Shown here one piece after another: positions 1 to 64,000 of a stretch of 64,000 nucleotides of DNA (its first letter is position 1; each line of letters starts with the position of its first letter). The notes below the pieces were generated by a model. That model worked only from the letters and a program-made list of their open reading frames with translations. It searched no databases and was not told the DNA's origin. The translations under genes and the position numbers were made by a program. The DNA is from Verrucomicrobiales bacterium. GTDB taxonomy: Bacteria; Verrucomicrobiota; Verrucomicrobiia; Verrucomicrobiales; V1-33. The stretch is from positions 1 to 64,000 of the forward strand of contig JAQGPJ010000103.1 in the NCBI GenBank assembly GCA_028293125.1. The letters run 5' to 3'.

Positions 1-1585
1 AAAGAGCGGCGGAATCGCCGCCCTGCGCCTCCCACATGATCATGCGGAAGGGAACCCACTCGCCGTCGTCATATTTGGGATTGCTGACATCAAACACCGC
101 CAGATTGCCGCCGCCGTTGTCCTTGGAGGTGACCCCCGTCCAGTTGTTGTCGTTGATCAGCTGCTTTCCGTCGATCTCCAGATAGGCGAAGTCACCGACC
201 CCGTCCTTGAAGAGAATGAATTCCCCGGGCAGATCTGGCTGGGCGCGGCCGGCATCGCCCGGAATGAGGATCTGGCCCCTCATCTCCACCCCGTAGTTGT
301 CCTCGTTGCCGGTGAAGAGGCCGGAACCGTTGAAGGCCGTGGCGAAAATATTTTTGCCCTGGTCATCCTGCGGATAGGCACCGGCGTTCCAGAAAACCCG
401 GGGTATCACCACGGAGGTTTTGGTGATGCCGGGAGCGGCCATCAGGGCCAGATTCGTGGCCAGGTTGTTGGTGTTGGATCCCTTCGCGCGGTCAACCGGG
501 TGGAGATAGATGTCCGCCGTCAGACCGGCGGCGGAGCCGGGGCCCCCCTGACGGAAATTGGCGGCGGGGACCAGCAGCCGGGGGGGCATGGCGGCGGGGT
601 CCTTGCGGGTGCCGGAAATGCCGAATTTCGGCACGAAGGATGAGCGTGGATACACCGACACCGTCCATTTCACGGGCTCGCCCGTGGCCGCGCCGTTCGC
701 GCTCACATAGGCGGAGCCCAGCACCTGCCCGGTGGCCGGATCCCCCTGCACGGCGCCTCCAAGCTGCCAGGTGGAGCCGCCGGCGGCCACGCCGAAGCGC
801 TGCGCATTGAAAGCACCGGAATACGACCAGTTGTCGAAAGTGGCTGTGTTGATGTCGTTTTCGTCGGGCAGAATGGTCTGCGGGTGCGACTGGTGCGCCA
901 GCCCCACCACCACCTCGGCATTGCCCTGAAGCGCGGAGACGGCGGCCTGCGCGTCCGTGGACCACTTTTCAACCCAGCGCCCGGTCACTTCCCCGCCCAG
1001 ATCCAGGGCGAAGCCGCTGTAAAGCCGGTTGCCGGAGCGGCCGGCGGCTAGAAAGACGGGGTTGGTGCGCACATCCCCGGTGGCCAGCGCCTGATCGTTG
1101 TCGTTGCTGTCAAAATTCACGGCGGCGTTGCCGATATCGGTGGCGCGCCAAGTCTGCGCTCCGGGAGCGGGCCGGCGGTTGATGATCAGCCCGCCATTGG
1201 ATTTCCGGGTGGCTATCCAGTAGGCGTCATTGGCGGACAGGGTGCCCGCCGCCTGGGTGGCGCGCACCATGATGCCATCGCGTCCCCATTCGGGAGCGGG
1301 GGTGGTGGTGCCCACGTGGCGCACCGAGGCAGTGAAATCCCCCTTGGTGGTCATGGTCCCGGTGTTGCTCCAGAGGAAGACCCCGTTGTCCGAGGTTCCA
1401 TAAAAGTCCTCCCCGCCCGCCGTGATGGCAATAGTGCCGGCGTTCTGGCTGAAGGAGGCGGGAGGCGCGGTGCCCCCGGCGTTCCCCCATTTTTCGAGAG
1501 TGTTGAACTGGGCTTGAGCCGCTTGGTCCAGTCCCGCCATGGAGACAGCCACGGTCAAGAGCATTTGAATAGGATTGCTTTTCAT
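1..1585 (-). CDS. Secreted surface-type protein, 5' part only
   Basis: The reading frame opens at an ATG ending at 1585 and runs off the left edge of the window without a stop (528 codons visible). The N-terminus MKSNPIQMLLTVAVSMAG followed by LDQAAQAQF is a signal peptide with an AQA cleavage site, so the protein is exported. Residues about 55-110 hold GDFTASVRH and WGRDGIMVRATQ. This resembles the concanavalin-like (DUF1349-type) module found in cell-surface proteins, where the wording is usually GDF-T-V followed by a W-KAGLM-R motif. The rest is rich in Gly, Asn, Asp and aromatic residues, as expected for beta-sandwich surface proteins, but I recognise no catalytic motif. It faces away from the tRNA and has its own upstream region. 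The function is unknown and the 3' end lies outside the window. Confidence 0.8.
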   Translation of the reverse strand, partial: MKSNPIQMLLTVAVSMAGLDQAAQAQFNTLEKWGNAGGTAPPASFSQNAGTIAITAGGEDFYGTSDNGVFLWSNTGTMTTKGDFTASVRHVGTTTPAPEWGRDGIMVRATQAAGTLSANDAYWIATRKSNGGLIINRRPAPGAQTWRATDIGNAAVNFDSNDNDQALATGDVRTNPVFLAAGRSGNRLYSGFALDLGGEVTGRWVEKWSTDAQAAVSALQGNAEVVVGLAHQSHPQTILPDENDINTATFDNWSYSGAFNAQRFGVAAGGSTWQLGGAVQGDPATGQVLGSAYVSANGAATGEPVKWTVSVYPRSSFVPKFGISGTRKDPAAMPPRLLVPAANFRQGGPGSAAGLTADIYLHPVDRAKGSNTNNLATNLALMAAPGITKTSVVIPRVFWNAGAYPQDDQGKNIFATAFNGSGLFTGNEDNYGVEMRGQILIPGDAGRAQPDLPGEFILFKDGVGDFAYLEIDGKQLINDNNWTGVTSKDNGGGNLAVFDVSNPKYDDGEWVPFRMIMWEAQGGDSAAL

Positions 1586-2156
1586 GAAGGATTGAACAAA
1601 AACGGAGCTTTTACCTGTTTCTCAACCGGTAAGGGGGATGAGGAAGCAGCCAAAATTCATGAAACCCGATATCCAAAAAATGGCGGAAAGCGATCAATGC
1701 TTTTGCTGCCCCGATAATTCGCCCGCTGGTGGCCGCCCGCCATTACAGCCAGCCGCAAGAGTGGGCAAGCTTGGACAGCGCCAAGGGCTGGCCGGAAGAT
1801 GATCCGGATTTGCGCCTCGGACGGGATGCGGTCCCTGACTTCAGCCGGGCGGCGGGGGCCTTCCGCTCCTCATACTGCCGACTTTTCTGGCCGCACGCGT
1901 CAAGGTGGAACAGGACGGACGGCACAGTGCGGCGGCGCAGGCTTTGGCCATGACGGCAGCCTGAGTGCTCAGATCCGGACGCTTTCAAGTTCAAACCTTC
2001 AGGTCATTGGACATCGCCCAGCTGGTAACCGATCGGTTTTTCTTAAACCACTCCATCAGAGCAGGTTTTGACTTCTGCTGTCCTTGACCTGAAAAGTGTC
2101 CAAGCTGCTTTTTTCTTCCAGCTTTTGGTGAGCGCAACTCCTTCATTTTGAAGAAG
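1586..2156. other. 571-bp gap between secreted-protein gene and tRNA-Arg
   Basis: I see no convincing gene here. Short open frames exist in several phases but none has a recognisable domain, signal peptide or good start context. One phase ends in LAARVKVEQDGRHSAAAQAL (stop near 1962). It reads like the tail of a protein but is preceded closely by stops, so it may be a decayed fragment. The part near 1580-1700 is AT-rich and should hold the promoter of the secreted-protein gene. The region lies downstream of the 3' end of the tRNA, a common integration point, but I see no copy of the tRNA end here that would mark an attachment site. Confidence 0.4.
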
Positions 2157-2230
2157 TGCGCCCGTCAGGACTCGAACCTGAAACCTTCTGATCCGTAGTC
2201 AGATGCTCTAATCCATTGAGCTACGAGCGC
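2157..2230 (-). tRNA. tRNA-Arg (anticodon ACG)
   Basis: The minus strand folds as a full cloverleaf. The 7-bp acceptor stem is GCGCTCG with CGGGCGC, followed by discriminator A. The D arm is GCTC/GAGC, the anticodon arm TCTGA-CTACGGA-TCAGA, and the T arm TCAGG-TTCGAGT-CCTGA, with the standard TTCGA loop. The anticodon is ACG, which in bacteria is normally deaminated to ICG and reads CGU, CGC and CGA arginine codons. The 3' CCA is not encoded; CTT follows the discriminator base. Confidence 0.97.
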
Positions 2231-2366
2231 GTGCCGCCGAAGCGGACGGGATAGTAAAACAGCCTAGGGGAATGTCAACGATTGTTTGGAGATTTTGGCG
2301 AAAATTTTCGGCGAATCCCGAGTCACCCTTCCCCCCTGGCTGCTGAGGCAGCGGAAAATGCGGCTT

Positions 2367-3314
2367 TCAGGAAACCTTGAAGAGGGAGGTGACGCTTTCT
2401 CCGCCATGGATGCGGCGGATGGCCTCTCCGAGCAGATCGGCGATGCCGAGGGTGGTGACGCCCTCGCCTTTGGCCATGGGGACGGAGTCGGTGCAGATCA
2501 GCTCCTCGATAGGGCTGCCGGCCAGACGGGTGAGGGCCTTCTCGTTGAGCAGAGCGTGAGAGACGGCGGCGAAGATGCGGCGGGCTCCGCGCTCCTTCAG
2601 CAGGCGGGCGGCGGCGGTGAGGGTGCCGGCGGTTTCGGTCATGTCGTCCACCAGCAGGACATCGCGGTTTTCAACATTGCCAATGACATTGAGCGCCTCC
2701 ACCTCGGTCGCGCTGGTGCGGTGCTTGGCGACGATGGCGAAGTCGGAACCCAGCGCTTTGGAGAAGGCGTGCGTCATTTTGATGCCGCCGACATCGGGGG
2801 AGACGACCACCACATTGTCATTGCCCAGCCCTTTTTCCCGCATGTGGCGGATCAGCACGGGGGCGGCGTAGAGATGATCGACGGGGATGTCGAAAAACCC
2901 CTGAATCTGCCCGGCGTGGAGATCAAGGGTGAGCACGCGGTGCACGCCGGCCGCCGTGAGAAGGTTGGCGATCAGCTTGGCGGTGATGGGCACGCGGGGC
3001 TGGTCCTTGCGGTCCTGGCGGGCGTAGCCGAAGAAGGGCATGACGGCGGTGATGCGCCCGGCACTGGCGCGCTTCACGGCATCCACCATGATCAGCAGCT
3101 CCATGATACTGTGGTTCGTGGGAGGACAGGTCGGCTGGACGATGAACACGTCGCCGCCGCGGATGTTCTCGTTGATCTGCACAAAGGTCTCTCCATCCGG
3201 AAACGACGTGACAGTGGTGTCCGTGCGACGGATATCCAGATAAGTGCAGATGCGGTCAGCGAGCGCGGGATGCGTGGTGCCGCTGAGAATTCTCAAGCTT
3301 GAAAGGGAGAACAT
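2367..3314 (-). CDS. prs: Ribose-phosphate pyrophosphokinase (PRPP synthase)
   Basis: This 315-residue protein makes phosphoribosyl pyrophosphate from ribose 5-phosphate and ATP in the cytoplasm, feeding purine, pyrimidine, His, Trp and NAD synthesis. Key signatures are visible: FPDGETFVQINENIRG (38-53), the flexible loop PFFGYARQDRK (93-103), DLHAGQIQGFFDIPVDHL (131-148) and the PRPP-binding loop DVLLVDDMTETAGTL (218-232). The ribose-phosphate loop has MTETAGT where IDTAGT is more usual. Length equals that of bacterial class I enzymes. I chose the ATG at 3314 (MFSLSSLRILSG). The open frame extends further upstream to 3515, but that stretch overlaps the next gene and is low-complexity. The gene is likely monocistronic or follows the cyclase-fold gene. 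The window's purU, purK and purE use or relate to its product pathway. Confidence 0.97.
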   Translation of the reverse strand: MFSLSSLRILSGTTHPALADRICTYLDIRRTDTTVTSFPDGETFVQINENIRGGDVFIVQPTCPPTNHSIMELLIMVDAVKRASAGRITAVMPFFGYARQDRKDQPRVPITAKLIANLLTAAGVHRVLTLDLHAGQIQGFFDIPVDHLYAAPVLIRHMREKGLGNDNVVVVSPDVGGIKMTHAFSKALGSDFAIVAKHRTSATEVEALNVIGNVENRDVLLVDDMTETAGTLTAAARLLKERGARRIFAAVSHALLNEKALTRLAGSPIEELICTDSVPMAKGEGVTTLGIADLLGEAIRRIHGGESVTSLFKVS

Positions 3315-3474
3315 AAACCGGGCGTAGCGCGGCGCGGGAGCTGGGGCAACTGCGATTTGGCACGGAAAGCGGATCCTCCCCGGAAATGCAAAGACCGACC
3401 GGATGGATACCCGGCCGGCCTTTGGCAAACAGTTGAATGAAAAATCCGGCATCAAACAGATGCCGGTGCCGCAC

Positions 3475-4611
3475 TCAGAGTCCGCGGATGATATGCTCCA
3501 GCGCCAGCGTGGCATAGGAGGTGGTGAGGTCGGGGTTCTTCTCCATCCAGCGTCCGTTGGGGTTGGTGAAGGAACCGTCCTGACCTTGGAAGTTGAAGAG
3601 CTGGCGGGCGAGGTCGAGCCGCCAGTTGGCCTGCTTGCCGTCGGCCAGCTCCACGCGCTCGGTGCGGGAAAGGCCCAGAGCTTTGGCCATGGTGTGGTAG
3701 TAGTAGAACAGGCCCTCCTGGCCGATGCCGGGGTTTTCGGTAACGGTGTAGTTTTTGGAGAGCCACTCGCGGACGGCGGTGACGCGCTGGTCGCCGGCCT
3801 TCACCTCGCTGTAAATGAAGGCCAGCAGGCCGGCGTAGCCCATGCTGCCGTAGGAGCGCACCGCCTTTTTGCCGTCCGCCAAGTCATCGGTGCCGGCCTT
3901 GCTGTCGCCGGGCTTGTAAACAAAGCCGCCCTTGTTCTTCGGGTCCTCGCTGACCCAGGACTGGTCGTTGGTGGCGGCCAGGTTCTGGCAGCGGCTGACA
4001 AACTTGATGGCGGCGGCGTAGTTCAGCTGCGGCTCCTTTTTGGCGCGGTCCGGATCGTCGGCCAGCAGCTTTTTGGAAAGGTGCAGCGCCTCCAGGGCAA
4101 AGTGGGTGTTGGAAAGGTCGGCGGACGGCTTGTTGCCGTAGCCGATGCCGCCCTCCAGGGTGGCGTCCCCGCTCTCCGGGGACTGGAAGGAGATCAGCGG
4201 GCGGCGGGCCCTGATGCCGGCCTCGCGGTAGCGCTCCCCATTGATCATGGTCAGGGCGCTCAGGCAGAGCGCCGTGTTGTAATTGGGCAGCGCGGTGGCG
4301 TAGATAGCGCCGTCCGGCTTCTGCTGGGAGAGCAGGAAGTCATAGGCCTTCACGGCCTCGGCCGGGGCCTTGTCGGCGTCCGTGCCGGGATTGCCCATGA
4401 TGGCCATGGCGGCCAGGGCGGTCATGGCCGGGTAGGCGGAGTCGCCGATGGATCCGGTGGCGGCGTCCTGGCGGGACTTGAGATATTTCAATCCCTTGTC
4501 GATGGCGGCCTGAACCTCGTTTTTCAGGGACACATCCCCCTGCGCCCGCAGGTTGGGAGTCAAGCTGCAGGCGGCAATGGCGGTGGCGGTGAACTGGCGG
4601 CGGGTCATCAT
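3475..4611 (-). CDS. Exported prenyltransferase/terpenoid-cyclase-fold repeat protein
   Basis: A 378-residue protein. It starts MMTRRQFTATAIAACSL, carrying a twin-arginine signal (TRRQF) followed by a hydrophobic stretch and a probable cleavage near LRAQG. It is therefore probably Tat-exported, which implies folding in the cytoplasm, perhaps with a cofactor or metal. The mature part consists of repeating helical units such as AIDKGLKYLKSRQ, AMTALAAMAIMGN, AYDFLLSQQKPDGAIY, YNTALCLSALTMING, YAGLLAFIYSEV and LFNFQGQDGSFTNPNGRW. This pattern fits the alpha6-alpha6 barrel of squalene-hopene cyclase/prenyltransferase beta-subunit families. The catalytic DxDD of hopene cyclases is not visible, so enzymatic activity is unproven; such secreted proteins are common and uncharacterised in PVC bacteria. 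The longer upstream start at 4659 is possible but would precede the Tat signal with 16 residues. Confidence 0.85.
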   Translation of the reverse strand: MMTRRQFTATAIAACSLTPNLRAQGDVSLKNEVQAAIDKGLKYLKSRQDAATGSIGDSAYPAMTALAAMAIMGNPGTDADKAPAEAVKAYDFLLSQQKPDGAIYATALPNYNTALCLSALTMINGERYREAGIRARRPLISFQSPESGDATLEGGIGYGNKPSADLSNTHFALEALHLSKKLLADDPDRAKKEPQLNYAAAIKFVSRCQNLAATNDQSWVSEDPKNKGGFVYKPGDSKAGTDDLADGKKAVRSYGSMGYAGLLAFIYSEVKAGDQRVTAVREWLSKNYTVTENPGIGQEGLFYYYHTMAKALGLSRTERVELADGKQANWRLDLARQLFNFQGQDGSFTNPNGRWMEKNPDLTTSYATLALEHIIRGL

Positions 4612-4726
4612 GGGAGTGCGATGTTTGAAAACGGGAAGCGGAGCCGCCAGCGGAGACACCGGCGGAGGCTGAGGCTGGAACGTTTAACGGGGTAGCCAGC
4701 CTGGCGGAAATAAAAAGAGGGCATGG

Positions 4727-5602
4727 CTACTTTTTCACGGGACTCTTCGGAGCGGCTTGGGGTTTGGGTGCCGGCTTGGCGGCGGCATAGGGCTGGAGGA
4801 TGACCGTGACCGGGGTGTCCCGGTCGGGCACTTTGGTTTTGTCGGGCACCCAGATGTCGTCGTTCTCATTGCCCCCGCGGGGATTGTTGATGACGGCGGC
4901 GACATCCGCGTAAAGCGCCAAAATGGAGCCCGTGTCCTTCGCCAGGAAGGTGCCGTCCTGCATCAGCAGCGAGCCGGTGTAGGTAAAGGGTCCCTCGGTG
5001 ACCGTGCTTTTCTTATCAATATTCAGCAGCAGGGACTCCAGGCGCGCGGACTTGGCGGAGTTGTCGGGCGCTTTCCACTCCACCGTGGCCATCAGTTGGG
5101 CAGTGGGATCAATCTTCGGATTTTTCACTGGCATGGCCCCGGCCTGCTTGTTGGACTGGTCGAAAAATCCGGCGCACTCCTGGTAGTTCAGCAGCAGGAG
5201 CACCACATTGAGGTCGAAGGGTGAGACAGCGGTGCTGAGCAGGGATTCGTGCACCTTCCCCGCCTCGTGCACCAACGCGTACTCCAGCAGCCCCTCGTTC
5301 ATATTTACTTTGGCGGGAATGACGATGGCGCGGGTCTTTTTGTCGAACAGGATGCCGTTCAGCTCATAGCGGTTGCCGTCCAGTTTTTTGATGGCCCTAG
5401 CCGGATCCGGCTCAGAGGCGGGGGTGGGTATGCTCCCTGCCGGGGGGGCGGGTTTGGCCGGGGATGCCGGGGCCGGCGCCGCGGGTGGTGCCGTCAGTTG
5501 TTTCTCCTGGGCGGGCAGTTCCGGAGCACCGAGGGACAGGAGGAGCAGGAAGCAGGGAACAGGAAGCGGCAGTTTCACGGATAAAAGCGTAAAGGCGGCC
5601 AT
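4727..5602 (-). CDS. YdjY-domain-like secreted protein
   Basis: A 291-residue protein with an N-terminal signal peptide (hydrophobic PCFLLLLSLGAPELPAQ, about residues 15-31). A Pro/Ala-rich linker follows (about 32-65), then a folded domain to about 270 and a Pro/Ala/Lys tail. The domain contains NRYELNGILFDKKTRAIVIP, GLLEYALVHEAGKVHESLL and DLNVVLLLLNYQECAG. I associate this pattern (R-i-iPg-vn...G-lEY-LV...gK-HEsLL) with YdjY-type domains that are widespread in Planctomycetes and Verrucomicrobia and have no known biochemical function. It is likely periplasmic or surface-associated. It is divergent from the ECF sigma gene across a 122-bp gap that contains the inverted repeat GGACG-GCCCCA-CGTCC (5654-5669), so the two genes may share regulation. 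Confidence 0.8.
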   Translation of the reverse strand: MAAFTLLSVKLPLPVPCFLLLLSLGAPELPAQEKQLTAPPAAPAPASPAKPAPPAGSIPTPASEPDPARAIKKLDGNRYELNGILFDKKTRAIVIPAKVNMNEGLLEYALVHEAGKVHESLLSTAVSPFDLNVVLLLLNYQECAGFFDQSNKQAGAMPVKNPKIDPTAQLMATVEWKAPDNSAKSARLESLLLNIDKKSTVTEGPFTYTGSLLMQDGTFLAKDTGSILALYADVAAVINNPRGGNENDDIWVPDKTKVPDRDTPVTVILQPYAAAKPAPKPQAAPKSPVKK

Positions 5603-5724
5603 CGGGAATGCAATTGCGCTTCGTCAGGGAAGGAGCAGAATACCCTTTCAAATGGACGGCCCCACGTCCGTTAAAACCGCGTCGTTTTGTGAATAATTCC
5701 CCGCAACCGCCGTCAGAGGATCCG

Positions 5725-6387
5725 ATGGACGCTGTCTTGACCTCCCCGATGTTCCTGCCCACGGCGGCCACCTCCCCGGTGACCGCCGGGGAAGCCCGTG
5801 AGGATGGGTCGCCTGAGGACGCGGAGCTGGTCTCCCGCTGCCAGGCGGGCCAGACGCAGGCTTTCGAGGCTCTGGTGGTCCGCTACCGCTCCCGGGTGTA
5901 TGCCATGATCGTGAACATGACCGGCAATGACGCCGACGCTTGGGATCTTTCGCAGGACGTGTTTCTCAAAGCTTGGAAGGCGCTGCCGAAGTTCGAGGCC
6001 CGCTCCCAGTTTTTCACTTGGCTCTACCGCATCACCCACAACGTCACCTACGACTGGCTCCGGAAGCGCAAAATCGGCAACGGCACGGAGTTTGACGACG
6101 CCCAGGGCCAGACGCCCGCCGCCGGGGCCGTGACCGTGCCCCGCCATGAGCCGGAGCCGGACACCCGGCTGCGCAACAAGGAGGTCGGCAGCCGCATCGC
6201 CGAGGCCCTGAAGGAGCTGTCGCCGGAGCACCGCTCGGTGATGCTGCTGAAGGAGGTGGAGGGGCTTTCGTATCAGGAAATAGCGGAAACCGTGGGCTGC
6301 ACCCTCGGCACCGTGATGAGCCGGCTTTTTTATGCGCGGAAACGACTGCAAACCCTCCTGCGCGACGTATATGAAACCCAAATTTGA
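5725..6387 (+). CDS. ECF-type RNA polymerase sigma factor
   Basis: A 220-residue sigma-70 family protein of the extracytoplasmic-function group, which redirects RNA polymerase to a regulon under control of a partner anti-sigma protein. Region 2 is clear (AWDLSQDVFLKAWKALP then FFTWLYRITHNVTYDWLRKR, about 75-120). Region 4 ends with the helix-turn-helix YQEIAETVGCTLGTVMSRLF (about 185-205) that reads the -35 element. A linker of about 30 residues joins the two. I chose the ATG at 5725, which follows AGAGGA at 5715, one of the few purine-rich ribosome sites in the window; an upstream in-frame start at 5608 lacks such support. The next gene, 78 bp downstream, is its likely anti-sigma partner. 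Confidence 0.95.
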   Translation: MDAVLTSPMFLPTAATSPVTAGEAREDGSPEDAELVSRCQAGQTQAFEALVVRYRSRVYAMIVNMTGNDADAWDLSQDVFLKAWKALPKFEARSQFFTWLYRITHNVTYDWLRKRKIGNGTEFDDAQGQTPAAGAVTVPRHEPEPDTRLRNKEVGSRIAEALKELSPEHRSVMLLKEVEGLSYQEIAETVGCTLGTVMSRLFYARKRLQTLLRDVYETQI

Positions 6388-6465
6388 TTTTGCCTTTTTT
6401 CCGATCCTTTTCCCTTTGGCCATTCCTTTCTTTTTCCCCCTCTTTTCCCCTGTCCCCACACCGCC
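6388..6465 (+). promoter_or_regulatory. Pyrimidine tract before anti-sigma gene
   Basis: The whole gap between the sigma factor stop and the anti-sigma start is almost only C and T, broken mainly by TTTGGCCATT in the middle and a few A and G near the ATG. No Shine-Dalgarno sequence is present. Such tracts could bind ribosomal protein S1 or simply reflect an unusual leader style shared by many genes in this window. Confidence 0.5.
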
Positions 6466-7161
6466 ATGAACGCGAACGCGCCCCACGAAATGAATGAGGA
6501 GCTGATGACGCGCTGGATCGACGGCCAGCTGAGCCCTGAGGAGCAGGCATCCATGGACCGCCTGCTCGCCGTCGAGCCCTCGCTGAACCTGGAGAAGCAG
6601 TCCGCCCTGCAGCTGGGCGGCCTGCTCCGCTCCCATCTGCCCGCCGCCTTGGAGCCGCCCTCGCCCGATTTCTTCACCAGCCGGATCATGGATGAAATCC
6701 GGTCAGCACCCTCCACGCCGGTGGCGAAGAATATAAAAGCGAAAGCTGCCTCCTCTGCGCCGTCCTTCTGGACATGGCTGCGGCGACCCTGGCTCGCGCC
6801 CCTGATCTCCGCCGCCGCCGTGGCAGTGGTGTTCCTGGCGGTGGACAGCCGGCGTCCCGATGCCGGCGGCGGCACTCCGGTGGCCGATGCCTCCCGCATC
6901 TACGCGCCGGACCCGAATGTTGTCGCCAAGGCGTATTTCTCCAATTCCGCCGACGCCACGGTCATCGACCTCGAAGGGTTGCAGCCGGTGCCGGACGACC
7001 GCGAAATCCGCGCCTTCGACCTTGCCAGTGCCGAACCTCCCGCCCCGGGCCAGCCGCAGGTGTTTTACTCCGCCTCCGGCCCCGACCGAGCCAAACCGGT
7101 GCTCACCGTGGCCACCGGCGGCAGTGGCGGCGCGGCTCCCCGGCTGAAGGATCTGCACTGA
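6466..7161 (+). CDS. Membrane anti-sigma factor-like protein
   Basis: A 231-residue protein with an N-terminal cytoplasmic helical part (EELMTRWIDGQLSPEEQASM, about 11-30). This is the usual shape of anti-sigma domains: W-D-G-L followed by a short acidic helix. One transmembrane segment follows, WLAPLISAAAVAVVFLAV (about 109-126), then an extracytoplasmic part of about 100 residues. The HxxxCxxC of zinc-binding anti-sigma domains is absent, so it is of the RseA-like or unclassified kind. Its place right after an ECF sigma gene suggests that it holds that sigma at the membrane until an envelope signal releases it. That function is inferred from context and architecture. Confidence 0.8.
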   Translation: MNANAPHEMNEELMTRWIDGQLSPEEQASMDRLLAVEPSLNLEKQSALQLGGLLRSHLPAALEPPSPDFFTSRIMDEIRSAPSTPVAKNIKAKAASSAPSFWTWLRRPWLAPLISAAAVAVVFLAVDSRRPDAGGGTPVADASRIYAPDPNVVAKAYFSNSADATVIDLEGLQPVPDDREIRAFDLASAEPPAPGQPQVFYSASGPDRAKPVLTVATGGSGGAAPRLKDLH

Positions 7162-7368
7162 ACCGGAATGAGACAGCCGCCTGCCGGCTTCAGCTTTGGG
7201 TTCGGCACGGACTCAAATTCCGGCAGGACTGAATAGGCGGCGTGGCCACAGCGGTCCCTTTCCCAAACCGGCACGCCACCCGCCCCTGATCTGGGTGAAT
7301 CTTATCTGCTCCGGCCCATCATCCAATTCAACCACCGCCGGCCCGGTCCTGATGACGCTTTCCCCTTC

Positions 7369-8055
7369 ATGAAACGCCTTTTCCTTTCCCCGCTTCCGCT
7401 GGCCCTGACGGCGTCTCTGGCTGTGATCATCCCGCCCGTCTTTACCCACGCGCAGCAGCAGACGGCGCAGGCTCCAGCGGCCAAAACCTCCGGCCCCGCC
7501 TTGGCTCGGGATCAGGATCAGGTGAAGGCACCGGGATCGGCGCCGGCACCGGCAGCACCTGCCGTGAAGTCAGCGGATCCGGTTCAGACCCAGGCTCCGG
7601 CCCATGAAAAAGCCTCGGATAAGCGTTCTCCGGAACCCACCGCCAACGCCGCCTCCGACGCCCAGGTGCAGGGACTTCTGTTTTTTGCCTCCAACGACCC
7701 CAACGCCCCCGCCCAGGAGGAAAAGGTCACCGTGGACGCCGCCATGCTCACCCCGCTGGACGGGCGGCTGAAAAAGGTTTTCCCCTTCTCCAATTTCCAT
7801 CTCATCGGCAAGCACACCCAAAAGGTCTTCAAGGAGTACGAATCCTGGGTGGTCCCCTCCAAGGACCTCTGCCTCAAGATCGACTCCCGCGGCCCTGCTG
7901 AAGGCGGCGGCGTCAATGTCCACCTCCAGCTCTGGCAGGACACCAAAGTCCTCGTCAAATCCGACTCCGTCATCCGCCCCGGCCAGCCCATCTTCCTCGG
8001 CGGCCCGAAATGGCGCGGGGGGCGGTTGATTTTTGTGGTGATGCTGAAGGGCTAG
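7369..8055 (+). CDS. Secreted protein of unknown function
   Basis: A 228-residue protein starting MKRLFLSPLPLALTASLAV, a signal peptide that likely ends near THAQ (residue 28). A low-complexity Ala/Pro/Gln/Lys linker follows (about 29-95), and then a compact domain (about 100-228) with FFASNDPNAPAQEEKVTVDA, FPFSNFHLIGKHTQKVF and a C-terminal GGPKWRGGRLIFVVMLKG. I do not recognise the domain. The stretch is beta-rich by appearance. It follows the sigma/anti-sigma pair in the same direction and has the same signal-linker-domain layout as the YdjY-like protein, so it may belong to the envelope regulon of that sigma factor. Confidence 0.75.
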   Translation: MKRLFLSPLPLALTASLAVIIPPVFTHAQQQTAQAPAAKTSGPALARDQDQVKAPGSAPAPAAPAVKSADPVQTQAPAHEKASDKRSPEPTANAASDAQVQGLLFFASNDPNAPAQEEKVTVDAAMLTPLDGRLKKVFPFSNFHLIGKHTQKVFKEYESWVVPSKDLCLKIDSRGPAEGGGVNVHLQLWQDTKVLVKSDSVIRPGQPIFLGGPKWRGGRLIFVVMLKG

Positions 8056-8536
8056 CAGCACGGGGACCACACAAGGCCTCTCCTTCTTGCGGATATCGAC
8101 CACTTCGGGATTTTTGTCTGAGCCTCCTTGCCGGCTCCTCCCGCCGCTTCTTCACTCCTGCTGATGGTATCTCCTCTATAACACTCCGACCCAACAGGAA
8201 AGGATTTGCGTTTAAGCAATCAATTTTCTGATAATGAACACCTTGCAAAAATCTATCATCCTCTGGAAAGTTTGGGTTTAAATAGAAATCAGGCCCAAAA
8301 TGGAATGTGGCTGCGGTAGCGGGTGGAGGTTTGAATCGGATCAGCAATTTTCAATTTTAAGGCTGAAATTTGGCCTTATGGAATCTAAACGAATTTCAAC
8401 GGAAGCAATCCTCTGGCACGAGTGATTTGTTTTCAGCCAAGCCTGCCATCCGCCCCACAATGCTTTGCTTGCAATGGCCATGTGCCAGACTTTGGCTGAT
8501 TCTCCCAGCAACTGGCCTTAGCCGCTTCTTCCTCCC
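8056..8536. other. 481-bp gap before kdsB
   Basis: No gene is visible. The central part (8210-8400) is distinctly AT-richer than the surroundings. It contains a small inverted repeat, AAGGC-TGAAATTTG-GCCTT (8359-8377), too weak to call a terminator. A promoter for kdsB-rapA should lie in this region, but I cannot point to a good -35/-10 pair. Confidence 0.4.
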
Positions 8537-9334
8537 ATGCCCTCCCCCCGTATCATCGCCATCATCCCCGCCCGTTACGGGTCCACCCGGTTTCCGGGGA
8601 AACCGCTGCATCCGCTGGCGGGGAAGCCGCTGATTCAGCGGGTTTGGGAGCGCTGCATGGCGTGCAGCGGACTGGCGCGGGTGCTGATCGCGACGGATGA
8701 TGAGCGCATCCTGCGGGCGGCGGAGGGGTTTGGCGCGGAGGCCTGCCTGACCTCGCCGGATCATCCGAGCGGGACGGACCGCATCGCGGAGGCGGCGGAG
8801 CGGGATCCGGAGGCCACGCACATCATCAATGTGCAGGGGGATGAGCCCATTCTCTCGCCGGCGCTGATCGATGAGCTGGCGGCCCGGCTGGCGGCGGATC
8901 CGTCCATCGGCATGATCACCGCCGTGCATCCGCTGCACGATCCCGCCCTGCTGCACGATCCCAATGTGGTGAAGGCGGTGCTCGACACCGAGAAGCGGGC
9001 GCTTTATTTCAGCCGCAGCCCCCTGCCCTACCCTCGGAATCCGCAGCCGGGCTTTCCTGTATGGCGGCACATGGGGCTCTACGGGTATTCGCGGGAGTTT
9101 CTGCAAACCTTTGTGGCCTGGCCGCCCTCGGCGCTGGAACTCACAGAGGGGCTGGAGCAGCTGCGCGCGCTGGAGAACGGCGCGCGCATTCACTGTGTGG
9201 TCACGCATCACGACAGCCCGGGCGTGGACACGCCGGAGCAGGCCGCCGACATGGAGCGGCGGCTGTGGGCCATGGAAGAAATGGAGTCCGGAGCGCCCCC
9301 GAAAACCACCGGAACCGGTGCCTTCACTCCATAA
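8537..9334 (+). CDS. kdsB: 3-deoxy-manno-octulosonate cytidylyltransferase
   Basis: A 265-residue cytoplasmic enzyme that activates Kdo with CTP to CMP-Kdo for lipopolysaccharide inner-core synthesis. The start PSPRIIAIIPARYGSTRFPG (2-21) is the classic nucleotide-binding signature. KPLIQRVWERC, TDDERI and THIINVQGDEP (about 95-105, metal and CTP site) also match the family, as do the later YFSRSPLPYPR and HMGLYGYSREFL. Length is in the normal range (about 250). The presence of kdsB indicates an outer membrane with LPS. Its stop codon overlaps the start of the following rapA gene (TAATG), so the two are translationally coupled although their functions are unrelated. Confidence 0.97.
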   Translation: MPSPRIIAIIPARYGSTRFPGKPLHPLAGKPLIQRVWERCMACSGLARVLIATDDERILRAAEGFGAEACLTSPDHPSGTDRIAEAAERDPEATHIINVQGDEPILSPALIDELAARLAADPSIGMITAVHPLHDPALLHDPNVVKAVLDTEKRALYFSRSPLPYPRNPQPGFPVWRHMGLYGYSREFLQTFVAWPPSALELTEGLEQLRALENGARIHCVVTHHDSPGVDTPEQAADMERRLWAMEEMESGAPPKTTGTGAFTP

Positions 9335-12234
9335 TGGCCGTTCATTCCCTTGGATCGATGGAAATTCTGCCAGGACAGCGGTGGGCCAGCCGATCGGAGC
9401 CGGAACTGGGTCTGGGCTTGGTGACGGGGTCGGACGGCGGGCGGGTGCGGTTGAAATTTCCCGCCTCGGGGGAAAAGCGGGTGTATGCCTCGCCGGGAGC
9501 GCCGCTGGTGCGGGTGCGGTTTGCGGTGGGGGACCAACTGGAGTGGCTGGGCTGGCGGGAAGCCCAAGGCCAAGGCGGGGGCGGTGGAAGTGAAGGGGTC
9601 AGCGGCGAGGGCCGGGTGGAGGGGATCCGGGAGGAAAACGGACGTTTGATTTATCAGGTGGCGGGGCGGGGAATTCCGGAATCGGCTCTGTCCGGCCTGC
9701 TGATGCGGCGCGGGCCGCTGGAGCGGCTGGAACTGGGGCAGCCGGATGCCAATGAGGATTTTGAACTGCGGCGCGAGGCCCTGTTCCGCCGCGCCCACTG
9801 GCAGAAATCGCCGCTGCGGGGCTTCGAGGGTGCGCGCATGGACCTGATCCCGCACCAGCTGGGGATCGCGTCGGAGGCCGCCGAACGGCTGCGGCCCCGC
9901 GTGCTGCTGGCGGACGAGGTGGGACTGGGCAAAACCATTGAGGCCTGCCTGATCCTGCACCGGCTGCACCTCACGGGACGGGCGGACCGGGTGCTGATCG
10001 CGGTGCCGGAGCCGCTGGTTCATCAATGGTTTGTGGAGCTGCTGCGCCGGTTCAATCTGCGGTTCAGCATTTTTGACGAGGAGCGTTGCGGAGCTATCGA
10101 GGACGGCCCGGAAAACTCCAACACCAATCCCTTCACCGACAGCCAGCTGGTCCTGTGCGGGCTGGATTTGCTGACTGGCAGCGCAGGGCGGACCGATCAG
10201 GCGGTGAGCGCGGGCTGGGATTTGCTCATCGTGGATGAGGCGCACCGGCTGACGGCTCCCGCTTCCGGCCGCGTTTCCGGCCTTGGCGGCACGGAATCCG
10301 GCACCGGCACTGGCAGCCGGGAAAAAGAAAGCCTGGGCAACCAAGGGCAGGAGGAGCCTGCGGGGATCACCCCCATGGAGGCCGTCCGCCGCCTGGCGGA
10401 AACGGTGCCGGCGGTGCTGCTGCTCAGCGGAACTCCGCAACAGGCGGGCTGGCAGGGACACTACGCCCTCCTGCACCTGCTGGACCCGGAAAGGTATCCC
10501 ACGGCGGAGGCTTTTCTGGCGGAAACCGGGCAATACAGCGCCATTGCCGGCGTGATTGAACGTATGGATGCCGCCGGCATGGTGGACGCCGCATCCCTGC
10601 CGCCGGAGGTGCGGAGCTGGCCGGAAACCCAAGCCGCCCTGGCCGGGGAGGACGGGGCGGTCCCGGCCCTGCGGGCCGCCCTGCTGGACCGCTGCGGCAT
10701 CGGCGGGGTAATGTTCCGGCATGTGCGGTCGGCGCTGGGCGGCTTTCCGGAGCGGGCGGTCCACCCTGTTCCCCTGCCGGACGCTACGGAGGAAACCCGC
10801 GTGCGGTGGCTGGCGGACTGGCTGCGCAGGCGCGATGCCGGGGACAAGGTCCTTCTCATTTGCCGCAGCAGCATGGTTGCCGAACGCCTGCGCGAAGCCC
10901 TGCTGCGGGAAATCCAAGTGAAGGCCGGGGTGTTCCACGAGGAACTGACCCTGCTTCAGCGCGACCGCCAGGCGGCTTGGTTCGCCGAGGAGGACGGCGC
11001 GGATATTTTGCTGTGTTCGGAGATCGGCGGAGAGGGACGGAATTTCCAATTTGCCCGGCATCTGGTGCTGTGGGATTTGCCCGAGGACCCGGACGTCTTG
11101 GAGCAGCGGGTGGGAAGGCTGGACCGGATCGGCCGCCGGGGCACCATTCACATTCACGTCCCGTTCGCCACGGGCACGGCGGAGGACGCTGTCCTGCGCT
11201 GGCTGACTGAAGGGCTGGGCCTGCTGCATGCGCCTGTGTCCGGAGCTCAGCGTATGGCGGAGGAGACCGCCGCCCTGCGCCGTGGGGTTCTGGAAAGCCC
11301 GGTGTTTGATCCGGACCGCCTGAGGCATCTGATCCTGGCCACACGGGAGGTGAAGGACCGCATCAGCCGCGAACTGGCCGCCGGCGGCGACCGGCTGCTG
11401 CAATGGCAGGCGGACACCGGCAAGGGCCAGGCGCTGGCCGCCCAGCTGAAGGAGGCGGACAGTATCCCGGCCTGGGAGAAGTGGTGCATCCGGCTGCTGG
11501 AGTCACTGGGCACGCAGGTCGAGGAGCTGCGGCCCCGGCACTGGAGGCTGGAGGCAGGCAGTGCGGAGAGTGAATCCCTACCGGAAATGCCTGTCGAGGG
11601 AATCAGCGCCGTCTTCGACCGCGCCGGTGCCCTGGTGCGGGAGGATGCGGTGTTCATGACCCCGGATCACCCTCTGCCGCGCGGAGCCATCGATTTGCTG
11701 CTGGGCAGCGAACGGGGCACAGCGGCCTGCGCCACCGCAGTGCCAGCATCAGGAGGACAGGACCGTCCCCGCCTGCTGCTGGAGGTCTGTTATGTGCTGG
11801 AATGCGTGGCCCGCCCGGCGCTTCATGCGGCGCGGTTTCTCCCGAGCCTGCCCTTGCGGGTGGTGGTGGATGAAAAGGGTGCGGATTTATCAGCGGACCA
11901 GAGCCTGCTCAGGCTTCAGACCACCGATGCCGCCCCATCCATCCTTAGCACGCTTCTGAGCGCGGTGAGGCAGTATGCCCTGCCGGAGAAAGCCGCCGTC
12001 CTGGCGGCTCCGCGCCGGGACACCGCCATCGCCGGCGCACTGAAAAAAATGAACCGCGTTCTGGAGGCGGACCTGACTCGTCTGGCTGTTCTGCGGCAGC
12101 GCCGCAGCCTTCCCCCGGAGGAGGGTATGGAAATAGCGGAACTCCGGGCACACCAAGCCGAATTGAAGGAAGCCATCAGTCAGGCCCGTCTGCGCATGGA
12201 CGCCATCCGCCTGCTGGTGCTGAAACCGCGCTGA
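9334..12234 (+). CDS. rapA: RNA polymerase recycling ATPase RapA (SWI2/SNF2 family)
   Basis: A 966-residue Swi2/Snf2 ATPase that in E. coli (968 residues) binds RNA polymerase and helps it recycle after transcription. The N-terminus LPGQRWASRSEPELGLG parallels the Tudor-like start of RapA. The motor motifs are intact: LLADEVGLGKTIEA (about 190), the DEAH box LLIVDEAHRL (about 297-306), LLLSGTP, and in the second lobe LLCSEIGGEGRNFQFA then LEQRVGRLDRIGRRG (about 560-600), nearly identical to RapA wording. The C-terminal regions also align in order. I place the start at 9334, overlapping the kdsB stop; the ATG at 9358 (MEILPGQRW) is an equally good alternative. A Gly/Glu-rich insertion near residues 75-90 and a Gly/Ser-rich one near 310-345 are not part of the usual core. 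Confidence 0.95.
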   Translation: MAVHSLGSMEILPGQRWASRSEPELGLGLVTGSDGGRVRLKFPASGEKRVYASPGAPLVRVRFAVGDQLEWLGWREAQGQGGGGGSEGVSGEGRVEGIREENGRLIYQVAGRGIPESALSGLLMRRGPLERLELGQPDANEDFELRREALFRRAHWQKSPLRGFEGARMDLIPHQLGIASEAAERLRPRVLLADEVGLGKTIEACLILHRLHLTGRADRVLIAVPEPLVHQWFVELLRRFNLRFSIFDEERCGAIEDGPENSNTNPFTDSQLVLCGLDLLTGSAGRTDQAVSAGWDLLIVDEAHRLTAPASGRVSGLGGTESGTGTGSREKESLGNQGQEEPAGITPMEAVRRLAETVPAVLLLSGTPQQAGWQGHYALLHLLDPERYPTAEAFLAETGQYSAIAGVIERMDAAGMVDAASLPPEVRSWPETQAALAGEDGAVPALRAALLDRCGIGGVMFRHVRSALGGFPERAVHPVPLPDATEETRVRWLADWLRRRDAGDKVLLICRSSMVAERLREALLREIQVKAGVFHEELTLLQRDRQAAWFAEEDGADILLCSEIGGEGRNFQFARHLVLWDLPEDPDVLEQRVGRLDRIGRRGTIHIHVPFATGTAEDAVLRWLTEGLGLLHAPVSGAQRMAEETAALRRGVLESPVFDPDRLRHLILATREVKDRISRELAAGGDRLLQWQADTGKGQALAAQLKEADSIPAWEKWCIRLLESLGTQVEELRPRHWRLEAGSAESESLPEMPVEGISAVFDRAGALVREDAVFMTPDHPLPRGAIDLLLGSERGTAACATAVPASGGQDRPRLLLEVCYVLECVARPALHAARFLPSLPLRVVVDEKGADLSADQSLLRLQTTDAAPSILSTLLSAVRQYALPEKAAVLAAPRRDTAIAGALKKMNRVLEADLTRLAVLRQRRSLPPEEGMEIAELRAHQAELKEAISQARLRMDAIRLLVLKPR

Positions 12235-12316
12235 ACGCTGTTCCCGGATCCGAATTTGAACCGACCCACGCTTTCCGGTGCCTGAGCCGCCGCTGGCCCG
12301 GGCGGGTGCTTCCGTT

Positions 12317-13171
12317 TCAGTTGGCTCCCGCCGCCGCGGCGGCCAGAGCCGCTCCGGCTTTTTCCGCCGCCGCCGCCGCCCGCCGCTGGATTTCGTCCGG
12401 GCTGGGCAGGCTGGCCAGCACGTCGGCGGGGATCATGCCGTCGTCCATGAGCTTGGTCAGGCACTTCTTGCGCTCCGCCAAGGCCTTGCTGGCGTCGCGC
12501 TCCTTGGAGAAACGGCTTTTCGCGGCGTCGCTGCGCTCGCGCAGGCGGGCGTAAAGGTCGCCACCCAGCAGCGCGGAGATATCCACCTTCATTTTCTCCC
12601 GCTTCACATCGCTGTCGCTCACGGGCTCGCCGTTGATCGGGCCGCTGCTGTACTTGGGGAACATGATCGCCACCTCCGGGCAGACACGGGAGCAGGCGGG
12701 GCAGTTGGTCTTGCAATTGTCGTTGTTCTGCACCTGCAGCTTGCCCTCCTTACTGACGCCGTAGACATCGAAGAGGCAAAAGCTGAGGCACTGCATGCAG
12801 TTTGTGCAGCGACTGTAGTCGATGACAGGGAACCACGGCTTCCACAGGCCCGGCTGGTTCATGGGCTTTCCCGCACGGGAGCGCTCCACCAGAGCTGTCA
12901 CCGCCGCGCCGTCCAGCCCGGCGATATCCAGGGCGGTCAGCGAAACTTTCCCCGCCGCATCCTCCAGTTCGGGAGCGGTGCCATTGGCGAATTCGGCCAG
13001 GACCACCAGCTTCTCCTGCCCGGCTCCAGGGCGCGCCCCCGCGCCGGACCGACTGACACTGTAGCCCAGATCCAGCAGTCCCGCGCAGATCTCAAACCTC
13101 CGCCCGGCCTCCAGAGGCCGGCTGCCGGTGCCTTCGTAAATCAGAATGTGGAAATCGGGAGCCAGCGGCAT
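12317..13171 (-). CDS. Protein with two 4Fe-4S ferredoxin motifs
   Basis: A 284-residue protein. The N-terminal 110 residues form an unknown domain (FHILIYEGTGSRPLEAGRR...). Two cysteine clusters follow, C122-x2-C125-x2-C128-x3-C132 and C153-x3-C157-x2-C160-x3-C164, a dicluster ferredoxin pattern that would hold two [4Fe-4S] centres. The tail (about 185-284) is a charged helical region ending in an Ala-rich stretch. No signal peptide is visible, so it is cytoplasmic, and no catalytic motif beyond the clusters is visible. It most likely passes electrons to an unidentified partner. The gene 180 bp upstream on the same strand encodes a small Cys-rich protein, and the two may work together. It converges with rapA. 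Confidence 0.8.
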   Translation of the reverse strand: MPLAPDFHILIYEGTGSRPLEAGRRFEICAGLLDLGYSVSRSGAGARPGAGQEKLVVLAEFANGTAPELEDAAGKVSLTALDIAGLDGAAVTALVERSRAGKPMNQPGLWKPWFPVIDYSRCTNCMQCLSFCLFDVYGVSKEGKLQVQNNDNCKTNCPACSRVCPEVAIMFPKYSSGPINGEPVSDSDVKREKMKVDISALLGGDLYARLRERSDAAKSRFSKERDASKALAERKKCLTKLMDDGMIPADVLASLPSPDEIQRRAAAAAEKAGAALAAAAAGAN

Positions 13172-13352
13172 AACAGAAGAGATGGAAGGAGGAAATCGGA
13201 TGAGCCGGGGGACTGAGGATCCGGATACAGGCAGGCGCTGCTTTGTGAACCGGATTTCAGAATTTAAACTGCCATTCCTCCGGAAATTGTTCGGGGAAAT
13301 TTAAACTTCAGCATTTTGCCCCGGATTTGCAGGTCGTCCAGGATTTCCGGCC

Positions 13353-13724
13353 TCAGCCCGCCAGTGTTTCCGGCTTCACCGCTGCGCAGGCCTCCTCCGT
13401 GGACAGGGTGCGCATGTTGACGAAAGCGGCTTCGGCGGAGCCATTGCCATCCCCGGATGGCAAGGGAGCCCCCGCGGCATGGAAAAGCCAGCGCACGGCC
13501 CGCGGATGGCAGGCCACGATTTTGAGCGGGCCGGTGCCCGAGGCGATTTCCCGCATGCGGGGATCGCGGCGGGCGGACATTTCACAGAGGTCGGCCACGC
13601 TTTCAAAAGCCCCGCCGGAGGCGCACAGATGCCGCAGCACGCCATCCTTCACCTCCTGCGGCACCACTTGGGCGTAAGCGCAGCGGCAGTAAAGCACTCG
13701 GGATGGGGCAGCCGGTTCGGACAT
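13353..13724 (-). CDS. Small Cys-containing protein next to ferredoxin gene
   Basis: A 123-residue protein beginning MSEPAAPSRVLYCRCAYAQV. Cysteines are at 13, 15, 34, 47 and 72, and the sequence ESVADLCEMSARRDP and LKIVACHPRAVRWLF reads like a conserved soluble fold. The Cys set could bind a metal or Fe-S centre or act in thiol redox, but the spacing fits no motif I know. The protein has no signal peptide or membrane segment. It lies 181 bp upstream of, and on the same strand as, the dicluster ferredoxin-like gene. A joint redox role is the simplest reading, but it is only inferred. I do not recognise the family. Confidence 0.65.
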   Translation of the reverse strand: MSEPAAPSRVLYCRCAYAQVVPQEVKDGVLRHLCASGGAFESVADLCEMSARRDPRMREIASGTGPLKIVACHPRAVRWLFHAAGAPLPSGDGNGSAEAAFVNMRTLSTEEACAAVKPETLAG

Positions 13725-14032
13725 CCGCGCACTTCAGCATGTCGCGGCCCACCATGCAAGTCTCCTCCCCGGCGTGTTTCCGGTGCCGAAATTACGGCCC
13801 GGAAATCAAGTTTATCACTGAAAATCCTGGTCAACGCCTCATAAAATGGCGAAATCAGCGCTGATTGTGTTGCCTGTTTTGTATTGGAAAGAGGGCAGAC
13901 TTTCCAGTCAGGATCAGCCCTGAAAACCCAAAATTCAGGCATTTTTAAGAAAAATCGCCTGTCTTCCCGGATTTCCATCTAAAACAATTGCTTTTCAGGG
14001 GCCGCCTCCGCAAACTTCGAGGCCAATTCTTT
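13725..14032. other. 308-bp divergent intergenic region with 14-bp palindrome
   Basis: The region separates a minus-strand and a plus-strand gene and is AT-richer than its flanks from about 13800 to 13990. It should contain promoters for both. At 13853-13866 it has the perfect palindrome AATCAGCGCTGATT, listed separately. No open frame of interest is present. Confidence 0.45.
13853..13866. promoter_or_regulatory. Perfect 14-bp palindrome, possible operator
   Basis: AATCAGCGCTGATT reads identically on both strands. It lies in the AT-rich part of a divergent intergenic region, 129 bp from the minus-strand start and 167 bp from the plus-strand start, a place where a dimeric regulator could act on either gene. 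No other copy was noticed in the window, so chance is not excluded. Confidence 0.3.
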
Positions 14033-15481
14033 ATGGATCAACAAGCTTGGATTGCTCTCGATTGCACCGCCTGCGGGGGCAGGCTGCGCGCCCCCCGTTC
14101 GGCCGTTGGCACCTCCGTGGGCTGTCCCACCTGCCACGCCCCGGTCAAAGTCCAGCTTTCCGGTCTCTTTGCCACTCCCATGATTGTGGATTCCCGCCTC
14201 AATCTGGGTGTGAATCCGTCCACCACCTCCGAGGAGACCGAGCAGTTCAAAAGCCGGCTGCGCAGCCTGTCCGACGACCAATACAAAGTGGATCCCGACA
14301 ATCCGGTCATGAAACGCCGGGACAACCGCAAGGCCAAGCACGGCGCCGCCCTGACCAATTGGGAAAACACCGGCCGGTCCTCCTCCCGCTCAGGCTCCCA
14401 CGATTCCAGAAAGCAGCAGAAACGGCTGGTGATCGTGCTGAGCATTGTCACCTGCCTGCTGGTCGCGGCGCTGGCCGGCATTCTGGTTTCTGGAAAAGGC
14501 TCCCTGGCTCCGCCCGCGCCATTGCCCAGCACCGCCACTGCCGGTCCCCGAGCCGGAGCCGCCTCCCCGGATGCCCTGCTGGAACTGCGCCCCGCCTCCG
14601 ACTACCGCGACGCGGTTTGGAAAGTGGTCACCCAGTTCTGCCGCACGGAGAATCCCCGGGATCTCCGCACCATAATCCGCGATCCGGAACGGGTCGCGCC
14701 CCTGATCCGTGAGTACTATGGCAGCGGGGGCCAGACCTGGCTGCCCATTCCTGTGGGGGACCCCATTGATCCCTCGAAGTTCAGCACGGACAAAAACTGG
14801 GTTGCCTTCGATCTTCCCCTGCCGGATTTCCAGTCCCGATCCATGGCCGTGCAGAAGACACCGCAGGGGTACAAAGTGGACTGGGAAAGCTTTGTGGCCT
14901 ACAGCGAGCTTTCTTGGAAGGAACTCCGCGAGAAACGGCCGCGCACCCCCACTCTGATGCGGGTCATTCTGCGTCCAGTGGGATATTTCAACAATGATTT
15001 CCCCTCCGAGGACACCCACCGCTGCTTCCAACTCCGTGACGAGCACCGGGAAAACGTGATTTATGGTTATGTGAAGCGCGCCAGCAACACCGAAAAGCGG
15101 ATGCAGGAACTGATGATCAACGCCCGGGAGATGAACGCCATTGTCCGCGTGGCCTATCCGGAAAAAAGCACCACCGCCAATCAGGTCGAGATCGTGGAGG
15201 TGGTGGACAAAGGGTGGGTTCTTGGAAAGGATGCTCCCTCTCCCTCTTCCTCCTCTGCCCCGTCAACCACCCCCACGGCCTCCACGGACGGCAATTCTCC
15301 GGTGCCTGTCGCCTCTCTATCTCCACCGGCGGTGCCTGCGGAGATCGCCCCCTCTGCCTCCCTGATGAATGACGGGCCGGAAGGTGCTTCCCTGCTGGAC
15401 GACTCCTCGTCCCCCGCCTCCCCGGCCGCCTCAGCACCTTCCTCCGGCCGCAATCCTCTGCCGAGCCTATCGGGACCGTGA
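14033..15481 (+). CDS. Zinc-ribbon single-pass membrane protein of unknown function
   Basis: A 482-residue protein. Residues C11-x2-C14 and C31-x2-C34 form an N-terminal zinc ribbon (CTACGGRLRAP...GCPTC). A charged cytoplasmic linker is followed by one transmembrane segment RLVIVLSIVTCLLVAALAGI (about 131-150) and an extracytoplasmic domain (about 180-410) with WVAFDLPLPDFQSRSM and YKVDWESFVAYSELSWKELR. The last 65 residues are Ser/Pro/Ala-rich and disordered. Zinc-ribbon-then-membrane proteins are frequent in PVC genomes and resemble zinc-ribbon sensors or assembly factors elsewhere. I do not know this one's role. The ATG at 14033 places the Cys motif at the very N-terminus; the upstream in-frame start at 13988 adds a basic stretch and is less likely. 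Confidence 0.8.
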   Translation: MDQQAWIALDCTACGGRLRAPRSAVGTSVGCPTCHAPVKVQLSGLFATPMIVDSRLNLGVNPSTTSEETEQFKSRLRSLSDDQYKVDPDNPVMKRRDNRKAKHGAALTNWENTGRSSSRSGSHDSRKQQKRLVIVLSIVTCLLVAALAGILVSGKGSLAPPAPLPSTATAGPRAGAASPDALLELRPASDYRDAVWKVVTQFCRTENPRDLRTIIRDPERVAPLIREYYGSGGQTWLPIPVGDPIDPSKFSTDKNWVAFDLPLPDFQSRSMAVQKTPQGYKVDWESFVAYSELSWKELREKRPRTPTLMRVILRPVGYFNNDFPSEDTHRCFQLRDEHRENVIYGYVKRASNTEKRMQELMINAREMNAIVRVAYPEKSTTANQVEIVEVVDKGWVLGKDAPSPSSSSAPSTTPTASTDGNSPVPVASLSPPAVPAEIAPSASLMNDGPEGASLLDDSSSPASPAASAPSSGRNPLPSLSGP

Positions 15482-15696
15482 ATCGGGCCATGCCCCCGGT
15501 TTCAGGCTGACAGACAGGAACGGATCACGGGCAGCCCGCTGCCCATGTCATTTCCTGCCCTTTCATCGGCGGCGGCTTGGTGATTGTGCCGCCATGTCCG
15601 GCTTTTCCCTTTGGCGGAATCAATCCAGCGGTTGAAAAGCTGAATCACACGCTTTGCTTCCCGCCGGAGCGGTCTTTGATTCCCCTCCCTTTTCCC

Positions 15697-18084
15697 ATGA
15701 TGAATCCCGAATACTTCGCCCGCGTCGCCGCTGAACTGAAAATCCGGCCTGCCCAAGTGGCCGCCACCGCCGAACTGCTGTCAGAGGGCGGAACCGTTCC
15801 GTTTATCGCCCGCTACCGCAAGGAGGCCACGGGGGAACTCGATGAGGTGGCCATCACCGGCATCCGCGACCGCCTGATCCAGCTGGCGGAGCTGGATTCC
15901 CGCCGCAGCGCGATTCTGAAAAGTCTGGAGGAGCGCAAGCTGCTCACCGACGCCCTCAAAACCGCCCTCGCCAAGGCCGACACCATGGCGCGGCTGGAGG
16001 ATATCTTCGCTCCCTACCGCCCGAAGCGTCGGACCCGCGCCACCATCGCCAAGGAGAAAGGACTGGAGCCCTTGGCCGAATGGCTGATCGCCGCCCAGGC
16101 TGATCCCGGTGTCAATCCCGCCGCCGAAGCCAAAAAATTCATCAAAACCGAGGGTGTGGACGCGGAGCTGCAGGTCAAAACCCTGGAGGAGGCTCTGGCC
16201 GGTGCGCGCGATATCCTGTCGGAGCGCATGAGCGATGACGCCGCTGTCCGCTCATCCGTGCGGAAGATTTATGAGGAGGATTCCGCTCTGGGCAGCAAGG
16301 TGCTGCTGGGCAAGGAAACCGACGAGGCCGCCGCCAAATACCGCGATTATTTCGACTGGTCGGAATCCCTCAAAACCGTGCCCAGCCACCGGCTGCTGGC
16401 GATGCGCCGGGGGGAGAAGGAGGGTTTTCTGATGCTGCGGGTCACCATTCCCGAGGACAAAGGCATCGACGCCGCCAAGCGGCTGTTCGTCTCCGGCCAC
16501 GGTCCCGCTGCGGAGCAGATATCCCAAGCGGTCAGCGACGGCTGCCGGCGTCTGTTATTCCCCGGTATGGAGACCGAGCTCCGCCTCTCCTCCAAAAAAA
16601 AGGCCGATCTGGAATCCTCCCGCGTCTTTGCGGAAAACCTGCGCGAGCTTCTCCTCGCCGCGCCACTGGGCGAGAAGCGCATGCTGGCGATTGATCCCGG
16701 ATTCCGCACCGGCTGCAAAACCGTGGTCCTCGACGCCCAGGGCAAGCTGCTGCACAACGACGTGATTTACCCCACCGCCGGCAGTCAGAGCCAGCTGGTG
16801 GAGGCGGCGCGCACGGTGCTCACGCTGATCGAGAAATTCAAAATCGAGGCCATCGCCATCGGTAACGGCACCGCCAGCCGGGAGACGGAGGCCTTTGTGC
16901 GCAAGCTCAAGCTGCCGCCAGCCATCTCCGTGGTCATGGTGAATGAGAGCGGTGCCTCCATCTACTCTGCCAGTGATGCCGCGCGGGAGGAATTCCCGGA
17001 TCAGGACCTCACCGTGCGCGGGGCGGTGTCCATTGGCCGCCGCCTGATGGACCCCTTGGCGGAACTGGTGAAAATCGATCCCAAGTCCATCGGGGTCGGT
17101 CAGTACCAGCATGATGTGGATCAGCACCTTCTGAAAAACACCCTCGACGACTGTGTGCAGAGCTGTGTGAACGGGGTGGGCGTTGAGCTGAACACCGCCT
17201 CCAAGCAGTTGCTGTCCTATGTCTCCGGCCTCAACAGCGGCATCGCGGAGAATATTGTCAGCTTCCGCCACGCCAACGGGCCTTTTCAGACCCGTGCGGA
17301 ACTGAAAAAGGTGCCCCGCCTGGGGGACAAGGCCTTTGAGCAGGCCGCCGGCTTTCTGCGCATCCACGGGGCCAAACATCCGCTCGACTCCTCAGCGGTC
17401 CATCCCGAGCGTTATGCGCTCGTGGAGAAAATGGCCGCCGATGCCGGCTGCACGGTGGCGGATCTGATGAAGGACGCTAAAAAACGCGAAACCATTCAGC
17501 TCCAGAAGTATGTCAGCCCGGAAGTGGGCCTGCCGACCCTGCAGGACATCCTGGCGGAACTCGCCAAACCAGGCCGTGACCCGCGCCAGAAGTTCGAGAC
17601 CTTCGCCTTTGCGGACGGGGTGGAAAAACCGACCGATCTTCAGGTGGGCATGAAGCTGCCCGGCATCGTCACCAACGTCGCCGCCTTCGGAGCTTTTATC
17701 GACATCGGGGTGCATCAGGACGGACTCGCGCATGTCAGCCAACTGGCGGATCATTTCATCAAGGACGCCAGCGAGGCTGTGAAAGTCGGGCAGCGCGTGC
17801 AGGCCACAGTGCTGGATGTGGACCTGCCCCGGAACCGTATCTCGCTGAGCCTGAAATCCAAACCGGACTTTGAGAAAAAAGCCGGAGGCAAACCCGGCGG
17901 TCCGGGCGGTCCCGGAGCGGGAGACGGAGGCGGCCAGCAGCGCGGGCCGGGTGCCTCCGGTCCCCAAGGCGGCAGAGGCGGAAACAGCGGTGGCGGCGGA
18001 CGTCCCTCCCAAGCGGGTGTCGGGAGTGGTCTGGGCAATCCTTTTGGCGGCGACTGGTTCAGCCAGGCGCAGAAAAAGAAATGA
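15697..18084 (+). CDS. tex: Tex-family S1 RNA-binding protein
   Basis: A 795-residue Tex protein, a cytoplasmic nucleic-acid-binding factor linked to transcription (the bacterial relative of Spt6). Domains in order: the Tex N-terminal helical region with TVPFIARYRKEATGELDE (about 27-50); the YqgF-like RNase-H fold starting MLAIDPGFRTGCKTVVLDA (about 329); the helix-hairpin-helix part LSYVSGLNSGIAENIV (about 506-560); and the S1 domain LQVGMKLPGIVTNVAAFGAF (about 649-722). The final 70 residues are a Gly/Pro-rich tail that typical Tex proteins lack or have shorter. Start at the ATG at 15697 or the adjacent one at 15700, after the C/T-rich leader TCCCCTCCCTTTTCCC. Confidence 0.96.
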   Translation: MMNPEYFARVAAELKIRPAQVAATAELLSEGGTVPFIARYRKEATGELDEVAITGIRDRLIQLAELDSRRSAILKSLEERKLLTDALKTALAKADTMARLEDIFAPYRPKRRTRATIAKEKGLEPLAEWLIAAQADPGVNPAAEAKKFIKTEGVDAELQVKTLEEALAGARDILSERMSDDAAVRSSVRKIYEEDSALGSKVLLGKETDEAAAKYRDYFDWSESLKTVPSHRLLAMRRGEKEGFLMLRVTIPEDKGIDAAKRLFVSGHGPAAEQISQAVSDGCRRLLFPGMETELRLSSKKKADLESSRVFAENLRELLLAAPLGEKRMLAIDPGFRTGCKTVVLDAQGKLLHNDVIYPTAGSQSQLVEAARTVLTLIEKFKIEAIAIGNGTASRETEAFVRKLKLPPAISVVMVNESGASIYSASDAAREEFPDQDLTVRGAVSIGRRLMDPLAELVKIDPKSIGVGQYQHDVDQHLLKNTLDDCVQSCVNGVGVELNTASKQLLSYVSGLNSGIAENIVSFRHANGPFQTRAELKKVPRLGDKAFEQAAGFLRIHGAKHPLDSSAVHPERYALVEKMAADAGCTVADLMKDAKKRETIQLQKYVSPEVGLPTLQDILAELAKPGRDPRQKFETFAFADGVEKPTDLQVGMKLPGIVTNVAAFGAFIDIGVHQDGLAHVSQLADHFIKDASEAVKVGQRVQATVLDVDLPRNRISLSLKSKPDFEKKAGGKPGGPGGPGAGDGGGQQRGPGASGPQGGRGGNSGGGGRPSQAGVGSGLGNPFGGDWFSQAQKKK

Positions 18085-18301
18085 CCATGAAAAGCAGCGG
18101 GAGACGTGTGGAAGCAGTGAAATTCAGAAACAATCGACATGCCTCCGGCCTGCCGCTGCCGCAGCCGGCTTTGCCTTTTCGTATGGCCCGGCAACTCTCC
18201 TTCCTCCTTCCCCCTTCCCGCTTTCCTCCGTTTCAGTCCTCTCAGAAATTCCAAGCCACCGCTTCTGAATCCGGCATTCCCGTTTGAACCCTCCCTCCGT
18301 C

Positions 18302-19153
18302 ATGGCCACCGCAATTCTTCTCGTACATTGTCCCGATCAGCCCGGTCTCGTCCGGGCGGTGGCCTCCTTCGTGGCTGAAAATGGCGGGAACATGGTTCAC
18401 TTCGACCAGCATGTGGACAGCCAGGAGGGTGTCTTTTTCATGCGGGCGGAGTGGGACCTGGCCAACTTCGTCATCGCGCGCGGCGATCTGCCGGTCTTCA
18501 TCCGCGCGCTGGCGGAGCCCCGCCGCATGAAGTGGAGCCTGCATTTCTCCGACGAGCGGCACCGTCTGGCGCTTTTTGTCAGCAAGGACGCCCACTGCCT
18601 CTACGATCTGCTCAGCCGCCACGAGGCCGGCGAGCTGGATGCGGACATCCCACTTATCATCGCCAATCACGACACCCTGCGCCCGGCGGCGGAGCGCTTT
18701 GGCATTCCCTTCCATCTCATTCCCGTCACCGCAGACACCAAAGCCGCCGCCGAGGCCAGGCAGCTGGCCCTGCTGGAGGAGCACGGGGTGGAGACCGTGG
18801 TACTGGCGCGCTACATGCAGATCCTGTCCGACGGTATCTGCGCCGCCTGGCCCAACCGGGTGATCAACATCCACCATAGCTTCCTGCCCGCCTTTCCCGG
18901 CGCCAAACCCTATCACAGCGCCCACCACCGCGGCGTGAAAATCATCGGCGCCACCAGCCACTACGTCACCGCCGAACTGGATGAGGGGCCGATCATCGAG
19001 CAGGACGTGATCCGCGTGACCCACAAGCACACCGTGCAGGACCTTGTACGGCAGGGCCGGGACTTGGAGAAGATCGTCCTCTCCCGCGCCGTCCGCTGGC
19101 ACCTCCAGCGCAAGGTGCTGGCCTACAACAACAAGACGGTCGTCTTCGCCTGA
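18302..19153 (+). CDS. purU: Formyltetrahydrofolate deformylase
   Basis: A 283-residue cytoplasmic enzyme that hydrolyses 10-formyltetrahydrofolate to tetrahydrofolate and formate, balancing the one-carbon pool. The N-terminal ACT-like regulatory domain (about 1-85) shows CPDQPGLVRAVASFVAENGG and FDQHVDSQEGVFFMR. The C-terminal formyltransferase domain contains IPFHLIPVT, VVLARYMQILS, INIHHSFLPAFPGAKPYHSA (about 186-205, with the catalytic Asn/His) and ATSHYVTAELDEGPIIEQD with the catalytic Asp. Length matches E. coli PurU (280). I chose the ATG at 18302, which gives MATAILLVHCPDQ; a start at 18284 would add six residues. A CCTCCCTCCGTC leader precedes it. Confidence 0.96.
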   Translation: MATAILLVHCPDQPGLVRAVASFVAENGGNMVHFDQHVDSQEGVFFMRAEWDLANFVIARGDLPVFIRALAEPRRMKWSLHFSDERHRLALFVSKDAHCLYDLLSRHEAGELDADIPLIIANHDTLRPAAERFGIPFHLIPVTADTKAAAEARQLALLEEHGVETVVLARYMQILSDGICAAWPNRVINIHHSFLPAFPGAKPYHSAHHRGVKIIGATSHYVTAELDEGPIIEQDVIRVTHKHTVQDLVRQGRDLEKIVLSRAVRWHLQRKVLAYNNKTVVFA

Positions 19154-19159
19154 AATCCC

Positions 19160-19193
19160 GGCGGTCCGTCCCTTTTTGGGGTGGACGCCGCCC
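19160..19193 (+). terminator. GC-rich stem-loop after purU (possible terminator)
   Basis: Just past the purU stop, GGCGGTCCGTCCC and GGGTGGACGCCGCC can pair with one bulge around a TTTTTG loop. There is no T run after the stem, so it is not a textbook intrinsic terminator; it may be a weak one or a transcript-stabilising hairpin. Confidence 0.25.
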
Positions 19194-19293
19194 CGCATCC
19201 AGGGAAGGAATACCTGTTCCTCCGGACCGGGTCTGTTTTGATGACGCTCCGGCCCGCCGTGCGCTCAGTCCGTTCCGCCCTGCCCCGCCTTTC

Positions 19294-20139
19294 ATGAGTT
19301 CCGATCCGCAGCCTGTCTATTACGACAACCACATGCACACTCCCCTCTGCAAGCATGCCGCAGGGGAGCCGGAGGAATATGCGGAGACCGCCCTGGCGCG
19401 CGGGCTGAAGGGTATCATCATCACCTGCCACAGCCCTATGCCCACCGGCTGGTGGCCGGCGGTGCGCATGGATCACGCCCAGCTGGATGAATACCTGGCG
19501 CTGGTGGCCCGCGCCACCAAGGCCTTGGCCGGCCGGCTGGACGTCCGGGTGGGCATGGAGATGGATTTTTTTCCCGGCATGGAGGACTGGGTGCGGAAGC
19601 TGATCGACCGGTGCGACTTCCACCACGTGCTGGGATCGGTGCATTACTTCTCCCCGGAATACCGCAAAAAATACTGGAAGGGGGACACCGCGCCTTTCTT
19701 CCAGCAGTATTTCACCCACTTGGCGGAAAGCGCGGAAACCGGTCTGTTCGACACTCTGGCGCACCCGGATCTGGTGAAGAACCTGGACCCGGACCTTTAT
19801 GAGTTCGAGGACCTGCGGGAGCACGTGGGTGCCTGTCTGGACCGGGTGGCCGTCGCTGGCACCGCCATGGAGCTGAACACCTCCGGCCGCCTCAAGTCAT
19901 CCGGCCAGTTCAACCCCGGTCCCGAAATGCTGGGCATGATGCGCGAGCGCGGCATCCCGGTGGTGCTGGGCAGTGACAGCCACACCCCCCGCCGCGTGGG
20001 CTCGGACTTCAACGACGCCTTGGATTCCCTGGAGGAGGCCGGTTACACGGAAGTGTCCCATTTCCTGAACCGCCAGCGTATCGACCTGCCTATTCCCCTC
20101 GTGCGCGCCAGCCTGCGTCCGCTGACGGACGCGCACTGA
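19294..20139 (+). CDS. PHP-family histidinol-phosphatase
   Basis: A 281-residue PHP-domain phosphoesterase that most likely removes phosphate from L-histidinol phosphate, the penultimate step of histidine synthesis, as in the HisK type of Gram-positive bacteria. Metal-binding motifs of the trinuclear site are present: DNHMHTPLCKH (11-21), EMDFFPG (about 89-95), HHVLGSVHYF, DTLAHPDLVKN and LGSDSHTPRRVG (about 225-236). Length fits (about 270). Related PHP phosphatases act on other phosphates, so the exact substrate is a family inference; no his gene is adjacent. It has its own upstream gap of 140 bp after purU. Confidence 0.88.
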   Translation: MSSDPQPVYYDNHMHTPLCKHAAGEPEEYAETALARGLKGIIITCHSPMPTGWWPAVRMDHAQLDEYLALVARATKALAGRLDVRVGMEMDFFPGMEDWVRKLIDRCDFHHVLGSVHYFSPEYRKKYWKGDTAPFFQQYFTHLAESAETGLFDTLAHPDLVKNLDPDLYEFEDLREHVGACLDRVAVAGTAMELNTSGRLKSSGQFNPGPEMLGMMRERGIPVVLGSDSHTPRRVGSDFNDALDSLEEAGYTEVSHFLNRQRIDLPIPLVRASLRPLTDAH

Positions 20140-20274
20140 GCGGGGCAGCGGAGCTCTGCACGTAAGCCTTCGGCGCGTGACCATACGGCAAGGATTGACA
20201 GCAGCTGCAAACGCTCCCGGGAACAGCACAGCAGATTATTTTCCCCGCTCGTCGGGCAAACAAACCCTGACGGT

Positions 20275-21504
20275 CTAACCGGTCCTTGACCGGATCCCGG
20301 ACACCGCTGAAAAGATAGAGGAGACGATGCAGTAGGCGATGACGGTAACCACTCCGGCCAGGAAGATGATGATGGCGGGGGAGATCAGGGCGGTAAGCTT
20401 TTTGATGCGGGAGTCCAGCTCCTTGTCATAACGGATGGCCGCCTTTTCCAAGGACCTGGACAGATTGCCGGTCTGCTCGCCCACGGCGATGATGTCCGAT
20501 ATCAGGGGCTGGAAGCCGCCGGCTCCGCGCAGCGAGGACGACAGGGGATCACCGGAGGAGACGGCTTCGATAACCTGCTCCAGGCGGTGCCGGAAATGGC
20601 GGTTCGGCGTGCCGGTGACCAGCAGCTTCAGTGCGCCCAGCAGGGGCACACCATTGGTGAGAAGATTGCCCAGCGCCTGGGTGAAGCCGGCGTAGAAGCG
20701 GCTTTCCATGATGGGGCCAAAAAGCGGAATGCGCAGCTTCGCCCGGTCCCACCATCCGCGCCCGGTTTTGCCGGCAATGGCCGCCCGGAACGCCACCGCC
20801 GCCACCGCCGCGCCGATGATCATATGCCAGGCGTAGGCCGTGCAGAAGCCGCTGAAGTCGAGGAGCATCCTGGTGATCGCCGGCAGCTGCTGGCCGGTTT
20901 TGGACAGCAGGCTGGTCAACTGCGGCACCAGGACCAGGGTGAACACCGCCATCAGCAGCGCGCAGGCTCCGGCCATGAAGGCGGGATACACCATGGCGGC
21001 GGTGAACCTCTTTTGGAGATCCTGCAGCTGGGTCATGCTTTGGGTCATGCGGATCAGCACCCCGGGGAGGGTGCCCGAGGCCTCGCCGGCCGCCACCAGC
21101 GAGGTGTAGAAATCATCGAAGGCCGGGGAGGTTTGACGGAATGACGACGACAGGGTGCTGCCCTCGCGCAGATGCATGCGCGCCAGCGCGCTGGCGCGGC
21201 GGATCTGCGGATCCTGCTGCTTTTCCGCCATGACGGTCAGGGCCTGCTGCGCGGGCAGACCGGCCTCCAGCAGGTCAGCCAGCTCCCCTGTGAAGAAGAT
21301 CAGGCGGGTGCGGTTCAGCTTTGGCAGGGAGCCTCCGGCACCGGCGGCATTCCCGGCGGCGGTGCCCGCCTCCTCCTTCAAATCCAGGGGAGCCAGCTGT
21401 CGGGACTCCAGCTGACGGCAGGCCTCGCCACGGGTGGGGGCGTCCAGGACGCCGGTGATCCGGTCCCCGCCGACACCCAGCGCCTGATAGGAAAATTTAG
21501 GCAT
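20275..21504 (-). CDS. gspF: Type II secretion inner-membrane platform protein GspF
   Basis: A 409-residue polytopic inner-membrane protein that forms the platform on which the ATPase drives pseudopilus growth. It begins MPKFSYQALGVGGDRITG, the typical GspF/PilC N-terminus. It carries two T2SSF domains (RTRLIFFTGELADLLEAGLP and MESRFYAGFTQALGNLLTNGVP), each followed by hydrophobic segments: MVYPAFMAGACALLMAVFTL, MIIGAAVAAVAF, and the C-terminal SPAIIIFLAGVVTVIAYCIV. It is the last gene of the gsp operon, 36 bp after gspE, and converges with the PHP phosphatase gene. Length and topology are normal. Confidence 0.95.
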   Translation of the reverse strand: MPKFSYQALGVGGDRITGVLDAPTRGEACRQLESRQLAPLDLKEEAGTAAGNAAGAGGSLPKLNRTRLIFFTGELADLLEAGLPAQQALTVMAEKQQDPQIRRASALARMHLREGSTLSSSFRQTSPAFDDFYTSLVAAGEASGTLPGVLIRMTQSMTQLQDLQKRFTAAMVYPAFMAGACALLMAVFTLVLVPQLTSLLSKTGQQLPAITRMLLDFSGFCTAYAWHMIIGAAVAAVAFRAAIAGKTGRGWWDRAKLRIPLFGPIMESRFYAGFTQALGNLLTNGVPLLGALKLLVTGTPNRHFRHRLEQVIEAVSSGDPLSSSLRGAGGFQPLISDIIAVGEQTGNLSRSLEKAAIRYDKELDSRIKKLTALISPAIIIFLAGVVTVIAYCIVSSIFSAVSGIRSRTG

Positions 21505-21540
21505 AACAACAAATTCGGCAGCATGGTGGAGTAAAGTGGA

Positions 21541-23358
21541 TCAGTGCCCGTGGTCGGCGGCGGTGACCGCGATGACCTCCTCAATGGTGGTCTCGCCGGA
21601 GATGACCTTCAGCCAGCCATAATCCCGCATGGGGATCATGCCCTCCGCCCGGGCTTTGGCCCGCAGGGCGGAGACCGGCGCGCGGTCGGCGATCAGCTCC
21701 TGCATGGCGCTGTTGATGGTGCAGATTTCCACAATCGCCATCCGCCCGCGGTAGCCGGTGCCCCGGCATTCACGGCAGCCGCCGGCACTGAAAATCAGGT
21801 GTTTTTGATCCAGCGGAAAGCCGATGGAGTTCAGATAGTTATCGTGGTGCTGATGCTCCTCCGCCGGACGCCGGCAGTGGGGGCACAGCCGGCGCACCAG
21901 CCGCTGGGCCAGAAAGGCGCGCACCGACGAGGCGATGAGGAAGGGCTCGATGCCCATGTCCACCAGGCGCGAGATGCCGCCCACGGCGTCATTGGTGTGC
22001 AGGGTGCTGAACACCAAGTGGCCGGTCAGGGCACCGCGGATGGCGATCTCCGTGGTCTCCAGATCGCGCATCTCCCCCACCATGATCACATTGGGATCGC
22101 CGCGCAGGATGCTGCGCAGGCCGGCGGAAAAGGTCAGGTTGATCTCCGGCTTCACGGCGATCTGCACCACGCCGTCGAGTTTGTTCTCCACCGGGTCCTC
22201 AATAGTCACAATGCGCCGGTCCTTCGTGTTCAGCTCCCGCAGGAAGGTGTAAAGCGTGCTCGACTTTCCGGACCCCGTGGGACCGGTCACCAAGATGATG
22301 CCATTGGGCATGGCCAGCAGGCCCCGGATCTGCGCCTCCAGATGGGTGCTGAGTCCCAGCGCCCCCAGATCCATGCGCTCCCTCCCCAGCAGGCGCAGGC
22401 TGACGCTTTCCCCGTTCACCGACGGGATGGTGGCCACGCGCACGTCATAGCGGCTGCCGCCCAGCTCCAGGTTGATGCGCCCATCCTGCGGCAGGCGGCG
22501 CTCGGCGATGTCCAGATGGGCCATGATCTTCAGCCGTGAGACCAGCGAATTCTGCAGCAGCCGCACGTTGGGAGGCACCGCCACCTCGTTGAGCGCCCCG
22601 TCCACGCGGTAGCGGATGCGCACATCACTCTCCAGCGGCTCGATGTGGATGTCTGTGGCCCGCTCGCGGATGGCCTCGCTGAAGATCTGGTTCACGAAGC
22701 TCATCACTGTGGCCTCCTCATTGTCCTCCAGCACCGTGACCTCCTGCTTCAGGGCATCGTTCTCCATGGTGGCCAGCCGGCCGTCCAGCATTTCCTCGAA
22801 CCGCTCCGCCCCCACTCCGTATCCCTGACGCAGGGCCTCGATCACTTGGGTGCGCGGAGACAGGGTCCAGACAATGCCCCGGTTCAGGGTTTGCCCGGCC
22901 ATGTGACGGGCTTCAAGATCAAAGGGATCATAGGTGTAAAGCTCCAGTGCTGTGCTTTCATCCCGGCCTGGCAGCAGCCGGTGACGCAGCGCCAACCGGG
23001 CCGGCAGACACTGATGGAGCGGCTGTCCGGAACCGCCGGCGGGTACAGGGATCTCTGTAAAGTCCATGCCCAGGCGGGAGGCCAGGGCTTTGAAAAAGCG
23101 GGTCTCATCCGGAATGACGCCAGCGTCCATCACCGCATCCACCCAGCGTCCGCCGGAGACGCCGGCAGCCGTCAAAGCATCGGACAGATCGCCCGGCACT
23201 TCGCAGCCGCTGTCGGTGGCGGCAGCCAGCAGCAGCTTTTCAACCGGTCCGACGGCCGACGTTGCTCTGGGCGGGGAGGGCACTGGCGGGGCGCTGGACG
23301 CGGAAGGCTTAACGGCGCGGCTGGACGCCGGAGACGGGGAGGGGGCGGTGGCGTTCAT
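21541..23358 (-). CDS. gspE: Type II secretion ATPase GspE
   Basis: A 605-residue cytoplasmic ATPase that powers pseudopilus assembly. The N-terminal part (about 60-190) is the MshE/GspE N-terminal-like domain that docks on the inner-membrane GspL-like protein. The motor has Walker A GPTGSGKSS (about 360), the Asp and His boxes (IEDPVENKLDGVVQIAV, LVFSTLHTNDAVGGISRL) and Walker B region VIMVGEMRDLETTEIAIRGA (about 420-440). The zinc-binding Cys module CPHC...CREC is present (about 491-530). An in-frame upstream start (23499) lies inside gspD, so I use the ATG at 23358, one base after the gspD stop, which implies coupling. The N-terminal 50 residues are Pro/Ser/Ala-rich. Confidence 0.96.
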   Translation of the reverse strand: MNATAPSPSPASSRAVKPSASSAPPVPSPPRATSAVGPVEKLLLAAATDSGCEVPGDLSDALTAAGVSGGRWVDAVMDAGVIPDETRFFKALASRLGMDFTEIPVPAGGSGQPLHQCLPARLALRHRLLPGRDESTALELYTYDPFDLEARHMAGQTLNRGIVWTLSPRTQVIEALRQGYGVGAERFEEMLDGRLATMENDALKQEVTVLEDNEEATVMSFVNQIFSEAIRERATDIHIEPLESDVRIRYRVDGALNEVAVPPNVRLLQNSLVSRLKIMAHLDIAERRLPQDGRINLELGGSRYDVRVATIPSVNGESVSLRLLGRERMDLGALGLSTHLEAQIRGLLAMPNGIILVTGPTGSGKSSTLYTFLRELNTKDRRIVTIEDPVENKLDGVVQIAVKPEINLTFSAGLRSILRGDPNVIMVGEMRDLETTEIAIRGALTGHLVFSTLHTNDAVGGISRLVDMGIEPFLIASSVRAFLAQRLVRRLCPHCRRPAEEHQHHDNYLNSIGFPLDQKHLIFSAGGCRECRGTGYRGRMAIVEICTINSAMQELIADRAPVSALRAKARAEGMIPMRDYGWLKVISGETTIEEVIAVTAADHGH

Positions 23359-23359
23359 G

Positions 23360-25636
23360 TTATTTACCGGAGTTGCGGGGTTGTGCCTCCCGGGACGCTG
23401 ACGGCAGGGAGCGTTCATAGGAAGGCAGCGGCACCTCCGGAAAACTGGCCGCCGCATCCGCGCCCACCTGGGTGCGCAGATCCTCGTTGCGGCTGGCAAT
23501 GTCCACCTCCGCCGTGTCCTCCACCACCACGGGCTGGATGAAGATGACCAGTTCCTTGCGGGCCTTGGTGGTTTTGGTGGATTTGAAGGCGTGGCCCAGC
23601 ACCGGGATGCGGCTCAGCACCGGAATGCCGGTGGTGGACTTTTCCTCGTTCTCGGTGATCAGGCCCCCCAATACGATCGTGGAGCGGTTGGCCACGGTGA
23701 CATTGGTCACCAGCCGCTCGGTGCCGATGATGGGCACCGTGTTCTCCGCCACCTGCTGCTGGCCGATCACGGTGTCGTTTACTTGGGCGATGGTCAGGCT
23801 GACCTCCTTGTTGCTGTTGATCAGCGGGATCACTTCCAGCTTCAGCACCACATCCTGAAACGCAATGTTGGTCCGCACACTGTCGGTGTTGGTCAGGGAG
23901 GTGATGCTGCTGGTGGGCACGGGAATGCGGCTGCCGGAGGTGATGACCGCCTTCTTGTTGTTGGCGGCGTAGATGGCGGGACGGCTCAGCACCTTGAAGC
24001 GCTGGCTGGTCTCCAGCGCGTGGATATAGGCGTCCACGCCGTCGGCGATCTGCCCATAGACATTCAGGCCCGCCAGCGGCCCCACGGCGGAGGCCGGCAG
24101 GGAGTTGCGGACATCGGTGACGGATTTCAGCACGGAATTGCTGGTGATCAGGCCCGCGGCGTAGTTCCCCTCCCCGCCGGCATTGAACTGGCGCAGGTAG
24201 TCCACGCCCACCTCCCGACCGTCGCCCAGGGAAAGCTGGCCGATGATAGTGGAGAGATAAACCTGCGGCGGTTTGTGGTCTAGGCTGTCCAGCAGGCTGG
24301 TGATCTTGGCGATGTCCTCGGCGGGGCCGTAGGCGATCAGCTTGTTGGACTGCACATCCGCCACCAGCCGGCTTTTGCCCACCAGCACGGACAGCGGCGC
24401 GGAGTTGTCCTCCGGCGTGGCCAGCTGGTCCTCGTAGCCGACCGGCGCGGTGCCCGCGGTGTCCCGCGTGCTCTGGGCGCGCCGCGGACGCCCGGCCAGC
24501 GTGGCCGGATCGCCGCTGGCCTGCGGGGGGCGGCGGGTGCGCACCACCTCCCCGCCCGCCATGGTGGAGCTGCCGGTGCCGGTATCCTGCAGCACATCCA
24601 CCAGCACGGGCAGGATCTGGTCCACAAACACATACTTCATCCGCCGCTCCAGAGGCGTGGGCGAGGGAATGGGCTGATCGAATTCCCGGATCAGCTTTTT
24701 GGCGTAGAGATGGTCGGCCTCCATGGCCACCAGCATGATGCGGTTCAGGCGGTCATCCGCCACCACCCGCGCCGGGATGTTGGTCATGGCGCGCACCGGG
24801 ACCCTCGTTTCACGGTCGCCCACGGTGTCCGTGGTGACGGGGGGGATGATCTGCCGGGTGGTGAAGGTGGTGCTGAGCATCTGGCCGATGATGACGGCAT
24901 CGGCGTATTTCAGCGTGTAGAACTCCGTGCGCAGCCGCGCCCCCCCTTCCGGAGCGTCCAGCACTTTGACCACCCGGAGAATCTGCCGGATGTTGTCCGC
25001 ATTCTCGGTGATCAGGATGCCGGGCGGACTGCTCACCGGAGTCAGGCGGCCAAAGGTGTTCAGCCCCACATGACTCCAGAGCGTGGTGGCGGCTTCGGAG
25101 GGATCAAGGTGCTCCAGCTTCAGGAAATAGGACGCCATCACATGGCCCGTCGGCAGGGTGTCGGGCTGCTCGTGCACGGTCAGGCCGCGCGTCAGATCGG
25201 CCTGCGTCGCCGTGGCCAGGACGGCCTTCACGCTGCGTCCGTCCGGCGAGTCCGCCAGCACGTAGCCATTCAGCTGCAGGGTGGATTCGATCAGCTCCAC
25301 GGCCTCGGCTTTGGTGACCGGTTTGGCGGTCATCAGACTGAGGGGCTTGCCCTCGTAGATGCCCGAATCCCGCACCACGGTTTTGCCGGTCAGCAGCTCA
25401 TACAGTCCAAGGATGTCACCCACGCCGTTGTTGGGAAACTGGAGCTGGATGGAGGCGTCCGGATCACTGGCGGTTCCGGGCACCGTTGCCGGGGGCGGCG
25501 CAGGGACTCCGGCCGCGGCATCCGGAAGCGGAGGATCCTCCTCCTGGGCACGGAGCGGGCCTGATGCCAGAAAAGCCAGCGCCAACAGCCGGCAGCTGGG
25601 TGCCAGGGACTTGGAGGAAGGGAGGAAACGTTTCAT
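23360..25636 (-). CDS. gspD: Type II secretion secretin GspD
   Basis: A 758-residue outer-membrane secretin that forms the exit pore. A signal peptide (SCRLLALAFLASGPLRAQ, about residues 14-31) is followed by an N0-like domain (IQLQFPNNGVGDILGLYELL) and N1-N3 repeats. The N3-type part has a long Gly/Arg/Pro-containing insertion (about 395-440). The secretin core includes AVITSGSRIPVPTSSI, VVLKLEVIPLI and STIVLGGLITENEEKSTTG followed by IPVLSRIPVLGHAFKST (about 680-715), the classic beta-barrel signature. The C-terminus is a short Ser/Pro tail. No lipobox is seen, so it may be pilotin-independent. The start at 25636 gives the signal peptide; the longer frame to 25843 is low-complexity and overlaps the previous gene. 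Confidence 0.95.
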   Translation of the reverse strand: MKRFLPSSKSLAPSCRLLALAFLASGPLRAQEEDPPLPDAAAGVPAPPPATVPGTASDPDASIQLQFPNNGVGDILGLYELLTGKTVVRDSGIYEGKPLSLMTAKPVTKAEAVELIESTLQLNGYVLADSPDGRSVKAVLATATQADLTRGLTVHEQPDTLPTGHVMASYFLKLEHLDPSEAATTLWSHVGLNTFGRLTPVSSPPGILITENADNIRQILRVVKVLDAPEGGARLRTEFYTLKYADAVIIGQMLSTTFTTRQIIPPVTTDTVGDRETRVPVRAMTNIPARVVADDRLNRIMLVAMEADHLYAKKLIREFDQPIPSPTPLERRMKYVFVDQILPVLVDVLQDTGTGSSTMAGGEVVRTRRPPQASGDPATLAGRPRRAQSTRDTAGTAPVGYEDQLATPEDNSAPLSVLVGKSRLVADVQSNKLIAYGPAEDIAKITSLLDSLDHKPPQVYLSTIIGQLSLGDGREVGVDYLRQFNAGGEGNYAAGLITSNSVLKSVTDVRNSLPASAVGPLAGLNVYGQIADGVDAYIHALETSQRFKVLSRPAIYAANNKKAVITSGSRIPVPTSSITSLTNTDSVRTNIAFQDVVLKLEVIPLINSNKEVSLTIAQVNDTVIGQQQVAENTVPIIGTERLVTNVTVANRSTIVLGGLITENEEKSTTGIPVLSRIPVLGHAFKSTKTTKARKELVIFIQPVVVEDTAEVDIASRNEDLRTQVGADAAASFPEVPLPSYERSLPSASREAQPRNSGK

Positions 25637-25640
25637 AGCA

Positions 25641-26426
25641 TTATTGACCGGCGGAGGGCTGAAGGGGGGGATTGGCAATTGAAGCGGAAGGAGTGGCATC
25701 CGGTGCGGAGGCGGGATCCATCGGAGGCGGTAGGGGGGCTGGACCCGGAGCTGGAGCCGGCACCGGTGTCTGTGCCGGCGGCGCGGCGGAGGCAGGGGCG
25801 GGCGGCGGGGCTGTCTCCACCAAAGTTCGCCTGACAAATTCAATGCGGTCGCTGTCCGGGGCCGTGGGATAGGTGTCCAAAAACCCGGCGAAGGATTTAC
25901 GGAATTTCTCCTGATCCTCCGCTGGCAGTTCTTCGAACTTTTTGGCGGAGAGCGGATCCAGTCCGCGCAGCAGAGCCTCCACCACCACCTGACTTTCGGA
26001 GCGTCCGGCGGGACGTGACATGTTGTCCAGTTTGGGCGGGGTCAGCCGCTCCGGATCGAACCGCACGGTGATGGACTGGCTGCCGGAGGCAATGACTGCC
26101 TCCGTGTTTTTCAGACCGCCTCCGCCGGTGACGGCAATGAGCCGCCAGCCCTGGGTATTGGGCGTGGAGGAGACGAGAAAGGATTCCCGGGTCGCCCGGT
26201 TCCAGACCGTGACCACACTGCCCCCCCGCATGGAGGCCACGCCGGACAGCACCAGGGAATCCGGCAGTCCCATGGACCGCCGGAAAGGCTGGCGCTCCAG
26301 CAGGGCCGCATACCGCGCGGCGGTCACCGGGGCGGGCACCGCCTCGTCCGCCGCGGCCGCGGAGCCCAGGAAGGCCATGGCCAGAACCGGAGTCAGGGTG
26401 AATAGAGGAGAAAAGGCCGGCTTCAT
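25641..26426 (-). CDS. Periplasmic GspC/PilP-like protein of the secretion operon
   Basis: A 261-residue protein with a signal peptide (MKPAFSPLFTLTPVLAMAFL, cleavage near SAAAA). A small domain, PDSLVLSGVASMRGGSVVTV then RESFLVSS (about 55-85), matches the pattern of the homology region of GspC/PilP, which links the inner-membrane platform to the secretin. Residues 140-205 are helical and charged. The last 50 are almost only Pro and Ala. There is no N-terminal membrane anchor beyond the signal, unlike GspC, so it may be a soluble PilP-type connector. It overlaps gspM by 4 bp (ATGA) and is 4 bp upstream of gspD, so synthesis is coupled to both. The assignment is by motif shape and operon position. 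Confidence 0.7.
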   Translation of the reverse strand: MKPAFSPLFTLTPVLAMAFLGSAAAADEAVPAPVTAARYAALLERQPFRRSMGLPDSLVLSGVASMRGGSVVTVWNRATRESFLVSSTPNTQGWRLIAVTGGGGLKNTEAVIASGSQSITVRFDPERLTPPKLDNMSRPAGRSESQVVVEALLRGLDPLSAKKFEELPAEDQEKFRKSFAGFLDTYPTAPDSDRIEFVRRTLVETAPPPAPASAAPPAQTPVPAPAPGPAPLPPPMDPASAPDATPSASIANPPLQPSAGQ

Positions 26427-26950
26427 GGTTTGAAAAGCTGGGCAATGGTGACCGTGCCGCCCAGCCGGGGCGGGGACGCGGACTGCGGCAGCAGCAGCAT
26501 GTATTTGATGATCCGCAGCTTCTCAGGCGACTGCAGTTCGGCGAGCCAGCGGAAGACCGCGTTGTCAGGACCGCTGATCTGCACGGTCACAGAGAAATCC
26601 TGGGCGTATTTGCCCTTCTCCGGCTTCTGCAGCACCGGAATGCCGAAGGACAGCCCCCGGCTGCGGGCAGAGCTTTCCAGCTCCTCCAGAAACCGGCTGT
26701 GCTCCTGTCCGGGATCCTTCACCGCCGGCATGACGGTGTCCAGCCAGGCCAGCCGCGCCTCCCAGAAGGGGGCATCCGCCGCTGCGGCCTCCACGGCCAT
26801 CAGCCGGGGCTCCAGTTCCGCGATTTTCTCCTCCGCCACTTTTCGGCGGGCGCTCTGATCACGCACGGAGAAGAAGAGCCCCACCGCCACCAGCAGTCCG
26901 CCGCAGACGCCCAGCAGGAGTTTTTCGGATGATGTGAGTGACCGCCTCAT
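26423..26950 (-). CDS. gspM: GspM/PilO-like inner-membrane assembly protein
   Basis: A 175-residue single-pass protein: LLLGVCGGLLVAVGLFFSV (about 11-29) is the membrane segment. A coiled-coil follows (KVAEEKIAELEPRLMAVEAA), then a ferredoxin-like periplasmic domain with FSVTVQISGPDNAVFRWLAE. This is the GspM/PilO layout. In the machine it pairs with the GspL/PilN-like protein encoded immediately upstream, whose gene overlaps this one by 4 bp. The name is by architecture and position; sequence conservation in this family is low. Confidence 0.8.
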   Translation of the reverse strand: MRRSLTSSEKLLLGVCGGLLVAVGLFFSVRDQSARRKVAEEKIAELEPRLMAVEAAAADAPFWEARLAWLDTVMPAVKDPGQEHSRFLEELESSARSRGLSFGIPVLQKPEKGKYAQDFSVTVQISGPDNAVFRWLAELQSPEKLRIIKYMLLLPQSASPPRLGGTVTIAQLFKP

Positions 26951-28194
26951 CGCATTTTCCCTTTCAGATTGAATGACGCCATCCCGTTGGCGGCAATGAC
27001 GGGCTCGACCATGCTCCAGTCATAAACGCGCAGCTCCGGGTCAGTGTTCACCGTGGTGTAAAAAGTGTAGGCCTCCGCCGCCGATCCCGCGGTGCCGGTG
27101 ACACCGAGGTCCGGCCCCTTGGACTCAAACCGTGTCAGGACCACGCCGCTCTCCCCCAGGCAGCGCGTGATGCTGTTGAGGTGCAGCATGGGATAACGTT
27201 TGGGGTCCAGCGCCATGCGCAGCCCCTGCCAGCGCTCCTGGGTGCCGCGGACCCGTTCGCCGAGGGCCTTCTCCCCGCTGTGCGAGGTGGCGGACGAGCT
27301 GACATTCTCCTCCAGTTCCGCCGCCTGTTTTTCCAGTGCTGAAAGCGACCGTCTTTCGCCTGTCCACCACAGCAGGACGGCTCCCGCCACCGCCACGGCG
27401 GCGGCCATTTTCAGCAGCCGGAGACGCTGCCCGCGTGAAGCCGCCCTGCCCTGTGCCGGCAGCAGGCGCGCGCTGCTGAACCGCGCCATTAGCTCCGGAT
27501 CAGGAGCCGGGCGCGGGCGGATGCTGACCGCCAGACCGGTGGACGCGCCGAGCGCCGCGGCATCACTTTCCGAAAAGGAGCCGCGGATTTCGAGACCGGT
27601 GATCTCCGGCACCAGGCCCTGCTGGAAAAGCGTCAGGGCCGTGATGCGGATTTCCGCCGCCATCTGATCCGGCCGGCCCGGGGAAGCGGACAACAGCTGG
27701 GCGTGAACCAGCATGCCCCTGTTTCCGGCCAGCAGCACTGCGCGCTCCTGCTCCCAAGTCAGCACCAGGGAGTGCTCCGGAAGCGGAAAGCACCGCGCCG
27801 CCGGAATGAGCGCCGCAGGCTTCAGGGACAGAAACTCCGCCATGGAGGCTGCGGACACCGTGTCCACGCTGAGCACCGCCCCGCCGGAGGCCAGGGGAGT
27901 GAGATGGCATTCAAAAGGGGTCTGATCCGGATCCGCCGCCGCTGCGAGGCCGCGCTTCTCCAGCTGCATCACCGCCAGCCGGCGCGCTGTTTTGGCATCT
28001 TGGGAGGGAATGCGCACCGCGAAAGTCCGGCAGGCGCGGGAGGGCAGCCCCAGAATCAGACGGCCTGCGGATTTCTCCGGCAGGGCCTGTCCCTCCGTGG
28101 TGCCAGCCAGGGTGGAGGTGGTTTTGGACGGACACCACCAGCGCTCCCAGCGGGGCGCGGCATCGGGCAGCAGGACAGTAAATCGTTGAAACAT
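26947..28194 (-). CDS. gspL: GspL/PilM-PilN-like inner-membrane protein
   Basis: A 415-residue protein. The N-terminal 250 residues look like the actin-like cytoplasmic domain of GspL/PilM (RFTVLLPDAAPRWERWW, LVLTWEQERAVLLAGNRGML). One membrane segment, KMAAAVAVAGAVLLWWTG, lies at about 260-280. A coiled-coil and a periplasmic PilN-like domain ending NGMASFNLKGKMR follow. GspL normally recruits the ATPase GspE to the membrane and pairs with GspM, which is encoded next. I chose the ATG at 28194 (MFQRF) over one at 28308, because the latter would overlap the gspK stop region. Family identity rests on architecture and gene order. Confidence 0.8.
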   Translation of the reverse strand: MFQRFTVLLPDAAPRWERWWCPSKTTSTLAGTTEGQALPEKSAGRLILGLPSRACRTFAVRIPSQDAKTARRLAVMQLEKRGLAAAADPDQTPFECHLTPLASGGAVLSVDTVSAASMAEFLSLKPAALIPAARCFPLPEHSLVLTWEQERAVLLAGNRGMLVHAQLLSASPGRPDQMAAEIRITALTLFQQGLVPEITGLEIRGSFSESDAAALGASTGLAVSIRPRPAPDPELMARFSSARLLPAQGRAASRGQRLRLLKMAAAVAVAGAVLLWWTGERRSLSALEKQAAELEENVSSSATSHSGEKALGERVRGTQERWQGLRMALDPKRYPMLHLNSITRCLGESGVVLTRFESKGPDLGVTGTAGSAAEAYTFYTTVNTDPELRVYDWSMVEPVIAANGMASFNLKGKMR

Positions 28195-28226
28195 GCGGTG
28201 GATCGTGGGCACAGAAAATTTCCTTA

Positions 28227-29174
28227 TTATTCCTCTTTGATGAGCAGCAGTCCCGGACCGTTGAGAACGGTCAGACGCCGCTCCAGATTCCCCGCCCGCG
28301 CCAGGCACTCCGTGCGGCGGACAGGGTGCGCCAGGGTGAGCAGAGAGGAAGCGCGGCGGTAGTTGCGCTCCGGCACGTCCAGCACGCTGCGCACCTCCGG
28401 CAGGCTTTTGAAGGTGTAATCATCTTCCGTGTCCGGCAGACCGTCGGGGCCGTTGCGGGTCCGGATGAGCCGGCTGACCTCCGTGGAGGTGACATCGAAA
28501 AGCGCCTCCAGGATCTGGGATGGTGCTGTGTGGACATCCAGGGTGCCATCGCCATACAGCGTGAAGCTGCCGCGCCAGCCGGGATTTTTGCGGTCCATCA
28601 CATCCGCGCCCCGCACCATCAGGACATCGTCCAAGGTTCCGAAGGGTTTGTTGTACGGCCAGTCCGGATGGTCCTGCGAAAGATAGAGGCTGCGCTCCGC
28701 GCCGTTGGGGTGCGGATTATCGTCAGCGTCGATCCAGTCGGAGATGGATTCCACGAGGGCGGCGGCATCACGGCTGTCCAGTCCCCATTTCTCAAACAGG
28801 CGGCCCGTCATGCGGCGCAGGCGCTCGTTGGAGCCCAGCTGGTTGATGGCCACGCGGGAGCCCTCGGTGCTCAGGCTGATCTCATAGGAGGTGGTGGAGG
28901 TCATCCACTGGCGCAGCAGCGGATCGCCGCGGGTGATGGCGGGATGGGCTGCAATGGTGCGGGCGGACTGCAGCAGCAGGCGGGCCCGGAATTCCTTTTC
29001 AGCCTCAATGGATTCGTCCAGTCCCTGCTGAAGGTGCTTCACCAGCCCGATCACCGCGAAGGACATGAACATGATCGCCCACAGCACCAGCAGCAGGGAG
29101 GAGCCGCGGCACGCCCTTCCCCGCCGGCGGTGGTGCGGGCCTGAAAAAAGAGATTGGATCGGAAGGGAGTGCAT
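28227..29174 (-). CDS. gspK: Type II secretion minor pseudopilin GspK
   Basis: A 315-residue protein. The prepilin-like N-terminus RACRGSSLLLVLWAIMFMSF (about 20-39) has a basic leader, a Gly before the cleavage point and a hydrophobic helix. GspK caps the pseudopilus tip and is recognised by its large size and the inserted helical domain, here with LRRMTGRLFEKWGLDSRDA, SISDWIDADDNPHPNGAE (about 160-180) and LDVHTAPSQILEALFDV. The canonical +5 Glu is missing (SSLLLVLWA), as is typical of GspK. It is in line with gspJ 13 bp upstream. Confidence 0.88.
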   Translation of the reverse strand: MHSLPIQSLFSGPHHRRRGRACRGSSLLLVLWAIMFMSFAVIGLVKHLQQGLDESIEAEKEFRARLLLQSARTIAAHPAITRGDPLLRQWMTSTTSYEISLSTEGSRVAINQLGSNERLRRMTGRLFEKWGLDSRDAAALVESISDWIDADDNPHPNGAERSLYLSQDHPDWPYNKPFGTLDDVLMVRGADVMDRKNPGWRGSFTLYGDGTLDVHTAPSQILEALFDVTSTEVSRLIRTRNGPDGLPDTEDDYTFKSLPEVRSVLDVPERNYRRASSLLTLAHPVRRTECLARAGNLERRLTVLNGPGLLLIKEE

Positions 29175-29187
29175 GACGGCAGGTCAG

Positions 29188-29979
29188 TCAGGCAATGGTG
29201 AGCACGGTGCGCTCCGGCGTGGTGCGGCCCGGCAGAAACAACTTCAGCTCAATCAGCGGAGGCCGCGCGGGAGGGCTCTGCTCCAGCCAGATTTTTTTCG
29301 CCGGATCATAGAACCGCCACTCCACACGGCTGACCTCCGGCAGCAGATCCACCCAGAACCGGCCCTGCAGGTCAGATTTCACAAACTGGTTTCCCTGCCG
29401 GGACTGCATGGGGCTTTCCGGCACTGGCTCGCCCTCATCCGTCACGCGGAAAAAGTCCGGCACGCTCATGGCCAAGGAATAACGCTCCGGCGGCAGGATG
29501 GACACGGCACCGGTGGCAGTGGAGGTGGAGGTGGAGGTGGAGGTGGAGGTAGCAAATTCCCGGCCCTTGGCCGCAAGCCGGCGCTCATCGCTCCACGGGT
29601 TGGCGCAGAGGGTCACCACCGGCTTATCCCAGCGCGGATTCGGCCCCCAGATCCAGGCGTCAGGCACTCCCCGGAGGATGAACTCCTGCCGCAGCGGACT
29701 GTTTTCCAAAACTTTCAGTTCGATTGTGGCCTGTTCCGGCAAATGCCCCAAGGCCAGGCGGGTGCGGTTCAGAAAAGCCTCCATCCGGCGGTCCTCGGTG
29801 CTGCTGGCGGCCAAAGTGCCGGTGGCCTCCACGGTGCCGCTGACAATGGCGTGGATGGCCCCGGCCATGAGGGCGAGAATCGCCAGCCCCACCACCACCT
29901 CCAGCAGGGTCATGCCGCTGGCTGCGCGGAAACGGGGGACCCTCCCGGCCACGGCTGTGGAATCAGGGGCGGTAAACAT
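29188..29979 (-). CDS. gspJ: Minor pseudopilin, GspJ-like
   Basis: A 263-residue protein with the prepilin signature SGMTLLEVVVGLAILALMAG (about 21-40): cleavage after Gly, then M-T-L-L-E with Glu at +5. It would be processed by a prepilin peptidase and join the pseudopilus tip complex with GspI and GspK. Size and place between gspI and gspK point to GspJ. Near residue 145 a Ser-Thr repeat (ATSTSTSTSTSTATG) is encoded by five GGAGGT units (plus-strand view), whose copy number could change without loss of frame. I chose the start at 29979, overlapping the end of gspI by 17 bp; an upstream ATG at 30006 is possible. Confidence 0.82.
   Translation of the reverse strand: MFTAPDSTAVAGRVPRFRAASGMTLLEVVVGLAILALMAGAIHAIVSGTVEATGTLAASSTEDRRMEAFLNRTRLALGHLPEQATIELKVLENSPLRQEFILRGVPDAWIWGPNPRWDKPVVTLCANPWSDERRLAAKGREFATSTSTSTSTSTATGAVSILPPERYSLAMSVPDFFRVTDEGEPVPESPMQSRQGNQFVKSDLQGRFWVDLLPEVSRVEWRFYDPAKKIWLEQSPPARPPLIELKLFLPGRTTPERTVLTIA
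29521..29550. repeat. Hexanucleotide repeat (GGAGGT)x5 inside gspJ
   Basis: Five perfect tandem copies of GGAGGT lie within the gspJ coding region and encode a Ser-Thr run. Because the unit is 6 bp, gain or loss of copies keeps the frame and only changes the length of a linker in the pseudopilin. Confidence 0.85.
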
Positions 29980-30427
29980 ACAGTTCCGCTTTGTCGCGGG
30001 GTTCATTCCCGGCCTTCATGTCCCTGGCCTCCGCCGTCAGAAGGTAAAGCCCCTTCACCGGCTGGCCGGTGCGGTTGATCCATTTCACCTCCTCCAGCGC
30101 GGAGGTGAATTCGATGCCCAGTCCCTCATCCCGCCAGCTCAGCGTCATCTCCTCACGCTTCGGTTTCGCATTGGCCTCGTTCAGCGTCGATTCCAGTCCT
30201 CTGCGGACCGCGGCCTGGCGGCGCAGGAGATTGGCGGAATCCAGGGTGGAGTGCAGCAGGGTGGCCAGTCCGGTGACCGTGATGGCGAAAATGGTCAGGG
30301 CGATGATGATCTCCAGCAACACGTAGCCATTATTGGCGTTGCCATCGGCACGGCCCCGGTCATGCCCGCAGGTTCTCCGTCCGGGGAGGAGACCTTGGAG
30401 GCCGGGGATGCCGTGTGAAGTGCCCAT
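29963..30427 (-). CDS. gspI: Minor pseudopilin, GspI-like
   Basis: A 154-residue protein with prepilin signature NGYVLLEIIIALTIFAITVT (about 33-52): Gly at -1, then YVLLE with Glu at +5. The rest (TTLLHSTLDSANLLRRQ-like helix and a short beta domain ending AELYVYRP) fits GspI. The leader before the cleavage point is long (34 residues), so the true start may be a later, non-ATG codon. It is 25 bp after gspH and overlaps gspJ. Confidence 0.82.
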   Translation of the reverse strand: MGTSHGIPGLQGLLPGRRTCGHDRGRADGNANNGYVLLEIIIALTIFAITVTGLATLLHSTLDSANLLRRQAAVRRGLESTLNEANAKPKREEMTLSWRDEGLGIEFTSALEEVKWINRTGQPVKGLYLLTAEARDMKAGNEPRDKAELYVYRP

Positions 30428-30452
30428 GGTGATCCGGAAATAAAAGCTTTTG

Positions 30453-31205
30453 TCAGGATGAAAACGCCTTGGCCGGACCGCTGCGCTCCCGCACCAACTC
30501 CCCGGTCAGAAGATCAAAAGCACCCTCCAGCTCCGTGCCGCCGGTGGTGAACCGCACCTGCACCGGGCTGGCCATGCCATTGGGCTGGAACACCCAGCGC
30601 CGCACGCGTCCGTCCTGCAGATCGTCCCACTCCCCATCGCCCCAGAAAAGCACGCCAGGCTTGGTGCCGTTCTCCATGGCGATGGTCAGGTTCCAAGGCA
30701 TTTCGGGCGCACGCGGTTTGTCCTTATTCTTATCGTTGTCCGCCGGTTTGTCCTTATCATTGTCCGCCGGTCCGGCCTTGCTGGTCAGTGGTCTGACCCC
30801 CTGCGGCTGGGCCGCCTCCACACGCTCCACCGCCGGGCCCGGCTCCGGCTCCTGCCGTTCGTATTCGGTGATGGCCGGCGGCGTGCGCAGTTCTTCGAGC
30901 CATTTCAGGAACTCGTCACGCTTCAGGAAGTCCCGGTTGCCCGGCACGGCGTGAATCCCGCCGCGCTCGAAGATGATCTCATACTGGCGGTGCTCCCGCA
31001 TGGCCCGCCCGCGGACCTCCTGCACCATATCCGCCAAGGCGGTCAGGGGCGCACGGGCCTTCTCCCCGTCGTTGAGACCTTGAAGGGTGGGCACGGCCAC
31101 GGCGGCGATGACGGCGATGATGGTCATGGCGATGATGATCTCGATGAGCGTGAAGCCCCCTCTGCGGTCCCCGCTGCGGGGGCCGCCCTGACTGCGCCTG
31201 ATCAT
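30453..31205 (-). CDS. gspH: Pseudopilin, GspH-like
   Basis: A 250-residue protein with prepilin signature RGGFTLIEIIIAMTIIAVIA (about 15-34), the FTLIE core with Glu at +5. The C-terminal domain ends with a beta region (RVRRWVFQPNGMASPVQVRF). Between them lies a charged low-complexity insertion with repeated DNDK/DKP units (about 145-170), encoded by near-duplicate DNA at about 30721-30770. At 250 residues it is longer than a usual GspH (about 170), mostly because of this insertion. It is second in the operon, 12 bp after gspG. Confidence 0.82.
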   Translation of the reverse strand: MIRRSQGGPRSGDRRGGFTLIEIIIAMTIIAVIAAVAVPTLQGLNDGEKARAPLTALADMVQEVRGRAMREHRQYEIIFERGGIHAVPGNRDFLKRDEFLKWLEELRTPPAITEYERQEPEPGPAVERVEAAQPQGVRPLTSKAGPADNDKDKPADNDKNKDKPRAPEMPWNLTIAMENGTKPGVLFWGDGEWDDLQDGRVRRWVFQPNGMASPVQVRFTTGGTELEGAFDLLTGELVRERSGPAKAFSS

Positions 31206-31217
31206 GTCCGGGGACGT

Positions 31218-31679
31218 TTATGGGTTCGCTTTGGCCAGCTTCCAGTTGCCAATGTCGTCGTCGCTCTCCACACCGTCCTTGCCGAGGGAATAGACGTCGT
31301 AGGGAGCCTTGCTGCGCTTGGCCGGGCAGACATACTGGAACTCCTTGTTCCATGGGTCCTTCGGCACCTCCTCCAACAGCTGCGTCCAGCGCTCCGGCAC
31401 GGGTTCAGCCGTGGGGCGCTCCACCAGTGCCTTCAGCCCCTGCTCCGCGGTCGGCGGCTGAAGGTTGCGGGCCTCGTAAACCTTGATCTGTGTCAGGATA
31501 TTTTTCACATCCGACTCCACGCGGGTCTCCTTGGCCACATCGACGTTGCCCTTGATGAGATTGATGGCGGCCGCGCCCAGAATGGCGATAATCGTGATCA
31601 CGAGCACGATCTCGATCAGCGTGAAGGCCGCCCTTTTTTTGCGCCCCTGAAGGCGGCGGAATGAGTCACATGCAGTCAT
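31218..31679 (-). CDS. gspG: Major pseudopilin GspG
   Basis: A 153-residue major pseudopilin, the main subunit of the periplasmic piston. The processing site is in RKKRAAFTLIEIVLVITIIA (residues 12-31), with Ala at -1 instead of the common Gly and Glu at +5. The mature part has NLQPPTAEQGLKALVERPT and WTQLLEEVPKDPWNKEFQYV, diagnostic of GspG. The C-terminal loop DVYSLGKDGVESDDDIGNW carries the calcium-binding acidic residues. I prefer the ATG at 31679 (leader MTACDSFRRLQGRKKRAA); one at 31715 would add 12 residues. It is the first gene of the operon, behind a promoter-like AT-rich region. Confidence 0.93.
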   Translation of the reverse strand: MTACDSFRRLQGRKKRAAFTLIEIVLVITIIAILGAAAINLIKGNVDVAKETRVESDVKNILTQIKVYEARNLQPPTAEQGLKALVERPTAEPVPERWTQLLEEVPKDPWNKEFQYVCPAKRSKAPYDVYSLGKDGVESDDDIGNWKLAKANP

Positions 31680-31779
31680 GCTGAGGGATACGACCCGCCT
31701 GCGGTCACTTATCATTTCCGCAATTCAATCCAGCTCCGCGGAACCCGACCAGCCTTGGGTGGTTCGTCTTAATAAATTG

Positions 31780-31805
31780 ATTATAAATCTTTTATAAAGA
31801 TTTAT
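31780..31805 (-). promoter_or_regulatory. Promoter-like site with perfect inverted repeat upstream of gspG
   Basis: ATAAATCTTT-TAT-AAAGATTTAT (31783-31805) is a perfect 10-bp inverted repeat with a 3-base centre. On the minus strand its end overlaps TATAAT (31785-31780), a perfect -10 match placed so that transcription would begin near 31773 and read gspG. The repeat lies where the spacer and -35 would be, so a regulator bound there would control the whole secretion operon. A clear -35 hexamer is not visible. The element could instead be a hairpin ending the glycosidase transcript, which also arrives from this side. Confidence 0.4.
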
Positions 31806-31908
31806 CTTTACAAATCAAAGCGGTTTTAATACCGATTTATGAACCAAAATGAGCAATATAAACATCCAGTGTTCAACGGTCTGAAACGGGCCAGCCGAGG
31901 AACTGGCC

Positions 31909-34560
31909 TCAGCGGCGCACCTCATAGAGGTAAGCCTCGGAGGTGCCGTCGATATGGAATGAGCCGTCCGGCCCGGCCTTCAGACCGCTGCCGGCTTTTG
32001 GAACTCCCCGGTGGTCCAGAGGCCGCACCGAGACCGGCGGAGCGCCCGCCAGACGGATGGTGGCCTGCACCGGCTCCAGCAGCAGCGGCGGCGTGCCCGC
32101 GGCCTCCAGCACGGTGCCGTCCGTACTGTAACGGGCACCGGTCTGTTTGTCCCGCGCGAGAGCGGTGATCAGGATGCGGTGGCTCTGTGCCAGCGGCTGG
32201 TCGTCGAGCGGGGTGAGGATGAGGCTGACAAACTCCGTCAGGCACTCCACTTTCACGGCGGGCAGCTTCACCGGCTTGCGCCCCGGATGTCCGATGACTC
32301 CCTGGGTTTTCGGGCTGTGCACGAGGATGCGCCCCTGGCCGTAATCCCACGTGAGCTCGCCGGTGGCGGAGCGGATGGTTTTGGCTCCGGCGTCGCGCCA
32401 TCGGTCCACCTCGTTCACGGACTTCCCCTGCCCGGTGAAATCCACCGTGACCCGGCCGGCGGCAAAGGCCTCGAACGGAGTGCCGCCGTCCTTCCCTTCC
32501 AGCCAGGCGGGCTGCCCGGAGAAGAACCGCTCCTCTTTCACCCGCCGCGCGGCCACGGGAGGCCCCTCCTGAAAATGCCCTTTGAGCACCGCGAACGCCA
32601 GTGCCGGGAACTGCCCCAGATAATGCGGCGTGTCTGTCGCATAGCTGGTCATGCGCGGCCACCCCTCACCGAATCCCATACCGCTCTGCGCAAAATGGAA
32701 CGAGGCGTCCCAGCCCTGAAGCCCCAGCCCGTAGAAGGCTATGATGGGAGCGGCCTCCAGTTTCCATTGATTCGGCGGGCTCATGGTCCACTCCGTTATG
32801 GAGAAGGGCTTGTTCTCCATCTGGCGCAGGGCGATCTGGAACAGGCCGTCGCCCGGCGTGGACAGGTTTGAATCCGCGCTCACTTTGCCCTCCTGGATGC
32901 CGTGGCCGCCTGCGCCGCCGCCGAAGTAGGTGTGGCGGTCGATCATGGATCCCACATTGTCCGTCCAGAGATTGGTCTGCTCGGTCAGGCTGGAGCCCCC
33001 CTGCCAGTTGGTGGTGATGGTCAGGCCCTTGAAGCCGGCGGCGCGCACCGCCGCCTCACATTTCCGGAAAAACCCCGACTGCATCTCCGCCAGAAAGCGC
33101 AGTTGGTCCCCCGCCCGCGCGGTGCGTCCGGCGTGGCTTCCGCGGATGCCGCCGGTGTCCAGCTCGTACGGCCCCATCAGGCTCAGCTCCCCCTTGGCCA
33201 GGGATTCACCGTCCAGCCCGCCCCACGCGGCCTTCAGTTTTTCGTCGCTGCTGTATTTGGCTTTGGCCCACGCGCACCACTGCTGGCGCAGCCGCGCCGC
33301 ATGGAGCGGCCAACGTTTGGGCTGCGGCGACACCAGATCCCCGAGAGGATTCCAGAAGAACACGCTGTCCTCGTTCTGGAACTCCACCATGTCCAAGGCG
33401 GGATCCTCGGCATACCGCAGGCCGGTGATAGCGTTTTTGTGATTCAGCAGCTCCAGCATCACCTTGCGGCGGATGTTCTGCAGTTCCGGGCTGACGGTGA
33501 TGATGCCGTAGGTGTCGCGCAGCCCGGAGTTTTTACCGCCCATGGGCTCCAGCTCCGCGAAAAGCTCCTTGGGATACCCGTCCCCCTCCCGCACCGGGAA
33601 GTGATAGAAGACGCTCCAATCCATGTAAATGCCCGCCTTCTTCAGCTCGCTGAACCACCAGTCGAACTCCGCCAGCTTTTTGGGATCGATCCGCCCGTCC
33701 GTGGTCACTTCGTCGAAAACCGTGTGCTGCCGGACAATGTTCACACCGTTGGCCCGCAGCCAGGCAATTCGTTTCAGCGACTCCTCCCGCGTCAGGCCGC
33801 CCTGCTCCTGATTGGCGTTCACACCCCAGAATTTGACCGGCTTTTTGGTGGAATCGGAGGCGAACACGAGGTTTTTGCCGGAGGCGGTCACGGCTCCGAA
33901 GCGCCCCGCCGGCGCGGGATTCAGCGACGACAGATCGATGACGGAATCCGGCGACACCGGATCCCCGCCCGCCAGCAGCGGGAACCAGACATCCGGTCCC
34001 GCCGCCGGGCGGGCATCGGGATGAGTGATCCCCTGAGGAATAAACCCGTCATTGGTCAGGACCAGACAGTCCACCCCTCCATGGTTCGACGGCCCCCCGA
34101 CCGTGCGGAAGGCGATGGTGTGCTTTCCGGCCTTGAGGGAATGTGCGCCCGCCCCCACCCAAGCGATGAAGCGCAGGTCCGGCTTGTCGTCGTCGGCGAT
34201 GTTCTGCTGCCCGCGCGCCTTGGTGAAATCGACCGCCCTCCACTCCCCGCTGTCCACCCGGACCTCCATGCCGGAAGCCACGGGATTGGCCCGCAGCCAC
34301 AGCGTCCAGGTGCCGTCCGCCGGTAACTCGGCCACACACTCCGCCGAGCCCGGCTCGTCACCGAAGTTGCTCAACCATTCCCCGCCGGACAGCCGATCCT
34401 TTTTCACTTGGTTTCCATACCACGGGTGCTTCGCCATGCGGGGATTCACGGCGGACTCCGCCTCCACCCAGACCGTCTCCGCCGATGAGAAAGTGGAGGC
34501 GGCGAGGGAAAGACAAAGCAGGGGCAGAAGACCGGAGGGGGTGCGGAGGCGGCGGAGCAT
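31909..34560 (-). CDS. Secreted clan GH-A glycoside hydrolase
   Basis: An 883-residue exported protein. The signal peptide is GLLPLLCLSLAASTFSSA (about 10-27). The N-terminal 150 residues (VWVEAESA, GTWTLWLRANP, HTIAFRTVGGPSNHGG) look like a carbohydrate-binding beta-sandwich. The catalytic part is a (beta/alpha)8 clan GH-A barrel: KFWGVNANQEQGG, SLKRIAWLRANGVNIVRQH, acid/base Glu in MVEFQNEDSVFF (about 391) and nucleophile Glu in FSITEWTMSPP (about 588). A C-terminal beta domain follows (about 690-883). The Asn-Glu pair and the later Glu support a retaining glycosidase, but family and substrate cannot be fixed; GH5- or GH42-related enzymes are candidates. Start at 34560, before which the leader is nearly pure pyrimidine. 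It is a possible substrate of the secretion system encoded next door, by proximity only. Confidence 0.87.
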   Translation of the reverse strand: MLRRLRTPSGLLPLLCLSLAASTFSSAETVWVEAESAVNPRMAKHPWYGNQVKKDRLSGGEWLSNFGDEPGSAECVAELPADGTWTLWLRANPVASGMEVRVDSGEWRAVDFTKARGQQNIADDDKPDLRFIAWVGAGAHSLKAGKHTIAFRTVGGPSNHGGVDCLVLTNDGFIPQGITHPDARPAAGPDVWFPLLAGGDPVSPDSVIDLSSLNPAPAGRFGAVTASGKNLVFASDSTKKPVKFWGVNANQEQGGLTREESLKRIAWLRANGVNIVRQHTVFDEVTTDGRIDPKKLAEFDWWFSELKKAGIYMDWSVFYHFPVREGDGYPKELFAELEPMGGKNSGLRDTYGIITVSPELQNIRRKVMLELLNHKNAITGLRYAEDPALDMVEFQNEDSVFFWNPLGDLVSPQPKRWPLHAARLRQQWCAWAKAKYSSDEKLKAAWGGLDGESLAKGELSLMGPYELDTGGIRGSHAGRTARAGDQLRFLAEMQSGFFRKCEAAVRAAGFKGLTITTNWQGGSSLTEQTNLWTDNVGSMIDRHTYFGGGAGGHGIQEGKVSADSNLSTPGDGLFQIALRQMENKPFSITEWTMSPPNQWKLEAAPIIAFYGLGLQGWDASFHFAQSGMGFGEGWPRMTSYATDTPHYLGQFPALAFAVLKGHFQEGPPVAARRVKEERFFSGQPAWLEGKDGGTPFEAFAAGRVTVDFTGQGKSVNEVDRWRDAGAKTIRSATGELTWDYGQGRILVHSPKTQGVIGHPGRKPVKLPAVKVECLTEFVSLILTPLDDQPLAQSHRILITALARDKQTGARYSTDGTVLEAAGTPPLLLEPVQATIRLAGAPPVSVRPLDHRGVPKAGSGLKAGPDGSFHIDGTSEAYLYEVRR

Positions 34561-34615
34561 ACAAAAAGAAAGGAAAAGGAGGCGGCGGGAAACAGACGGA
34601 AAGGAAAGGGTGTAA
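34561..34615 (-). promoter_or_regulatory. Pyrimidine-rich leader of glycosidase gene
   Basis: Read on the minus strand, the 55 bases before the glycosidase ATG are overwhelmingly C and T, with only scattered purines and no Shine-Dalgarno sequence. It is the same leader style as in front of many other genes of the window. It lies in the divergent region shared with prmA. Confidence 0.45.
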
Positions 34616-34799
34616 AACCGGAACGGTTTATCGATCCCATGCCAAGGCAACGAAACGCGATGATGCCCGCCCGCCTTCCGCCGGACGCGCAACACCGGGG
34701 AATTCCCGATTCAATGGTTCCCCGCCGGGCATTTCGTGCTGGCATCCGGCAGCCCCGTGGGTTTGGTCCGCTTTCGAATTTGCCCCCTCCACCCTCCCC

Positions 34800-35666
34800 A
34801 TGGACTCCACGCCCCTTCCTGTTCTGCACGTCTGGTCAAAACTCAGTTCCGCCCGCTGGGAGGACGCTTGGATGGAGCGCTTTTACGCCATGCCCAAAGC
34901 CAGCCCGGTGATCACCTCCCTGCCCGGCGGCAAAACGGTGCGCGTGGAGGTTTACTGCGAGCGGAAAGCCGACGCCGAAAAAATCCTGCGGGAGTTCGGC
35001 GGCAAGATCCGCGAGCTCAAACCCCAGAACTGGGCCGCCGCCGCTGCTGCCCGCCTGGAGCCCGTGCGGGTCCGCAGCCGTCTGATCATCACCCACGACG
35101 AGGAGGCGTGGAAAGCGGAGCAGGAGGCCCACCCCGACCGCATCGTGCTGCTCATCCCCGGCGAGATGGCCTTTGGCACCGGCGACCACGCCACCACCTC
35201 CACCTGCCTCCGCCTGCTGGTGGACGACGCGGCCCGCCGCACGAGTCCCTGGACCGTGCTGGATCTCGGCTGCGGCACCGGCATTCTGGCCATCGCCGCC
35301 GCCAAACTCGGCGCCAAACCGGTCGCGGGCTTTGACTACGACCCCGCCGCCGTGCGCATCAGCAAAAAGAACGCCACCCTGAACGGCACGCGCGGCATCC
35401 GCTTCACCAAAGATGATATGCTGACCTGGCAGCCCGAGGCCCAATATGACATCGTGCTGGCCAATATCTTCTACGACGTGCTCACCCTGTCCTTCGAAAA
35501 AATCGCCGCCGCCGCCAAACCCGGCGGCATGGTGATCGTCTCCGGCATCCTCCACGAGCAAGCGGAGGGCTGCCTCGCTGCCGGCACCAAAGCCGGCCTG
35601 GTCTTTCAGCCGCCCATCCGCCGCGGCAAATGGGTCACGGCGCTGGCGGAGAAGCCTGCAAGCTGA
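34800..35666 (+). CDS. prmA: Ribosomal protein L11 methyltransferase
   Basis: A 288-residue SAM-dependent methyltransferase of the PrmA type, which trimethylates ribosomal protein L11. The N-terminal substrate-binding domain (about 1-100) begins LHVWSKLSSARWEDAWMERF. The catalytic domain contains IPGEMAFGTGDHATTSTCLR (about 120-139, the PrmA GTG-HxTT signature), SAM motif VLDLGCGTGILAIAAAKLGA (about 152-171) and DIVLANIFYDVLTL (the N-I-x-x-x-x-L active-site motif, about 218). Length is normal (about 290). The start is the ATG at 34800 after TTTGCCCCCTCCACCCTCCCC. It converges with the restriction operon. Confidence 0.9.
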   Translation: MDSTPLPVLHVWSKLSSARWEDAWMERFYAMPKASPVITSLPGGKTVRVEVYCERKADAEKILREFGGKIRELKPQNWAAAAAARLEPVRVRSRLIITHDEEAWKAEQEAHPDRIVLLIPGEMAFGTGDHATTSTCLRLLVDDAARRTSPWTVLDLGCGTGILAIAAAKLGAKPVAGFDYDPAAVRISKKNATLNGTRGIRFTKDDMLTWQPEAQYDIVLANIFYDVLTLSFEKIAAAAKPGGMVIVSGILHEQAEGCLAAGTKAGLVFQPPIRRGKWVTALAEKPAS

Positions 35667-35817
35667 TCAATCCTCATCGCATTCCCGATTTGGGAGCACG
35701 AGGTTCAAGCCCAAACGCTGTGCAAGTTCCCGGTGCCTGTCGGGCCCTGAATTTGTTCAAATTTGCAGTTTCAGGCAATCTCGACATACCAAGGGAAGCG
35801 CATTTTGACTGCGGATC

Positions 35818-37298
35818 CTACCTCCGCAGATTCTCGGCAACCGTGCGGAAATTCGCGAGGCCCGCCATCAGATTCTCCACGATTTCATCCGCCAGATCGA
35901 TGGGCTCCGGCAGGTTGTCGAGGTCCGCCAGGCTGTCATCCTTCAGCCAGAAAAGATCGAGGCTGGTCTTGTCTCGGGCGGCGAGCTCCTCGTGGGTGTA
36001 TTTCCGCCAACGGCCTTCCGGATTGGTTTCCGCATTCCAGGTTTCCTTGCGCTTGTGACGGTTGGCGGGGTTGTAGCAGTTGATGAATTCCCGCAGATCC
36101 TCCAACCGCAGCGGCTTGCGCTTGAGGGTGTGGTGGATGTTGGTCCGGTAATCGTAATACCACACCTCCTGGGTGGCCACATTTTTGCCTGCCGGACGGT
36201 TGTCGAAGAAGAGCACGTTCGCCTTCACGCCCTGGGCGTAAAAGATGCCTGTCGGCAGGCGGAGAATGGTGTGCAGCTCCGTGGTTTCCATCAACTTCCG
36301 GCGCACCGTTTCCCCGGCTCCGCCCTCGAATAGCACGTTGTCGGGGAGCACCACGGCGGCACGGCCTGTGGTCTTGAGAAGCGAGCGGATGTGCTGGAGG
36401 AAGTTCAGCTGCTTGTTGGAGGTTGTCGCCCAGAAGTCCTGCCGGTTGTAAGTGAGATCGTCCCGCTCCTGCTCACCCTCCTCATTCGTGAAGGTCATGC
36501 TGCTCTTCTTGCCGAAGGGCGGATTCGCCAGCACATAATCCACCGCCATCGAAGGCTGCGCGACCAGGGCATCCGCCGAGGAAATGAGCGACTCCCCATC
36601 GATCTCGCCGATGTTGTGGAGAAACAGGTTCATCAGGCAAAGGCGCCGGGTTCCGGCGACGATTTCATTCCCGGAGAAGGTTCCCTTTTTGAGAAACGCC
36701 CGCTCATCCTTGTTCAGCGTGTTTCCTTCCCGGGTCAGGTAGTCATAGGCCGCGAGAAAGAAGCCTCCTGTGCCGCAGGCCGGGTCGGCGATGGTTTTGC
36801 CCGGTTCAGGAGCCACACATTCGACCATCGCGGCAATGAGCGCACGGGGGTGAAGTATTGGCCGGCACCCGATTTGGTGTCCTCCGCATTCTTTTCCAGA
36901 ATGCCTTCGTAAATGTCGCCCTTGGTGTCGGAGCCGAGCATCACCCAATCCACGCCATCCACCATCTCGATGAGGCGGGCGAGTTTGGCGGGATCGGTGA
37001 TCTTGTTCTGCGCTTTGATGAAGATCTGACCAAGCATGCCTTTACCCGAGCCGAGCTCCCGCAGGCTTTCGACGTAGTGGACTTCCAGTTCAGCGCCCTT
37101 CAGCGGCCTGAGCGCGGGCCAGGCGTAGGCCTTCGGAACCCCGACATTCCGATGGTAGGGCGCGCGTCCGTATTCATCCGCCATTTTCAGGAAGATGAGG
37201 TAGGTGAGCTGCTCCAAGTAATCCCCGTAGCCGACACCGTCATCGCGCAGGGTGTGGCAGAAGCTCCAGACTTTGGAGATGATAGAGTCGGTGGTCAT
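35818..37298 (-). pseudogene. hsdM: Type I restriction-modification DNA methylase subunit, one-base frameshift
   Basis: Together the two reading frames encode a complete N6-adenine methyltransferase of a type I system: IISKVWSFCHTLRDDGVGYG at the start, then the SAM motif DPACGTGGFF, the catalytic VLANPPFGKKSS and a normal C-terminus. The frame breaks between GAGQYFTP and RALIAAMVECV at the C5 run (plus-strand G5, 36846-36850): a sixth C would restore a 493-residue protein. As written, translation yields a 187-residue truncated N-terminal piece. The gene is last in the operon, overlapping the DUF262/HNH gene by 4 bp. Without HsdM a type I enzyme neither methylates nor cuts, so the locus is either off, phase-variable or mis-sequenced. 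All motifs on both sides are intact, which argues for a very recent event or an error. Confidence 0.9.
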
Positions 37299-39130
37299 GC
37301 GGCTTCCTCCTCCGTTTCAAAATCATCGTCGGCTTCTAATTCCTGTGACTGGATGAGGACCTTGCCCATAGCGGTGCCGACAATCTCCAATAGGGCCAAT
37401 CTCCGGTTGGCGAAAAACAACTCGAAATTGTCGGTTCGCATCGTGGCGGGATCAATCCGATGACTGGCCAGAAGTTTGTCCATATCCTCATTGCTGATTT
37501 GAACCTGCCGGTGGTTTTGGATGGACTGCAGGTAATCGGACGGAGCTTTGCCCCCAATCATGCGGTTTGCTTTATATGAAATTGGCGTCTTGTTGATAAT
37601 GCAATCAGCGCGCCTTGATTCGATCCCATGCCTGCCGCACCAGTCTTTTGGAAAAATGTGATGGATATCAAGATTCACATCCGTGGCGTCGAGCTCCTGA
37701 ATTCCGGCTTTCCAGAAAAAATCAGAGGCACCCTCACGGAGCACCAGAATATTGATGCCTTTATAGGCCGCACTGTTGCGGCTGCGCAGCGTGTTGAGCC
37801 GGTTCGGTTGGAAGTTCGCGTCATAAACCGTCCGGGGGATGGCTTTATCGTCATCGATCCAAGCGAGGACCTCCTCCAAATCATTCGCGATCCGGGTTTC
37901 GACAGCTCCCCCGTAAAGTTCGCCCAGAATGCCGCACCAGAACCACTGGCTTAGCTTTGAGTGGATTTTGGGCTCAAGCCAGCGCTGCTTCAGCGTCGTC
38001 AGGAGCGCAGCCAAAGGCACGGTTTGGGTCCGGTAAGGCATGTCCCGCGGCGAATAAAAACACTCCTTCTTCAAGAACTTCGCAACCAGGATGAAGCCTT
38101 TCTCCACTTCGTCCGCCCACCGTTGATAGTCCTCCAGCCTCAAGGACAACATGGACACCTTCTTTGCACTGACGGCGCTCGCCTGCTTCCCGCTTCGCCC
38201 GATTGCAATGTCGGCTTGGCGTTTCCTGTGGGTCTCCAGAAGGGTGATGGCTTGGATGAAATCTGTGCTGGATACGCCGGAAATCATGAGGTCCCGCTTT
38301 AGACGCTGGTAACGGCCCTCGGTTTTCCGAACCGCGCTCCCAAACCAATCGTCCCGGAGATTGAAGCCATCGGCAGCGAAGGTTGCCGTGATCAACTCAA
38401 AAACAGTCAGCGACACACCGCCGGTGTTCACCTTTTCAAACACAAGGCAGACGGCCTCTTTGCTCGTCGTCTTTCCCAGTGCGATTACAGGGATATGATA
38501 GGAATTGAAAGCGTTGAGTATCTTCTCCTGGAATTGAAAATAAGTCCCCAGCTTGGTCTGGTCGATTTTGAAAAGCGCGGAAGCCCAAGCGTTCGGCGAC
38601 AGAATCTGATTGCACGGAAACATCATGTGCAGGCATTCCAAGTCAGTTGTCGACAGATCCAGGTCCACCTGCCTGCCGAAATTGGATTTGACCTTTCGAT
38701 CCGCTTCGACCGCGAAGAACGCCTCATCGATTTGCTCTGTGTTCAGCGCTTTTTCGATATCAATGTAATAATAGCGCTCAATTTCCCTTCCACGCGGATC
38801 ACGGGTCTTCACCGGTCGATTGAGTGCCAACACTTGCGTCAATGAGGTAAGGCGCTGCTGACCATCCAAAATGAGCTTCTCAGGCTCAGGGGGTCTCCCT
38901 TGAAATACGAGATTCTCCACCGGTCTCACCTGAAAACGGACATCCCCTCCTGTATCCAACATCATCACCGCGCCCACCGGAAAGGAGCGGGCCACGCTTA
39001 CCAGAAGGGAACGAACGTGCTCGTCGTCCCACACCCAGCCACGCTGGAAATCCGGGAGCTGAATCTTTCCCTCCGTAATGCTTCTTATGATATCGGGTAA
39101 GGCGGTCTTGGTGCTGTCGAATGTGCTCAT
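37295..39130 (-). CDS. DUF262 plus HNH-type nuclease in the type I operon
   Basis: A 611-residue protein. The N-terminal DUF262 domain (GmrSD/DndB-like fold) shows IQLPDFQRGWVWDDEHVRSL (about 23-42), SFPVGAVMMLD and KLILDGQQRLTSL (about 85-97), the QR and DGQQR motifs linked to nucleotide hydrolysis. The C-terminal part has a DUF1524/HNH-like nuclease motif, NLDIHHIFPKDWC (about 485-497), followed by INKTPISYKANRMIGG, where the His pair and the Asn fit a metal nuclease. Such DUF262-HNH proteins act as modification-dependent nucleases against phage DNA (GmrSD, BrxU families). Here it overlaps hsdS upstream and hsdM downstream by 4 bp each, so it is made as part of the type I operon. It is a likely added defence effector; target modification is unknown. 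Confidence 0.85.
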   Translation of the reverse strand: MSTFDSTKTALPDIIRSITEGKIQLPDFQRGWVWDDEHVRSLLVSVARSFPVGAVMMLDTGGDVRFQVRPVENLVFQGRPPEPEKLILDGQQRLTSLTQVLALNRPVKTRDPRGREIERYYYIDIEKALNTEQIDEAFFAVEADRKVKSNFGRQVDLDLSTTDLECLHMMFPCNQILSPNAWASALFKIDQTKLGTYFQFQEKILNAFNSYHIPVIALGKTTSKEAVCLVFEKVNTGGVSLTVFELITATFAADGFNLRDDWFGSAVRKTEGRYQRLKRDLMISGVSSTDFIQAITLLETHRKRQADIAIGRSGKQASAVSAKKVSMLSLRLEDYQRWADEVEKGFILVAKFLKKECFYSPRDMPYRTQTVPLAALLTTLKQRWLEPKIHSKLSQWFWCGILGELYGGAVETRIANDLEEVLAWIDDDKAIPRTVYDANFQPNRLNTLRSRNSAAYKGINILVLREGASDFFWKAGIQELDATDVNLDIHHIFPKDWCGRHGIESRRADCIINKTPISYKANRMIGGKAPSDYLQSIQNHRQVQISNEDMDKLLASHRIDPATMRTDNFELFFANRRLALLEIVGTAMGKVLIQSQELEADDDFETEEEAA

Positions 39131-41397
39131 GTCGGATTTGCGGATTGCTTCTTCATATCGACGGGCTGACCAATTCCTGTGGGGATGACATTCGCCCCTT
39201 CAATCCAGGCGATGGCATCGAAGAACTGCTGGCGGGGAATTTTGAGTTTGTCCGGGTGCCAGTTCTCGCGTGCCTCGTTCACGATGGCCTCCTGGGTCGG
39301 TTGACTTTCACCGGCGAGGATAAGGTTGTTCCAAGCGGCATGCACGGTGGCAACGAGTTCGGCCTCTTTTACAGACATCAAGGCGAAGTCCCCAATAAGG
39401 TCCCGGAGAGTCTGGAGTTGCGAACCGAGGCGGACTTCGGTGTCGTGCAGGAGGCGGTCAAAATTCTGGCCGCGCTGGTAGGTGTAGGATTTGGCTCCGG
39501 GTTTTTTCCTCACGGTGAACCAGCCCTGCATTTTCGCGCGGTGCTCCACTTTCATGGCCTGTGGGAAATCGTTCGGACCGGCGGCATCCTTGACCGGGTG
39601 ACGGTCGAGCTGGAGCTGGGCGATCACATCGCAGAGATGCACGATCTTCTCCGCTTTGACATGACCCAAGTGCTCGCTGCCGTCCTCATGCGCCACAATG
39701 GCGAGGGCGACGAGTCCGGCTTGAAGATCCGTCTTGCTGGGCGTGCTGGCAGGCTTCGCCTTGCTGGGCTTGGCGGCGGTGATCTCGGGGAAGAAATCCT
39801 CCATAATCTCCGGTGCGGGTCTGGGGGGATGTTTGTCCAATCCGGTGGATTGGCTGGATCCGCTAGAGTTCTTTCTCCAAACCAAAGTCCCCTCCCGCTC
39901 CTTGCGGATGCGCTCCAAGAGGACGCTAGCTGGCTCGTCGGCAGGGTCTTGGGCGACTAGTTGGCCGGAAAACGCCTTTTTTAGGATGGACTGGCGGAGG
40001 GCTTCACTGCGCTTCAGCGCGGTGTCGATCTCCCGCTCATTCTGTTCGATCACTGTGAATTGCTCATCGAGCAGGCGAAGAATTTCTTGCTGTTCCTCAT
40101 ATGGCGGAACTGGAACAGGCAAGTTGCTGAGTGCAGCTTTGTTAATCGAGGCAAGGTTCGTTGTCTGCTTACCGGAAAGATGAAAAAACTCTTGCCCAAA
40201 TCCGTTGCCCCAGTGGGAAACGAATTCGGGAATGATTTGGCGCGACAATAAGGTGGCACGAAAAACGTGATTCTGAGTAATGCAGGGATCGGGTGCGCCT
40301 CCCCAGACCCATCCTCGACCAAGCTGGTCTCTGTCCCCCCCTTCGTTGAAGAGAATATCACCTGCTTTCAAGCGCAGGTCGTCAAGCCTGTCGCTTTCCA
40401 CAAGCATTTTTTTCAATTGAGTTAGGTCGAGGTGGCCCCGTTGGACGTTTGCTACTCGGAGGTAAGGCACTTCAACTGGATCAACATAGCGTCTTTCTCT
40501 GCTGACAGACATCCCAGTTCCGATGACCGCAATTTGATCCAAACGTAGCCAGTTCCAATCCTTTGGAATAGGAGGAAGATTTTCACGAGAATTTGGCCCT
40601 AATTCTTTTTGTTCGTGAGACGGCTTTGGTTTAGACGGCTTGGTGCCGATTTTTCCATTCAATTCCCATTTATTTAACTGCTGCTGATATCGCATCTGTC
40701 GTTTCGATTCGATATGTGTAAGCACTTGCTTGGCAGTTTGGAGTAAATCGGGATTTTGTTCGCGCCAAATGACTGTGAGTTTGCCCTCGAAGGCTTGTCT
40801 GAGGAGGGACTGGCGATAAACGCCGAGTTGCCGCCGTGCCTTGCGCAGACTCTCCTCCCCAGCGTCCAACTCGCTGAACAGTTCCTCGATCTTTGCGACG
40901 ATTCGCTTCTGCTCGTTGAGAGGCGCGACAGGAATTAAAGCCTCGGAAATTGTTTCCTGATCAATTTTTGGCATGCTGCCCGACATTCCTTTGGCGCGTC
41001 GTTGGAAATAGAGCCGAAGGTCTCTGCTTTGGAGGACAAGTTCGACAAAACGAGGCACGATCTGATCAACAAGCTGAGCACGAATCACGAGATCTGGGTA
41101 GATCGCAAAGTTTCTCGGACCGAGATAGAGTCGCGTGGTTCCAACAAGTTCTGGTGTGTTGGAACGCTCGATCAGGATGTCGCCAGGTTCGAGCCAGAGA
41201 TTGGAAACACGGTTCGGATCAGCCGTCGTTCGTTTCGTGTTGCGCTCCGAAAAATCACCGGTGGTTACCGCAGTTAGCGTCAGAATGCGGACGCCATTTG
41301 GATTGTCGCTCGTCTTTGCAGAGTGTCCATTGCGGAGCGGACTCCGTAATAGAGAACTCAGTTCAACTGTTTTCCATCCCATTGAACTTGTTGTCAC
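39127..41397 (-). CDS. hsdS: Type I restriction specificity subunit with C-terminal extension
   Basis: A 756-residue HsdS, which selects the DNA target for both HsdM and HsdR. Two target-recognition domains are separated by helical repeats: the first spans about 1-170, with central helices EQKRIVAKIEELFSELDAGE (about 162-181). The second runs about 280-440 (WNWLRLDQIAVIGTGMSVSR) and ends with helices EQQEILRLLDEQFTVIEQNE. HsdS proteins usually stop near 400-450, or about 520 with the AFSGQLV tail. Here about 200 more residues follow a Pro/Ser/Lys linker (HVKAEKIVHLCDVIAQLQLD to the end). The recognition-domain DNA (about 39900-41300) looks lower in GC than the flanks, as expected for horizontally exchanged TRDs. 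It overlaps hsdR and the DUF262 gene by 4 bp. Confidence 0.93.
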   Translation of the reverse strand: MTTSSMGWKTVELSSLLRSPLRNGHSAKTSDNPNGVRILTLTAVTTGDFSERNTKRTTADPNRVSNLWLEPGDILIERSNTPELVGTTRLYLGPRNFAIYPDLVIRAQLVDQIVPRFVELVLQSRDLRLYFQRRAKGMSGSMPKIDQETISEALIPVAPLNEQKRIVAKIEELFSELDAGEESLRKARRQLGVYRQSLLRQAFEGKLTVIWREQNPDLLQTAKQVLTHIESKRQMRYQQQLNKWELNGKIGTKPSKPKPSHEQKELGPNSRENLPPIPKDWNWLRLDQIAVIGTGMSVSRERRYVDPVEVPYLRVANVQRGHLDLTQLKKMLVESDRLDDLRLKAGDILFNEGGDRDQLGRGWVWGGAPDPCITQNHVFRATLLSRQIIPEFVSHWGNGFGQEFFHLSGKQTTNLASINKAALSNLPVPVPPYEEQQEILRLLDEQFTVIEQNEREIDTALKRSEALRQSILKKAFSGQLVAQDPADEPASVLLERIRKEREGTLVWRKNSSGSSQSTGLDKHPPRPAPEIMEDFFPEITAAKPSKAKPASTPSKTDLQAGLVALAIVAHEDGSEHLGHVKAEKIVHLCDVIAQLQLDRHPVKDAAGPNDFPQAMKVEHRAKMQGWFTVRKKPGAKSYTYQRGQNFDRLLHDTEVRLGSQLQTLRDLIGDFALMSVKEAELVATVHAAWNNLILAGESQPTQEAIVNEARENWHPDKLKIPRQQFFDAIAWIEGANVIPTGIGQPVDMKKQSANPT

Positions 41398-44168
41398 GCC
41401 ACCAGCCCTCCATTGAGTTCCTCAATCACGTTGTCCATCTGGTCTCCAAAAAGCTGATACATTTTACCCAGCCCTCCCTGGGCGTCGAAGGGCGCAAAGT
41501 CAAGGTCTTCGCGTTCAAAGCGGAAGCTGGTGCTGATGTGGTCGCGGATGAGTTGGAGCCAGGCGGTCTGGGCTTCCGTGAATTTATCCGGGGTGCCGGC
41601 GTGTTTTTGCATGATCCACGTCTGGAAATTCCGGCGGACGGTGGCGTCGAAGGGGGCAAGTTTTTCATCCAGCCCGGTGGTGCGGCGGATAAGGGCGACG
41701 AGGGCGGTCAGCTCGGTGAGCGGACGGGCGTTTTCCAGCACAGAATCGAGCCTGGCATAGGCTTCCCAGACGCGCAGCGGGGCCAGCTTCGGCGCGTGGG
41801 CCTTGATGGCGGTCAGCACGTCCTTGATCTGGGTGAGGGTGACTTCATGGCGGCGCTGAGGTTGATCGTAATAAAGGGTGAGCGCGGTGAGTTGGTCCTT
41901 GTGCTCCTTGAGAAAAGTAGCGAAGTCAGCGGCCATTTTCGCCGCGTTTTCACGGGCATCGGCATCCCACTCGGCGCGGAGGAGGACATCGAGCGTGTCG
42001 TTGTCGATGGTCTGGAGATTGGCGGTGCAGGTCTCGATGATAAGATTGACGGTGGCTCCAGTGAGCGGCTTGGCGGCGGCGACGACGAGTTCCCGCTGAG
42101 CCTTGTCGCGGGCGTGATCGCCGGGATCGGTGCCTTGGGGCTGACCGGCGATTTCCAGCGCCCGGTTCTCGATGCTGTCGCCATCAATGGCGGCGAAGAG
42201 ATTTTTGATGATCGTCTGCAGCGGGACCCCGCCGGCCTTTTCCGCAATTTCCTCCTTCTGCTGCGGACTGAGCTGGCGCTCGATCCGGGCGAGACGCCCG
42301 GCCAGCGAGGAAACGGTGTCGGCATCGTAGGATCCCAAGGAGACCTCCATCGCCAGATCCTTGAACGGCACGGAGGGCCGGGTGATGAGCGTCGGACTGG
42401 CCGTCTTGCAGGACTTGGTGACGCCCACGGCATCGACGATGACGTAATGGGTCTTCGCGGTCTTGGCGGAGGGGCTGGCTTTTTTCAGCGCATCGTGATC
42501 GAGCGTGCGGGTCCCGCGCCCCTTCATCTGCTCGAAGTAGCCTTTGGATTTCACGTCGCGCATGAAGAGCAGGCACTCCAGCGGTTTCACATCGGTGCCG
42601 GTGGCGATCATGTCCACGGTGACGGCGATACGCGGGTAAAAATCATTGCGGAACTGGCTGAGAACGGACTTGGGGTCCTCCTCGTTTTTGTAGGTGATCT
42701 TTTTGCAGAAGCGGTTCTCCTCATCAAACTCCTCGCGGACGATCTGAATGATGTCGTCGGCGTGGGAATCAGTTTTGGCGAAGATGAGAGTCTTCGGGAC
42801 TTCCACGCGATCCGGGAAAATGGTCGGCAGGGAATCGCGGAAGGCGCGGATAACGGTGCGGATCTGGGTGGAATTAACGACGTCGCGGTCGAGCGCCCTG
42901 CCATTGTAGGCTTCATCGTCGTCCTCCTGCTCCCAGCGTTTGGCACGGGTGAGTTTCTCGCGTTTTTCGACGAGCCCCTTGAGCACCGTGCCGCCGTTTT
43001 GAGTGACTTCGGTTTCGATGAGGAAAACTTCGTTCCCCACGTTCACCCCATCGGCCACAGCCTGCTCGTGGGTGTATTCCGAAACGACGTTCTGTTTGAA
43101 GAAGGCGTAAGTGCGGTTGTCCGGGGTGGCGGTGAGGCCGATGAGGAAGGCGTCGAAATATTCGATCACCTGCCGCCAGAGATTGTAGATGGAGCGGTGG
43201 CATTCATCGATGACGATGAAGTCGAAATGCTCAATGGGGACTTTTTCGCTGTAGGCGACGGGGAATGGCTCCTTGCGGCGCAGGCGGCCTTCGGCGGGAT
43301 TTTCCTGTTCAATGGAGGAGTCGAGCTCCTCGCCTTGGAGGATGGAATACATCCGCTGGATGGTGGAGATGCAAACCTGAGCGTCCTTCGACACATGGGA
43401 CGAGGACAGGCGCTGAACGGAGTAGAGCTCAGTGAACTTGCGGTTATCGTCCGAGGGCGTGAACGCCATGAACTCCTGCTCCGCCTGCTCGCCGAGGTTC
43501 CGGGTATCCACGAGGAAGAGGATGCGTGTGGCGCGGGAAAACTTAAGCAGCCGGTAGATGGCCGTGATGGCGGTGAAGGTCTTGCCGGAACCGGTGGCCA
43601 TCTGGACGAGGGCGCGGGGACGGGCGGCTTTCAGCGAAACATCCAGCTTCGTGATGGCATTGACCTGACAATCCCGCAGGTCCGTGGGATCGAGCGGCGG
43701 AAGATCCTGAAGCCGGGCGCGGAGGGATTTGCCCGAGACGAGGAATTCGCGAAGGGTTTCCGGACGGAGAAATGAAAACACCTCACGGGAACGGGGCTTG
43801 GGATCGCGCTGATCGGTGAGGCGGGTGACGATGCCGGTGGCTTCGTAAAGAAAGGGAAGCGGCACCCCGGTTTTCTGGATCCACTTCAGCTTTGCAGCCC
43901 CATACTCCGCTGTCTGATCCTCCACCGCGGTCAGGTTGTGCCCAAGGGTTTCCTTTTTCGCCTCAATGACCCCGACGGGTTTTCCATCCACGAAGAGAAC
44001 ATAGTCAGCAGGTCCGGTATCGGTGTGGTATTCCCGGATGGCCTGACCCTCGCCTGAATGGAGATTCAAAGCATTCTTATCCTGAACGGCCCAACCGGCG
44101 GCGCGGAGTTTGGCGTCGATGAGGTCGCGGGCAACCTGTTCCGGATTTTGATTGGAAGGGCTGAACAT
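41394..44168 (-). CDS. hsdR: Type I restriction endonuclease motor subunit
   Basis: A 924-residue HsdR that translocates DNA with ATP and cuts it far from the site. The N-terminal nuclease has GPADYVLFVDGKPVGVIEAK (52-71) with the D...E-x-K catalytic set. The superfamily 2 motor carries MATGSGKTFTAI (Walker A, about 190-201), the DEAD-type FIVIDECHRS (about 320-329), LTATPDN, and later MIATGTDVKPL and MKGRGTRTL for motifs V/VI. The C-terminal 300 residues are the helical part that joins HsdM/HsdS, EcoEI-like in wording (PLTGATVNLIIETCT). It is the first gene of the operon; the nearby upstream DNA holds defence-gene remnants. The gene appears intact. Confidence 0.96.
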   Translation of the reverse strand: MFSPSNQNPEQVARDLIDAKLRAAGWAVQDKNALNLHSGEGQAIREYHTDTGPADYVLFVDGKPVGVIEAKKETLGHNLTAVEDQTAEYGAAKLKWIQKTGVPLPFLYEATGIVTRLTDQRDPKPRSREVFSFLRPETLREFLVSGKSLRARLQDLPPLDPTDLRDCQVNAITKLDVSLKAARPRALVQMATGSGKTFTAITAIYRLLKFSRATRILFLVDTRNLGEQAEQEFMAFTPSDDNRKFTELYSVQRLSSSHVSKDAQVCISTIQRMYSILQGEELDSSIEQENPAEGRLRRKEPFPVAYSEKVPIEHFDFIVIDECHRSIYNLWRQVIEYFDAFLIGLTATPDNRTYAFFKQNVVSEYTHEQAVADGVNVGNEVFLIETEVTQNGGTVLKGLVEKREKLTRAKRWEQEDDDEAYNGRALDRDVVNSTQIRTVIRAFRDSLPTIFPDRVEVPKTLIFAKTDSHADDIIQIVREEFDEENRFCKKITYKNEEDPKSVLSQFRNDFYPRIAVTVDMIATGTDVKPLECLLFMRDVKSKGYFEQMKGRGTRTLDHDALKKASPSAKTAKTHYVIVDAVGVTKSCKTASPTLITRPSVPFKDLAMEVSLGSYDADTVSSLAGRLARIERQLSPQQKEEIAEKAGGVPLQTIIKNLFAAIDGDSIENRALEIAGQPQGTDPGDHARDKAQRELVVAAAKPLTGATVNLIIETCTANLQTIDNDTLDVLLRAEWDADARENAAKMAADFATFLKEHKDQLTALTLYYDQPQRRHEVTLTQIKDVLTAIKAHAPKLAPLRVWEAYARLDSVLENARPLTELTALVALIRRTTGLDEKLAPFDATVRRNFQTWIMQKHAGTPDKFTEAQTAWLQLIRDHISTSFRFEREDLDFAPFDAQGGLGKMYQLFGDQMDNVIEELNGGLVA

Positions 44169-44447
44169 TCAGAGGGAAGGAAAGGTGGACCTCAGCCGCC
44201 GGGTGGCGGGATTGCACTCCTGCCCGCGGATCATGAGGTGGCCGATGGTGCCGCCGTGGTTGACAAACGCCTCCGCCTTCACCCCGCAGGCTGGCCCTGC
44301 GGCCGGCCTGCCGTGCTCCGCCCGACTGAGTAAAACCAAACCAGGAATGGCGGGCTGACAGACGGCGGCATCCAAGCTGGGCGGGACTTGGCCGGCGGCC
44401 TTCCAAAGTTTTTGATCAAGGTCGTGAGGAAATTCCTGATGGATCAT
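44169..44447 (-). pseudogene. Internally deleted remnant of a second HsdM
   Basis: A 92-residue frame ends one base upstream of the hsdR start. Its beginning, FPHDLDQKLWKAAGQVPPSLDAA, matches the N-terminal motif of many HsdM proteins (fE-tLW-aAD-lRg-mDAAeYKhvvLGLiFLK). Its end, EAFVNHGGTIGHLMIRGQEC followed by NPATRRL, matches a motif found just past the SAM site in the same family (e-Fve-hgG-igdisiyGQEsNPtTrRLa-mNL). The roughly 200 residues between are missing. This HsdM is of a different subgroup from the frameshifted one in the operon, so it is not a duplicate. It is probably the scar of an earlier type I system replaced or lost at this spot. A remnant is what I see; function is unlikely. 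Confidence 0.65.
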
Positions 44448-44761
44448 GAGAAAGCCGGGCGTGGGCGGCGATAGCGGGAATGTTTTTACAATTTGGCCGG
44501 GTGTGAGAGCCTGATAATCATGGGAAGGACTTGAGCAACAAGCTATTCCATTTTCCATTGAGGATTTTAATGGTATTCTGACCGCGCATGGAAGTTGCGG
44601 GCGATGGCGCCGTGGTTCCGGATAATGATTTTGGGGTTTCAAACGATGACGGCAGGCAGGCTTCTATCAAACTTTGCCGTACGGTCGCACGTCAAGGGCC
44701 TGCCCACCACTCGCATTTCCGGCACGGCAGACGCACTTGAATGACAGGTCCGGCAGATGCC

Positions 44762-44857
44762 TCAAAACGCCCCTGCACCAATGGCGCAGTTATCAGACTC
44801 GTCCGGCAGAAATAGTGGGATAAGCGCGGAATTGTCCAAAACCATCGGTTTCACCAT
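44762..44857 (-). pseudogene. Truncated PIN-domain toxin (VapC-like) remnant
   Basis: A 31-codon frame begins MVKPMVLDNSALIPLFLPDE, the first strand and helix of a PIN-domain ribonuclease toxin. The first catalytic Asp (VLDNSAL) is visible, but the frame stops after AIGAGAF, so the other acidic residues are absent. The start codon overlaps the stop of the preceding antitoxin-like frame (AAATGGTGA), the usual toxin-antitoxin coupling. A full PIN toxin has about 130 residues. It is therefore a decayed toxin and cannot be active. Confidence 0.55.
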
Positions 44858-44955
44858 TTGAGTCCCTCACGGACTAAATCCCTGAGCGGTTCACCGGCGT
44901 TGAGCACAGGACCGCGTTCCGCGATTCCATAACGGAAATTCCTCAACTGCTCCAA
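44851..44955 (-). pseudogene. Antitoxin C-terminal remnant upstream of PIN fragment
   Basis: The frame LEQLRNFRYGIAERGPVLNA followed by GEPLRDLVREGLKW ends with a stop overlapping the PIN-fragment start. The ending L-DLV-EG resembles the toxin-binding tails of VapB/Phd-type antitoxins. A stop lies 24 bases upstream of the TTG used here and no ATG is available, so the DNA-binding N-terminus seems to be lost. The family assignment rests on position and a short motif. Confidence 0.4.
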
Positions 44956-45085
44956 GACATTATGCTGTACTTGCTGGCGTCAAAACAGTTCCACTTTATC
45001 GCAGAGCAAGCGGTCGCGCAGCCACCGAACTTCGAAAATTAAAAGCGGACAGGAATGGAGCCCGTTTCCTGCCGGCTGGATTTCC
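44956..45085. other. Non-coding edge of the defence island
   Basis: About 130 bp between the antitoxin remnant and the M20 gene, without a gene. Together with the stretches between remnants (44448-44761), this makes roughly 900 bp of decayed DNA between hsdR and the housekeeping gene, a marked change from the tight gene packing elsewhere. I found no insertion-sequence ends or target duplications. Confidence 0.4.
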
Positions 45086-46234
45086 TCAAAGCGACTCCAG
45101 AAAGCCCCGATAAAACCTCACCCCCTTCTCCAACTCCTCCAGCGACACCCATTCATCCGCCGTGTGCGCTTGGGCGATGGAGCCGGGGCCGGCGGCCACG
45201 GAGGGGATGCCTTTGGCGGCCAGCCAGGCGGCGTCGCAGAACCAGGGGGCTCCGGCCAGTCCTTTGCCGCAGGCGGCCAGCTTTTGCACCAGGGGATGGT
45301 CGGGCGGGGTGTCCAGCGGGGCGCAGATAGCGTCCTTGTCGGCGGTCAGCCGGGCGGTGTTGGACAGGCCGTGGTCCTTGAGGAATTGGCCCAGCATTTC
45401 CGCAATGCCCCGGCGGTGCACGGCGGGGGTGACGCGGATATCCAGGCGGATGGTGCAGGAGTCGGGCACGATGTTGGTACGGGTGCCGCCGAAAATCATG
45501 CCCAGGTTCATCGTGCTGTCCCCAAGCACGGGGTGGCGGAATTCCGGGGCGCTCAGCAGGGGCAGGAAATCGCGATAGAGGGCGTCGATGATGGGGGTCA
45601 TTTTCAGCACCGCGTTTTCCCCCAGCTCCGGGCGCGCCCCGTGGGCCGCGCAGCCGCGGGTGGTGATGCTGCACCAGTAGGAGCCCTTGTGGGTGTGGAC
45701 CACGGCGCACTCTGTGGGCTCCCCCACCACTGCCAGACTATAGTAGCCAGGAGCAGAACGGCGGTCCGCAAAGTGCCGCGAACCCCACTGGCCGGTCTCC
45801 TCGCCCATGAAGCCCGCAAAATGGACTTCCGCGCCCAGATTGGCGATACCGTCCGGCCCCAGCTCCTCCAAGGCCGCCAGCATGGCCGCCATGGTGCCTT
45901 TGGTGTCGCAGGCTCCACGGCCATAGAGACGGCCATCGCGGATTTCCGCGCCGAAGGGGTCGATGGTCATGCCGCTGACGCTGACGGTGTCCGTGTGCGG
46001 GGCCAGCAGGATCCGGGGCTTCCGCGCTCCCCGGGAGGGAAAGCGTCCGAACACATTCGGGCGGCCCGGCAGCACCTCCTCCAAAACCACCTCCGCGCCC
46101 AGTCCGGTCAGAAAATGGGCCACATATTCCGCGCAGGCCTTCTCGCCGGTGCTGGCGGTGCCTGGATCGCCATCGGGATTGACGCTGGGGATGCGGACCA
46201 GATCGCGGCAGAGACTGACAACTCGGGAGGTCAT
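45086..46234 (-). CDS. M20-family metallo-deacylase (ArgE/DapE type)
   Basis: A 382-residue cytoplasmic zinc hydrolase of the M20 family, which contains acetylornithine deacetylase (ArgE) and succinyl-diaminopimelate desuccinylase (DapE). The metal and catalytic residues are in place: H80 and D82 in LLAPHTDTV, D110 in YGRGACDTKGTM, the general-base pair E145-E146 in GFMGEETGQWG, and later GEPTECAVVHTHKG with an acidic ligand. The lid domain contains HGARPELGENAV. Length suits both ArgE and DapE (about 380), and the sequence alone does not decide; the substrate is open. I start at 46234 (MTSRVVSLCRDLVRIPSV), as the 15 extra residues from 46279 look non-native. It stands 78 bp after purK on the same strand. 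Confidence 0.9.
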   Translation of the reverse strand: MTSRVVSLCRDLVRIPSVNPDGDPGTASTGEKACAEYVAHFLTGLGAEVVLEEVLPGRPNVFGRFPSRGARKPRILLAPHTDTVSVSGMTIDPFGAEIRDGRLYGRGACDTKGTMAAMLAALEELGPDGIANLGAEVHFAGFMGEETGQWGSRHFADRRSAPGYYSLAVVGEPTECAVVHTHKGSYWCSITTRGCAAHGARPELGENAVLKMTPIIDALYRDFLPLLSAPEFRHPVLGDSTMNLGMIFGGTRTNIVPDSCTIRLDIRVTPAVHRRGIAEMLGQFLKDHGLSNTARLTADKDAICAPLDTPPDHPLVQKLAACGKGLAGAPWFCDAAWLAAKGIPSVAAGPGSIAQAHTADEWVSLEELEKGVRFYRGFLESL

Positions 46235-46312
46235 GGCGGTTTGGGAAGTGAGGAAAAATTCAGAGCTGCCCAAACCCACAGCGGCAAAATAAGGCGGGCG
46301 GGCGTGGGCTAT

Positions 46313-47497
46313 CTATTCCGGCGACGGCTGGTCCCGGGCCGGGAGCTGGGCGGCCAGTGCGGCCTTGATTTCGCGGGCGTCGGCCAAGGCCTGCTCCACG
46401 GTGTCCCCCAGCACGGTGAAGTGCCCCATCTTCCGGCCCGCCACCGCGCGGCGCTTGCCGTAGAGGTGCAGCTTGGCGCGGGGGTGCTTCAGAATGGGCG
46501 ACCAGTCCGGGGCGTGCTCAGGCGCGGGCCAGAGATCGCCCAGCAGATTGCCCATCACCGCCGGGGTGTGCTGGCGGGCGTCCCCCAGCGGCAGGCCGGC
46601 CACGGCCCGCACCTGCTGCTCGAACTGGCTGTTGAGGCAGGCGTCCAGAGTGTGGTGGCCTGAATTGTGGGGCCGGGGGGCAATTTCATTGACCATCAGC
46701 GATCCGTCCGCCTTCAGGAAAAACTCCACCGCCAAGGTGCCGGTGTAGGCCAGCGCCGCCGCGATCTTTTCAGTGAGCTCCACCGCCTGGGCGGCCACCT
46801 CCGGCGCAATGCGGGCCGGGGCAATGGTCAGGTCCAGGATGTGATGCACGTGCTCGTTCTCGCCGGGCGGGAAAGCGGCGAAGCTGCCGTCCACGCCGCG
46901 GGCAGCCACCACGCTGATCTCCTTTTCAAAAGTCACCCACTGCTCCACCACGCCGCGGGGAGCGCCCAGATTTTTCCACACCTGCGCCCAATCCTCGCCT
47001 CCCATCAGCTTCTGCTGGCCCTTGCCATCGTATCCGAAGGCGGCGGTCTTCAACACGCAGGGCAGCCCCAGCGCCTCCACGGCGGCGGCCAGGTCGATGG
47101 CGTTTTTGACCACTTGGAACTCCGCGTGCGGCAGTCCGTTCTCCTTCAGAAAAAGCTTTTCGCGCTCGCGGTTCTGGCAGATCTCCAGCGCTTTGCGGCC
47201 CGGACGCACCGGACGGAATTTCTCAAACGCCGCCAGCAGGTCGCCGGGCAGATTTTCGAACTCCATGGTGATCACGTCCGCCTCCTTCAGGAAGTGGTCC
47301 CGCGCCTCGTCGTCGTAGTAGGCGGCGTTGATCTCCAGATCCGCCAGTTGCCCCGCCGGGCTGCCATGCGGCTCGTTGGTGTAGATGGCGACGCGGTAGC
47401 CGGCGCGCTTGGCCTCGCGCGCGGCCATGCGGCCCAGCTGGCCGCCGCCGAGAATGCCCAGGGTCTGGCCGGGCTGAAGGATGGATCCGGGTTTCAT
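46313..47497 (-). CDS. purK: N5-carboxyaminoimidazole ribonucleotide synthase
   Basis: A 394-residue ATP-grasp enzyme that uses ATP and bicarbonate to turn AIR into N5-CAIR in purine synthesis. Signatures: [20 protein letters not shown] (about 11-30), [10 protein letters not shown], the ATP-grasp core [18 protein letters not shown] (about 147-164), [20 protein letters not shown] (about 270-290) and [20 protein letters not shown] (291-310). Length is typical (about 355-400). Its start overlaps the stop of purE by 4 bp, so the two subunits of the N5-CAIR route are co-translated, which is the standard arrangement. Confidence 0.97.
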
Positions 47498-48027
47498 ACG
47501 GGCAGGCCGGCCTGGGATTCCAGCACCTTGGCGGTCTGGGCCGCGCGGAAGGCTTTGAGCTTTTTCGCCACTCTGGCGTCATTCAGCGCCAGGATGGAGG
47601 CGGCGAACAGGGCCGCATTGGTAGCCCCGGCCTTGCCGATGGCCAAGGTGCCCACCGGCACGCCGCCCGGCATCTGGACGATGCTCAGCAGGGAGTCCAT
47701 GCCCTTCATGGCCTTCGACTCCACCGGCACGCCCAGCACCGGCAGTGTGGTCATGGAGGCGGTCATGCCCGGCAGATGGGCCGCGCCGCCGGCACCGGCG
47801 ATGATGACGCGCAGCCCCCGGCCCTCGGCGGTTTTGGCATACTCCACCAGCAGGTCCGGGGTGCGGTGCGCGCTGACCACTTTGGTTTCATAGGGAATCC
47901 CGAAATCCTTCAACACTTTGGCCCCGTGCTCCATGGTGTCCCAGTCGGAGATGCTGCCCATGATGATCCCCACCTGCGGGGATCCCGGCGCGGCCGCCGG
48001 CGGTGCTGATTTTTTCCTTGCTGCCAT
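47494..48027 (-). CDS. purE: N5-carboxyaminoimidazole ribonucleotide mutase
   Basis: A 177-residue enzyme that converts N5-CAIR to CAIR, directly after PurK in the purine pathway. [20 protein letters not shown] (about 19-38) is the phosphate-binding start, and [14 protein letters not shown] (47-60) has the active-site His. [20 protein letters not shown] (about 77-96) and [20 protein letters not shown] follow. The SDW and AHR motifs indicate a class I PurE mutase, consistent with the neighbouring purK. A purine-rich GAAGGAATT stretch lies upstream of the ATG, one of the few Shine-Dalgarno-like sites here. It is divergent from dinB. Confidence 0.97.
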
Positions 48028-48200
48028 CCGCCGAATTCCTTCACGCCGCCACCGGCTGCAACCGGGTAAAGGCGGAAAGCATGATTTCCCGATCCGCCGC
48101 CGGGTGTTTCCAGCCTTCAGACCCGGATTGACCGAAGGCCGGATCAGCCTTTAACATCCCCGCCCGGCACGGAGTGTGCCGGCCCTTCCCTGTCCCCCCG

Positions 48201-49292
48201 ATGTCCGGCCGGCGCGTGATTTTCCACCTCGATATGGACGCGTTCTACGCCTCCGTGGAGCAGCGCGACAACCCGGAGTGGCGCGGCCTGCCGGTGATCG
48301 TGGGCGGCTCGCCGGAGTGGCGCGGGGTGGTCTGCGCCGCCAGCTACGAGGCGCGGAAATTCGGCGTGCACTCCGCCATGCCCAGCATCACCGCCGGGCG
48401 GCTGTGCCCCAAGGGGATCTTTGTCCGGCCGCGCATGGACACCTACCGCACGGAAAGCGAGGCCATCATGGGGATCGTCCAGCGCCTGGCCCCCGGCCCC
48501 ATGCAGCAGGTGTCGGTCGATGAGGCCTATGTGGAGGTCACCGCCCAGCTGCCGGAGATGGAAAACCACGACGATCTGCTGGAAAGCGCCCGCCCGCTGG
48601 CCCGGGAGATCAAGGACGCCATCCGGACAGAGCGGGGACTGACCGCCACCATCGGCATCGCCCCCAACAAATTCCTGGCCAAAATCGCTTCCTCCTCGTT
48701 CAAGCCCGACGGCCTGACCCTGGTGCCGGAGACGGGGAAGGCGGAATTCCTGCGCGCCCTGCCGGTGGGGGCCATCCACGGGGTGGGCCGGGTCACGGAG
48801 GCCGCGCTGCAGCAGGCGGGATTCCACACCATCGCGGATCTGCAGGACACCGGCACTGATCTGCGCTCGCTGGTGGGCTCCTGGGGTCCGGAGCTCAAGC
48901 GCATGGCCTTTGGCAACGACGACCGTCCGCTGGACACCGGGGATGAGATCAAAAGCATCAGCACCGAGAACACCTTCCCCCGCGACACCGCCGACCGCGC
49001 GGTCCTGCGCGCCTGCCTGCGGGAGCAGGCCGCCGAACTGGGGGAGAAGCTGGCGCGCCACCGCCTGTCCGCCGGCACGGTGCAGGTCAAGGTTCGCTAT
49101 GGCGACTTCACCACCCTCACCCGGCAGTTCAGCGTGGAGGAGCCCTTGGAGGAAGCTGCCGCCATTTACCGGTTCGCCTGCTGGCTGCTGGCCCGGCATG
49201 AACTGGTGAACCGGCCCCTGCGGCTTCTCGGTCTGGGGCTCTCGGCGCTTCAGGAGATCACGCTGCGCCAGCTGAGGCTGGAGCTGAAATGA
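48201..49292 (+). CDS. dinB: DNA polymerase IV (Y-family, error-prone)
   Basis: A 363-residue translesion polymerase, which copies damaged templates and rescues stalled forks. The palm signature is VIFHLDMDAFYASVEQ (6-21, metal ligands D11 and D13) with VSVDEAYVEV (about 104-113), D107-E108 completing the catalytic triad. RPMD-YR-like RPRMDTYRTE (finger) and TIGIAPNKFLAKIASS follow. The helix-hairpin-helix region has PVGAIHGVGRVTEAALQ, and the little-finger domain has STENTFPRDT (ISxExTF motif). The C-terminus QEITLRQLRLELK lacks a clear QLxLF beta-clamp motif, although QLRLEL is a near form. An upstream in-frame start at 48174 is possible. No LexA-type site is recognisable in the short upstream gap. 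Confidence 0.95.
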   Translation: MSGRRVIFHLDMDAFYASVEQRDNPEWRGLPVIVGGSPEWRGVVCAASYEARKFGVHSAMPSITAGRLCPKGIFVRPRMDTYRTESEAIMGIVQRLAPGPMQQVSVDEAYVEVTAQLPEMENHDDLLESARPLAREIKDAIRTERGLTATIGIAPNKFLAKIASSSFKPDGLTLVPETGKAEFLRALPVGAIHGVGRVTEAALQQAGFHTIADLQDTGTDLRSLVGSWGPELKRMAFGNDDRPLDTGDEIKSISTENTFPRDTADRAVLRACLREQAAELGEKLARHRLSAGTVQVKVRYGDFTTLTRQFSVEEPLEEAAAIYRFACWLLARHELVNRPLRLLGLGLSALQEITLRQLRLELK

Positions 49293-49328
49293 CAGGCAGC
49301 CGGCGGCCTCCCGGAAAGCCCCTCGTTT

Positions 49329-50735
49329 TTACAGACTCAGCCAGCCGAGCTTGCCGATCAGATACACCAGCACAAACGCCACGCCGCCGGCGCAGGGCAC
49401 GGTGAGCAGCCAGGCCCAGATGATGCGCTCCACGACGCCCAGTTTCAGGGCGCTGAAGCGCTTGGCGCAGCCCACCCCCATGATGGAGGTGGTGATGGCG
49501 TGGGTGGTGGAGACCGGCATGCCCAAGGAACCGGTCACCGCCAGCACGGTAGCGGCGGTGGTCTCGGCGGCGAAGCCGTGCACGGGCTGCAGCTTGACCA
49601 TGCGGTGACCCATGGTTTTGATGATCTTCCACCCCCCGGCGGCGGTGCCCGCGGCCATGGTCAGGGCGCAGGTGACCACCACCCACCACGGCACCGGCGG
49701 GTTCTTCAGATCCGCGGGACCGGGCATGTAGCCGAACTGCAGCCAGTTGGGCAGCCAGCCGATGGCGCGGGAGATGATCGGGATTTCGTTCCAGGTCTGA
49801 ATGCCGTTCACCACCACCGCCTCGGGCACTTTGGGAGTGCTCATCCAATGCAGCCAGGAGCCGTCGAGGTGCCCTTTGCTGGTGGCCGCCACCAGCGCCA
49901 GGGTGATGATGCCCATGCACTTGGTGGCGTCGTTCATGCCGTGGCTGAATCCCATGTAGGCGGAGCTGACCAGCTGCAGTTTGCCAAAGACCTTGTTGAC
50001 CACCACGGGCCTCCAGCTGCGCAGGACAAAGTAAAGAATGGCCATCAGGATGAAGCCGCCCACAAACCCCACCACCGGGGAGGTGAACATGGGCACGACC
50101 ACCTTGTGTTTGATGCCCGCCAGCTCCTTCACCACGGTGTCCTCCACCTCCTTGACCCGTCCGGAAAAGGACACCGCCGTCACCTCCCTGCCCTCCACCA
50201 TCAGCTTGTGGGTGCCGTCGCGGTTGGCCTCGTTCCCCAAGGCCGCCAGCAGCGCAGGGGAGGGCTCAATCAGATTTTTGATGTGCTTGTCCTTCACCTC
50301 CTCCCACTTCAGGGCACTCCAGATGCTGGTGATGGGCTTATCACCGGGTCCGTTATGGTTCACCTGCATCTTGCACACCGCAAAGGCCATCACCGCTCCG
50401 CACAGACCGCCGACGAGGGCGTGGGTGGAACTGGAGGGCATGGCGAACCACCAGGTGATCAGGTTCCAGACGATGGCCCCCAGCAGGGCGCAGATCAGCA
50501 CGCCGGGCGTCACGTAGAAATCCTCCACCAGCCCCGAGGAGATGGTTTTGGCCACCGCCAGACCGGTGAAGGCCCCCAACAGGTTGGTGACCGCAGCCAG
50601 CACGATCGCCTGGCGGGGGGTCAAAACCTTGGTGCCGACGACGGTGGCGATGGAGTTCGCGGTGTCGTGAAAACCGTTGATGTATTCAAAAACAAGAGCG
50701 GTGAGGATAACAGCAAGAACGAGGGCCAATTCCAT
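49329..50735 (-). CDS. PiT-family inorganic phosphate transporter
   Basis: A 468-residue inner-membrane phosphate:cation symporter of the PiT family. Both signature repeats are present: FEYINGFHDTANSIATVVGT near the N-terminus (about 16-35) and MGFSHGMNDATKCMGIITLA in the second half (about 250). The Ser-rich PSSSTHALVGGLCGAVM and the later GMPVSTTHAITTSIMG (about 415) are the duplicated inner motifs. About ten hydrophobic segments flank a cytosolic loop (about 130-220). Two DUF47 genes lie directly upstream on the same strand, the usual partners of PiT genes. It is a low-affinity phosphate importer by family. Confidence 0.95.
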   Translation of the reverse strand: MELALVLAVILTALVFEYINGFHDTANSIATVVGTKVLTPRQAIVLAAVTNLLGAFTGLAVAKTISSGLVEDFYVTPGVLICALLGAIVWNLITWWFAMPSSSTHALVGGLCGAVMAFAVCKMQVNHNGPGDKPITSIWSALKWEEVKDKHIKNLIEPSPALLAALGNEANRDGTHKLMVEGREVTAVSFSGRVKEVEDTVVKELAGIKHKVVVPMFTSPVVGFVGGFILMAILYFVLRSWRPVVVNKVFGKLQLVSSAYMGFSHGMNDATKCMGIITLALVAATSKGHLDGSWLHWMSTPKVPEAVVVNGIQTWNEIPIISRAIGWLPNWLQFGYMPGPADLKNPPVPWWVVVTCALTMAAGTAAGGWKIIKTMGHRMVKLQPVHGFAAETTAATVLAVTGSLGMPVSTTHAITTSIMGVGCAKRFSALKLGVVERIIWAWLLTVPCAGGVAFVLVYLIGKLGWLSL

Positions 50736-50798
50736 AGGTGGACAAGCTGGGAACACTGTCCGGCACAGGGGGGCCGGACGGAGGTAAAATGCGAAAGA

Positions 50799-51434
50799 TC
50801 AGGAATTTCTTAAAACTGCCAGCGCCAGAACGCCGCCGATATTGCCGCACACATCCAGACACTCGCCGAGCACATCGTAGAGCTCCTTGGTCACGATGGC
50901 GTTCAGCGGCGGGGTCCCGGCCAGATACAGGCTGCGCTCGGCATTCAGCAAAAGATGGCCGGCCTCCGCGTCGATCTGGCTGATCCGCGCCTCCATGGCC
51001 TTGATCTCGACCAGAGGCGTTTTGGAACTGGCCAGACTATGCACCATCTGCACGACGATGTCCGCCGCCCGCTCCAGCATGCCCAGCGCCAGGTTCAGCT
51101 CTCCCGGCTTCACCATTTCGTGAACGATTTCATACCGCTCCGCGAATTTCTCGACGGTCTTCGGCAGGCGGTAAAGCTGGTGGCCAATGGCCGCCAGATC
51201 CTCGCGTTCGATGGGCGTGGCGAACACGCGGGAAAGCAGGGCGTCCAGCCGCAGATAGACGTCCTTGTCCTGCCGGCGGGCCTTGACGATGGCGGTCAGG
51301 TCCGGCGGACCGTCCCCGGAGCGGTTCACCATCTGGCGCAGCGCCCGCGCCGACTCCGCGCCGAGGTGCGCGCTTTCCTCAAGCAGACCGAAAAATTCCT
51401 TGGGCCGTCCCGTCAGACGTTGGATGGAGATCAT
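50799..51434 (-). CDS. DUF47/PhoU-like accessory protein 1
   Basis: A 211-residue all-helical protein of the DUF47 (PhoU-related) family, typically encoded beside PiT transporters and thought to regulate them. Motifs: PKEFFGLLEESAHLGAESAR (about 11-30), TPIEREDLAAIGHQLYRLPK (the ER-D-D...L signature, about 93-112), VEKFAERYEIVHE and LYDVLGECLDVCGNIGGVL near the end. It ends 63 bp upstream of the transporter start and begins 16 bp after the second copy, so the three genes form an operon. No membrane segment is present; it is cytosolic. Confidence 0.88.
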   Translation of the reverse strand: MISIQRLTGRPKEFFGLLEESAHLGAESARALRQMVNRSGDGPPDLTAIVKARRQDKDVYLRLDALLSRVFATPIEREDLAAIGHQLYRLPKTVEKFAERYEIVHEMVKPGELNLALGMLERAADIVVQMVHSLASSKTPLVEIKAMEARISQIDAEAGHLLLNAERSLYLAGTPPLNAIVTKELYDVLGECLDVCGNIGGVLALAVLRNS

Positions 51435-51450
51435 GGAGCGGAGGCGGCGG

Positions 51451-52086
51451 TCAGGAGTTTTTCAGCACCACATGCATCACCGCGTTCCCGGCGTCACGGC
51501 AGTTGTCGATCACCGTCTCCAGCAGCTCATAAAGATCACGCAGCGCCAGCACCCGGTGGGGCTCGTGGCGTCCGCTGTAGAGCTCCCGCAGGATTTCCAG
51601 AATCAGCTTGTCGGCATCGCCCTCGATGATCTGGAGCTGGGAGTTGATCTTCTTGGCCTCGCCGATCAGCCCCGATCCGAGGGTGCGCAGCATCTTCACC
51701 AAGGCCACCACCTGGTCCGTCGCCGCATCCAGCAGGGCGATGTGGCGGGAGAAATCGACCCCCTTCACCAGTTCGGGAAACAGCGACAGCCGCTCCACGA
51801 ACTTCTCGACCGTCTTGGGGATTTTATAAAGGAAGGCGCTCAGCACCTCGATGTCCTCGCGCTCCAGCGTAGTCACAAAGCTGTTCACCAGCGCCTCGTT
51901 GATCTGCTCCGTGATGCGCTTGTCCGCCTCCTTGCGGCGGTTGAAGGCGGGCAGGTTCTCCACCGACTCCGGACGGGCCAGCACATCGGTGAGGGCCTGA
52001 ATGCTGCGGCGGCCCTCCTCGGCGGAGGCCTCAAGGAGCGCGAAAAACTTGTCGTCCTTGCCGAAGAATTTTTGGAGCGAAATCAT
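51451..52086 (-). CDS. DUF47/PhoU-like accessory protein 2
   Basis: A 211-residue paralogue of the preceding gene, exactly the same length. It shares the layout ISLQKFFGKDDKFFALLEAS, TTLEREDIEVLSAFLYKIPK, VEKFVERLSLFPELVK and the ending DLYELLETVIDNCRDAGNAV, where the first copy has the corresponding EREDLAAIGHQLY and ELYDVLGECLDVC parts. Tandem DUF47 genes before a single PiT gene suggest a heteromeric regulator or specialisation. I start at 52086 (MISLQKFFGKD); the frame open further upstream is not homologous. The first gene of the operon, it has a 200-bp gap to the next minus-strand gene upstream. Confidence 0.87.
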   Translation of the reverse strand: MISLQKFFGKDDKFFALLEASAEEGRRSIQALTDVLARPESVENLPAFNRRKEADKRITEQINEALVNSFVTTLEREDIEVLSAFLYKIPKTVEKFVERLSLFPELVKGVDFSRHIALLDAATDQVVALVKMLRTLGSGLIGEAKKINSQLQIIEGDADKLILEILRELYSGRHEPHRVLALRDLYELLETVIDNCRDAGNAVMHVVLKNS

Positions 52087-52286
52087 GAAGGAGTGGGTGG
52101 AGCCGCAGCATGTGTGGCATTTACCCCAGGCATGGAACAAGGGAAATGTGACGAAATCGTCACAGGACCTTTCGAAACTCTGTTGCACTACCTTCAGTCG
52201 TGACCGGCCGGGCACAGCACCGACTGCCCAACTGTGCGGATGCGCTGGAAATTCCTCCGGCAGGCACTGCCTGTGCGGACAGCTCC

Positions 52287-54122
52287 TCAGGGAACCCGAA
52301 AAGTCTTTTTCGTGTAAGGGCACAGGACTTTGGTGCCGCTGGGAATGCCGGTGATATCCACCTCTCCGGCAGTGCTATAGGGACTGCGCACAAATCCGGG
52401 CCGGCCTTCGATGGGAATCCCGTATGGAATCGGCTCGGCCTTCACAGGATTCCCCTGAGGATCAATGCTGGTGGCGGTCAGTTGGATGGCCGCCACTTGG
52501 CCGTTGGCCAGTGGCACATCCAAGGTGAACAGCCCCGTGGACTGGTCCAGCAGCCAGAGTTCGTATTCCGTCTTGAAGGAATGGACTTTTCCGTCCGAGA
52601 CCTCCGGTTCCCGAAGATCCATTTCCAGCCCTGTGCCTTCGGAATTGGATGCCGCATCGGACTTCCGGACCACCTCCTTTCCCAAAAAGCTCAGTTCAAC
52701 TGTTCCTTCCAGCTTGATACATTCACCGCTGTAAACCGCCTCCACGCCCACGGTCAGGCCCATATTGCTGAATTGAGTCGATGATGGTGGCTGAGGCACT
52801 TCGCGGATGATCTCCACCTTCGACCTCTGACCTGGCCGCACGATGACTGAAGGTGCCCTGAAAAGCCCTGCGCCAGTGGCCTCCACCGCTTTTATATACT
52901 CTTGGCCTTCCGTTTGGGTGGAAATTGCCCCGGACCCTTCATCAAATCCCGGCGGCAGGGACGTTCTGGGCGCGGAATAAACAATTCCGGCAACAAAAAT
53001 CGGATTGAATGGTCTGTGGGTCCAAAAGAATTCCAGCCTATTATCCAGTAGATTGAGGGTATTTGAAGAACCTTGGACCACCAACCGGGCACCGCTATCC
53101 CGTAATTTACCTGAACCCGCCTCCTCCAATTGATCCAGTGCCTCCCCCGCCTCCAGACCCGTAAAATGGGCTGATGCCCCTTTCTCCTGAGGATTGACAA
53201 AAAATTCGTTCAAAGCGCTCCATGCCGAAGGTTCCGGGTCCTCCGTGGCTGGCTTCTCAAATGGATCCGCAGCTCCTGCTGGAGCCGGCCGTGGTTTCCT
53301 TGGGAGTTTCGCAGGAAAATTCCGGGGGAGTCTATAAGACTTCGTGATCAGCTCTACATTGCCCCCGCTTCCGAGTGGTGCCAACCCATAAACCACATTG
53401 CCGGGCTGCCGTGTCACCTGACGGAAAAGGCCGCAGGCCTCCAGATAGATTTTGACCGTCAGCGGCGGAGTCAGCGGCGTACGGACCACCGGGTCCTCCA
53501 CGCCCGGCTCTATGGACACGCCGGCGGCAAAACTGAGCTGATTCAGCACCGGGCGGTTCAGGATATTGACCTCCCGGATGGCCTGCTCCAGCTGCTTCAG
53601 GGCCTCGGGCACTGTGAGACCGTGCGGTGTCACGTTCACAAAGTAGCGGTCCAGCAGTTGATCCAAATCCGGCTGGGGCTGGTTCAGCGCGGTGGCCCCG
53701 GCGATTTTCAGGATCCGCTTTTTCAAATCCACGGGTTCCGGTTTCACGGAATCCTGGGGGGGCGGCACGATGTCCTCCACAGTCACCCTGGCCTGCTGGT
53801 GCGGCACTGGGACATTCCGCTGGAAGATCACCCAGCCACCGGCGATGACCGCCGCCGCGGCGGCAGCCGTCCCTGCCCCGATCCTGATCCACCGCAGGGG
53901 CCTGTTTTTTCCGCGGACCGGCCGGGCGGGGGACAGACTCTCCAGCGCCCGGTGCAGCCGGGCGGTGGCCACAAAATCATGGACCGCCTGCGGGTCGTCG
54001 TGCAGCAGTTTTGTCAGGCGCTGATGGTCCTCCGGTGAAAGAGGCTCATCGAAATGCCGTGAAATCAGGTCATCGGCGGGACTGGGGGCGGAGGATGGCT
54101 CCTGGGCAGGAAAAGGGTTCAT
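52287..54122 (-). CDS. Membrane protein with anti-sigma-like N-terminus and secretin-like C-terminus
   Basis: A 611-residue protein. Residues 15-65 (DDLISRHFDEPLSPEDHQRL) resemble the short cytoplasmic helix-pair domains of PVC anti-sigma/FecR-like proteins. A transmembrane segment, IRIGAGTAAAAAAVIAGGWV (about 79-98), follows. The long extracytoplasmic part begins with a region like secretin N-domains (PHGLTVPEALKQLEQAIREV). Around 400-490 it holds LFRAPSVIVRPGQRSKVEII and MGLTVGVEAVYSGECIKLEG, which echo the secretin core of GspD (sAP-v-t--Gq-a-i---re ... G--l-v-P). The final 60 residues are beta-rich. It lacks a signal-type outer-membrane start, so it is anchored in the inner membrane. It overlaps the preceding ECF sigma gene by 4 bp and is probably its membrane-bound regulator. 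Confidence 0.75.
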   Translation of the reverse strand: MNPFPAQEPSSAPSPADDLISRHFDEPLSPEDHQRLTKLLHDDPQAVHDFVATARLHRALESLSPARPVRGKNRPLRWIRIGAGTAAAAAAVIAGGWVIFQRNVPVPHQQARVTVEDIVPPPQDSVKPEPVDLKKRILKIAGATALNQPQPDLDQLLDRYFVNVTPHGLTVPEALKQLEQAIREVNILNRPVLNQLSFAAGVSIEPGVEDPVVRTPLTPPLTVKIYLEACGLFRQVTRQPGNVVYGLAPLGSGGNVELITKSYRLPRNFPAKLPRKPRPAPAGAADPFEKPATEDPEPSAWSALNEFFVNPQEKGASAHFTGLEAGEALDQLEEAGSGKLRDSGARLVVQGSSNTLNLLDNRLEFFWTHRPFNPIFVAGIVYSAPRTSLPPGFDEGSGAISTQTEGQEYIKAVEATGAGLFRAPSVIVRPGQRSKVEIIREVPQPPSSTQFSNMGLTVGVEAVYSGECIKLEGTVELSFLGKEVVRKSDAASNSEGTGLEMDLREPEVSDGKVHSFKTEYELWLLDQSTGLFTLDVPLANGQVAAIQLTATSIDPQGNPVKAEPIPYGIPIEGRPGFVRSPYSTAGEVDITGIPSGTKVLCPYTKKTFRVP

Positions 54123-54733
54123 GACGGGCTGTGGGTGGAAACGGAGTTTGCAGAAAATGAGAGGGAGGGAGCGTCCTCATCCGTGACGGGGGGGGAGGCC
54201 GCCACCGGCGGGGCCGGGCTGAAATCGTCGTTCTCAATCCGCGCCGTGATGCAGCGGCGCAGGGAACGGCGCAGGCGGGATAGGATCTGGTGCACAGCCT
54301 TCAGATTCAGGCCGAGCTCGCGCCCGATGCGGTCGCACGGCCACTGCCGCTCATAGCGGGAGGCCAGAATGCTCCGGGGCCGCTCGGGCAGGGACTCCAG
54401 GCAGAGCCGCAGCGCGGACTCCTGGGTGTTGGCGAAGTCATCTGTTTCATCGAAGGCCCCCAGAATCACCTCCACCGTCTCCGGCGGGAACAGCAGCGGG
54501 AACCTCGCGTTCCGGCGCCGCGCCTCCAGCATTTTCCGCCCCGCGATGCCCCGGGCCCAGGCTCCGAATGACCGGCTGAGGTCAAACTCATCAAACTTCC
54601 GCCACAGGGTGTGGCTCACCTCCTGAAACACATCCTCGCGGGCATGGGGATCGCGGAGCACGGACCCGATAAAGGCCCGCAGGTCGGGCTCAGTTTGCCG
54701 GAAGAAGTGGAGGAAATCATCATGATCGGACAT
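54119..54733 (-). CDS. ECF-type RNA polymerase sigma factor
   Basis: A 204-residue sigma factor. Region 2: LHFFRQTEPDLRAFIGSVLR, PHAREDVFQEVSHTLWRKFD then SFGAWARGIAGRKMLEARR (about 8-85). Region 4: ALRLCLESLPERPRSILASR and the helix-turn-helix CDRIGRELGLNLKAVHQILS (about 143-162), followed by a 40-residue Ser/Pro/Asp-rich tail. In style it fits the planctomycete/verrucomicrobial ECF groups that travel with FecR-like membrane proteins, and its stop overlaps the start of exactly such a gene. I start at 54733 (MSDHDDFLHFF); the longer frame adds a low-complexity stretch. Confidence 0.92.
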   Translation of the reverse strand: MSDHDDFLHFFRQTEPDLRAFIGSVLRDPHAREDVFQEVSHTLWRKFDEFDLSRSFGAWARGIAGRKMLEARRRNARFPLLFPPETVEVILGAFDETDDFANTQESALRLCLESLPERPRSILASRYERQWPCDRIGRELGLNLKAVHQILSRLRRSLRRCITARIENDDFSPAPPVAASPPVTDEDAPSLSFSANSVSTHSPS

Positions 54734-54924
54734 GGCGGAGGAAGGCATCTGCGGCGGAGAGCCTTTTCCGGCTCCCATCTCCCTTTGCGCCAGAGGTCCG
54801 GAAGGTGACGGAATATTTCACCATTCCGGCTGCCATCGACACATTTTCCCGGAGGCCAAAGGCTTTGCAGCAATACCCGAAGCCGGCTCCGCGCTTTCGA
54901 ACCCACTGGCGGCCCTGCCCCCTG

Positions 54925-56496
54925 TCAAAGGCTGCTCAGGAAACGCAGCAGCGCGGTGCGGTCCTCCCGGCTCATGTTCTCAAACGCGGTCCGTGAGGCC
55001 TTGGCCTCGCCGTCGTGCCAGAGGATGGCCTCCTGAAGCGTGCGGGCCCGCCCGTCGTGGAGGAAAAACTCATTGCCGTTCACCTCCTTGTTCAAGCCGA
55101 TGCCCCACAGTGGCTGGGTGCGCCACTCACTGCCGGTGGCTTCAAAATCGGGCCGTCCGTCCGCCAGTCCGGAGCCCATGTCGTGAAGCAGCAGGTCGGT
55201 GTAGGGGCGGATGGTCTGATTCCGCAGCTCCGTCAGTTCCGCGTCGCCGCCGGTTTTCAGTTCCGGAATGTGGCAGGCGGTGCAGTTCGCCTGCGTGAAA
55301 AGCTGCTCCCCCTTCCGGACCACGGGATCGTCCAGCTGCCGCCGCCCCGGCACCGCCAGCGCCCGGAGATAGGTCACCACCCGCGTGAAGATTTTCCCGC
55401 TGACCTCTGGACCGCCGTCCGGGTCATTGCCAGTGGGCATCGGCCCCAGAACGGTCGCCTGCGCGGGCGTGACCGCCTCCTCCGGATGCAGTTCGGAGGT
55501 GAGCCCGATGTCATTCAAAAAGGCATCGGCGGCCTGCTGCCGCAGACTGGGCTGGTTGGCCTTCCAGCCAAAGCGTCCCAGGGATTTCCGACCCAGATCA
55601 AAGTCGTGAACCTCGTTCACCCTGCCGGAAATACCGTCATGATTGGCATCGTCCGGATCCGCCAGGGCGCGGATCACCGCCTCTGGCACCGCCTCCAGAA
55701 GACCGCCTCCGTAGGACGGCTGGGCCAGCCTCGGCCCCAGCATGAGGTCCTTCGACGGCTCGCCATAATGCCAGACGATGGGGCCAAACTCCGGGCGGCG
55801 CAGGGCGGTCGTTTCACCGTCAGGAAAGGTGTGGACGGATTCGACCCACTTCACCGGCACATCCGCCTCGGGCTTCAGTCCGGCGGGATGCTCGATCACC
55901 CGCACGCCCAGCTGCCCGCCATAGATCGGATCGGGCTTCGGTCCGCCGTGGGCATCCGTGCCGGGCACGCTCAGCCGCAGCAGCAGGCCGGTCATGACCT
56001 CCCCCTCCTCCGGAGGCCGGCCGCGCCCGTCCTTCACATGGCAGGCGGAGCAGGAGCGGGAATTGAAAAACGGACCCAGCCCGTCGCGCGCCGCGGCGCT
56101 GGCGGGGGCGATCACCCAGTTGTTGTTGAAGAAGGAGTTGCCGGTCGCGAATTCCCGCCGGGCCTCCCGGCTGATATTGGCCAGCGGCAGGGCAAACGCC
56201 TCCTTGCCGTCGTTGAACACGGTGGTGGCTCCGCCGGAGTTGGCCTCTGGCGGACGGGTGGGACGCACGGCATCCTCCTCCAGCAAAGGCGCGTCAGGCG
56301 TCGGAACCGGAGGCGGAGCTTTTGATCCGGGGGATTCCTCAGCCGAAGGGAGTCCCGAAGCGGTCGGGACAGCTTCAGTCTCCTTGGACGCAGGAGTTGC
56401 GGGATCCGCCTCCGGCGCAGCCGTGACCGGATAGAGGGAAATCCCCGCCGCCAGCATCACCAGCAACAGCATAGGAAAAAAGGGGGCCGGTTTCAT
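54925..56496 (-). CDS. Di-heme oxidoreductase (DUF1111)
   Basis: A 523-residue exported c-type cytochrome of the DUF1111 (di-haem oxidoredictase, sometimes called thiol oxidoreductase) family. Signal peptide FFPMLLLVMLAAGISLYPVT (about 6-25), a Pro/Glu/Ala linker to about 85, then the domain. Two haem attachment sites are visible: RSCSACHVKDGRG (about 143-155) and ANCTACHIPELK (about 400-411). Family landmarks DGISGRVNEVHDFDLG and HDMGSGLADGRPDF are present. Electrons likely pass between periplasmic partners and the two haems; the substrate is not known. It overlaps the imelysin gene by 4 bp, an arrangement seen in other genomes where imelysin and DUF1111 genes form iron-responsive operons. 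Confidence 0.92.
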   Translation of the reverse strand: MKPAPFFPMLLLVMLAAGISLYPVTAAPEADPATPASKETEAVPTASGLPSAEESPGSKAPPPVPTPDAPLLEEDAVRPTRPPEANSGGATTVFNDGKEAFALPLANISREARREFATGNSFFNNNWVIAPASAAARDGLGPFFNSRSCSACHVKDGRGRPPEEGEVMTGLLLRLSVPGTDAHGGPKPDPIYGGQLGVRVIEHPAGLKPEADVPVKWVESVHTFPDGETTALRRPEFGPIVWHYGEPSKDLMLGPRLAQPSYGGGLLEAVPEAVIRALADPDDANHDGISGRVNEVHDFDLGRKSLGRFGWKANQPSLRQQAADAFLNDIGLTSELHPEEAVTPAQATVLGPMPTGNDPDGGPEVSGKIFTRVVTYLRALAVPGRRQLDDPVVRKGEQLFTQANCTACHIPELKTGGDAELTELRNQTIRPYTDLLLHDMGSGLADGRPDFEATGSEWRTQPLWGIGLNKEVNGNEFFLHDGRARTLQEAILWHDGEAKASRTAFENMSREDRTALLRFLSSL

Positions 56497-57671
56497 CCCG
56501 CCACGTCCCCTGCCGCCTCCTCAGGGATATCGATTTTCAAAGCCCGGGCCAGACGGCGCAGCAGGGCGGACTCATCCTCGGCGGCGGCGATGGTGGCCAT
56601 AATGGCCTTGCGCCCCGGACCGTCGATGGGACCGAGAATGGCCTGATCAAACGGCACCGGAATCTTTTTCGCATTTTCCACGGTGGCGTCCACTTTGGCG
56701 TCCAGCAGGGGCACGAGGTCCGCCTTGACCAACTTCGCCAGATCACGCACGCCGGGGCCGGCGACGGCTTGGCCATTGAGCTGCAGATAGCTGCCGCGGT
56801 AGATGTTCTGAAGACCGATGGCGTCGAAGATGGTGTCCTGATGAGTGGTGTCGCTGAAGCAGGAATGCTCGTCCTCCTGCTCCTGGGTGTCCCAGGCCAC
56901 TTGGAGCCGCTCGCCGGCCAGTTCATTGCCGCTGAGGAAGATCATGCCCGTCAGGATGCGCTCCACGGAGTTCTCATATCCCTCCTCGAAAATGTTGCGG
57001 TAATTGCCCAGCTGATCGGGAGCCCACTGGTCGCGCACATCCGTCAGGTGTTTGATCATAAGCTCCGCGCAGGCTTGGAGATACTCTCCCCGGCGTTTGG
57101 CGTTGGGGGCGGTGGTGTAGTCCGTGAAGGGGCGGTCGCCGGGACCGGTGACGCTTTTGTCCTGGCCCCACAGCAGAAACTCAATGGCGTGCCAGCCGCA
57201 GGAGATGTTCTTCTCGCCATCTCTCAGGTTCAGCTCCTCGATCAGCTCCGGCGTGATTTGGGGATACCCCTTCACATTGCCAATGATGCCGCCGTCCCCG
57301 CCCTCGGCCACATCGATGTAAACCTCGTCCAGCGGCCAGGAGTTCAGCAGCGGCTCCGGACCGTCCGCGTCGTCGACCGGACCGGCGTAGTAGCGGTAAG
57401 CCTCGCTCTGAAGATACGGCTGGCGGGCTTTGACCCACACCTTCCGTGCCGCTGCCAGCGAATCCGCTGAGGGCTTTTTCAGAAATGCCTGAATGCTGTC
57501 CCGCAGTTCCGTGGCCGCCGTCACGCAGTCGCTGTAGTTGGCGTGGACGATATTGCCGTAGTTGAGGACCACCTGCTTTTTGAGATCCTTTTCCGGCGTG
57601 GCGGCGGCCTGAAGCGGCGACAGGGCCAGCGTAAGCGGGACGGCAAGCAGGGAGAGGAGCAGGAGCTTCAT
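56493..57671 (-). CDS. Imelysin-family protein (ICMP/IrpA-like)
   Basis: A 392-residue secreted or surface protein. The signal peptide is MKLLLLSLLAVPLTLALSPL (1-20). It has the imelysin fold of two helical bundles with the hallmark GxHxxE motif GWHAIEFLLWGQD (about 157-169), a probable metal site resembling the catalytic motif of the M75 family but thought not to be proteolytic. NIVHANYSDCVTAATELRDS and LAGERLQVAWDTQEQEDEHS (the family-typical W-T--Q-DEHSCFSD region, about 285) also match. Members are iron-regulated and often sit next to DUF1111 cytochromes, as here. The start at 57671 opens directly into the signal peptide. A Fur-box-like site lies about 120 bp upstream. Confidence 0.92.
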   Translation of the reverse strand: MKLLLLSLLAVPLTLALSPLQAAATPEKDLKKQVVLNYGNIVHANYSDCVTAATELRDSIQAFLKKPSADSLAAARKVWVKARQPYLQSEAYRYYAGPVDDADGPEPLLNSWPLDEVYIDVAEGGDGGIIGNVKGYPQITPELIEELNLRDGEKNISCGWHAIEFLLWGQDKSVTGPGDRPFTDYTTAPNAKRRGEYLQACAELMIKHLTDVRDQWAPDQLGNYRNIFEEGYENSVERILTGMIFLSGNELAGERLQVAWDTQEQEDEHSCFSDTTHQDTIFDAIGLQNIYRGSYLQLNGQAVAGPGVRDLAKLVKADLVPLLDAKVDATVENAKKIPVPFDQAILGPIDGPGRKAIMATIAAAEDESALLRRLARALKIDIPEEAAGDVAG

Positions 57672-57777
57672 AACGGAAGGACAGAACAGGAAGGGAAAAA
57701 AGATGCCGGCACCGGACCGCCGCTTTCCTCCCGGAGAATGAAACAAGGCTGCCACCCTACCCCTGCGCCGGGTGGCG

Positions 57778-57803
57778 TCAATCGCGATTGAGATTCAGTC
57801 TCA
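57778..57803 (-). promoter_or_regulatory. Fur-box-like operator upstream of imelysin operon
   Basis: TGAGATTCAGTCTCA (57789-57803) has the 7-1-7 layout of a Fur half-site pair, with perfect outer arms TGAGA/TCTCA; the inner bases deviate from the TGATAAT/ATTATCA consensus. It is abutted by the perfect 14-bp palindrome TCAATCGCGATTGA (57778-57791), sharing three bases with it. The position, 107-132 bp upstream of the imelysin start in a 200-bp gap, suits a repressor site for iron-dependent control. The base match is partial, so this is a candidate only. Confidence 0.4.
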
Positions 57804-57877
57804 TGAAACTCCGGTCACCTTTGTTTTAAAAATTTTGAGCATGGAAGCCGCCGGGGCCTTTGCCGTCCACAGCGCTG

Positions 57878-59110
57878 TCACCGCACAATGATCAGTTTAT
57901 GCGCCTCATGGGCTTCCGGCCATTCCAGCCGTTCGCACTGGCGCGCCAGCACGGAGCGGGGCACGGGGTGGGGCCGCCCCCGGTTGCGGCTTTCCAGTTC
58001 AGCCAAGGGCGTGCGCATGGCCACGATGGTGGTGGTGGCCCCGTAATCGCTGGCCAATTCCAGCAGAAAGGAGCGCAGTTCCCGCCGGAGATTGGTGGCA
58101 TCGAATATCACGCGCCCGCCGCCCCCGGCCCGCAGATGCCGCTTCACCTGCTCCTTTGCCTCCTGAAACACCTGACCGTTCATGGACTGGTCATCCCGCT
58201 TCCCGGCCACCTCCTCCCGCAGGTCATCCAGGGAAATGACATCAGCCTCCCCGCCGTGGCGGTGGACCCACTCCGATTTCCCTGATCCGGACGGCCCCCA
58301 CAGCAGCACAAATTCCGGTGCGGGGTTCTTCAGCTGCCAGGCGCGGGCAATCCCTTCCTCCACACTGTGGATGAGCCCGGCGGCGGCATCACTGATAGCC
58401 GCGGCCAAGGCATGGTGGAGGAACGCGGGAGACCGGCCGGGGAAGGCGGCATCCATAGCCTGCCGCCAATCCCCCCAGGGATCGGGGTTGTCCCAGATAT
58501 CCAGTTCCATGCACCGCATGCGGAAAAGATCCAGAATTTCCAACTGTCCCTCCAGGTCATGGCAGACCCCGCCCCGCAGGTCGGCGGTCTCCAGATCAAA
58601 AAGCAGGCGCGGCGGGCACTGGCAGGCCAGCCGCCGCCACAGGGCCGGCGGCGCGTCATCCATCACCAGACGGCGGGGATGGTGGTGCAGGGCGGTCAGC
58701 GCCAGCACCGCCCGCTCCACCTCCCAGGGCAGCCCCAGAGCGGCGAGGCGGAGGCAGAGGTAATTGCGTCCCGCCTCCGCGTGGCGGGGCGACACCACAC
58801 GCGCCGGCCCGCCATCCAACGGCTCCCGCCAGCGCGTGGTAAGAGGCTTGCCAATGTCATGGAACACAGCGGCCAGCTGAAGGATCAGGGCCGTTTCCGG
58901 AGGCTGACCGGAATCCCGCGGCGGCAGGCGGCGGATTTCCTCCAGCACCATTCGGGTGTGGATGGCCACATGGCCCTCCCCATGCCAGACGGGGTCCTGG
59001 TCCGTCACCGCCAGTTCCTCCAGCAGGGGGAAATGCCGCTCCCAGGCGGCAATCATCTCCTCCCACGCGGGCCGGCCGCCGCCGGCCATGATCCGGCAGA
59101 GCCTATCCAT
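57878..59110 (-). CDS. HD-phosphoesterase / 5'-OH polynucleotide kinase (HD-Pnk-like)
   Basis: A 410-residue two-domain end-healing enzyme. The N-terminal HD domain has HVAIHTRMVLEEI (47-59), AAVFHDIGKPLTTRW (80-94, with the H84-D85 pair) and TALHHHPRRLV, a metal-dependent phosphohydrolase pattern. The C-terminal P-loop domain (about 265-410) has LLWGPSGSGKSEW (269-281), SLDDLREEVAGKRDD (293-307), VIFDATNLRRELRSFLL (334-350) and the arginine-rich lid ELESRNRGRPHPVPRSVLAR (371-390), all typical of T4-type polynucleotide kinase. Together they would remove 2',3'-cyclic or 3'-phosphates and add a 5'-phosphate to broken RNA, as I recall for the HD-Pnk of Runella. The start overlaps the stop of the RNA ligase gene by 8 bp, so it is co-produced with the sealing enzyme. 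Confidence 0.9.
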   Translation of the reverse strand: MDRLCRIMAGGGRPAWEEMIAAWERHFPLLEELAVTDQDPVWHGEGHVAIHTRMVLEEIRRLPPRDSGQPPETALILQLAAVFHDIGKPLTTRWREPLDGGPARVVSPRHAEAGRNYLCLRLAALGLPWEVERAVLALTALHHHPRRLVMDDAPPALWRRLACQCPPRLLFDLETADLRGGVCHDLEGQLEILDLFRMRCMELDIWDNPDPWGDWRQAMDAAFPGRSPAFLHHALAAAISDAAAGLIHSVEEGIARAWQLKNPAPEFVLLWGPSGSGKSEWVHRHGGEADVISLDDLREEVAGKRDDQSMNGQVFQEAKEQVKRHLRAGGGGRVIFDATNLRRELRSFLLELASDYGATTTIVAMRTPLAELESRNRGRPHPVPRSVLARQCERLEWPEAHEAHKLIIVR

Positions 59111-59735
59111 CGCCGCGCAGCCGGTTGGGGATGACCGGACCGTGCATCCAGTGCTGGTCCGTGGTGACGTGCGAGGGCCGCACCCATTTGGCCACGGAGT
59201 CGGCGAACCGGCTGTGGTGGAATCCTTCCTCCAGCCGCACCACATACCCCTCGCTCACCGCGGGATCCACGGTGATCCGCCGCACGGCCTTGGCGTCCCA
59301 CACGCCCTGATGGATCACCGCCGGCACCGGACAGCCCAGCCGCCGCGCCCATTCTCCGGTTTCCTGCCAGGAAAGGCATTCGTTATCAGCGTTCCAAACG
59401 GAGAACAGAAAAAAGAATCCTGGCAAATCGGCATAGGCGATGGAGTGCCGGGCGTAGAGATTCTCCCCGCACAGCCGCCACCCCTCCGGGATGTCGTGGG
59501 CGATGGAGGCATGCCAGGCCTTCACCAGACTGCGGGAAGGATGGTAGGCGGAATCCAGCGAGCGGGCATGCATCCAGTCGCGGTAAAGCGAGGTGTTCTC
59601 GCCGTCCATCTTTTCGGTCACCACCACGCGGCGGCCCTCAAATCCCGGACAGTTGCTGAGACGCACATCGTCATCCGAGGCTCCGGGCGACCACGGCAGG
59701 TGCGGGGTGCGGGGATATTTCTGACGTCCATTCAT
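59103..59735 (-). CDS. ATP-dependent RNA ligase
   Basis: A 210-residue covalent nucleotidyltransferase. Motif I VVTEKMDGENTSLYRD (39-54) has the adenylated Lys42 in K-x-DG. Motif III-type LCGENLYARHSIAYADLPGF (about 88-107), motif IV SEGYVVRLEEG (about 166-176) and motif V VAKWVRPSHV (about 185-194) follow in order, with the KWVR lysine. It is a small ligase near the minimal catalytic core and lacks an obvious extra domain. It would join RNA 3'-OH and 5'-phosphate ends via an AMP-capped intermediate, completing the healing done by the HD-Pnk-like partner encoded next. I start at 59735 (MNGRQKYPRTPHLPWSPG); an upstream ATG exists but its 56 residues look non-native. The leader is a C/T-rich CCCCCCCTCCCC. 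Confidence 0.9.
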   Translation of the reverse strand: MNGRQKYPRTPHLPWSPGASDDDVRLSNCPGFEGRRVVVTEKMDGENTSLYRDWMHARSLDSAYHPSRSLVKAWHASIAHDIPEGWRLCGENLYARHSIAYADLPGFFFLFSVWNADNECLSWQETGEWARRLGCPVPAVIHQGVWDAKAVRRITVDPAVSEGYVVRLEEGFHHSRFADSVAKWVRPSHVTTDQHWMHGPVIPNRLRGDG

Positions 59736-60035
59736 CGCGGGGAGGGGGGGCGGACAATCTGCCGCCTTTTCGGGAGATATCAAATAAAAACGGCACATAC
59801 TGACAATGACCCCGGATTTTATTGCCCTGCATAGCCGCCATGGGCCGCAAATCCCGGCGGCGGCGGGATGCGGGCCGTCCCCTCCGATGGCGCAATCGCG
59901 CACGGTTTCCCAGTTAAACGGAAGAGCGACAAGCCCGCCCCGCCCCCCCTCCCTGTTTTCCGTCGGATTTTTTCCAGGACAGGGGCGGCGACCGGCGTTT
60001 CATTGTTTTACCTTCCGCGTTCCCAGTCCGCCCCC
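59736..60035. other. 300-bp divergent intergenic region of the RNA-repair cassette
   Basis: This separates the minus-strand RNA-repair pair from a plus-strand sigma factor. It has a G7 run at about 59744-59750 near the ligase start. On the minus strand TTGTCA (59806-59801) could be a -35 with TGATAT (59782-59777) at 18 bp, a weak -10. The remainder is GC-rich with a C-run at about 59939-59950. No gene is visible. Confidence 0.35.
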
Positions 60036-60572
60036 ATGGCAGCAGCCGATGCCTCCAACCCTTCCGCCGATCTGGTGCGGTGGGCGGTGCGTGACTTCGA
60101 GGGAATGCTGATCGGCTACGCTGCCAATCTGACGGGCGATCTGGAAATGGCCCGCGATGTGGTGCAGGACACCTTCATTAAACTGCATGTCCAGGACCCC
60201 TGCAGGCTGGACGGGCCAGGGCTGAAGGCGTGGCTGTTCACGGTGTGCCGGAACCGCGCCCTGGACCTGCTGCTGCGGAACCGGCGGCTGGTCAGTCTGG
60301 AGGACTCCCCCATGGACCACCTGCCCGACACCGCGCCGGCCCCGGACGCGCGGGCAGCGGAGATGGATGAAACCGCGCTGGTGCTGAACTTCCTGCGCCG
60401 CCTCTCCACCAACCAAGCGGAGGTGCTGCGGCTCAAATTCCAGCACGACCTCAGCTATCAGGAGATCGCGGACATCACCGGCCTCAGCGCCACCAATGTC
60501 GGATTCCTCATCCACACCGGCCTGAAAAAGCTCCGGGTGCTTCTCGCCCCGGAAGCCGCCGCCTGCGCCTGA
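60036..60572 (+). CDS. ECF-type RNA polymerase sigma factor
   Basis: A 178-residue sigma factor. Region 2: FEGMLIGYAANLTGDLEMAR then DVVQDTFIKLHVQDP, and region 2.4-type LKAWLFTVCRNRALDLLLRN (about 62-81). Region 4: QAEVLRLKFQHDLSYQEIAD and ITGLSATNVGFLIHTGLKKLR (about 145-165). It belongs to the third sigma locus of the window. The ATG at 60036 follows TCCCAGTCCGCCCCC; a longer frame from 59868 has no sigma sequence upstream. The next gene, 70 bp later behind a pyrimidine tract, is its presumed membrane regulator. Confidence 0.92.
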   Translation: MAAADASNPSADLVRWAVRDFEGMLIGYAANLTGDLEMARDVVQDTFIKLHVQDPCRLDGPGLKAWLFTVCRNRALDLLLRNRRLVSLEDSPMDHLPDTAPAPDARAAEMDETALVLNFLRRLSTNQAEVLRLKFQHDLSYQEIADITGLSATNVGFLIHTGLKKLRVLLAPEAAACA

Positions 60573-60642
60573 TCCCACTTCTCCTCTCCCCTTCCCTTTT
60601 CTTCCCCTTTTCCTGTTCATTTTCCATTCCCGCTCCTCCCCT
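60573..60642 (+). promoter_or_regulatory. 70-nt pyrimidine tract before anti-sigma-like gene
   Basis: The gap consists of C and T with only a handful of purines (CTTCTCCTCTCCCCTTCCCT and similar runs follow one another up to CCCGCTCCTCCCCTATG). It is the longest such tract in the window and mirrors the one between the first sigma/anti-sigma pair at 6388-6465. No Shine-Dalgarno motif precedes the ATG. Confidence 0.5.
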
Positions 60643-61530
60643 ATGTCCCTCCAGCCTGATCACCCCGACTTCACCGCCGCCGCCCTTGGTGAGGCGTCCC
60701 CTGCGGACCTGGCCGCCTTTGCGGACGGAGTGGCGGAAAACGAAGCCTGGCGCGCCGAATCCGACGCCCTGCTCGAAACCGCCGGGCGCCTGACCGCCGC
60801 CCTCCGTCAGGAGCCGGCGCGCGGCTTTCTGACGCTGGAGCAGCGGGAGAGGGTTCTGAATCCGAAGACCGTTCCAGCCTCGGCAGGTGCATCCAGTCTT
60901 CCTGAAATCCGCGAAACAGCGGTCCATCAGCCGGCAGTCGCAGTGGCAGCGGCAGTGGCAGCGGCCGCAGTGCCTGGCCAGCCCGTTTTTCCTGTCACTC
61001 CGCGGCCGGCAGCCATCCGCCGGGCAGCGCGGCGGCCACTTCCGTCCCGATATGGGGCCTGGCTGGCCAGTGCGGGGATCGCCGCTGTGATCGCGGTGGG
61101 GATTTTCTCCGTGTCCGGCCCCGGCACGCCGACCGGGGAGGGAGGCACTGTAGGTTTTCCGGCTCCCAAAGCCGGCAGCGGCACACCGACTCAGGCGGCC
61201 GGCATTCCCTCCATTGCGCTGGACCCGTCAGCTGTTGCCGATCGGAAACTGGAAGCCCCCGCCCCCGGCATGCCTGCGATTCCGCAGAAGGAACCTTCCA
61301 TGCCCCCCGCCCCGCCGCCTGTGGTTGCTCCATCCCCTTCCCTGTCCCCTGCGGACGCCATCGCCACCACGGCTCCGGAAATCCGGCTGGCGCCTCCCGC
61401 CGCTCCCCAGCCTGCGGACCGCACGCACATTCCTGAGCCTGATCCCCAGCCAGTCCCCGGACCGCACCGCGGCTCCGCCGGTCCGGACAGGGGCGCACTG
61501 GCTTCACCGGCACCAAATGGCGGAAGGTGA
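60643..61530 (+). CDS. Anti-sigma-like membrane protein with Pro/Ala-rich tail
   Basis: A 295-residue protein. The N-terminal 70 residues (DFTAAALGEASPADLAAFAD) match the cytoplasmic starts of PVC sigma-partner proteins (l-aaALGEl---ea---), which in many genomes continue into a von Willebrand A domain. One membrane segment is AWLASAGIAAVIAVGIFSVS (about 139-158). The remaining 135 residues are almost only Pro, Ala, Ser and Gly with no folded domain, so a VWA or other sensor module may have been lost or the protein is short by nature. Alternating Ala-Val residues at 98-110 come from a GCAGTG/GCAGCG hexamer-like DNA repeat (about 60936-60967). It is paired with the sigma gene just upstream. Confidence 0.75.
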   Translation: MSLQPDHPDFTAAALGEASPADLAAFADGVAENEAWRAESDALLETAGRLTAALRQEPARGFLTLEQRERVLNPKTVPASAGASSLPEIRETAVHQPAVAVAAAVAAAAVPGQPVFPVTPRPAAIRRAARRPLPSRYGAWLASAGIAAVIAVGIFSVSGPGTPTGEGGTVGFPAPKAGSGTPTQAAGIPSIALDPSAVADRKLEAPAPGMPAIPQKEPSMPPAPPPVVAPSPSLSPADAIATTAPEIRLAPPAAPQPADRTHIPEPDPQPVPGPHRGSAGPDRGALASPAPNGGR

Positions 61531-61552
61531 GGCTCCAAGCCACCTGAAACCT

Positions 61553-61690
61553 GAATGAGGTTACAGGGTTCAGGGTTCAGGGTGGACTGAGTGGACGAAA
61601 TGGACTGAGTGGACAGGGCAGGGCTGATTCATTGGCGCAGGAAGATGCTGCTCCCAGCCTCTGAATCCTGAACCCTTTAACCTCTATAAC
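61553..61690. repeat. Intergenic repeat cluster between convergent genes
   Basis: The gap holds (i) GGGTTCAGGGTTCAGGG (61566-61582), (ii) two copies of TGGACTGAGTGGAC separated by GAAA (61583-61596 and 61601-61614), and (iii) TCCTGAACCCTTTAACCTC (61666-61684), which is complementary to (i). The GGTTCAGG / CCTGAACC arms could form a long-range hairpin around the direct repeats. The design resembles small dispersed intergenic repeats (REP-like). It lies between two converging genes, where such elements often sit and may act as a bidirectional terminator. Confidence 0.55.
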
Positions 61691-62424
61691 TCCCTGACCC
61701 TAAGATTCCGGAACCGGTAAGTCGCCCCCTTTTCACCGTGATGCTGGATGGCCAGCGGGCCGGACTTGTCGCGGTCATCGGTCACGTCCGTGGTGGTGAC
61801 GCCGTTGACCTCGATTTTCAGGCGGTTGCCCTGGCAGGTGATGCGGTAGGTGTTCCAGTCGTTGCGTTTGAAGGCGTCGCCGGCCCGTTTTCTGAACTCC
61901 GCGATGCTGGCGGCATTCGCGGCCTCGTCCTCCGCCTTCTGCTCCGGAGTGGGGTCTTTCCGGACAAAGTTCCGGGGACTGATGAACCACGCGCGCAGGC
62001 CCTCGTCGTAGAGTCCCCCGGACCAGCCGCGTTTAGGGTCGCCGTCCACCTCCGCTTGATAGCCGGTCACCTTGTTGGGCTCCACCTTGGAGCGGAACAT
62101 AAAGCCACTGTTGGCCGGGCCGGCGGGCAGCAGCACCTCGGCCTCGAACACAAAGTCCCCGTAGGATTTTTCGGTGCAGAGGAAAAACTTTTTATCCGCC
62201 GTGAGCTGGATTTCGCCATCCACCACTTTGGCCTCTCCCCACGTGTAGGGATTTTTCCAGCCGGTCAGGGTTTTGCCGTCAAACAGCGGCGCAGATCCCT
62301 CCGGCGGTGCCGGCTGGGCCGCTGCCGGAGCGGAGGATTTGGCGGGCGGGGCGGCTTCCTGGGCAATGCCGAAGCCGACGGAAAAAAGAGCGAGACAGAG
62401 CAGCGGATGCAGAATGGATTTCAT
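61684..62424 (-). CDS. Secreted DUF1080 (3-keto-disaccharide hydrolase-type) protein
   Basis: A 246-residue secreted protein. Signal peptide MKSILHPLLCLALFSVGFGI (1-20), a Pro/Ala linker to about 45, then the DUF1080 concanavalin-like domain: APLFDGKTLTGWKNPYTWGE (about 45-64), EIQLTADKKFFLCTEKSYGD, NSGFMFRSKV, GYQAEVDGDPKRGWSGGLYD and IQHHGEKGATYRFRNLRVRE at the end. These are the standard family landmarks. Related domains act on 3-keto-glucosides or bind sugars; this family is greatly expanded in Verrucomicrobia and Planctomycetes. A 40-residue insertion (DEGLRAWFISPRNFVRKDPT...EFRKRAG) sits before the last strands. The start at 62424 gives the signal peptide. Confidence 0.9.
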   Translation of the reverse strand: MKSILHPLLCLALFSVGFGIAQEAAPPAKSSAPAAAQPAPPEGSAPLFDGKTLTGWKNPYTWGEAKVVDGEIQLTADKKFFLCTEKSYGDFVFEAEVLLPAGPANSGFMFRSKVEPNKVTGYQAEVDGDPKRGWSGGLYDEGLRAWFISPRNFVRKDPTPEQKAEDEAANAASIAEFRKRAGDAFKRNDWNTYRITCQGNRLKIEVNGVTTTDVTDDRDKSGPLAIQHHGEKGATYRFRNLRVREL

Positions 62425-62780
62425 GGCGGTGGAGGAATGCGGCGGGGCTCCACGGGTCGCCCATCCCCCCTTTCCCAGGCAAGTTCCTTTCCGCGCCCGC
62501 CGAACCCGCAGATACGGAAAATTTCCCCACAACCGATCCCGCCGGCTGCGCTTCAACGGGGAATCCCTCCTTTCAAAACCCTTTTAATCTGTTGAAGTTG
62601 AGGCATTTTTGATAAAATTACATCATTTAAACGTCTTTTTACAAAGCATTAGCCCCTCCTACTGAACATTTTCACAATTCCCCCTTGGATGGCAAACCTG
62701 CTCTTCTCATTTGCGGGAAATCCCCTTACATTGCAGGGAAAATCCGTTCCTGAAAGGGAGTGGGGGGAACATAGAAGTGC
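62425..62780. other. 356-bp divergent intergenic region, AT-rich centre
   Basis: This lies between the DUF1080 gene (minus) and the cyclase gene (plus). The stretch 62570-62660 is very AT-rich (TTTTGATAAAATTACATCAT and TTTAAACGTCTTTTTACAAA) and is the best promoter area for both genes. No open frame with known features is present. Confidence 0.4.
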
Positions 62781-63695
62781 ATGATTGAGACTGACTTACG
62801 AGCCCGGCTGGTGAATGTGGCGGATGGATCCGAGGTGATCCTTCCGGAGACCGCCATTTTTGGCCGGAAGTCGGACAGCACCATCCCGCTGCCGGACAAC
62901 CGCGTGTCCCGCCGCCACTCCATGATCCGGCGCCAAGAGGATGATGAATACTGGTTTTACGACCTCGGGAGCTTCAACGGCAGCTACGTCAACAACGAGC
63001 GCGTGACCACCACCCGGCAGCTGGAGCCAGGGGATGTCATCCGCATCTGCGACTTTGAATACCGCTTCGAGCTGCCCCAGGCCGGGGCGGCGAACCGCAG
63101 TGACATTCAGGACATGCAGGTGGTGCCCATGATTATCCTGGTCAGTGACATCAAGGGCTTCACCCGGCTGTCGGAGCTCATCCCGCCGGACGAGCTGGCC
63201 CAGGCCATCGGGTCCTGGTATTCCTACTGCGACCAGGTGCTGACGGAGCACGGCGCGGCCATAGACAAATTCATCGGCGACGCCGTGCTGGCCTACTGGA
63301 CGGATGTCTCCCCCAATGCGCGGCAATGGGCACTGTCCGCCGCCAAATACCTGCGGGACAGCTGTGATCTGATCCAGGAGGAGATGAAGTGGACCTTCGA
63401 ACGCTACGACGTTACTTTCTCCAGTGGCGTGGCCCTGCACATGGGCGAGGTGTCCTGGGGCCGGCTGGGTCAGGGCGGCCTGACCATGCTGGGGGACGCC
63501 GTCAACACCACCTTCCGCATCCAGGCGCTGACCCGCCAGCTGGGCAGCGATGTGCTGGTGACCTCCGACTTCATGAAAGGCTGGAAGGAGGGTATGAAGC
63601 ATGTGCGCCCGCTGGGCACCCATTCGCTGAAGGGCAAGCACATCCCGGTTGATATTTACGCGGTGGAGAGCGCTCCTGAGCTGTTTTTGAGATGA
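62781..63695 (+). CDS. FHA-domain class III adenylate/guanylate cyclase
   Basis: A 304-residue cytosolic signalling protein. Residues 1-100 are an FHA phosphothreonine-binding domain (IFGRKSDSTIPLPDNRVSRR, with G28-R29, then S43-R44-R45-H46 and N66-G67). A class III nucleotide cyclase domain follows: IILVSDIKGFTRLSELIPPD (118-137, metal Asp123), DKFIGDAVLAYWTDV (162-176, second Asp167 and Lys163), and the later SSGVALHMGEVSWGRLG and LTMLGDAVNTTFRIQALTRQ. It should make cAMP (or cGMP) in a way gated by binding a phosphorylated partner. The stop overlaps the next gene's start (ATGA), so the partner downstream is coupled. No transmembrane part is present. Confidence 0.93.
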   Translation: MIETDLRARLVNVADGSEVILPETAIFGRKSDSTIPLPDNRVSRRHSMIRRQEDDEYWFYDLGSFNGSYVNNERVTTTRQLEPGDVIRICDFEYRFELPQAGAANRSDIQDMQVVPMIILVSDIKGFTRLSELIPPDELAQAIGSWYSYCDQVLTEHGAAIDKFIGDAVLAYWTDVSPNARQWALSAAKYLRDSCDLIQEEMKWTFERYDVTFSSGVALHMGEVSWGRLGQGGLTMLGDAVNTTFRIQALTRQLGSDVLVTSDFMKGWKEGMKHVRPLGTHSLKGKHIPVDIYAVESAPELFLR

Positions 63696-64000
63696 GTGAC
63701 CAACAGAGCAAGAGCGGAGGAGCACCGGGCGCGGACCCTGACCACAAACCGAAAAAAAAGGAGGGCTGGCTGGGCACGGTGGTGACCGGCGTGCTGTGCC
63801 TCGGCTTTCTCTGGTTCTGGTTCTGGTTCAAACTGGCGAAAAAGACCTGGGAGTCCCAGAGCACCGCGCAGTACGTGGCCCGCGCCATGGCGGAGCCGCC
63901 CGCCGCGGATCCCACGGAAAAGCTGATGCTGGACTTTGACCTTATGGAGACCTCCCTCCTGCAGGCCCGTCAGGGCATGGCTCCGGAGGGGGTGGAGACC
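63692..64000 (+). CDS. Membrane protein coupled to cyclase gene, 5' part
   Basis: The frame starts at 63692, overlapping the cyclase stop by 4 bp, and continues past the right edge (103 codons visible). A hydrophilic N-terminus (MSDQQSKSGGAPGADPDHKP) is followed by one membrane segment, WLGTVVTGVLCLGFLWFWFW (about 26-45), rich in Trp and Phe. Then comes a helical, acidic stretch (ADPTEKLMLDFDLMETSLLQ). The fold beyond is not seen. Coupling to the FHA-cyclase suggests an inner-membrane partner or substrate for its signal, but identity is unknown. Confidence 0.75.
   Translation, partial: MSDQQSKSGGAPGADPDHKPKKKEGWLGTVVTGVLCLGFLWFWFWFKLAKKTWESQSTAQYVARAMAEPPAADPTEKLMLDFDLMETSLLQARQGMAPEGVET

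Follow-up and report, generated by a model that had tools for sequence, protein, structure and literature searches.

The 64,000-nucleotide stretch of Verrucomicrobiales DNA analysed here (hereafter, the window) carries a two-gene cassette of a known kind, LigB/HD-Pnk, which probably heals and seals broken ends, most likely on RNA broken by ribotoxins or nucleases of the anticodon type. The first gene encodes an ATP-dependent polynucleotide (RNA) ligase of the LigB/DRB0100 type with 210 aa (59103..59735, minus strand, from an ATG at 59735 to a stop at 59103), and the second encodes HD-Pnk, a 410-aa protein that joins an N-terminal HD phosphoesterase to a C-terminal 5′-OH polynucleotide kinase (57878..59110, minus strand, from an ATG at 59110 to a stop at 57878). 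The two frames overlap by 8 bp, as described in the first-pass annotation. Neither ORF is due to chance, since both genes are kept by relatives across phyla. The pair itself is known, and the present analysis is of value for what the gene neighbourhoods say about its target: in several separate lineages, the genes beside the pair belong to RNA repair and ribosome rescue and not to DNA repair, which provides a hint as to what it acts on.

Both gene identities proposed earlier were supported by Pfam matches above the cut-offs and by invariant residues. The ligase matched RNA_ligase (PF09414) with 99 bits (cut-off 27), while HD-Pnk matched HD (PF01966) with 31.6 bits (cut-off 22) and AAA_33 (PF13671) with 91 bits (cut-off 27). 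In the ligase, K42, D44, G45, E91, E162, G163, and K183 were invariant in an alignment of 50 sequences; motifs I, IV, and V are intact, in agreement with the earlier reading, and the predicted AMP-accepting Lys42 of motif I (EKMDGEN) is encoded at 59610..59612 on the minus strand. The protein consists of the nucleotidyltransferase (adenylation) domain alone. In HD-Pnk, the HD domain spans residues 49-147 (58670..58966, minus strand), with its H84-D85 doublet at 58856-58861, and the P-loop polynucleotide kinase domain spans residues 268-397 (57920..58309, minus strand), with the P-loop GPSGSGKS at 58274-58297. Across 41 aligned sequences, the HD residues H51, H84, D85, H110, H142, and D177 and the kinase residues K278, D295, R298, R346, and R379 were invariant, so that metal-binding residues are intact in the HD domain fused to the T4-Pnk-like kinase, and the HD part did not turn out to be an unrelated nucleotidase. 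Judging from these residues, 5′ kinase and 2′,3′-phosphoesterase activities are predicted for HD-Pnk, and the three activities previously expected of the pair (3′ healing, 5′ phosphorylation, and sealing) stand as an expectation. Next to the cassette, the window encodes a divergent sigma factor and, downstream at 54925-57755, an imelysin and a di-haem oxidoreductase, the last two being iron-related and having nothing to do with the cassette. RNA-repair genes are absent from its immediate surroundings in the window, and inspection of the upstream region gave neither promoter-like sites nor inverted repeats.

A scan of genome contigs returned 217 relatives of HD-Pnk, and the neighbourhoods of the best 80 of these, from many phyla, were collected. 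In 74 of these 80 loci (a count that takes in L091 from Plesiocystis), a ligase of the same superfamily was encoded upstream of HD-Pnk and in the same orientation, often with an overlap of 4-23 bp; the pair is conserved. A 700-aa ORF in the Plesiocystis locus was considered as a ligase-HD-Pnk fusion and rejected, the ligase being in another frame. The distance matrices of ligase and HD-Pnk were correlated with a Mantel r of 0.75 (n = 64 pairs) and, within the close type, of 0.57 (n = 50), with 0 of 5000 permutations as high in either case; the two genes co-evolve. The cassette has a patchy distribution: of the other congeners sampled, only G004 carried it, and elsewhere in the family it was present only in G008, and its flanks in these genomes had nothing in common with those of the window. 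This patchiness, together with the different sites occupied in relatives, suggests that the cassette is a mobile unit that moves as a whole. The HD-Pnk gene of the congener G004 contains one in-frame TAG (L061 8870-8874, G004:C70), corresponding to either decay or a sequencing error.

HD-Pnk enzymes are known from Runella, and the Runella loci (L129 and L135) share domain order, pairing, and gene order with the window, while their ligase belongs to another subfamily (~30% identity) and Tpt1/KptA is situated directly upstream. Bacterial Pnkp-Hen1 resembles the cassette in its chemistry (5′ kinase, 3′-end phosphatase, and ligase), but Pnkp is a single chain that includes a metallophosphoesterase, unlike the two proteins of the window. 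The healing and sealing logic is also that of T4 Pnk with the T4 RNA ligases and of jumbo-phage RNA repair, and the kinase domain is akin to that of T4 Pnk; in T4 Pnk, however, the kinase comes first and the phosphatase domain is different, whereas the HD domain comes first in the window protein.

The genes accompanying the cassette in other lineages point to RNA. Among 105 operon-like neighbours in the 80 loci, the most frequent Pfam families were RF-1 (PrfH; 6), RtcB (5), and LMW phosphatase (4), followed by RNA ligase, T4_Rnl2_C, RlaP, and Tpt1, and the sole DNA-repair family among the 25 listed was the alkyl-transferase domain (2). Five of the PrfH/RtcB loci come from one genus, Pseudoalteromonas, for which reason lineages weigh more than loci. 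Linkage to RNA-repair genes was observed in Pseudoalteromonas (RtcB2-PrfH), Kangiellaceae and a Bacteroidetes MAG (PrfH), Runella and Tannerella (Tpt1/KptA), Marinibactrum (RtcA/RtcB), and a Verrucomicrobiales MAG, where two RlaP genes are situated directly upstream of the pair (L081, the same contig as G044, in the window's order). An RtcB gene was present in seven loci of three genera, with a chance expectation of ~0.35, calculated for the 1.13 Mb covered by the 80 loci from the density of RtcB genes in the genome of the window (two in 6.5 Mb). Second RNA ligases, some of them T4-Rnl2-like, were found downstream of the pair in other lineages. In Pseudoalteromonas luteoviolacea (L102, L086, L094, L105, and L112; ~5000-9200), the genes encoding RtcB2, PrfH, an LMW phosphatase-like protein, the ligase, and HD-Pnk follow one another on one strand, a gene order that corresponds to two RNA-repair systems joined. 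In the Myxococcota and Deltaproteobacteria (L077, L080, and L092), a T4-Rnl2-like ligase gene was located downstream of HD-Pnk, and in the deltaproteobacterial L092, HD-Pnk is paired solely with such a ligase.

The predicted structures agree with this assignment. AlphaFold2 models were obtained with a pLDDT of 92.5 for the ligase and 94.2 for HD-Pnk. The best 39 fold matches of the ligase model were RNA or tRNA ligases, except for two chains of 3qwu, one entry titled putative DNA ligase, and other DNA ligases started at rank 40. The best folds were T4 Rnl2, Naegleria Rnl, TbREL1, and archaeal Rnl, placing the protein by fold in the RNA ligase superfamily (Rnl2-like), although with modest TM-scores of only ~0.4-0.6. 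The nearest relatives of the HD domain were CCA-adding tRNA nucleotidyltransferases, and the nearest solved relatives of the kinase domain were the C. thermocellum Pnkp kinase and T4 Pnk. In a phylum survey with the HD part, many matches had about the length of CCA-adding enzymes, unlike HD-Pnk.

Other repair systems are encoded separately in the same genome, namely Ku-LigD DNA end joining, a complete Hen1-Pnkp RNA-repair locus (G000:C82:51200-55464), and two RtcB genes. A further RNA_ligase match in the genome (C10) is not a second RNA ligase; by its sequence, it is the ligase portion of a LigD encoded next to Ku. Genome matches to PrfH were rejected, being below the cut-off and in frames of about ordinary release factor length, and no PrrC-like AAA_13 gene exceeded its cut-off in the genome. 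The decayed PIN-toxin genes previously placed near the cassette did not hold up, as PF01850 gave no match in the window at E ≤ 0.001 and the nearest PIN match on the window's contig (C31:100312) is ~40 kb off.

Deinococcus is a radiation-resistant bacterium, and the first-pass annotation, while right about the Runella kind, missed that the direct orthologues of the window proteins are encoded in its LigB operon. The ligase is 55% identical to D. radiodurans DRB0100 (LigB/DdrP) over 204 aa without gaps, and HD-Pnk shares 39% identity with DRB0098 over 395 aa; by sequence, the two are orthologues of DRB0100 and DRB0098. Gene order, strand, adenylation lysine, and the HD and kinase residues are shared, with Lys42 aligning with K40 of DRB0100 and Arg375 of HD-Pnk with R371 of DRB0098. 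In D. radiodurans, a PARG-type macrodomain gene (DRB0099) is situated between ligase and HD-Pnk, whereas the window lacks it and its two genes overlap; the plasmids of D. taeanensis and Deinococcus sp. KNUC1210 likewise show directly overlapping ligase and HD-Pnk genes with no PARG gene. PARG was not found in the genome of the window in a search run without a positive control.

The main published reading of the Deinococcus operon is DNA repair, according to which HD-Pnk would clean DNA ends of the radiation or oxidation type and LigB would seal the strand breaks with the help of other proteins. The operon is induced by irradiation, DRB0098 phosphorylates 5′-OH ends of DNA, and mutation of R371 lowers its kinase activity (PMC1997131); LigB was reported to be active on DNA with DRB0098 and PprA (PMC5128194, PMC3893189), and according to a review its deletion leads to the loss of damage tolerance (PMC5128194). 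On the other hand, knocking out DRB0100 caused no radiation sensitivity, and no DNA ligation was seen with the purified protein (PMC1978522). Considering also the RNA-repair genes that accompany the pair across lineages, the ligase fold nearest to RNA ligases, and the Ku-LigD system that the genome already possesses, DNA strand-break repair is an unlikely role for the cassette. Furthermore, DRB0099 strips ADP-ribose from RNA and shields E. coli against an RNA-modifying toxin (PMC11833690), which fits an RNA role for the D. radiodurans operon. Broad end repair of both RNA and DNA nicks would reconcile the action of the D. radiodurans kinase on DNA with the RNA enzymes conserved beside the pair, but the consistency of these RNA neighbours suggests a selected role on RNA and makes this a quite unlikely reading. 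Self-adenylation by DRB0100, which is lost in K40A and thus agrees with the role proposed earlier for Lys42, was accompanied by neither DNA nor RNA ligation by the protein alone under any condition tried (PMC1997131). That the ligase, instead of sealing, might transfer AMP or nucleotides and act together with HD-Pnk on a different substrate, as this result and the absence of a separate C-terminal domain would allow, is very improbable given the invariant motifs IV and V and the replacement of this ligase by a T4-Rnl2-like one in L092.

Repair of RNA, as proposed in the first-pass annotation, is plausible but not proven: it is strengthened by the neighbours in other lineages, the fold, and the separate Ku-LigD, while the failure of DRB0100 alone to ligate, the DNA-repair claims published for LigB, and the lack of RNA-repair genes beside the pair in the window count against it. 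The present analysis establishes the sequences, domains, residues, pairing, co-evolution, and neighbours, and self-adenylation of the ligase and 5′ kinase activity were demonstrated for the D. radiodurans orthologues; sealing by the window ligase, RNA over DNA as its target, and the identity of that RNA are inferred. In the mechanism proposed, the HD domain would remove a 2′,3′-cyclic phosphate or 3′-phosphate and the kinase domain would phosphorylate the 5′-OH, after which the co-translated ligase, adenylated at Lys42 by itself, would pass AMP to the 5′-phosphate and seal it to the 3′-OH. The likeliest substrate would be a translation-related RNA (tRNA or rRNA) cleaved by ribotoxins or nucleases of the anticodon type, in a stress-repair or counter-conflict role; nothing speaks specifically for tRNA, the target named earlier, which is one guess among several. 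More tentatively, LigB/HD-Pnk, which for twenty years has been interpreted chiefly as an operon for DNA repair, could possibly be a widespread mobile RNA-repair module against such nucleases in bacteria and large phages, acting in some lineages beside RtcB2-PrfH on ribosomes with cut 16S rRNA.

Jumbo phages, whose RNA repair has already been described (PMC7824862), encode close relatives of the window ligase, with up to 55% identity. The whole ligase-HD-Pnk pair was found in an uncultured 462-kb phage (L059 2853-5059), and pairs were also present in other viral contigs, two of them 215 and 381 kb long (L159, L160, L161, and L166-L168), with complete ligase and HD-Pnk genes at 5186-7182 in L159 and 5351-7137 in L160. 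Two phage ligases near that of the window (L054 3548-4627 and L058 4521-5624) bear an HNH-like N-terminal extension, and an HNH-Rnl2 fusion has already been reported in phages (PMC7824862). In many viral contigs (L171-L187), the order of the protein is reversed, with the kinase first and an HD-like part second.
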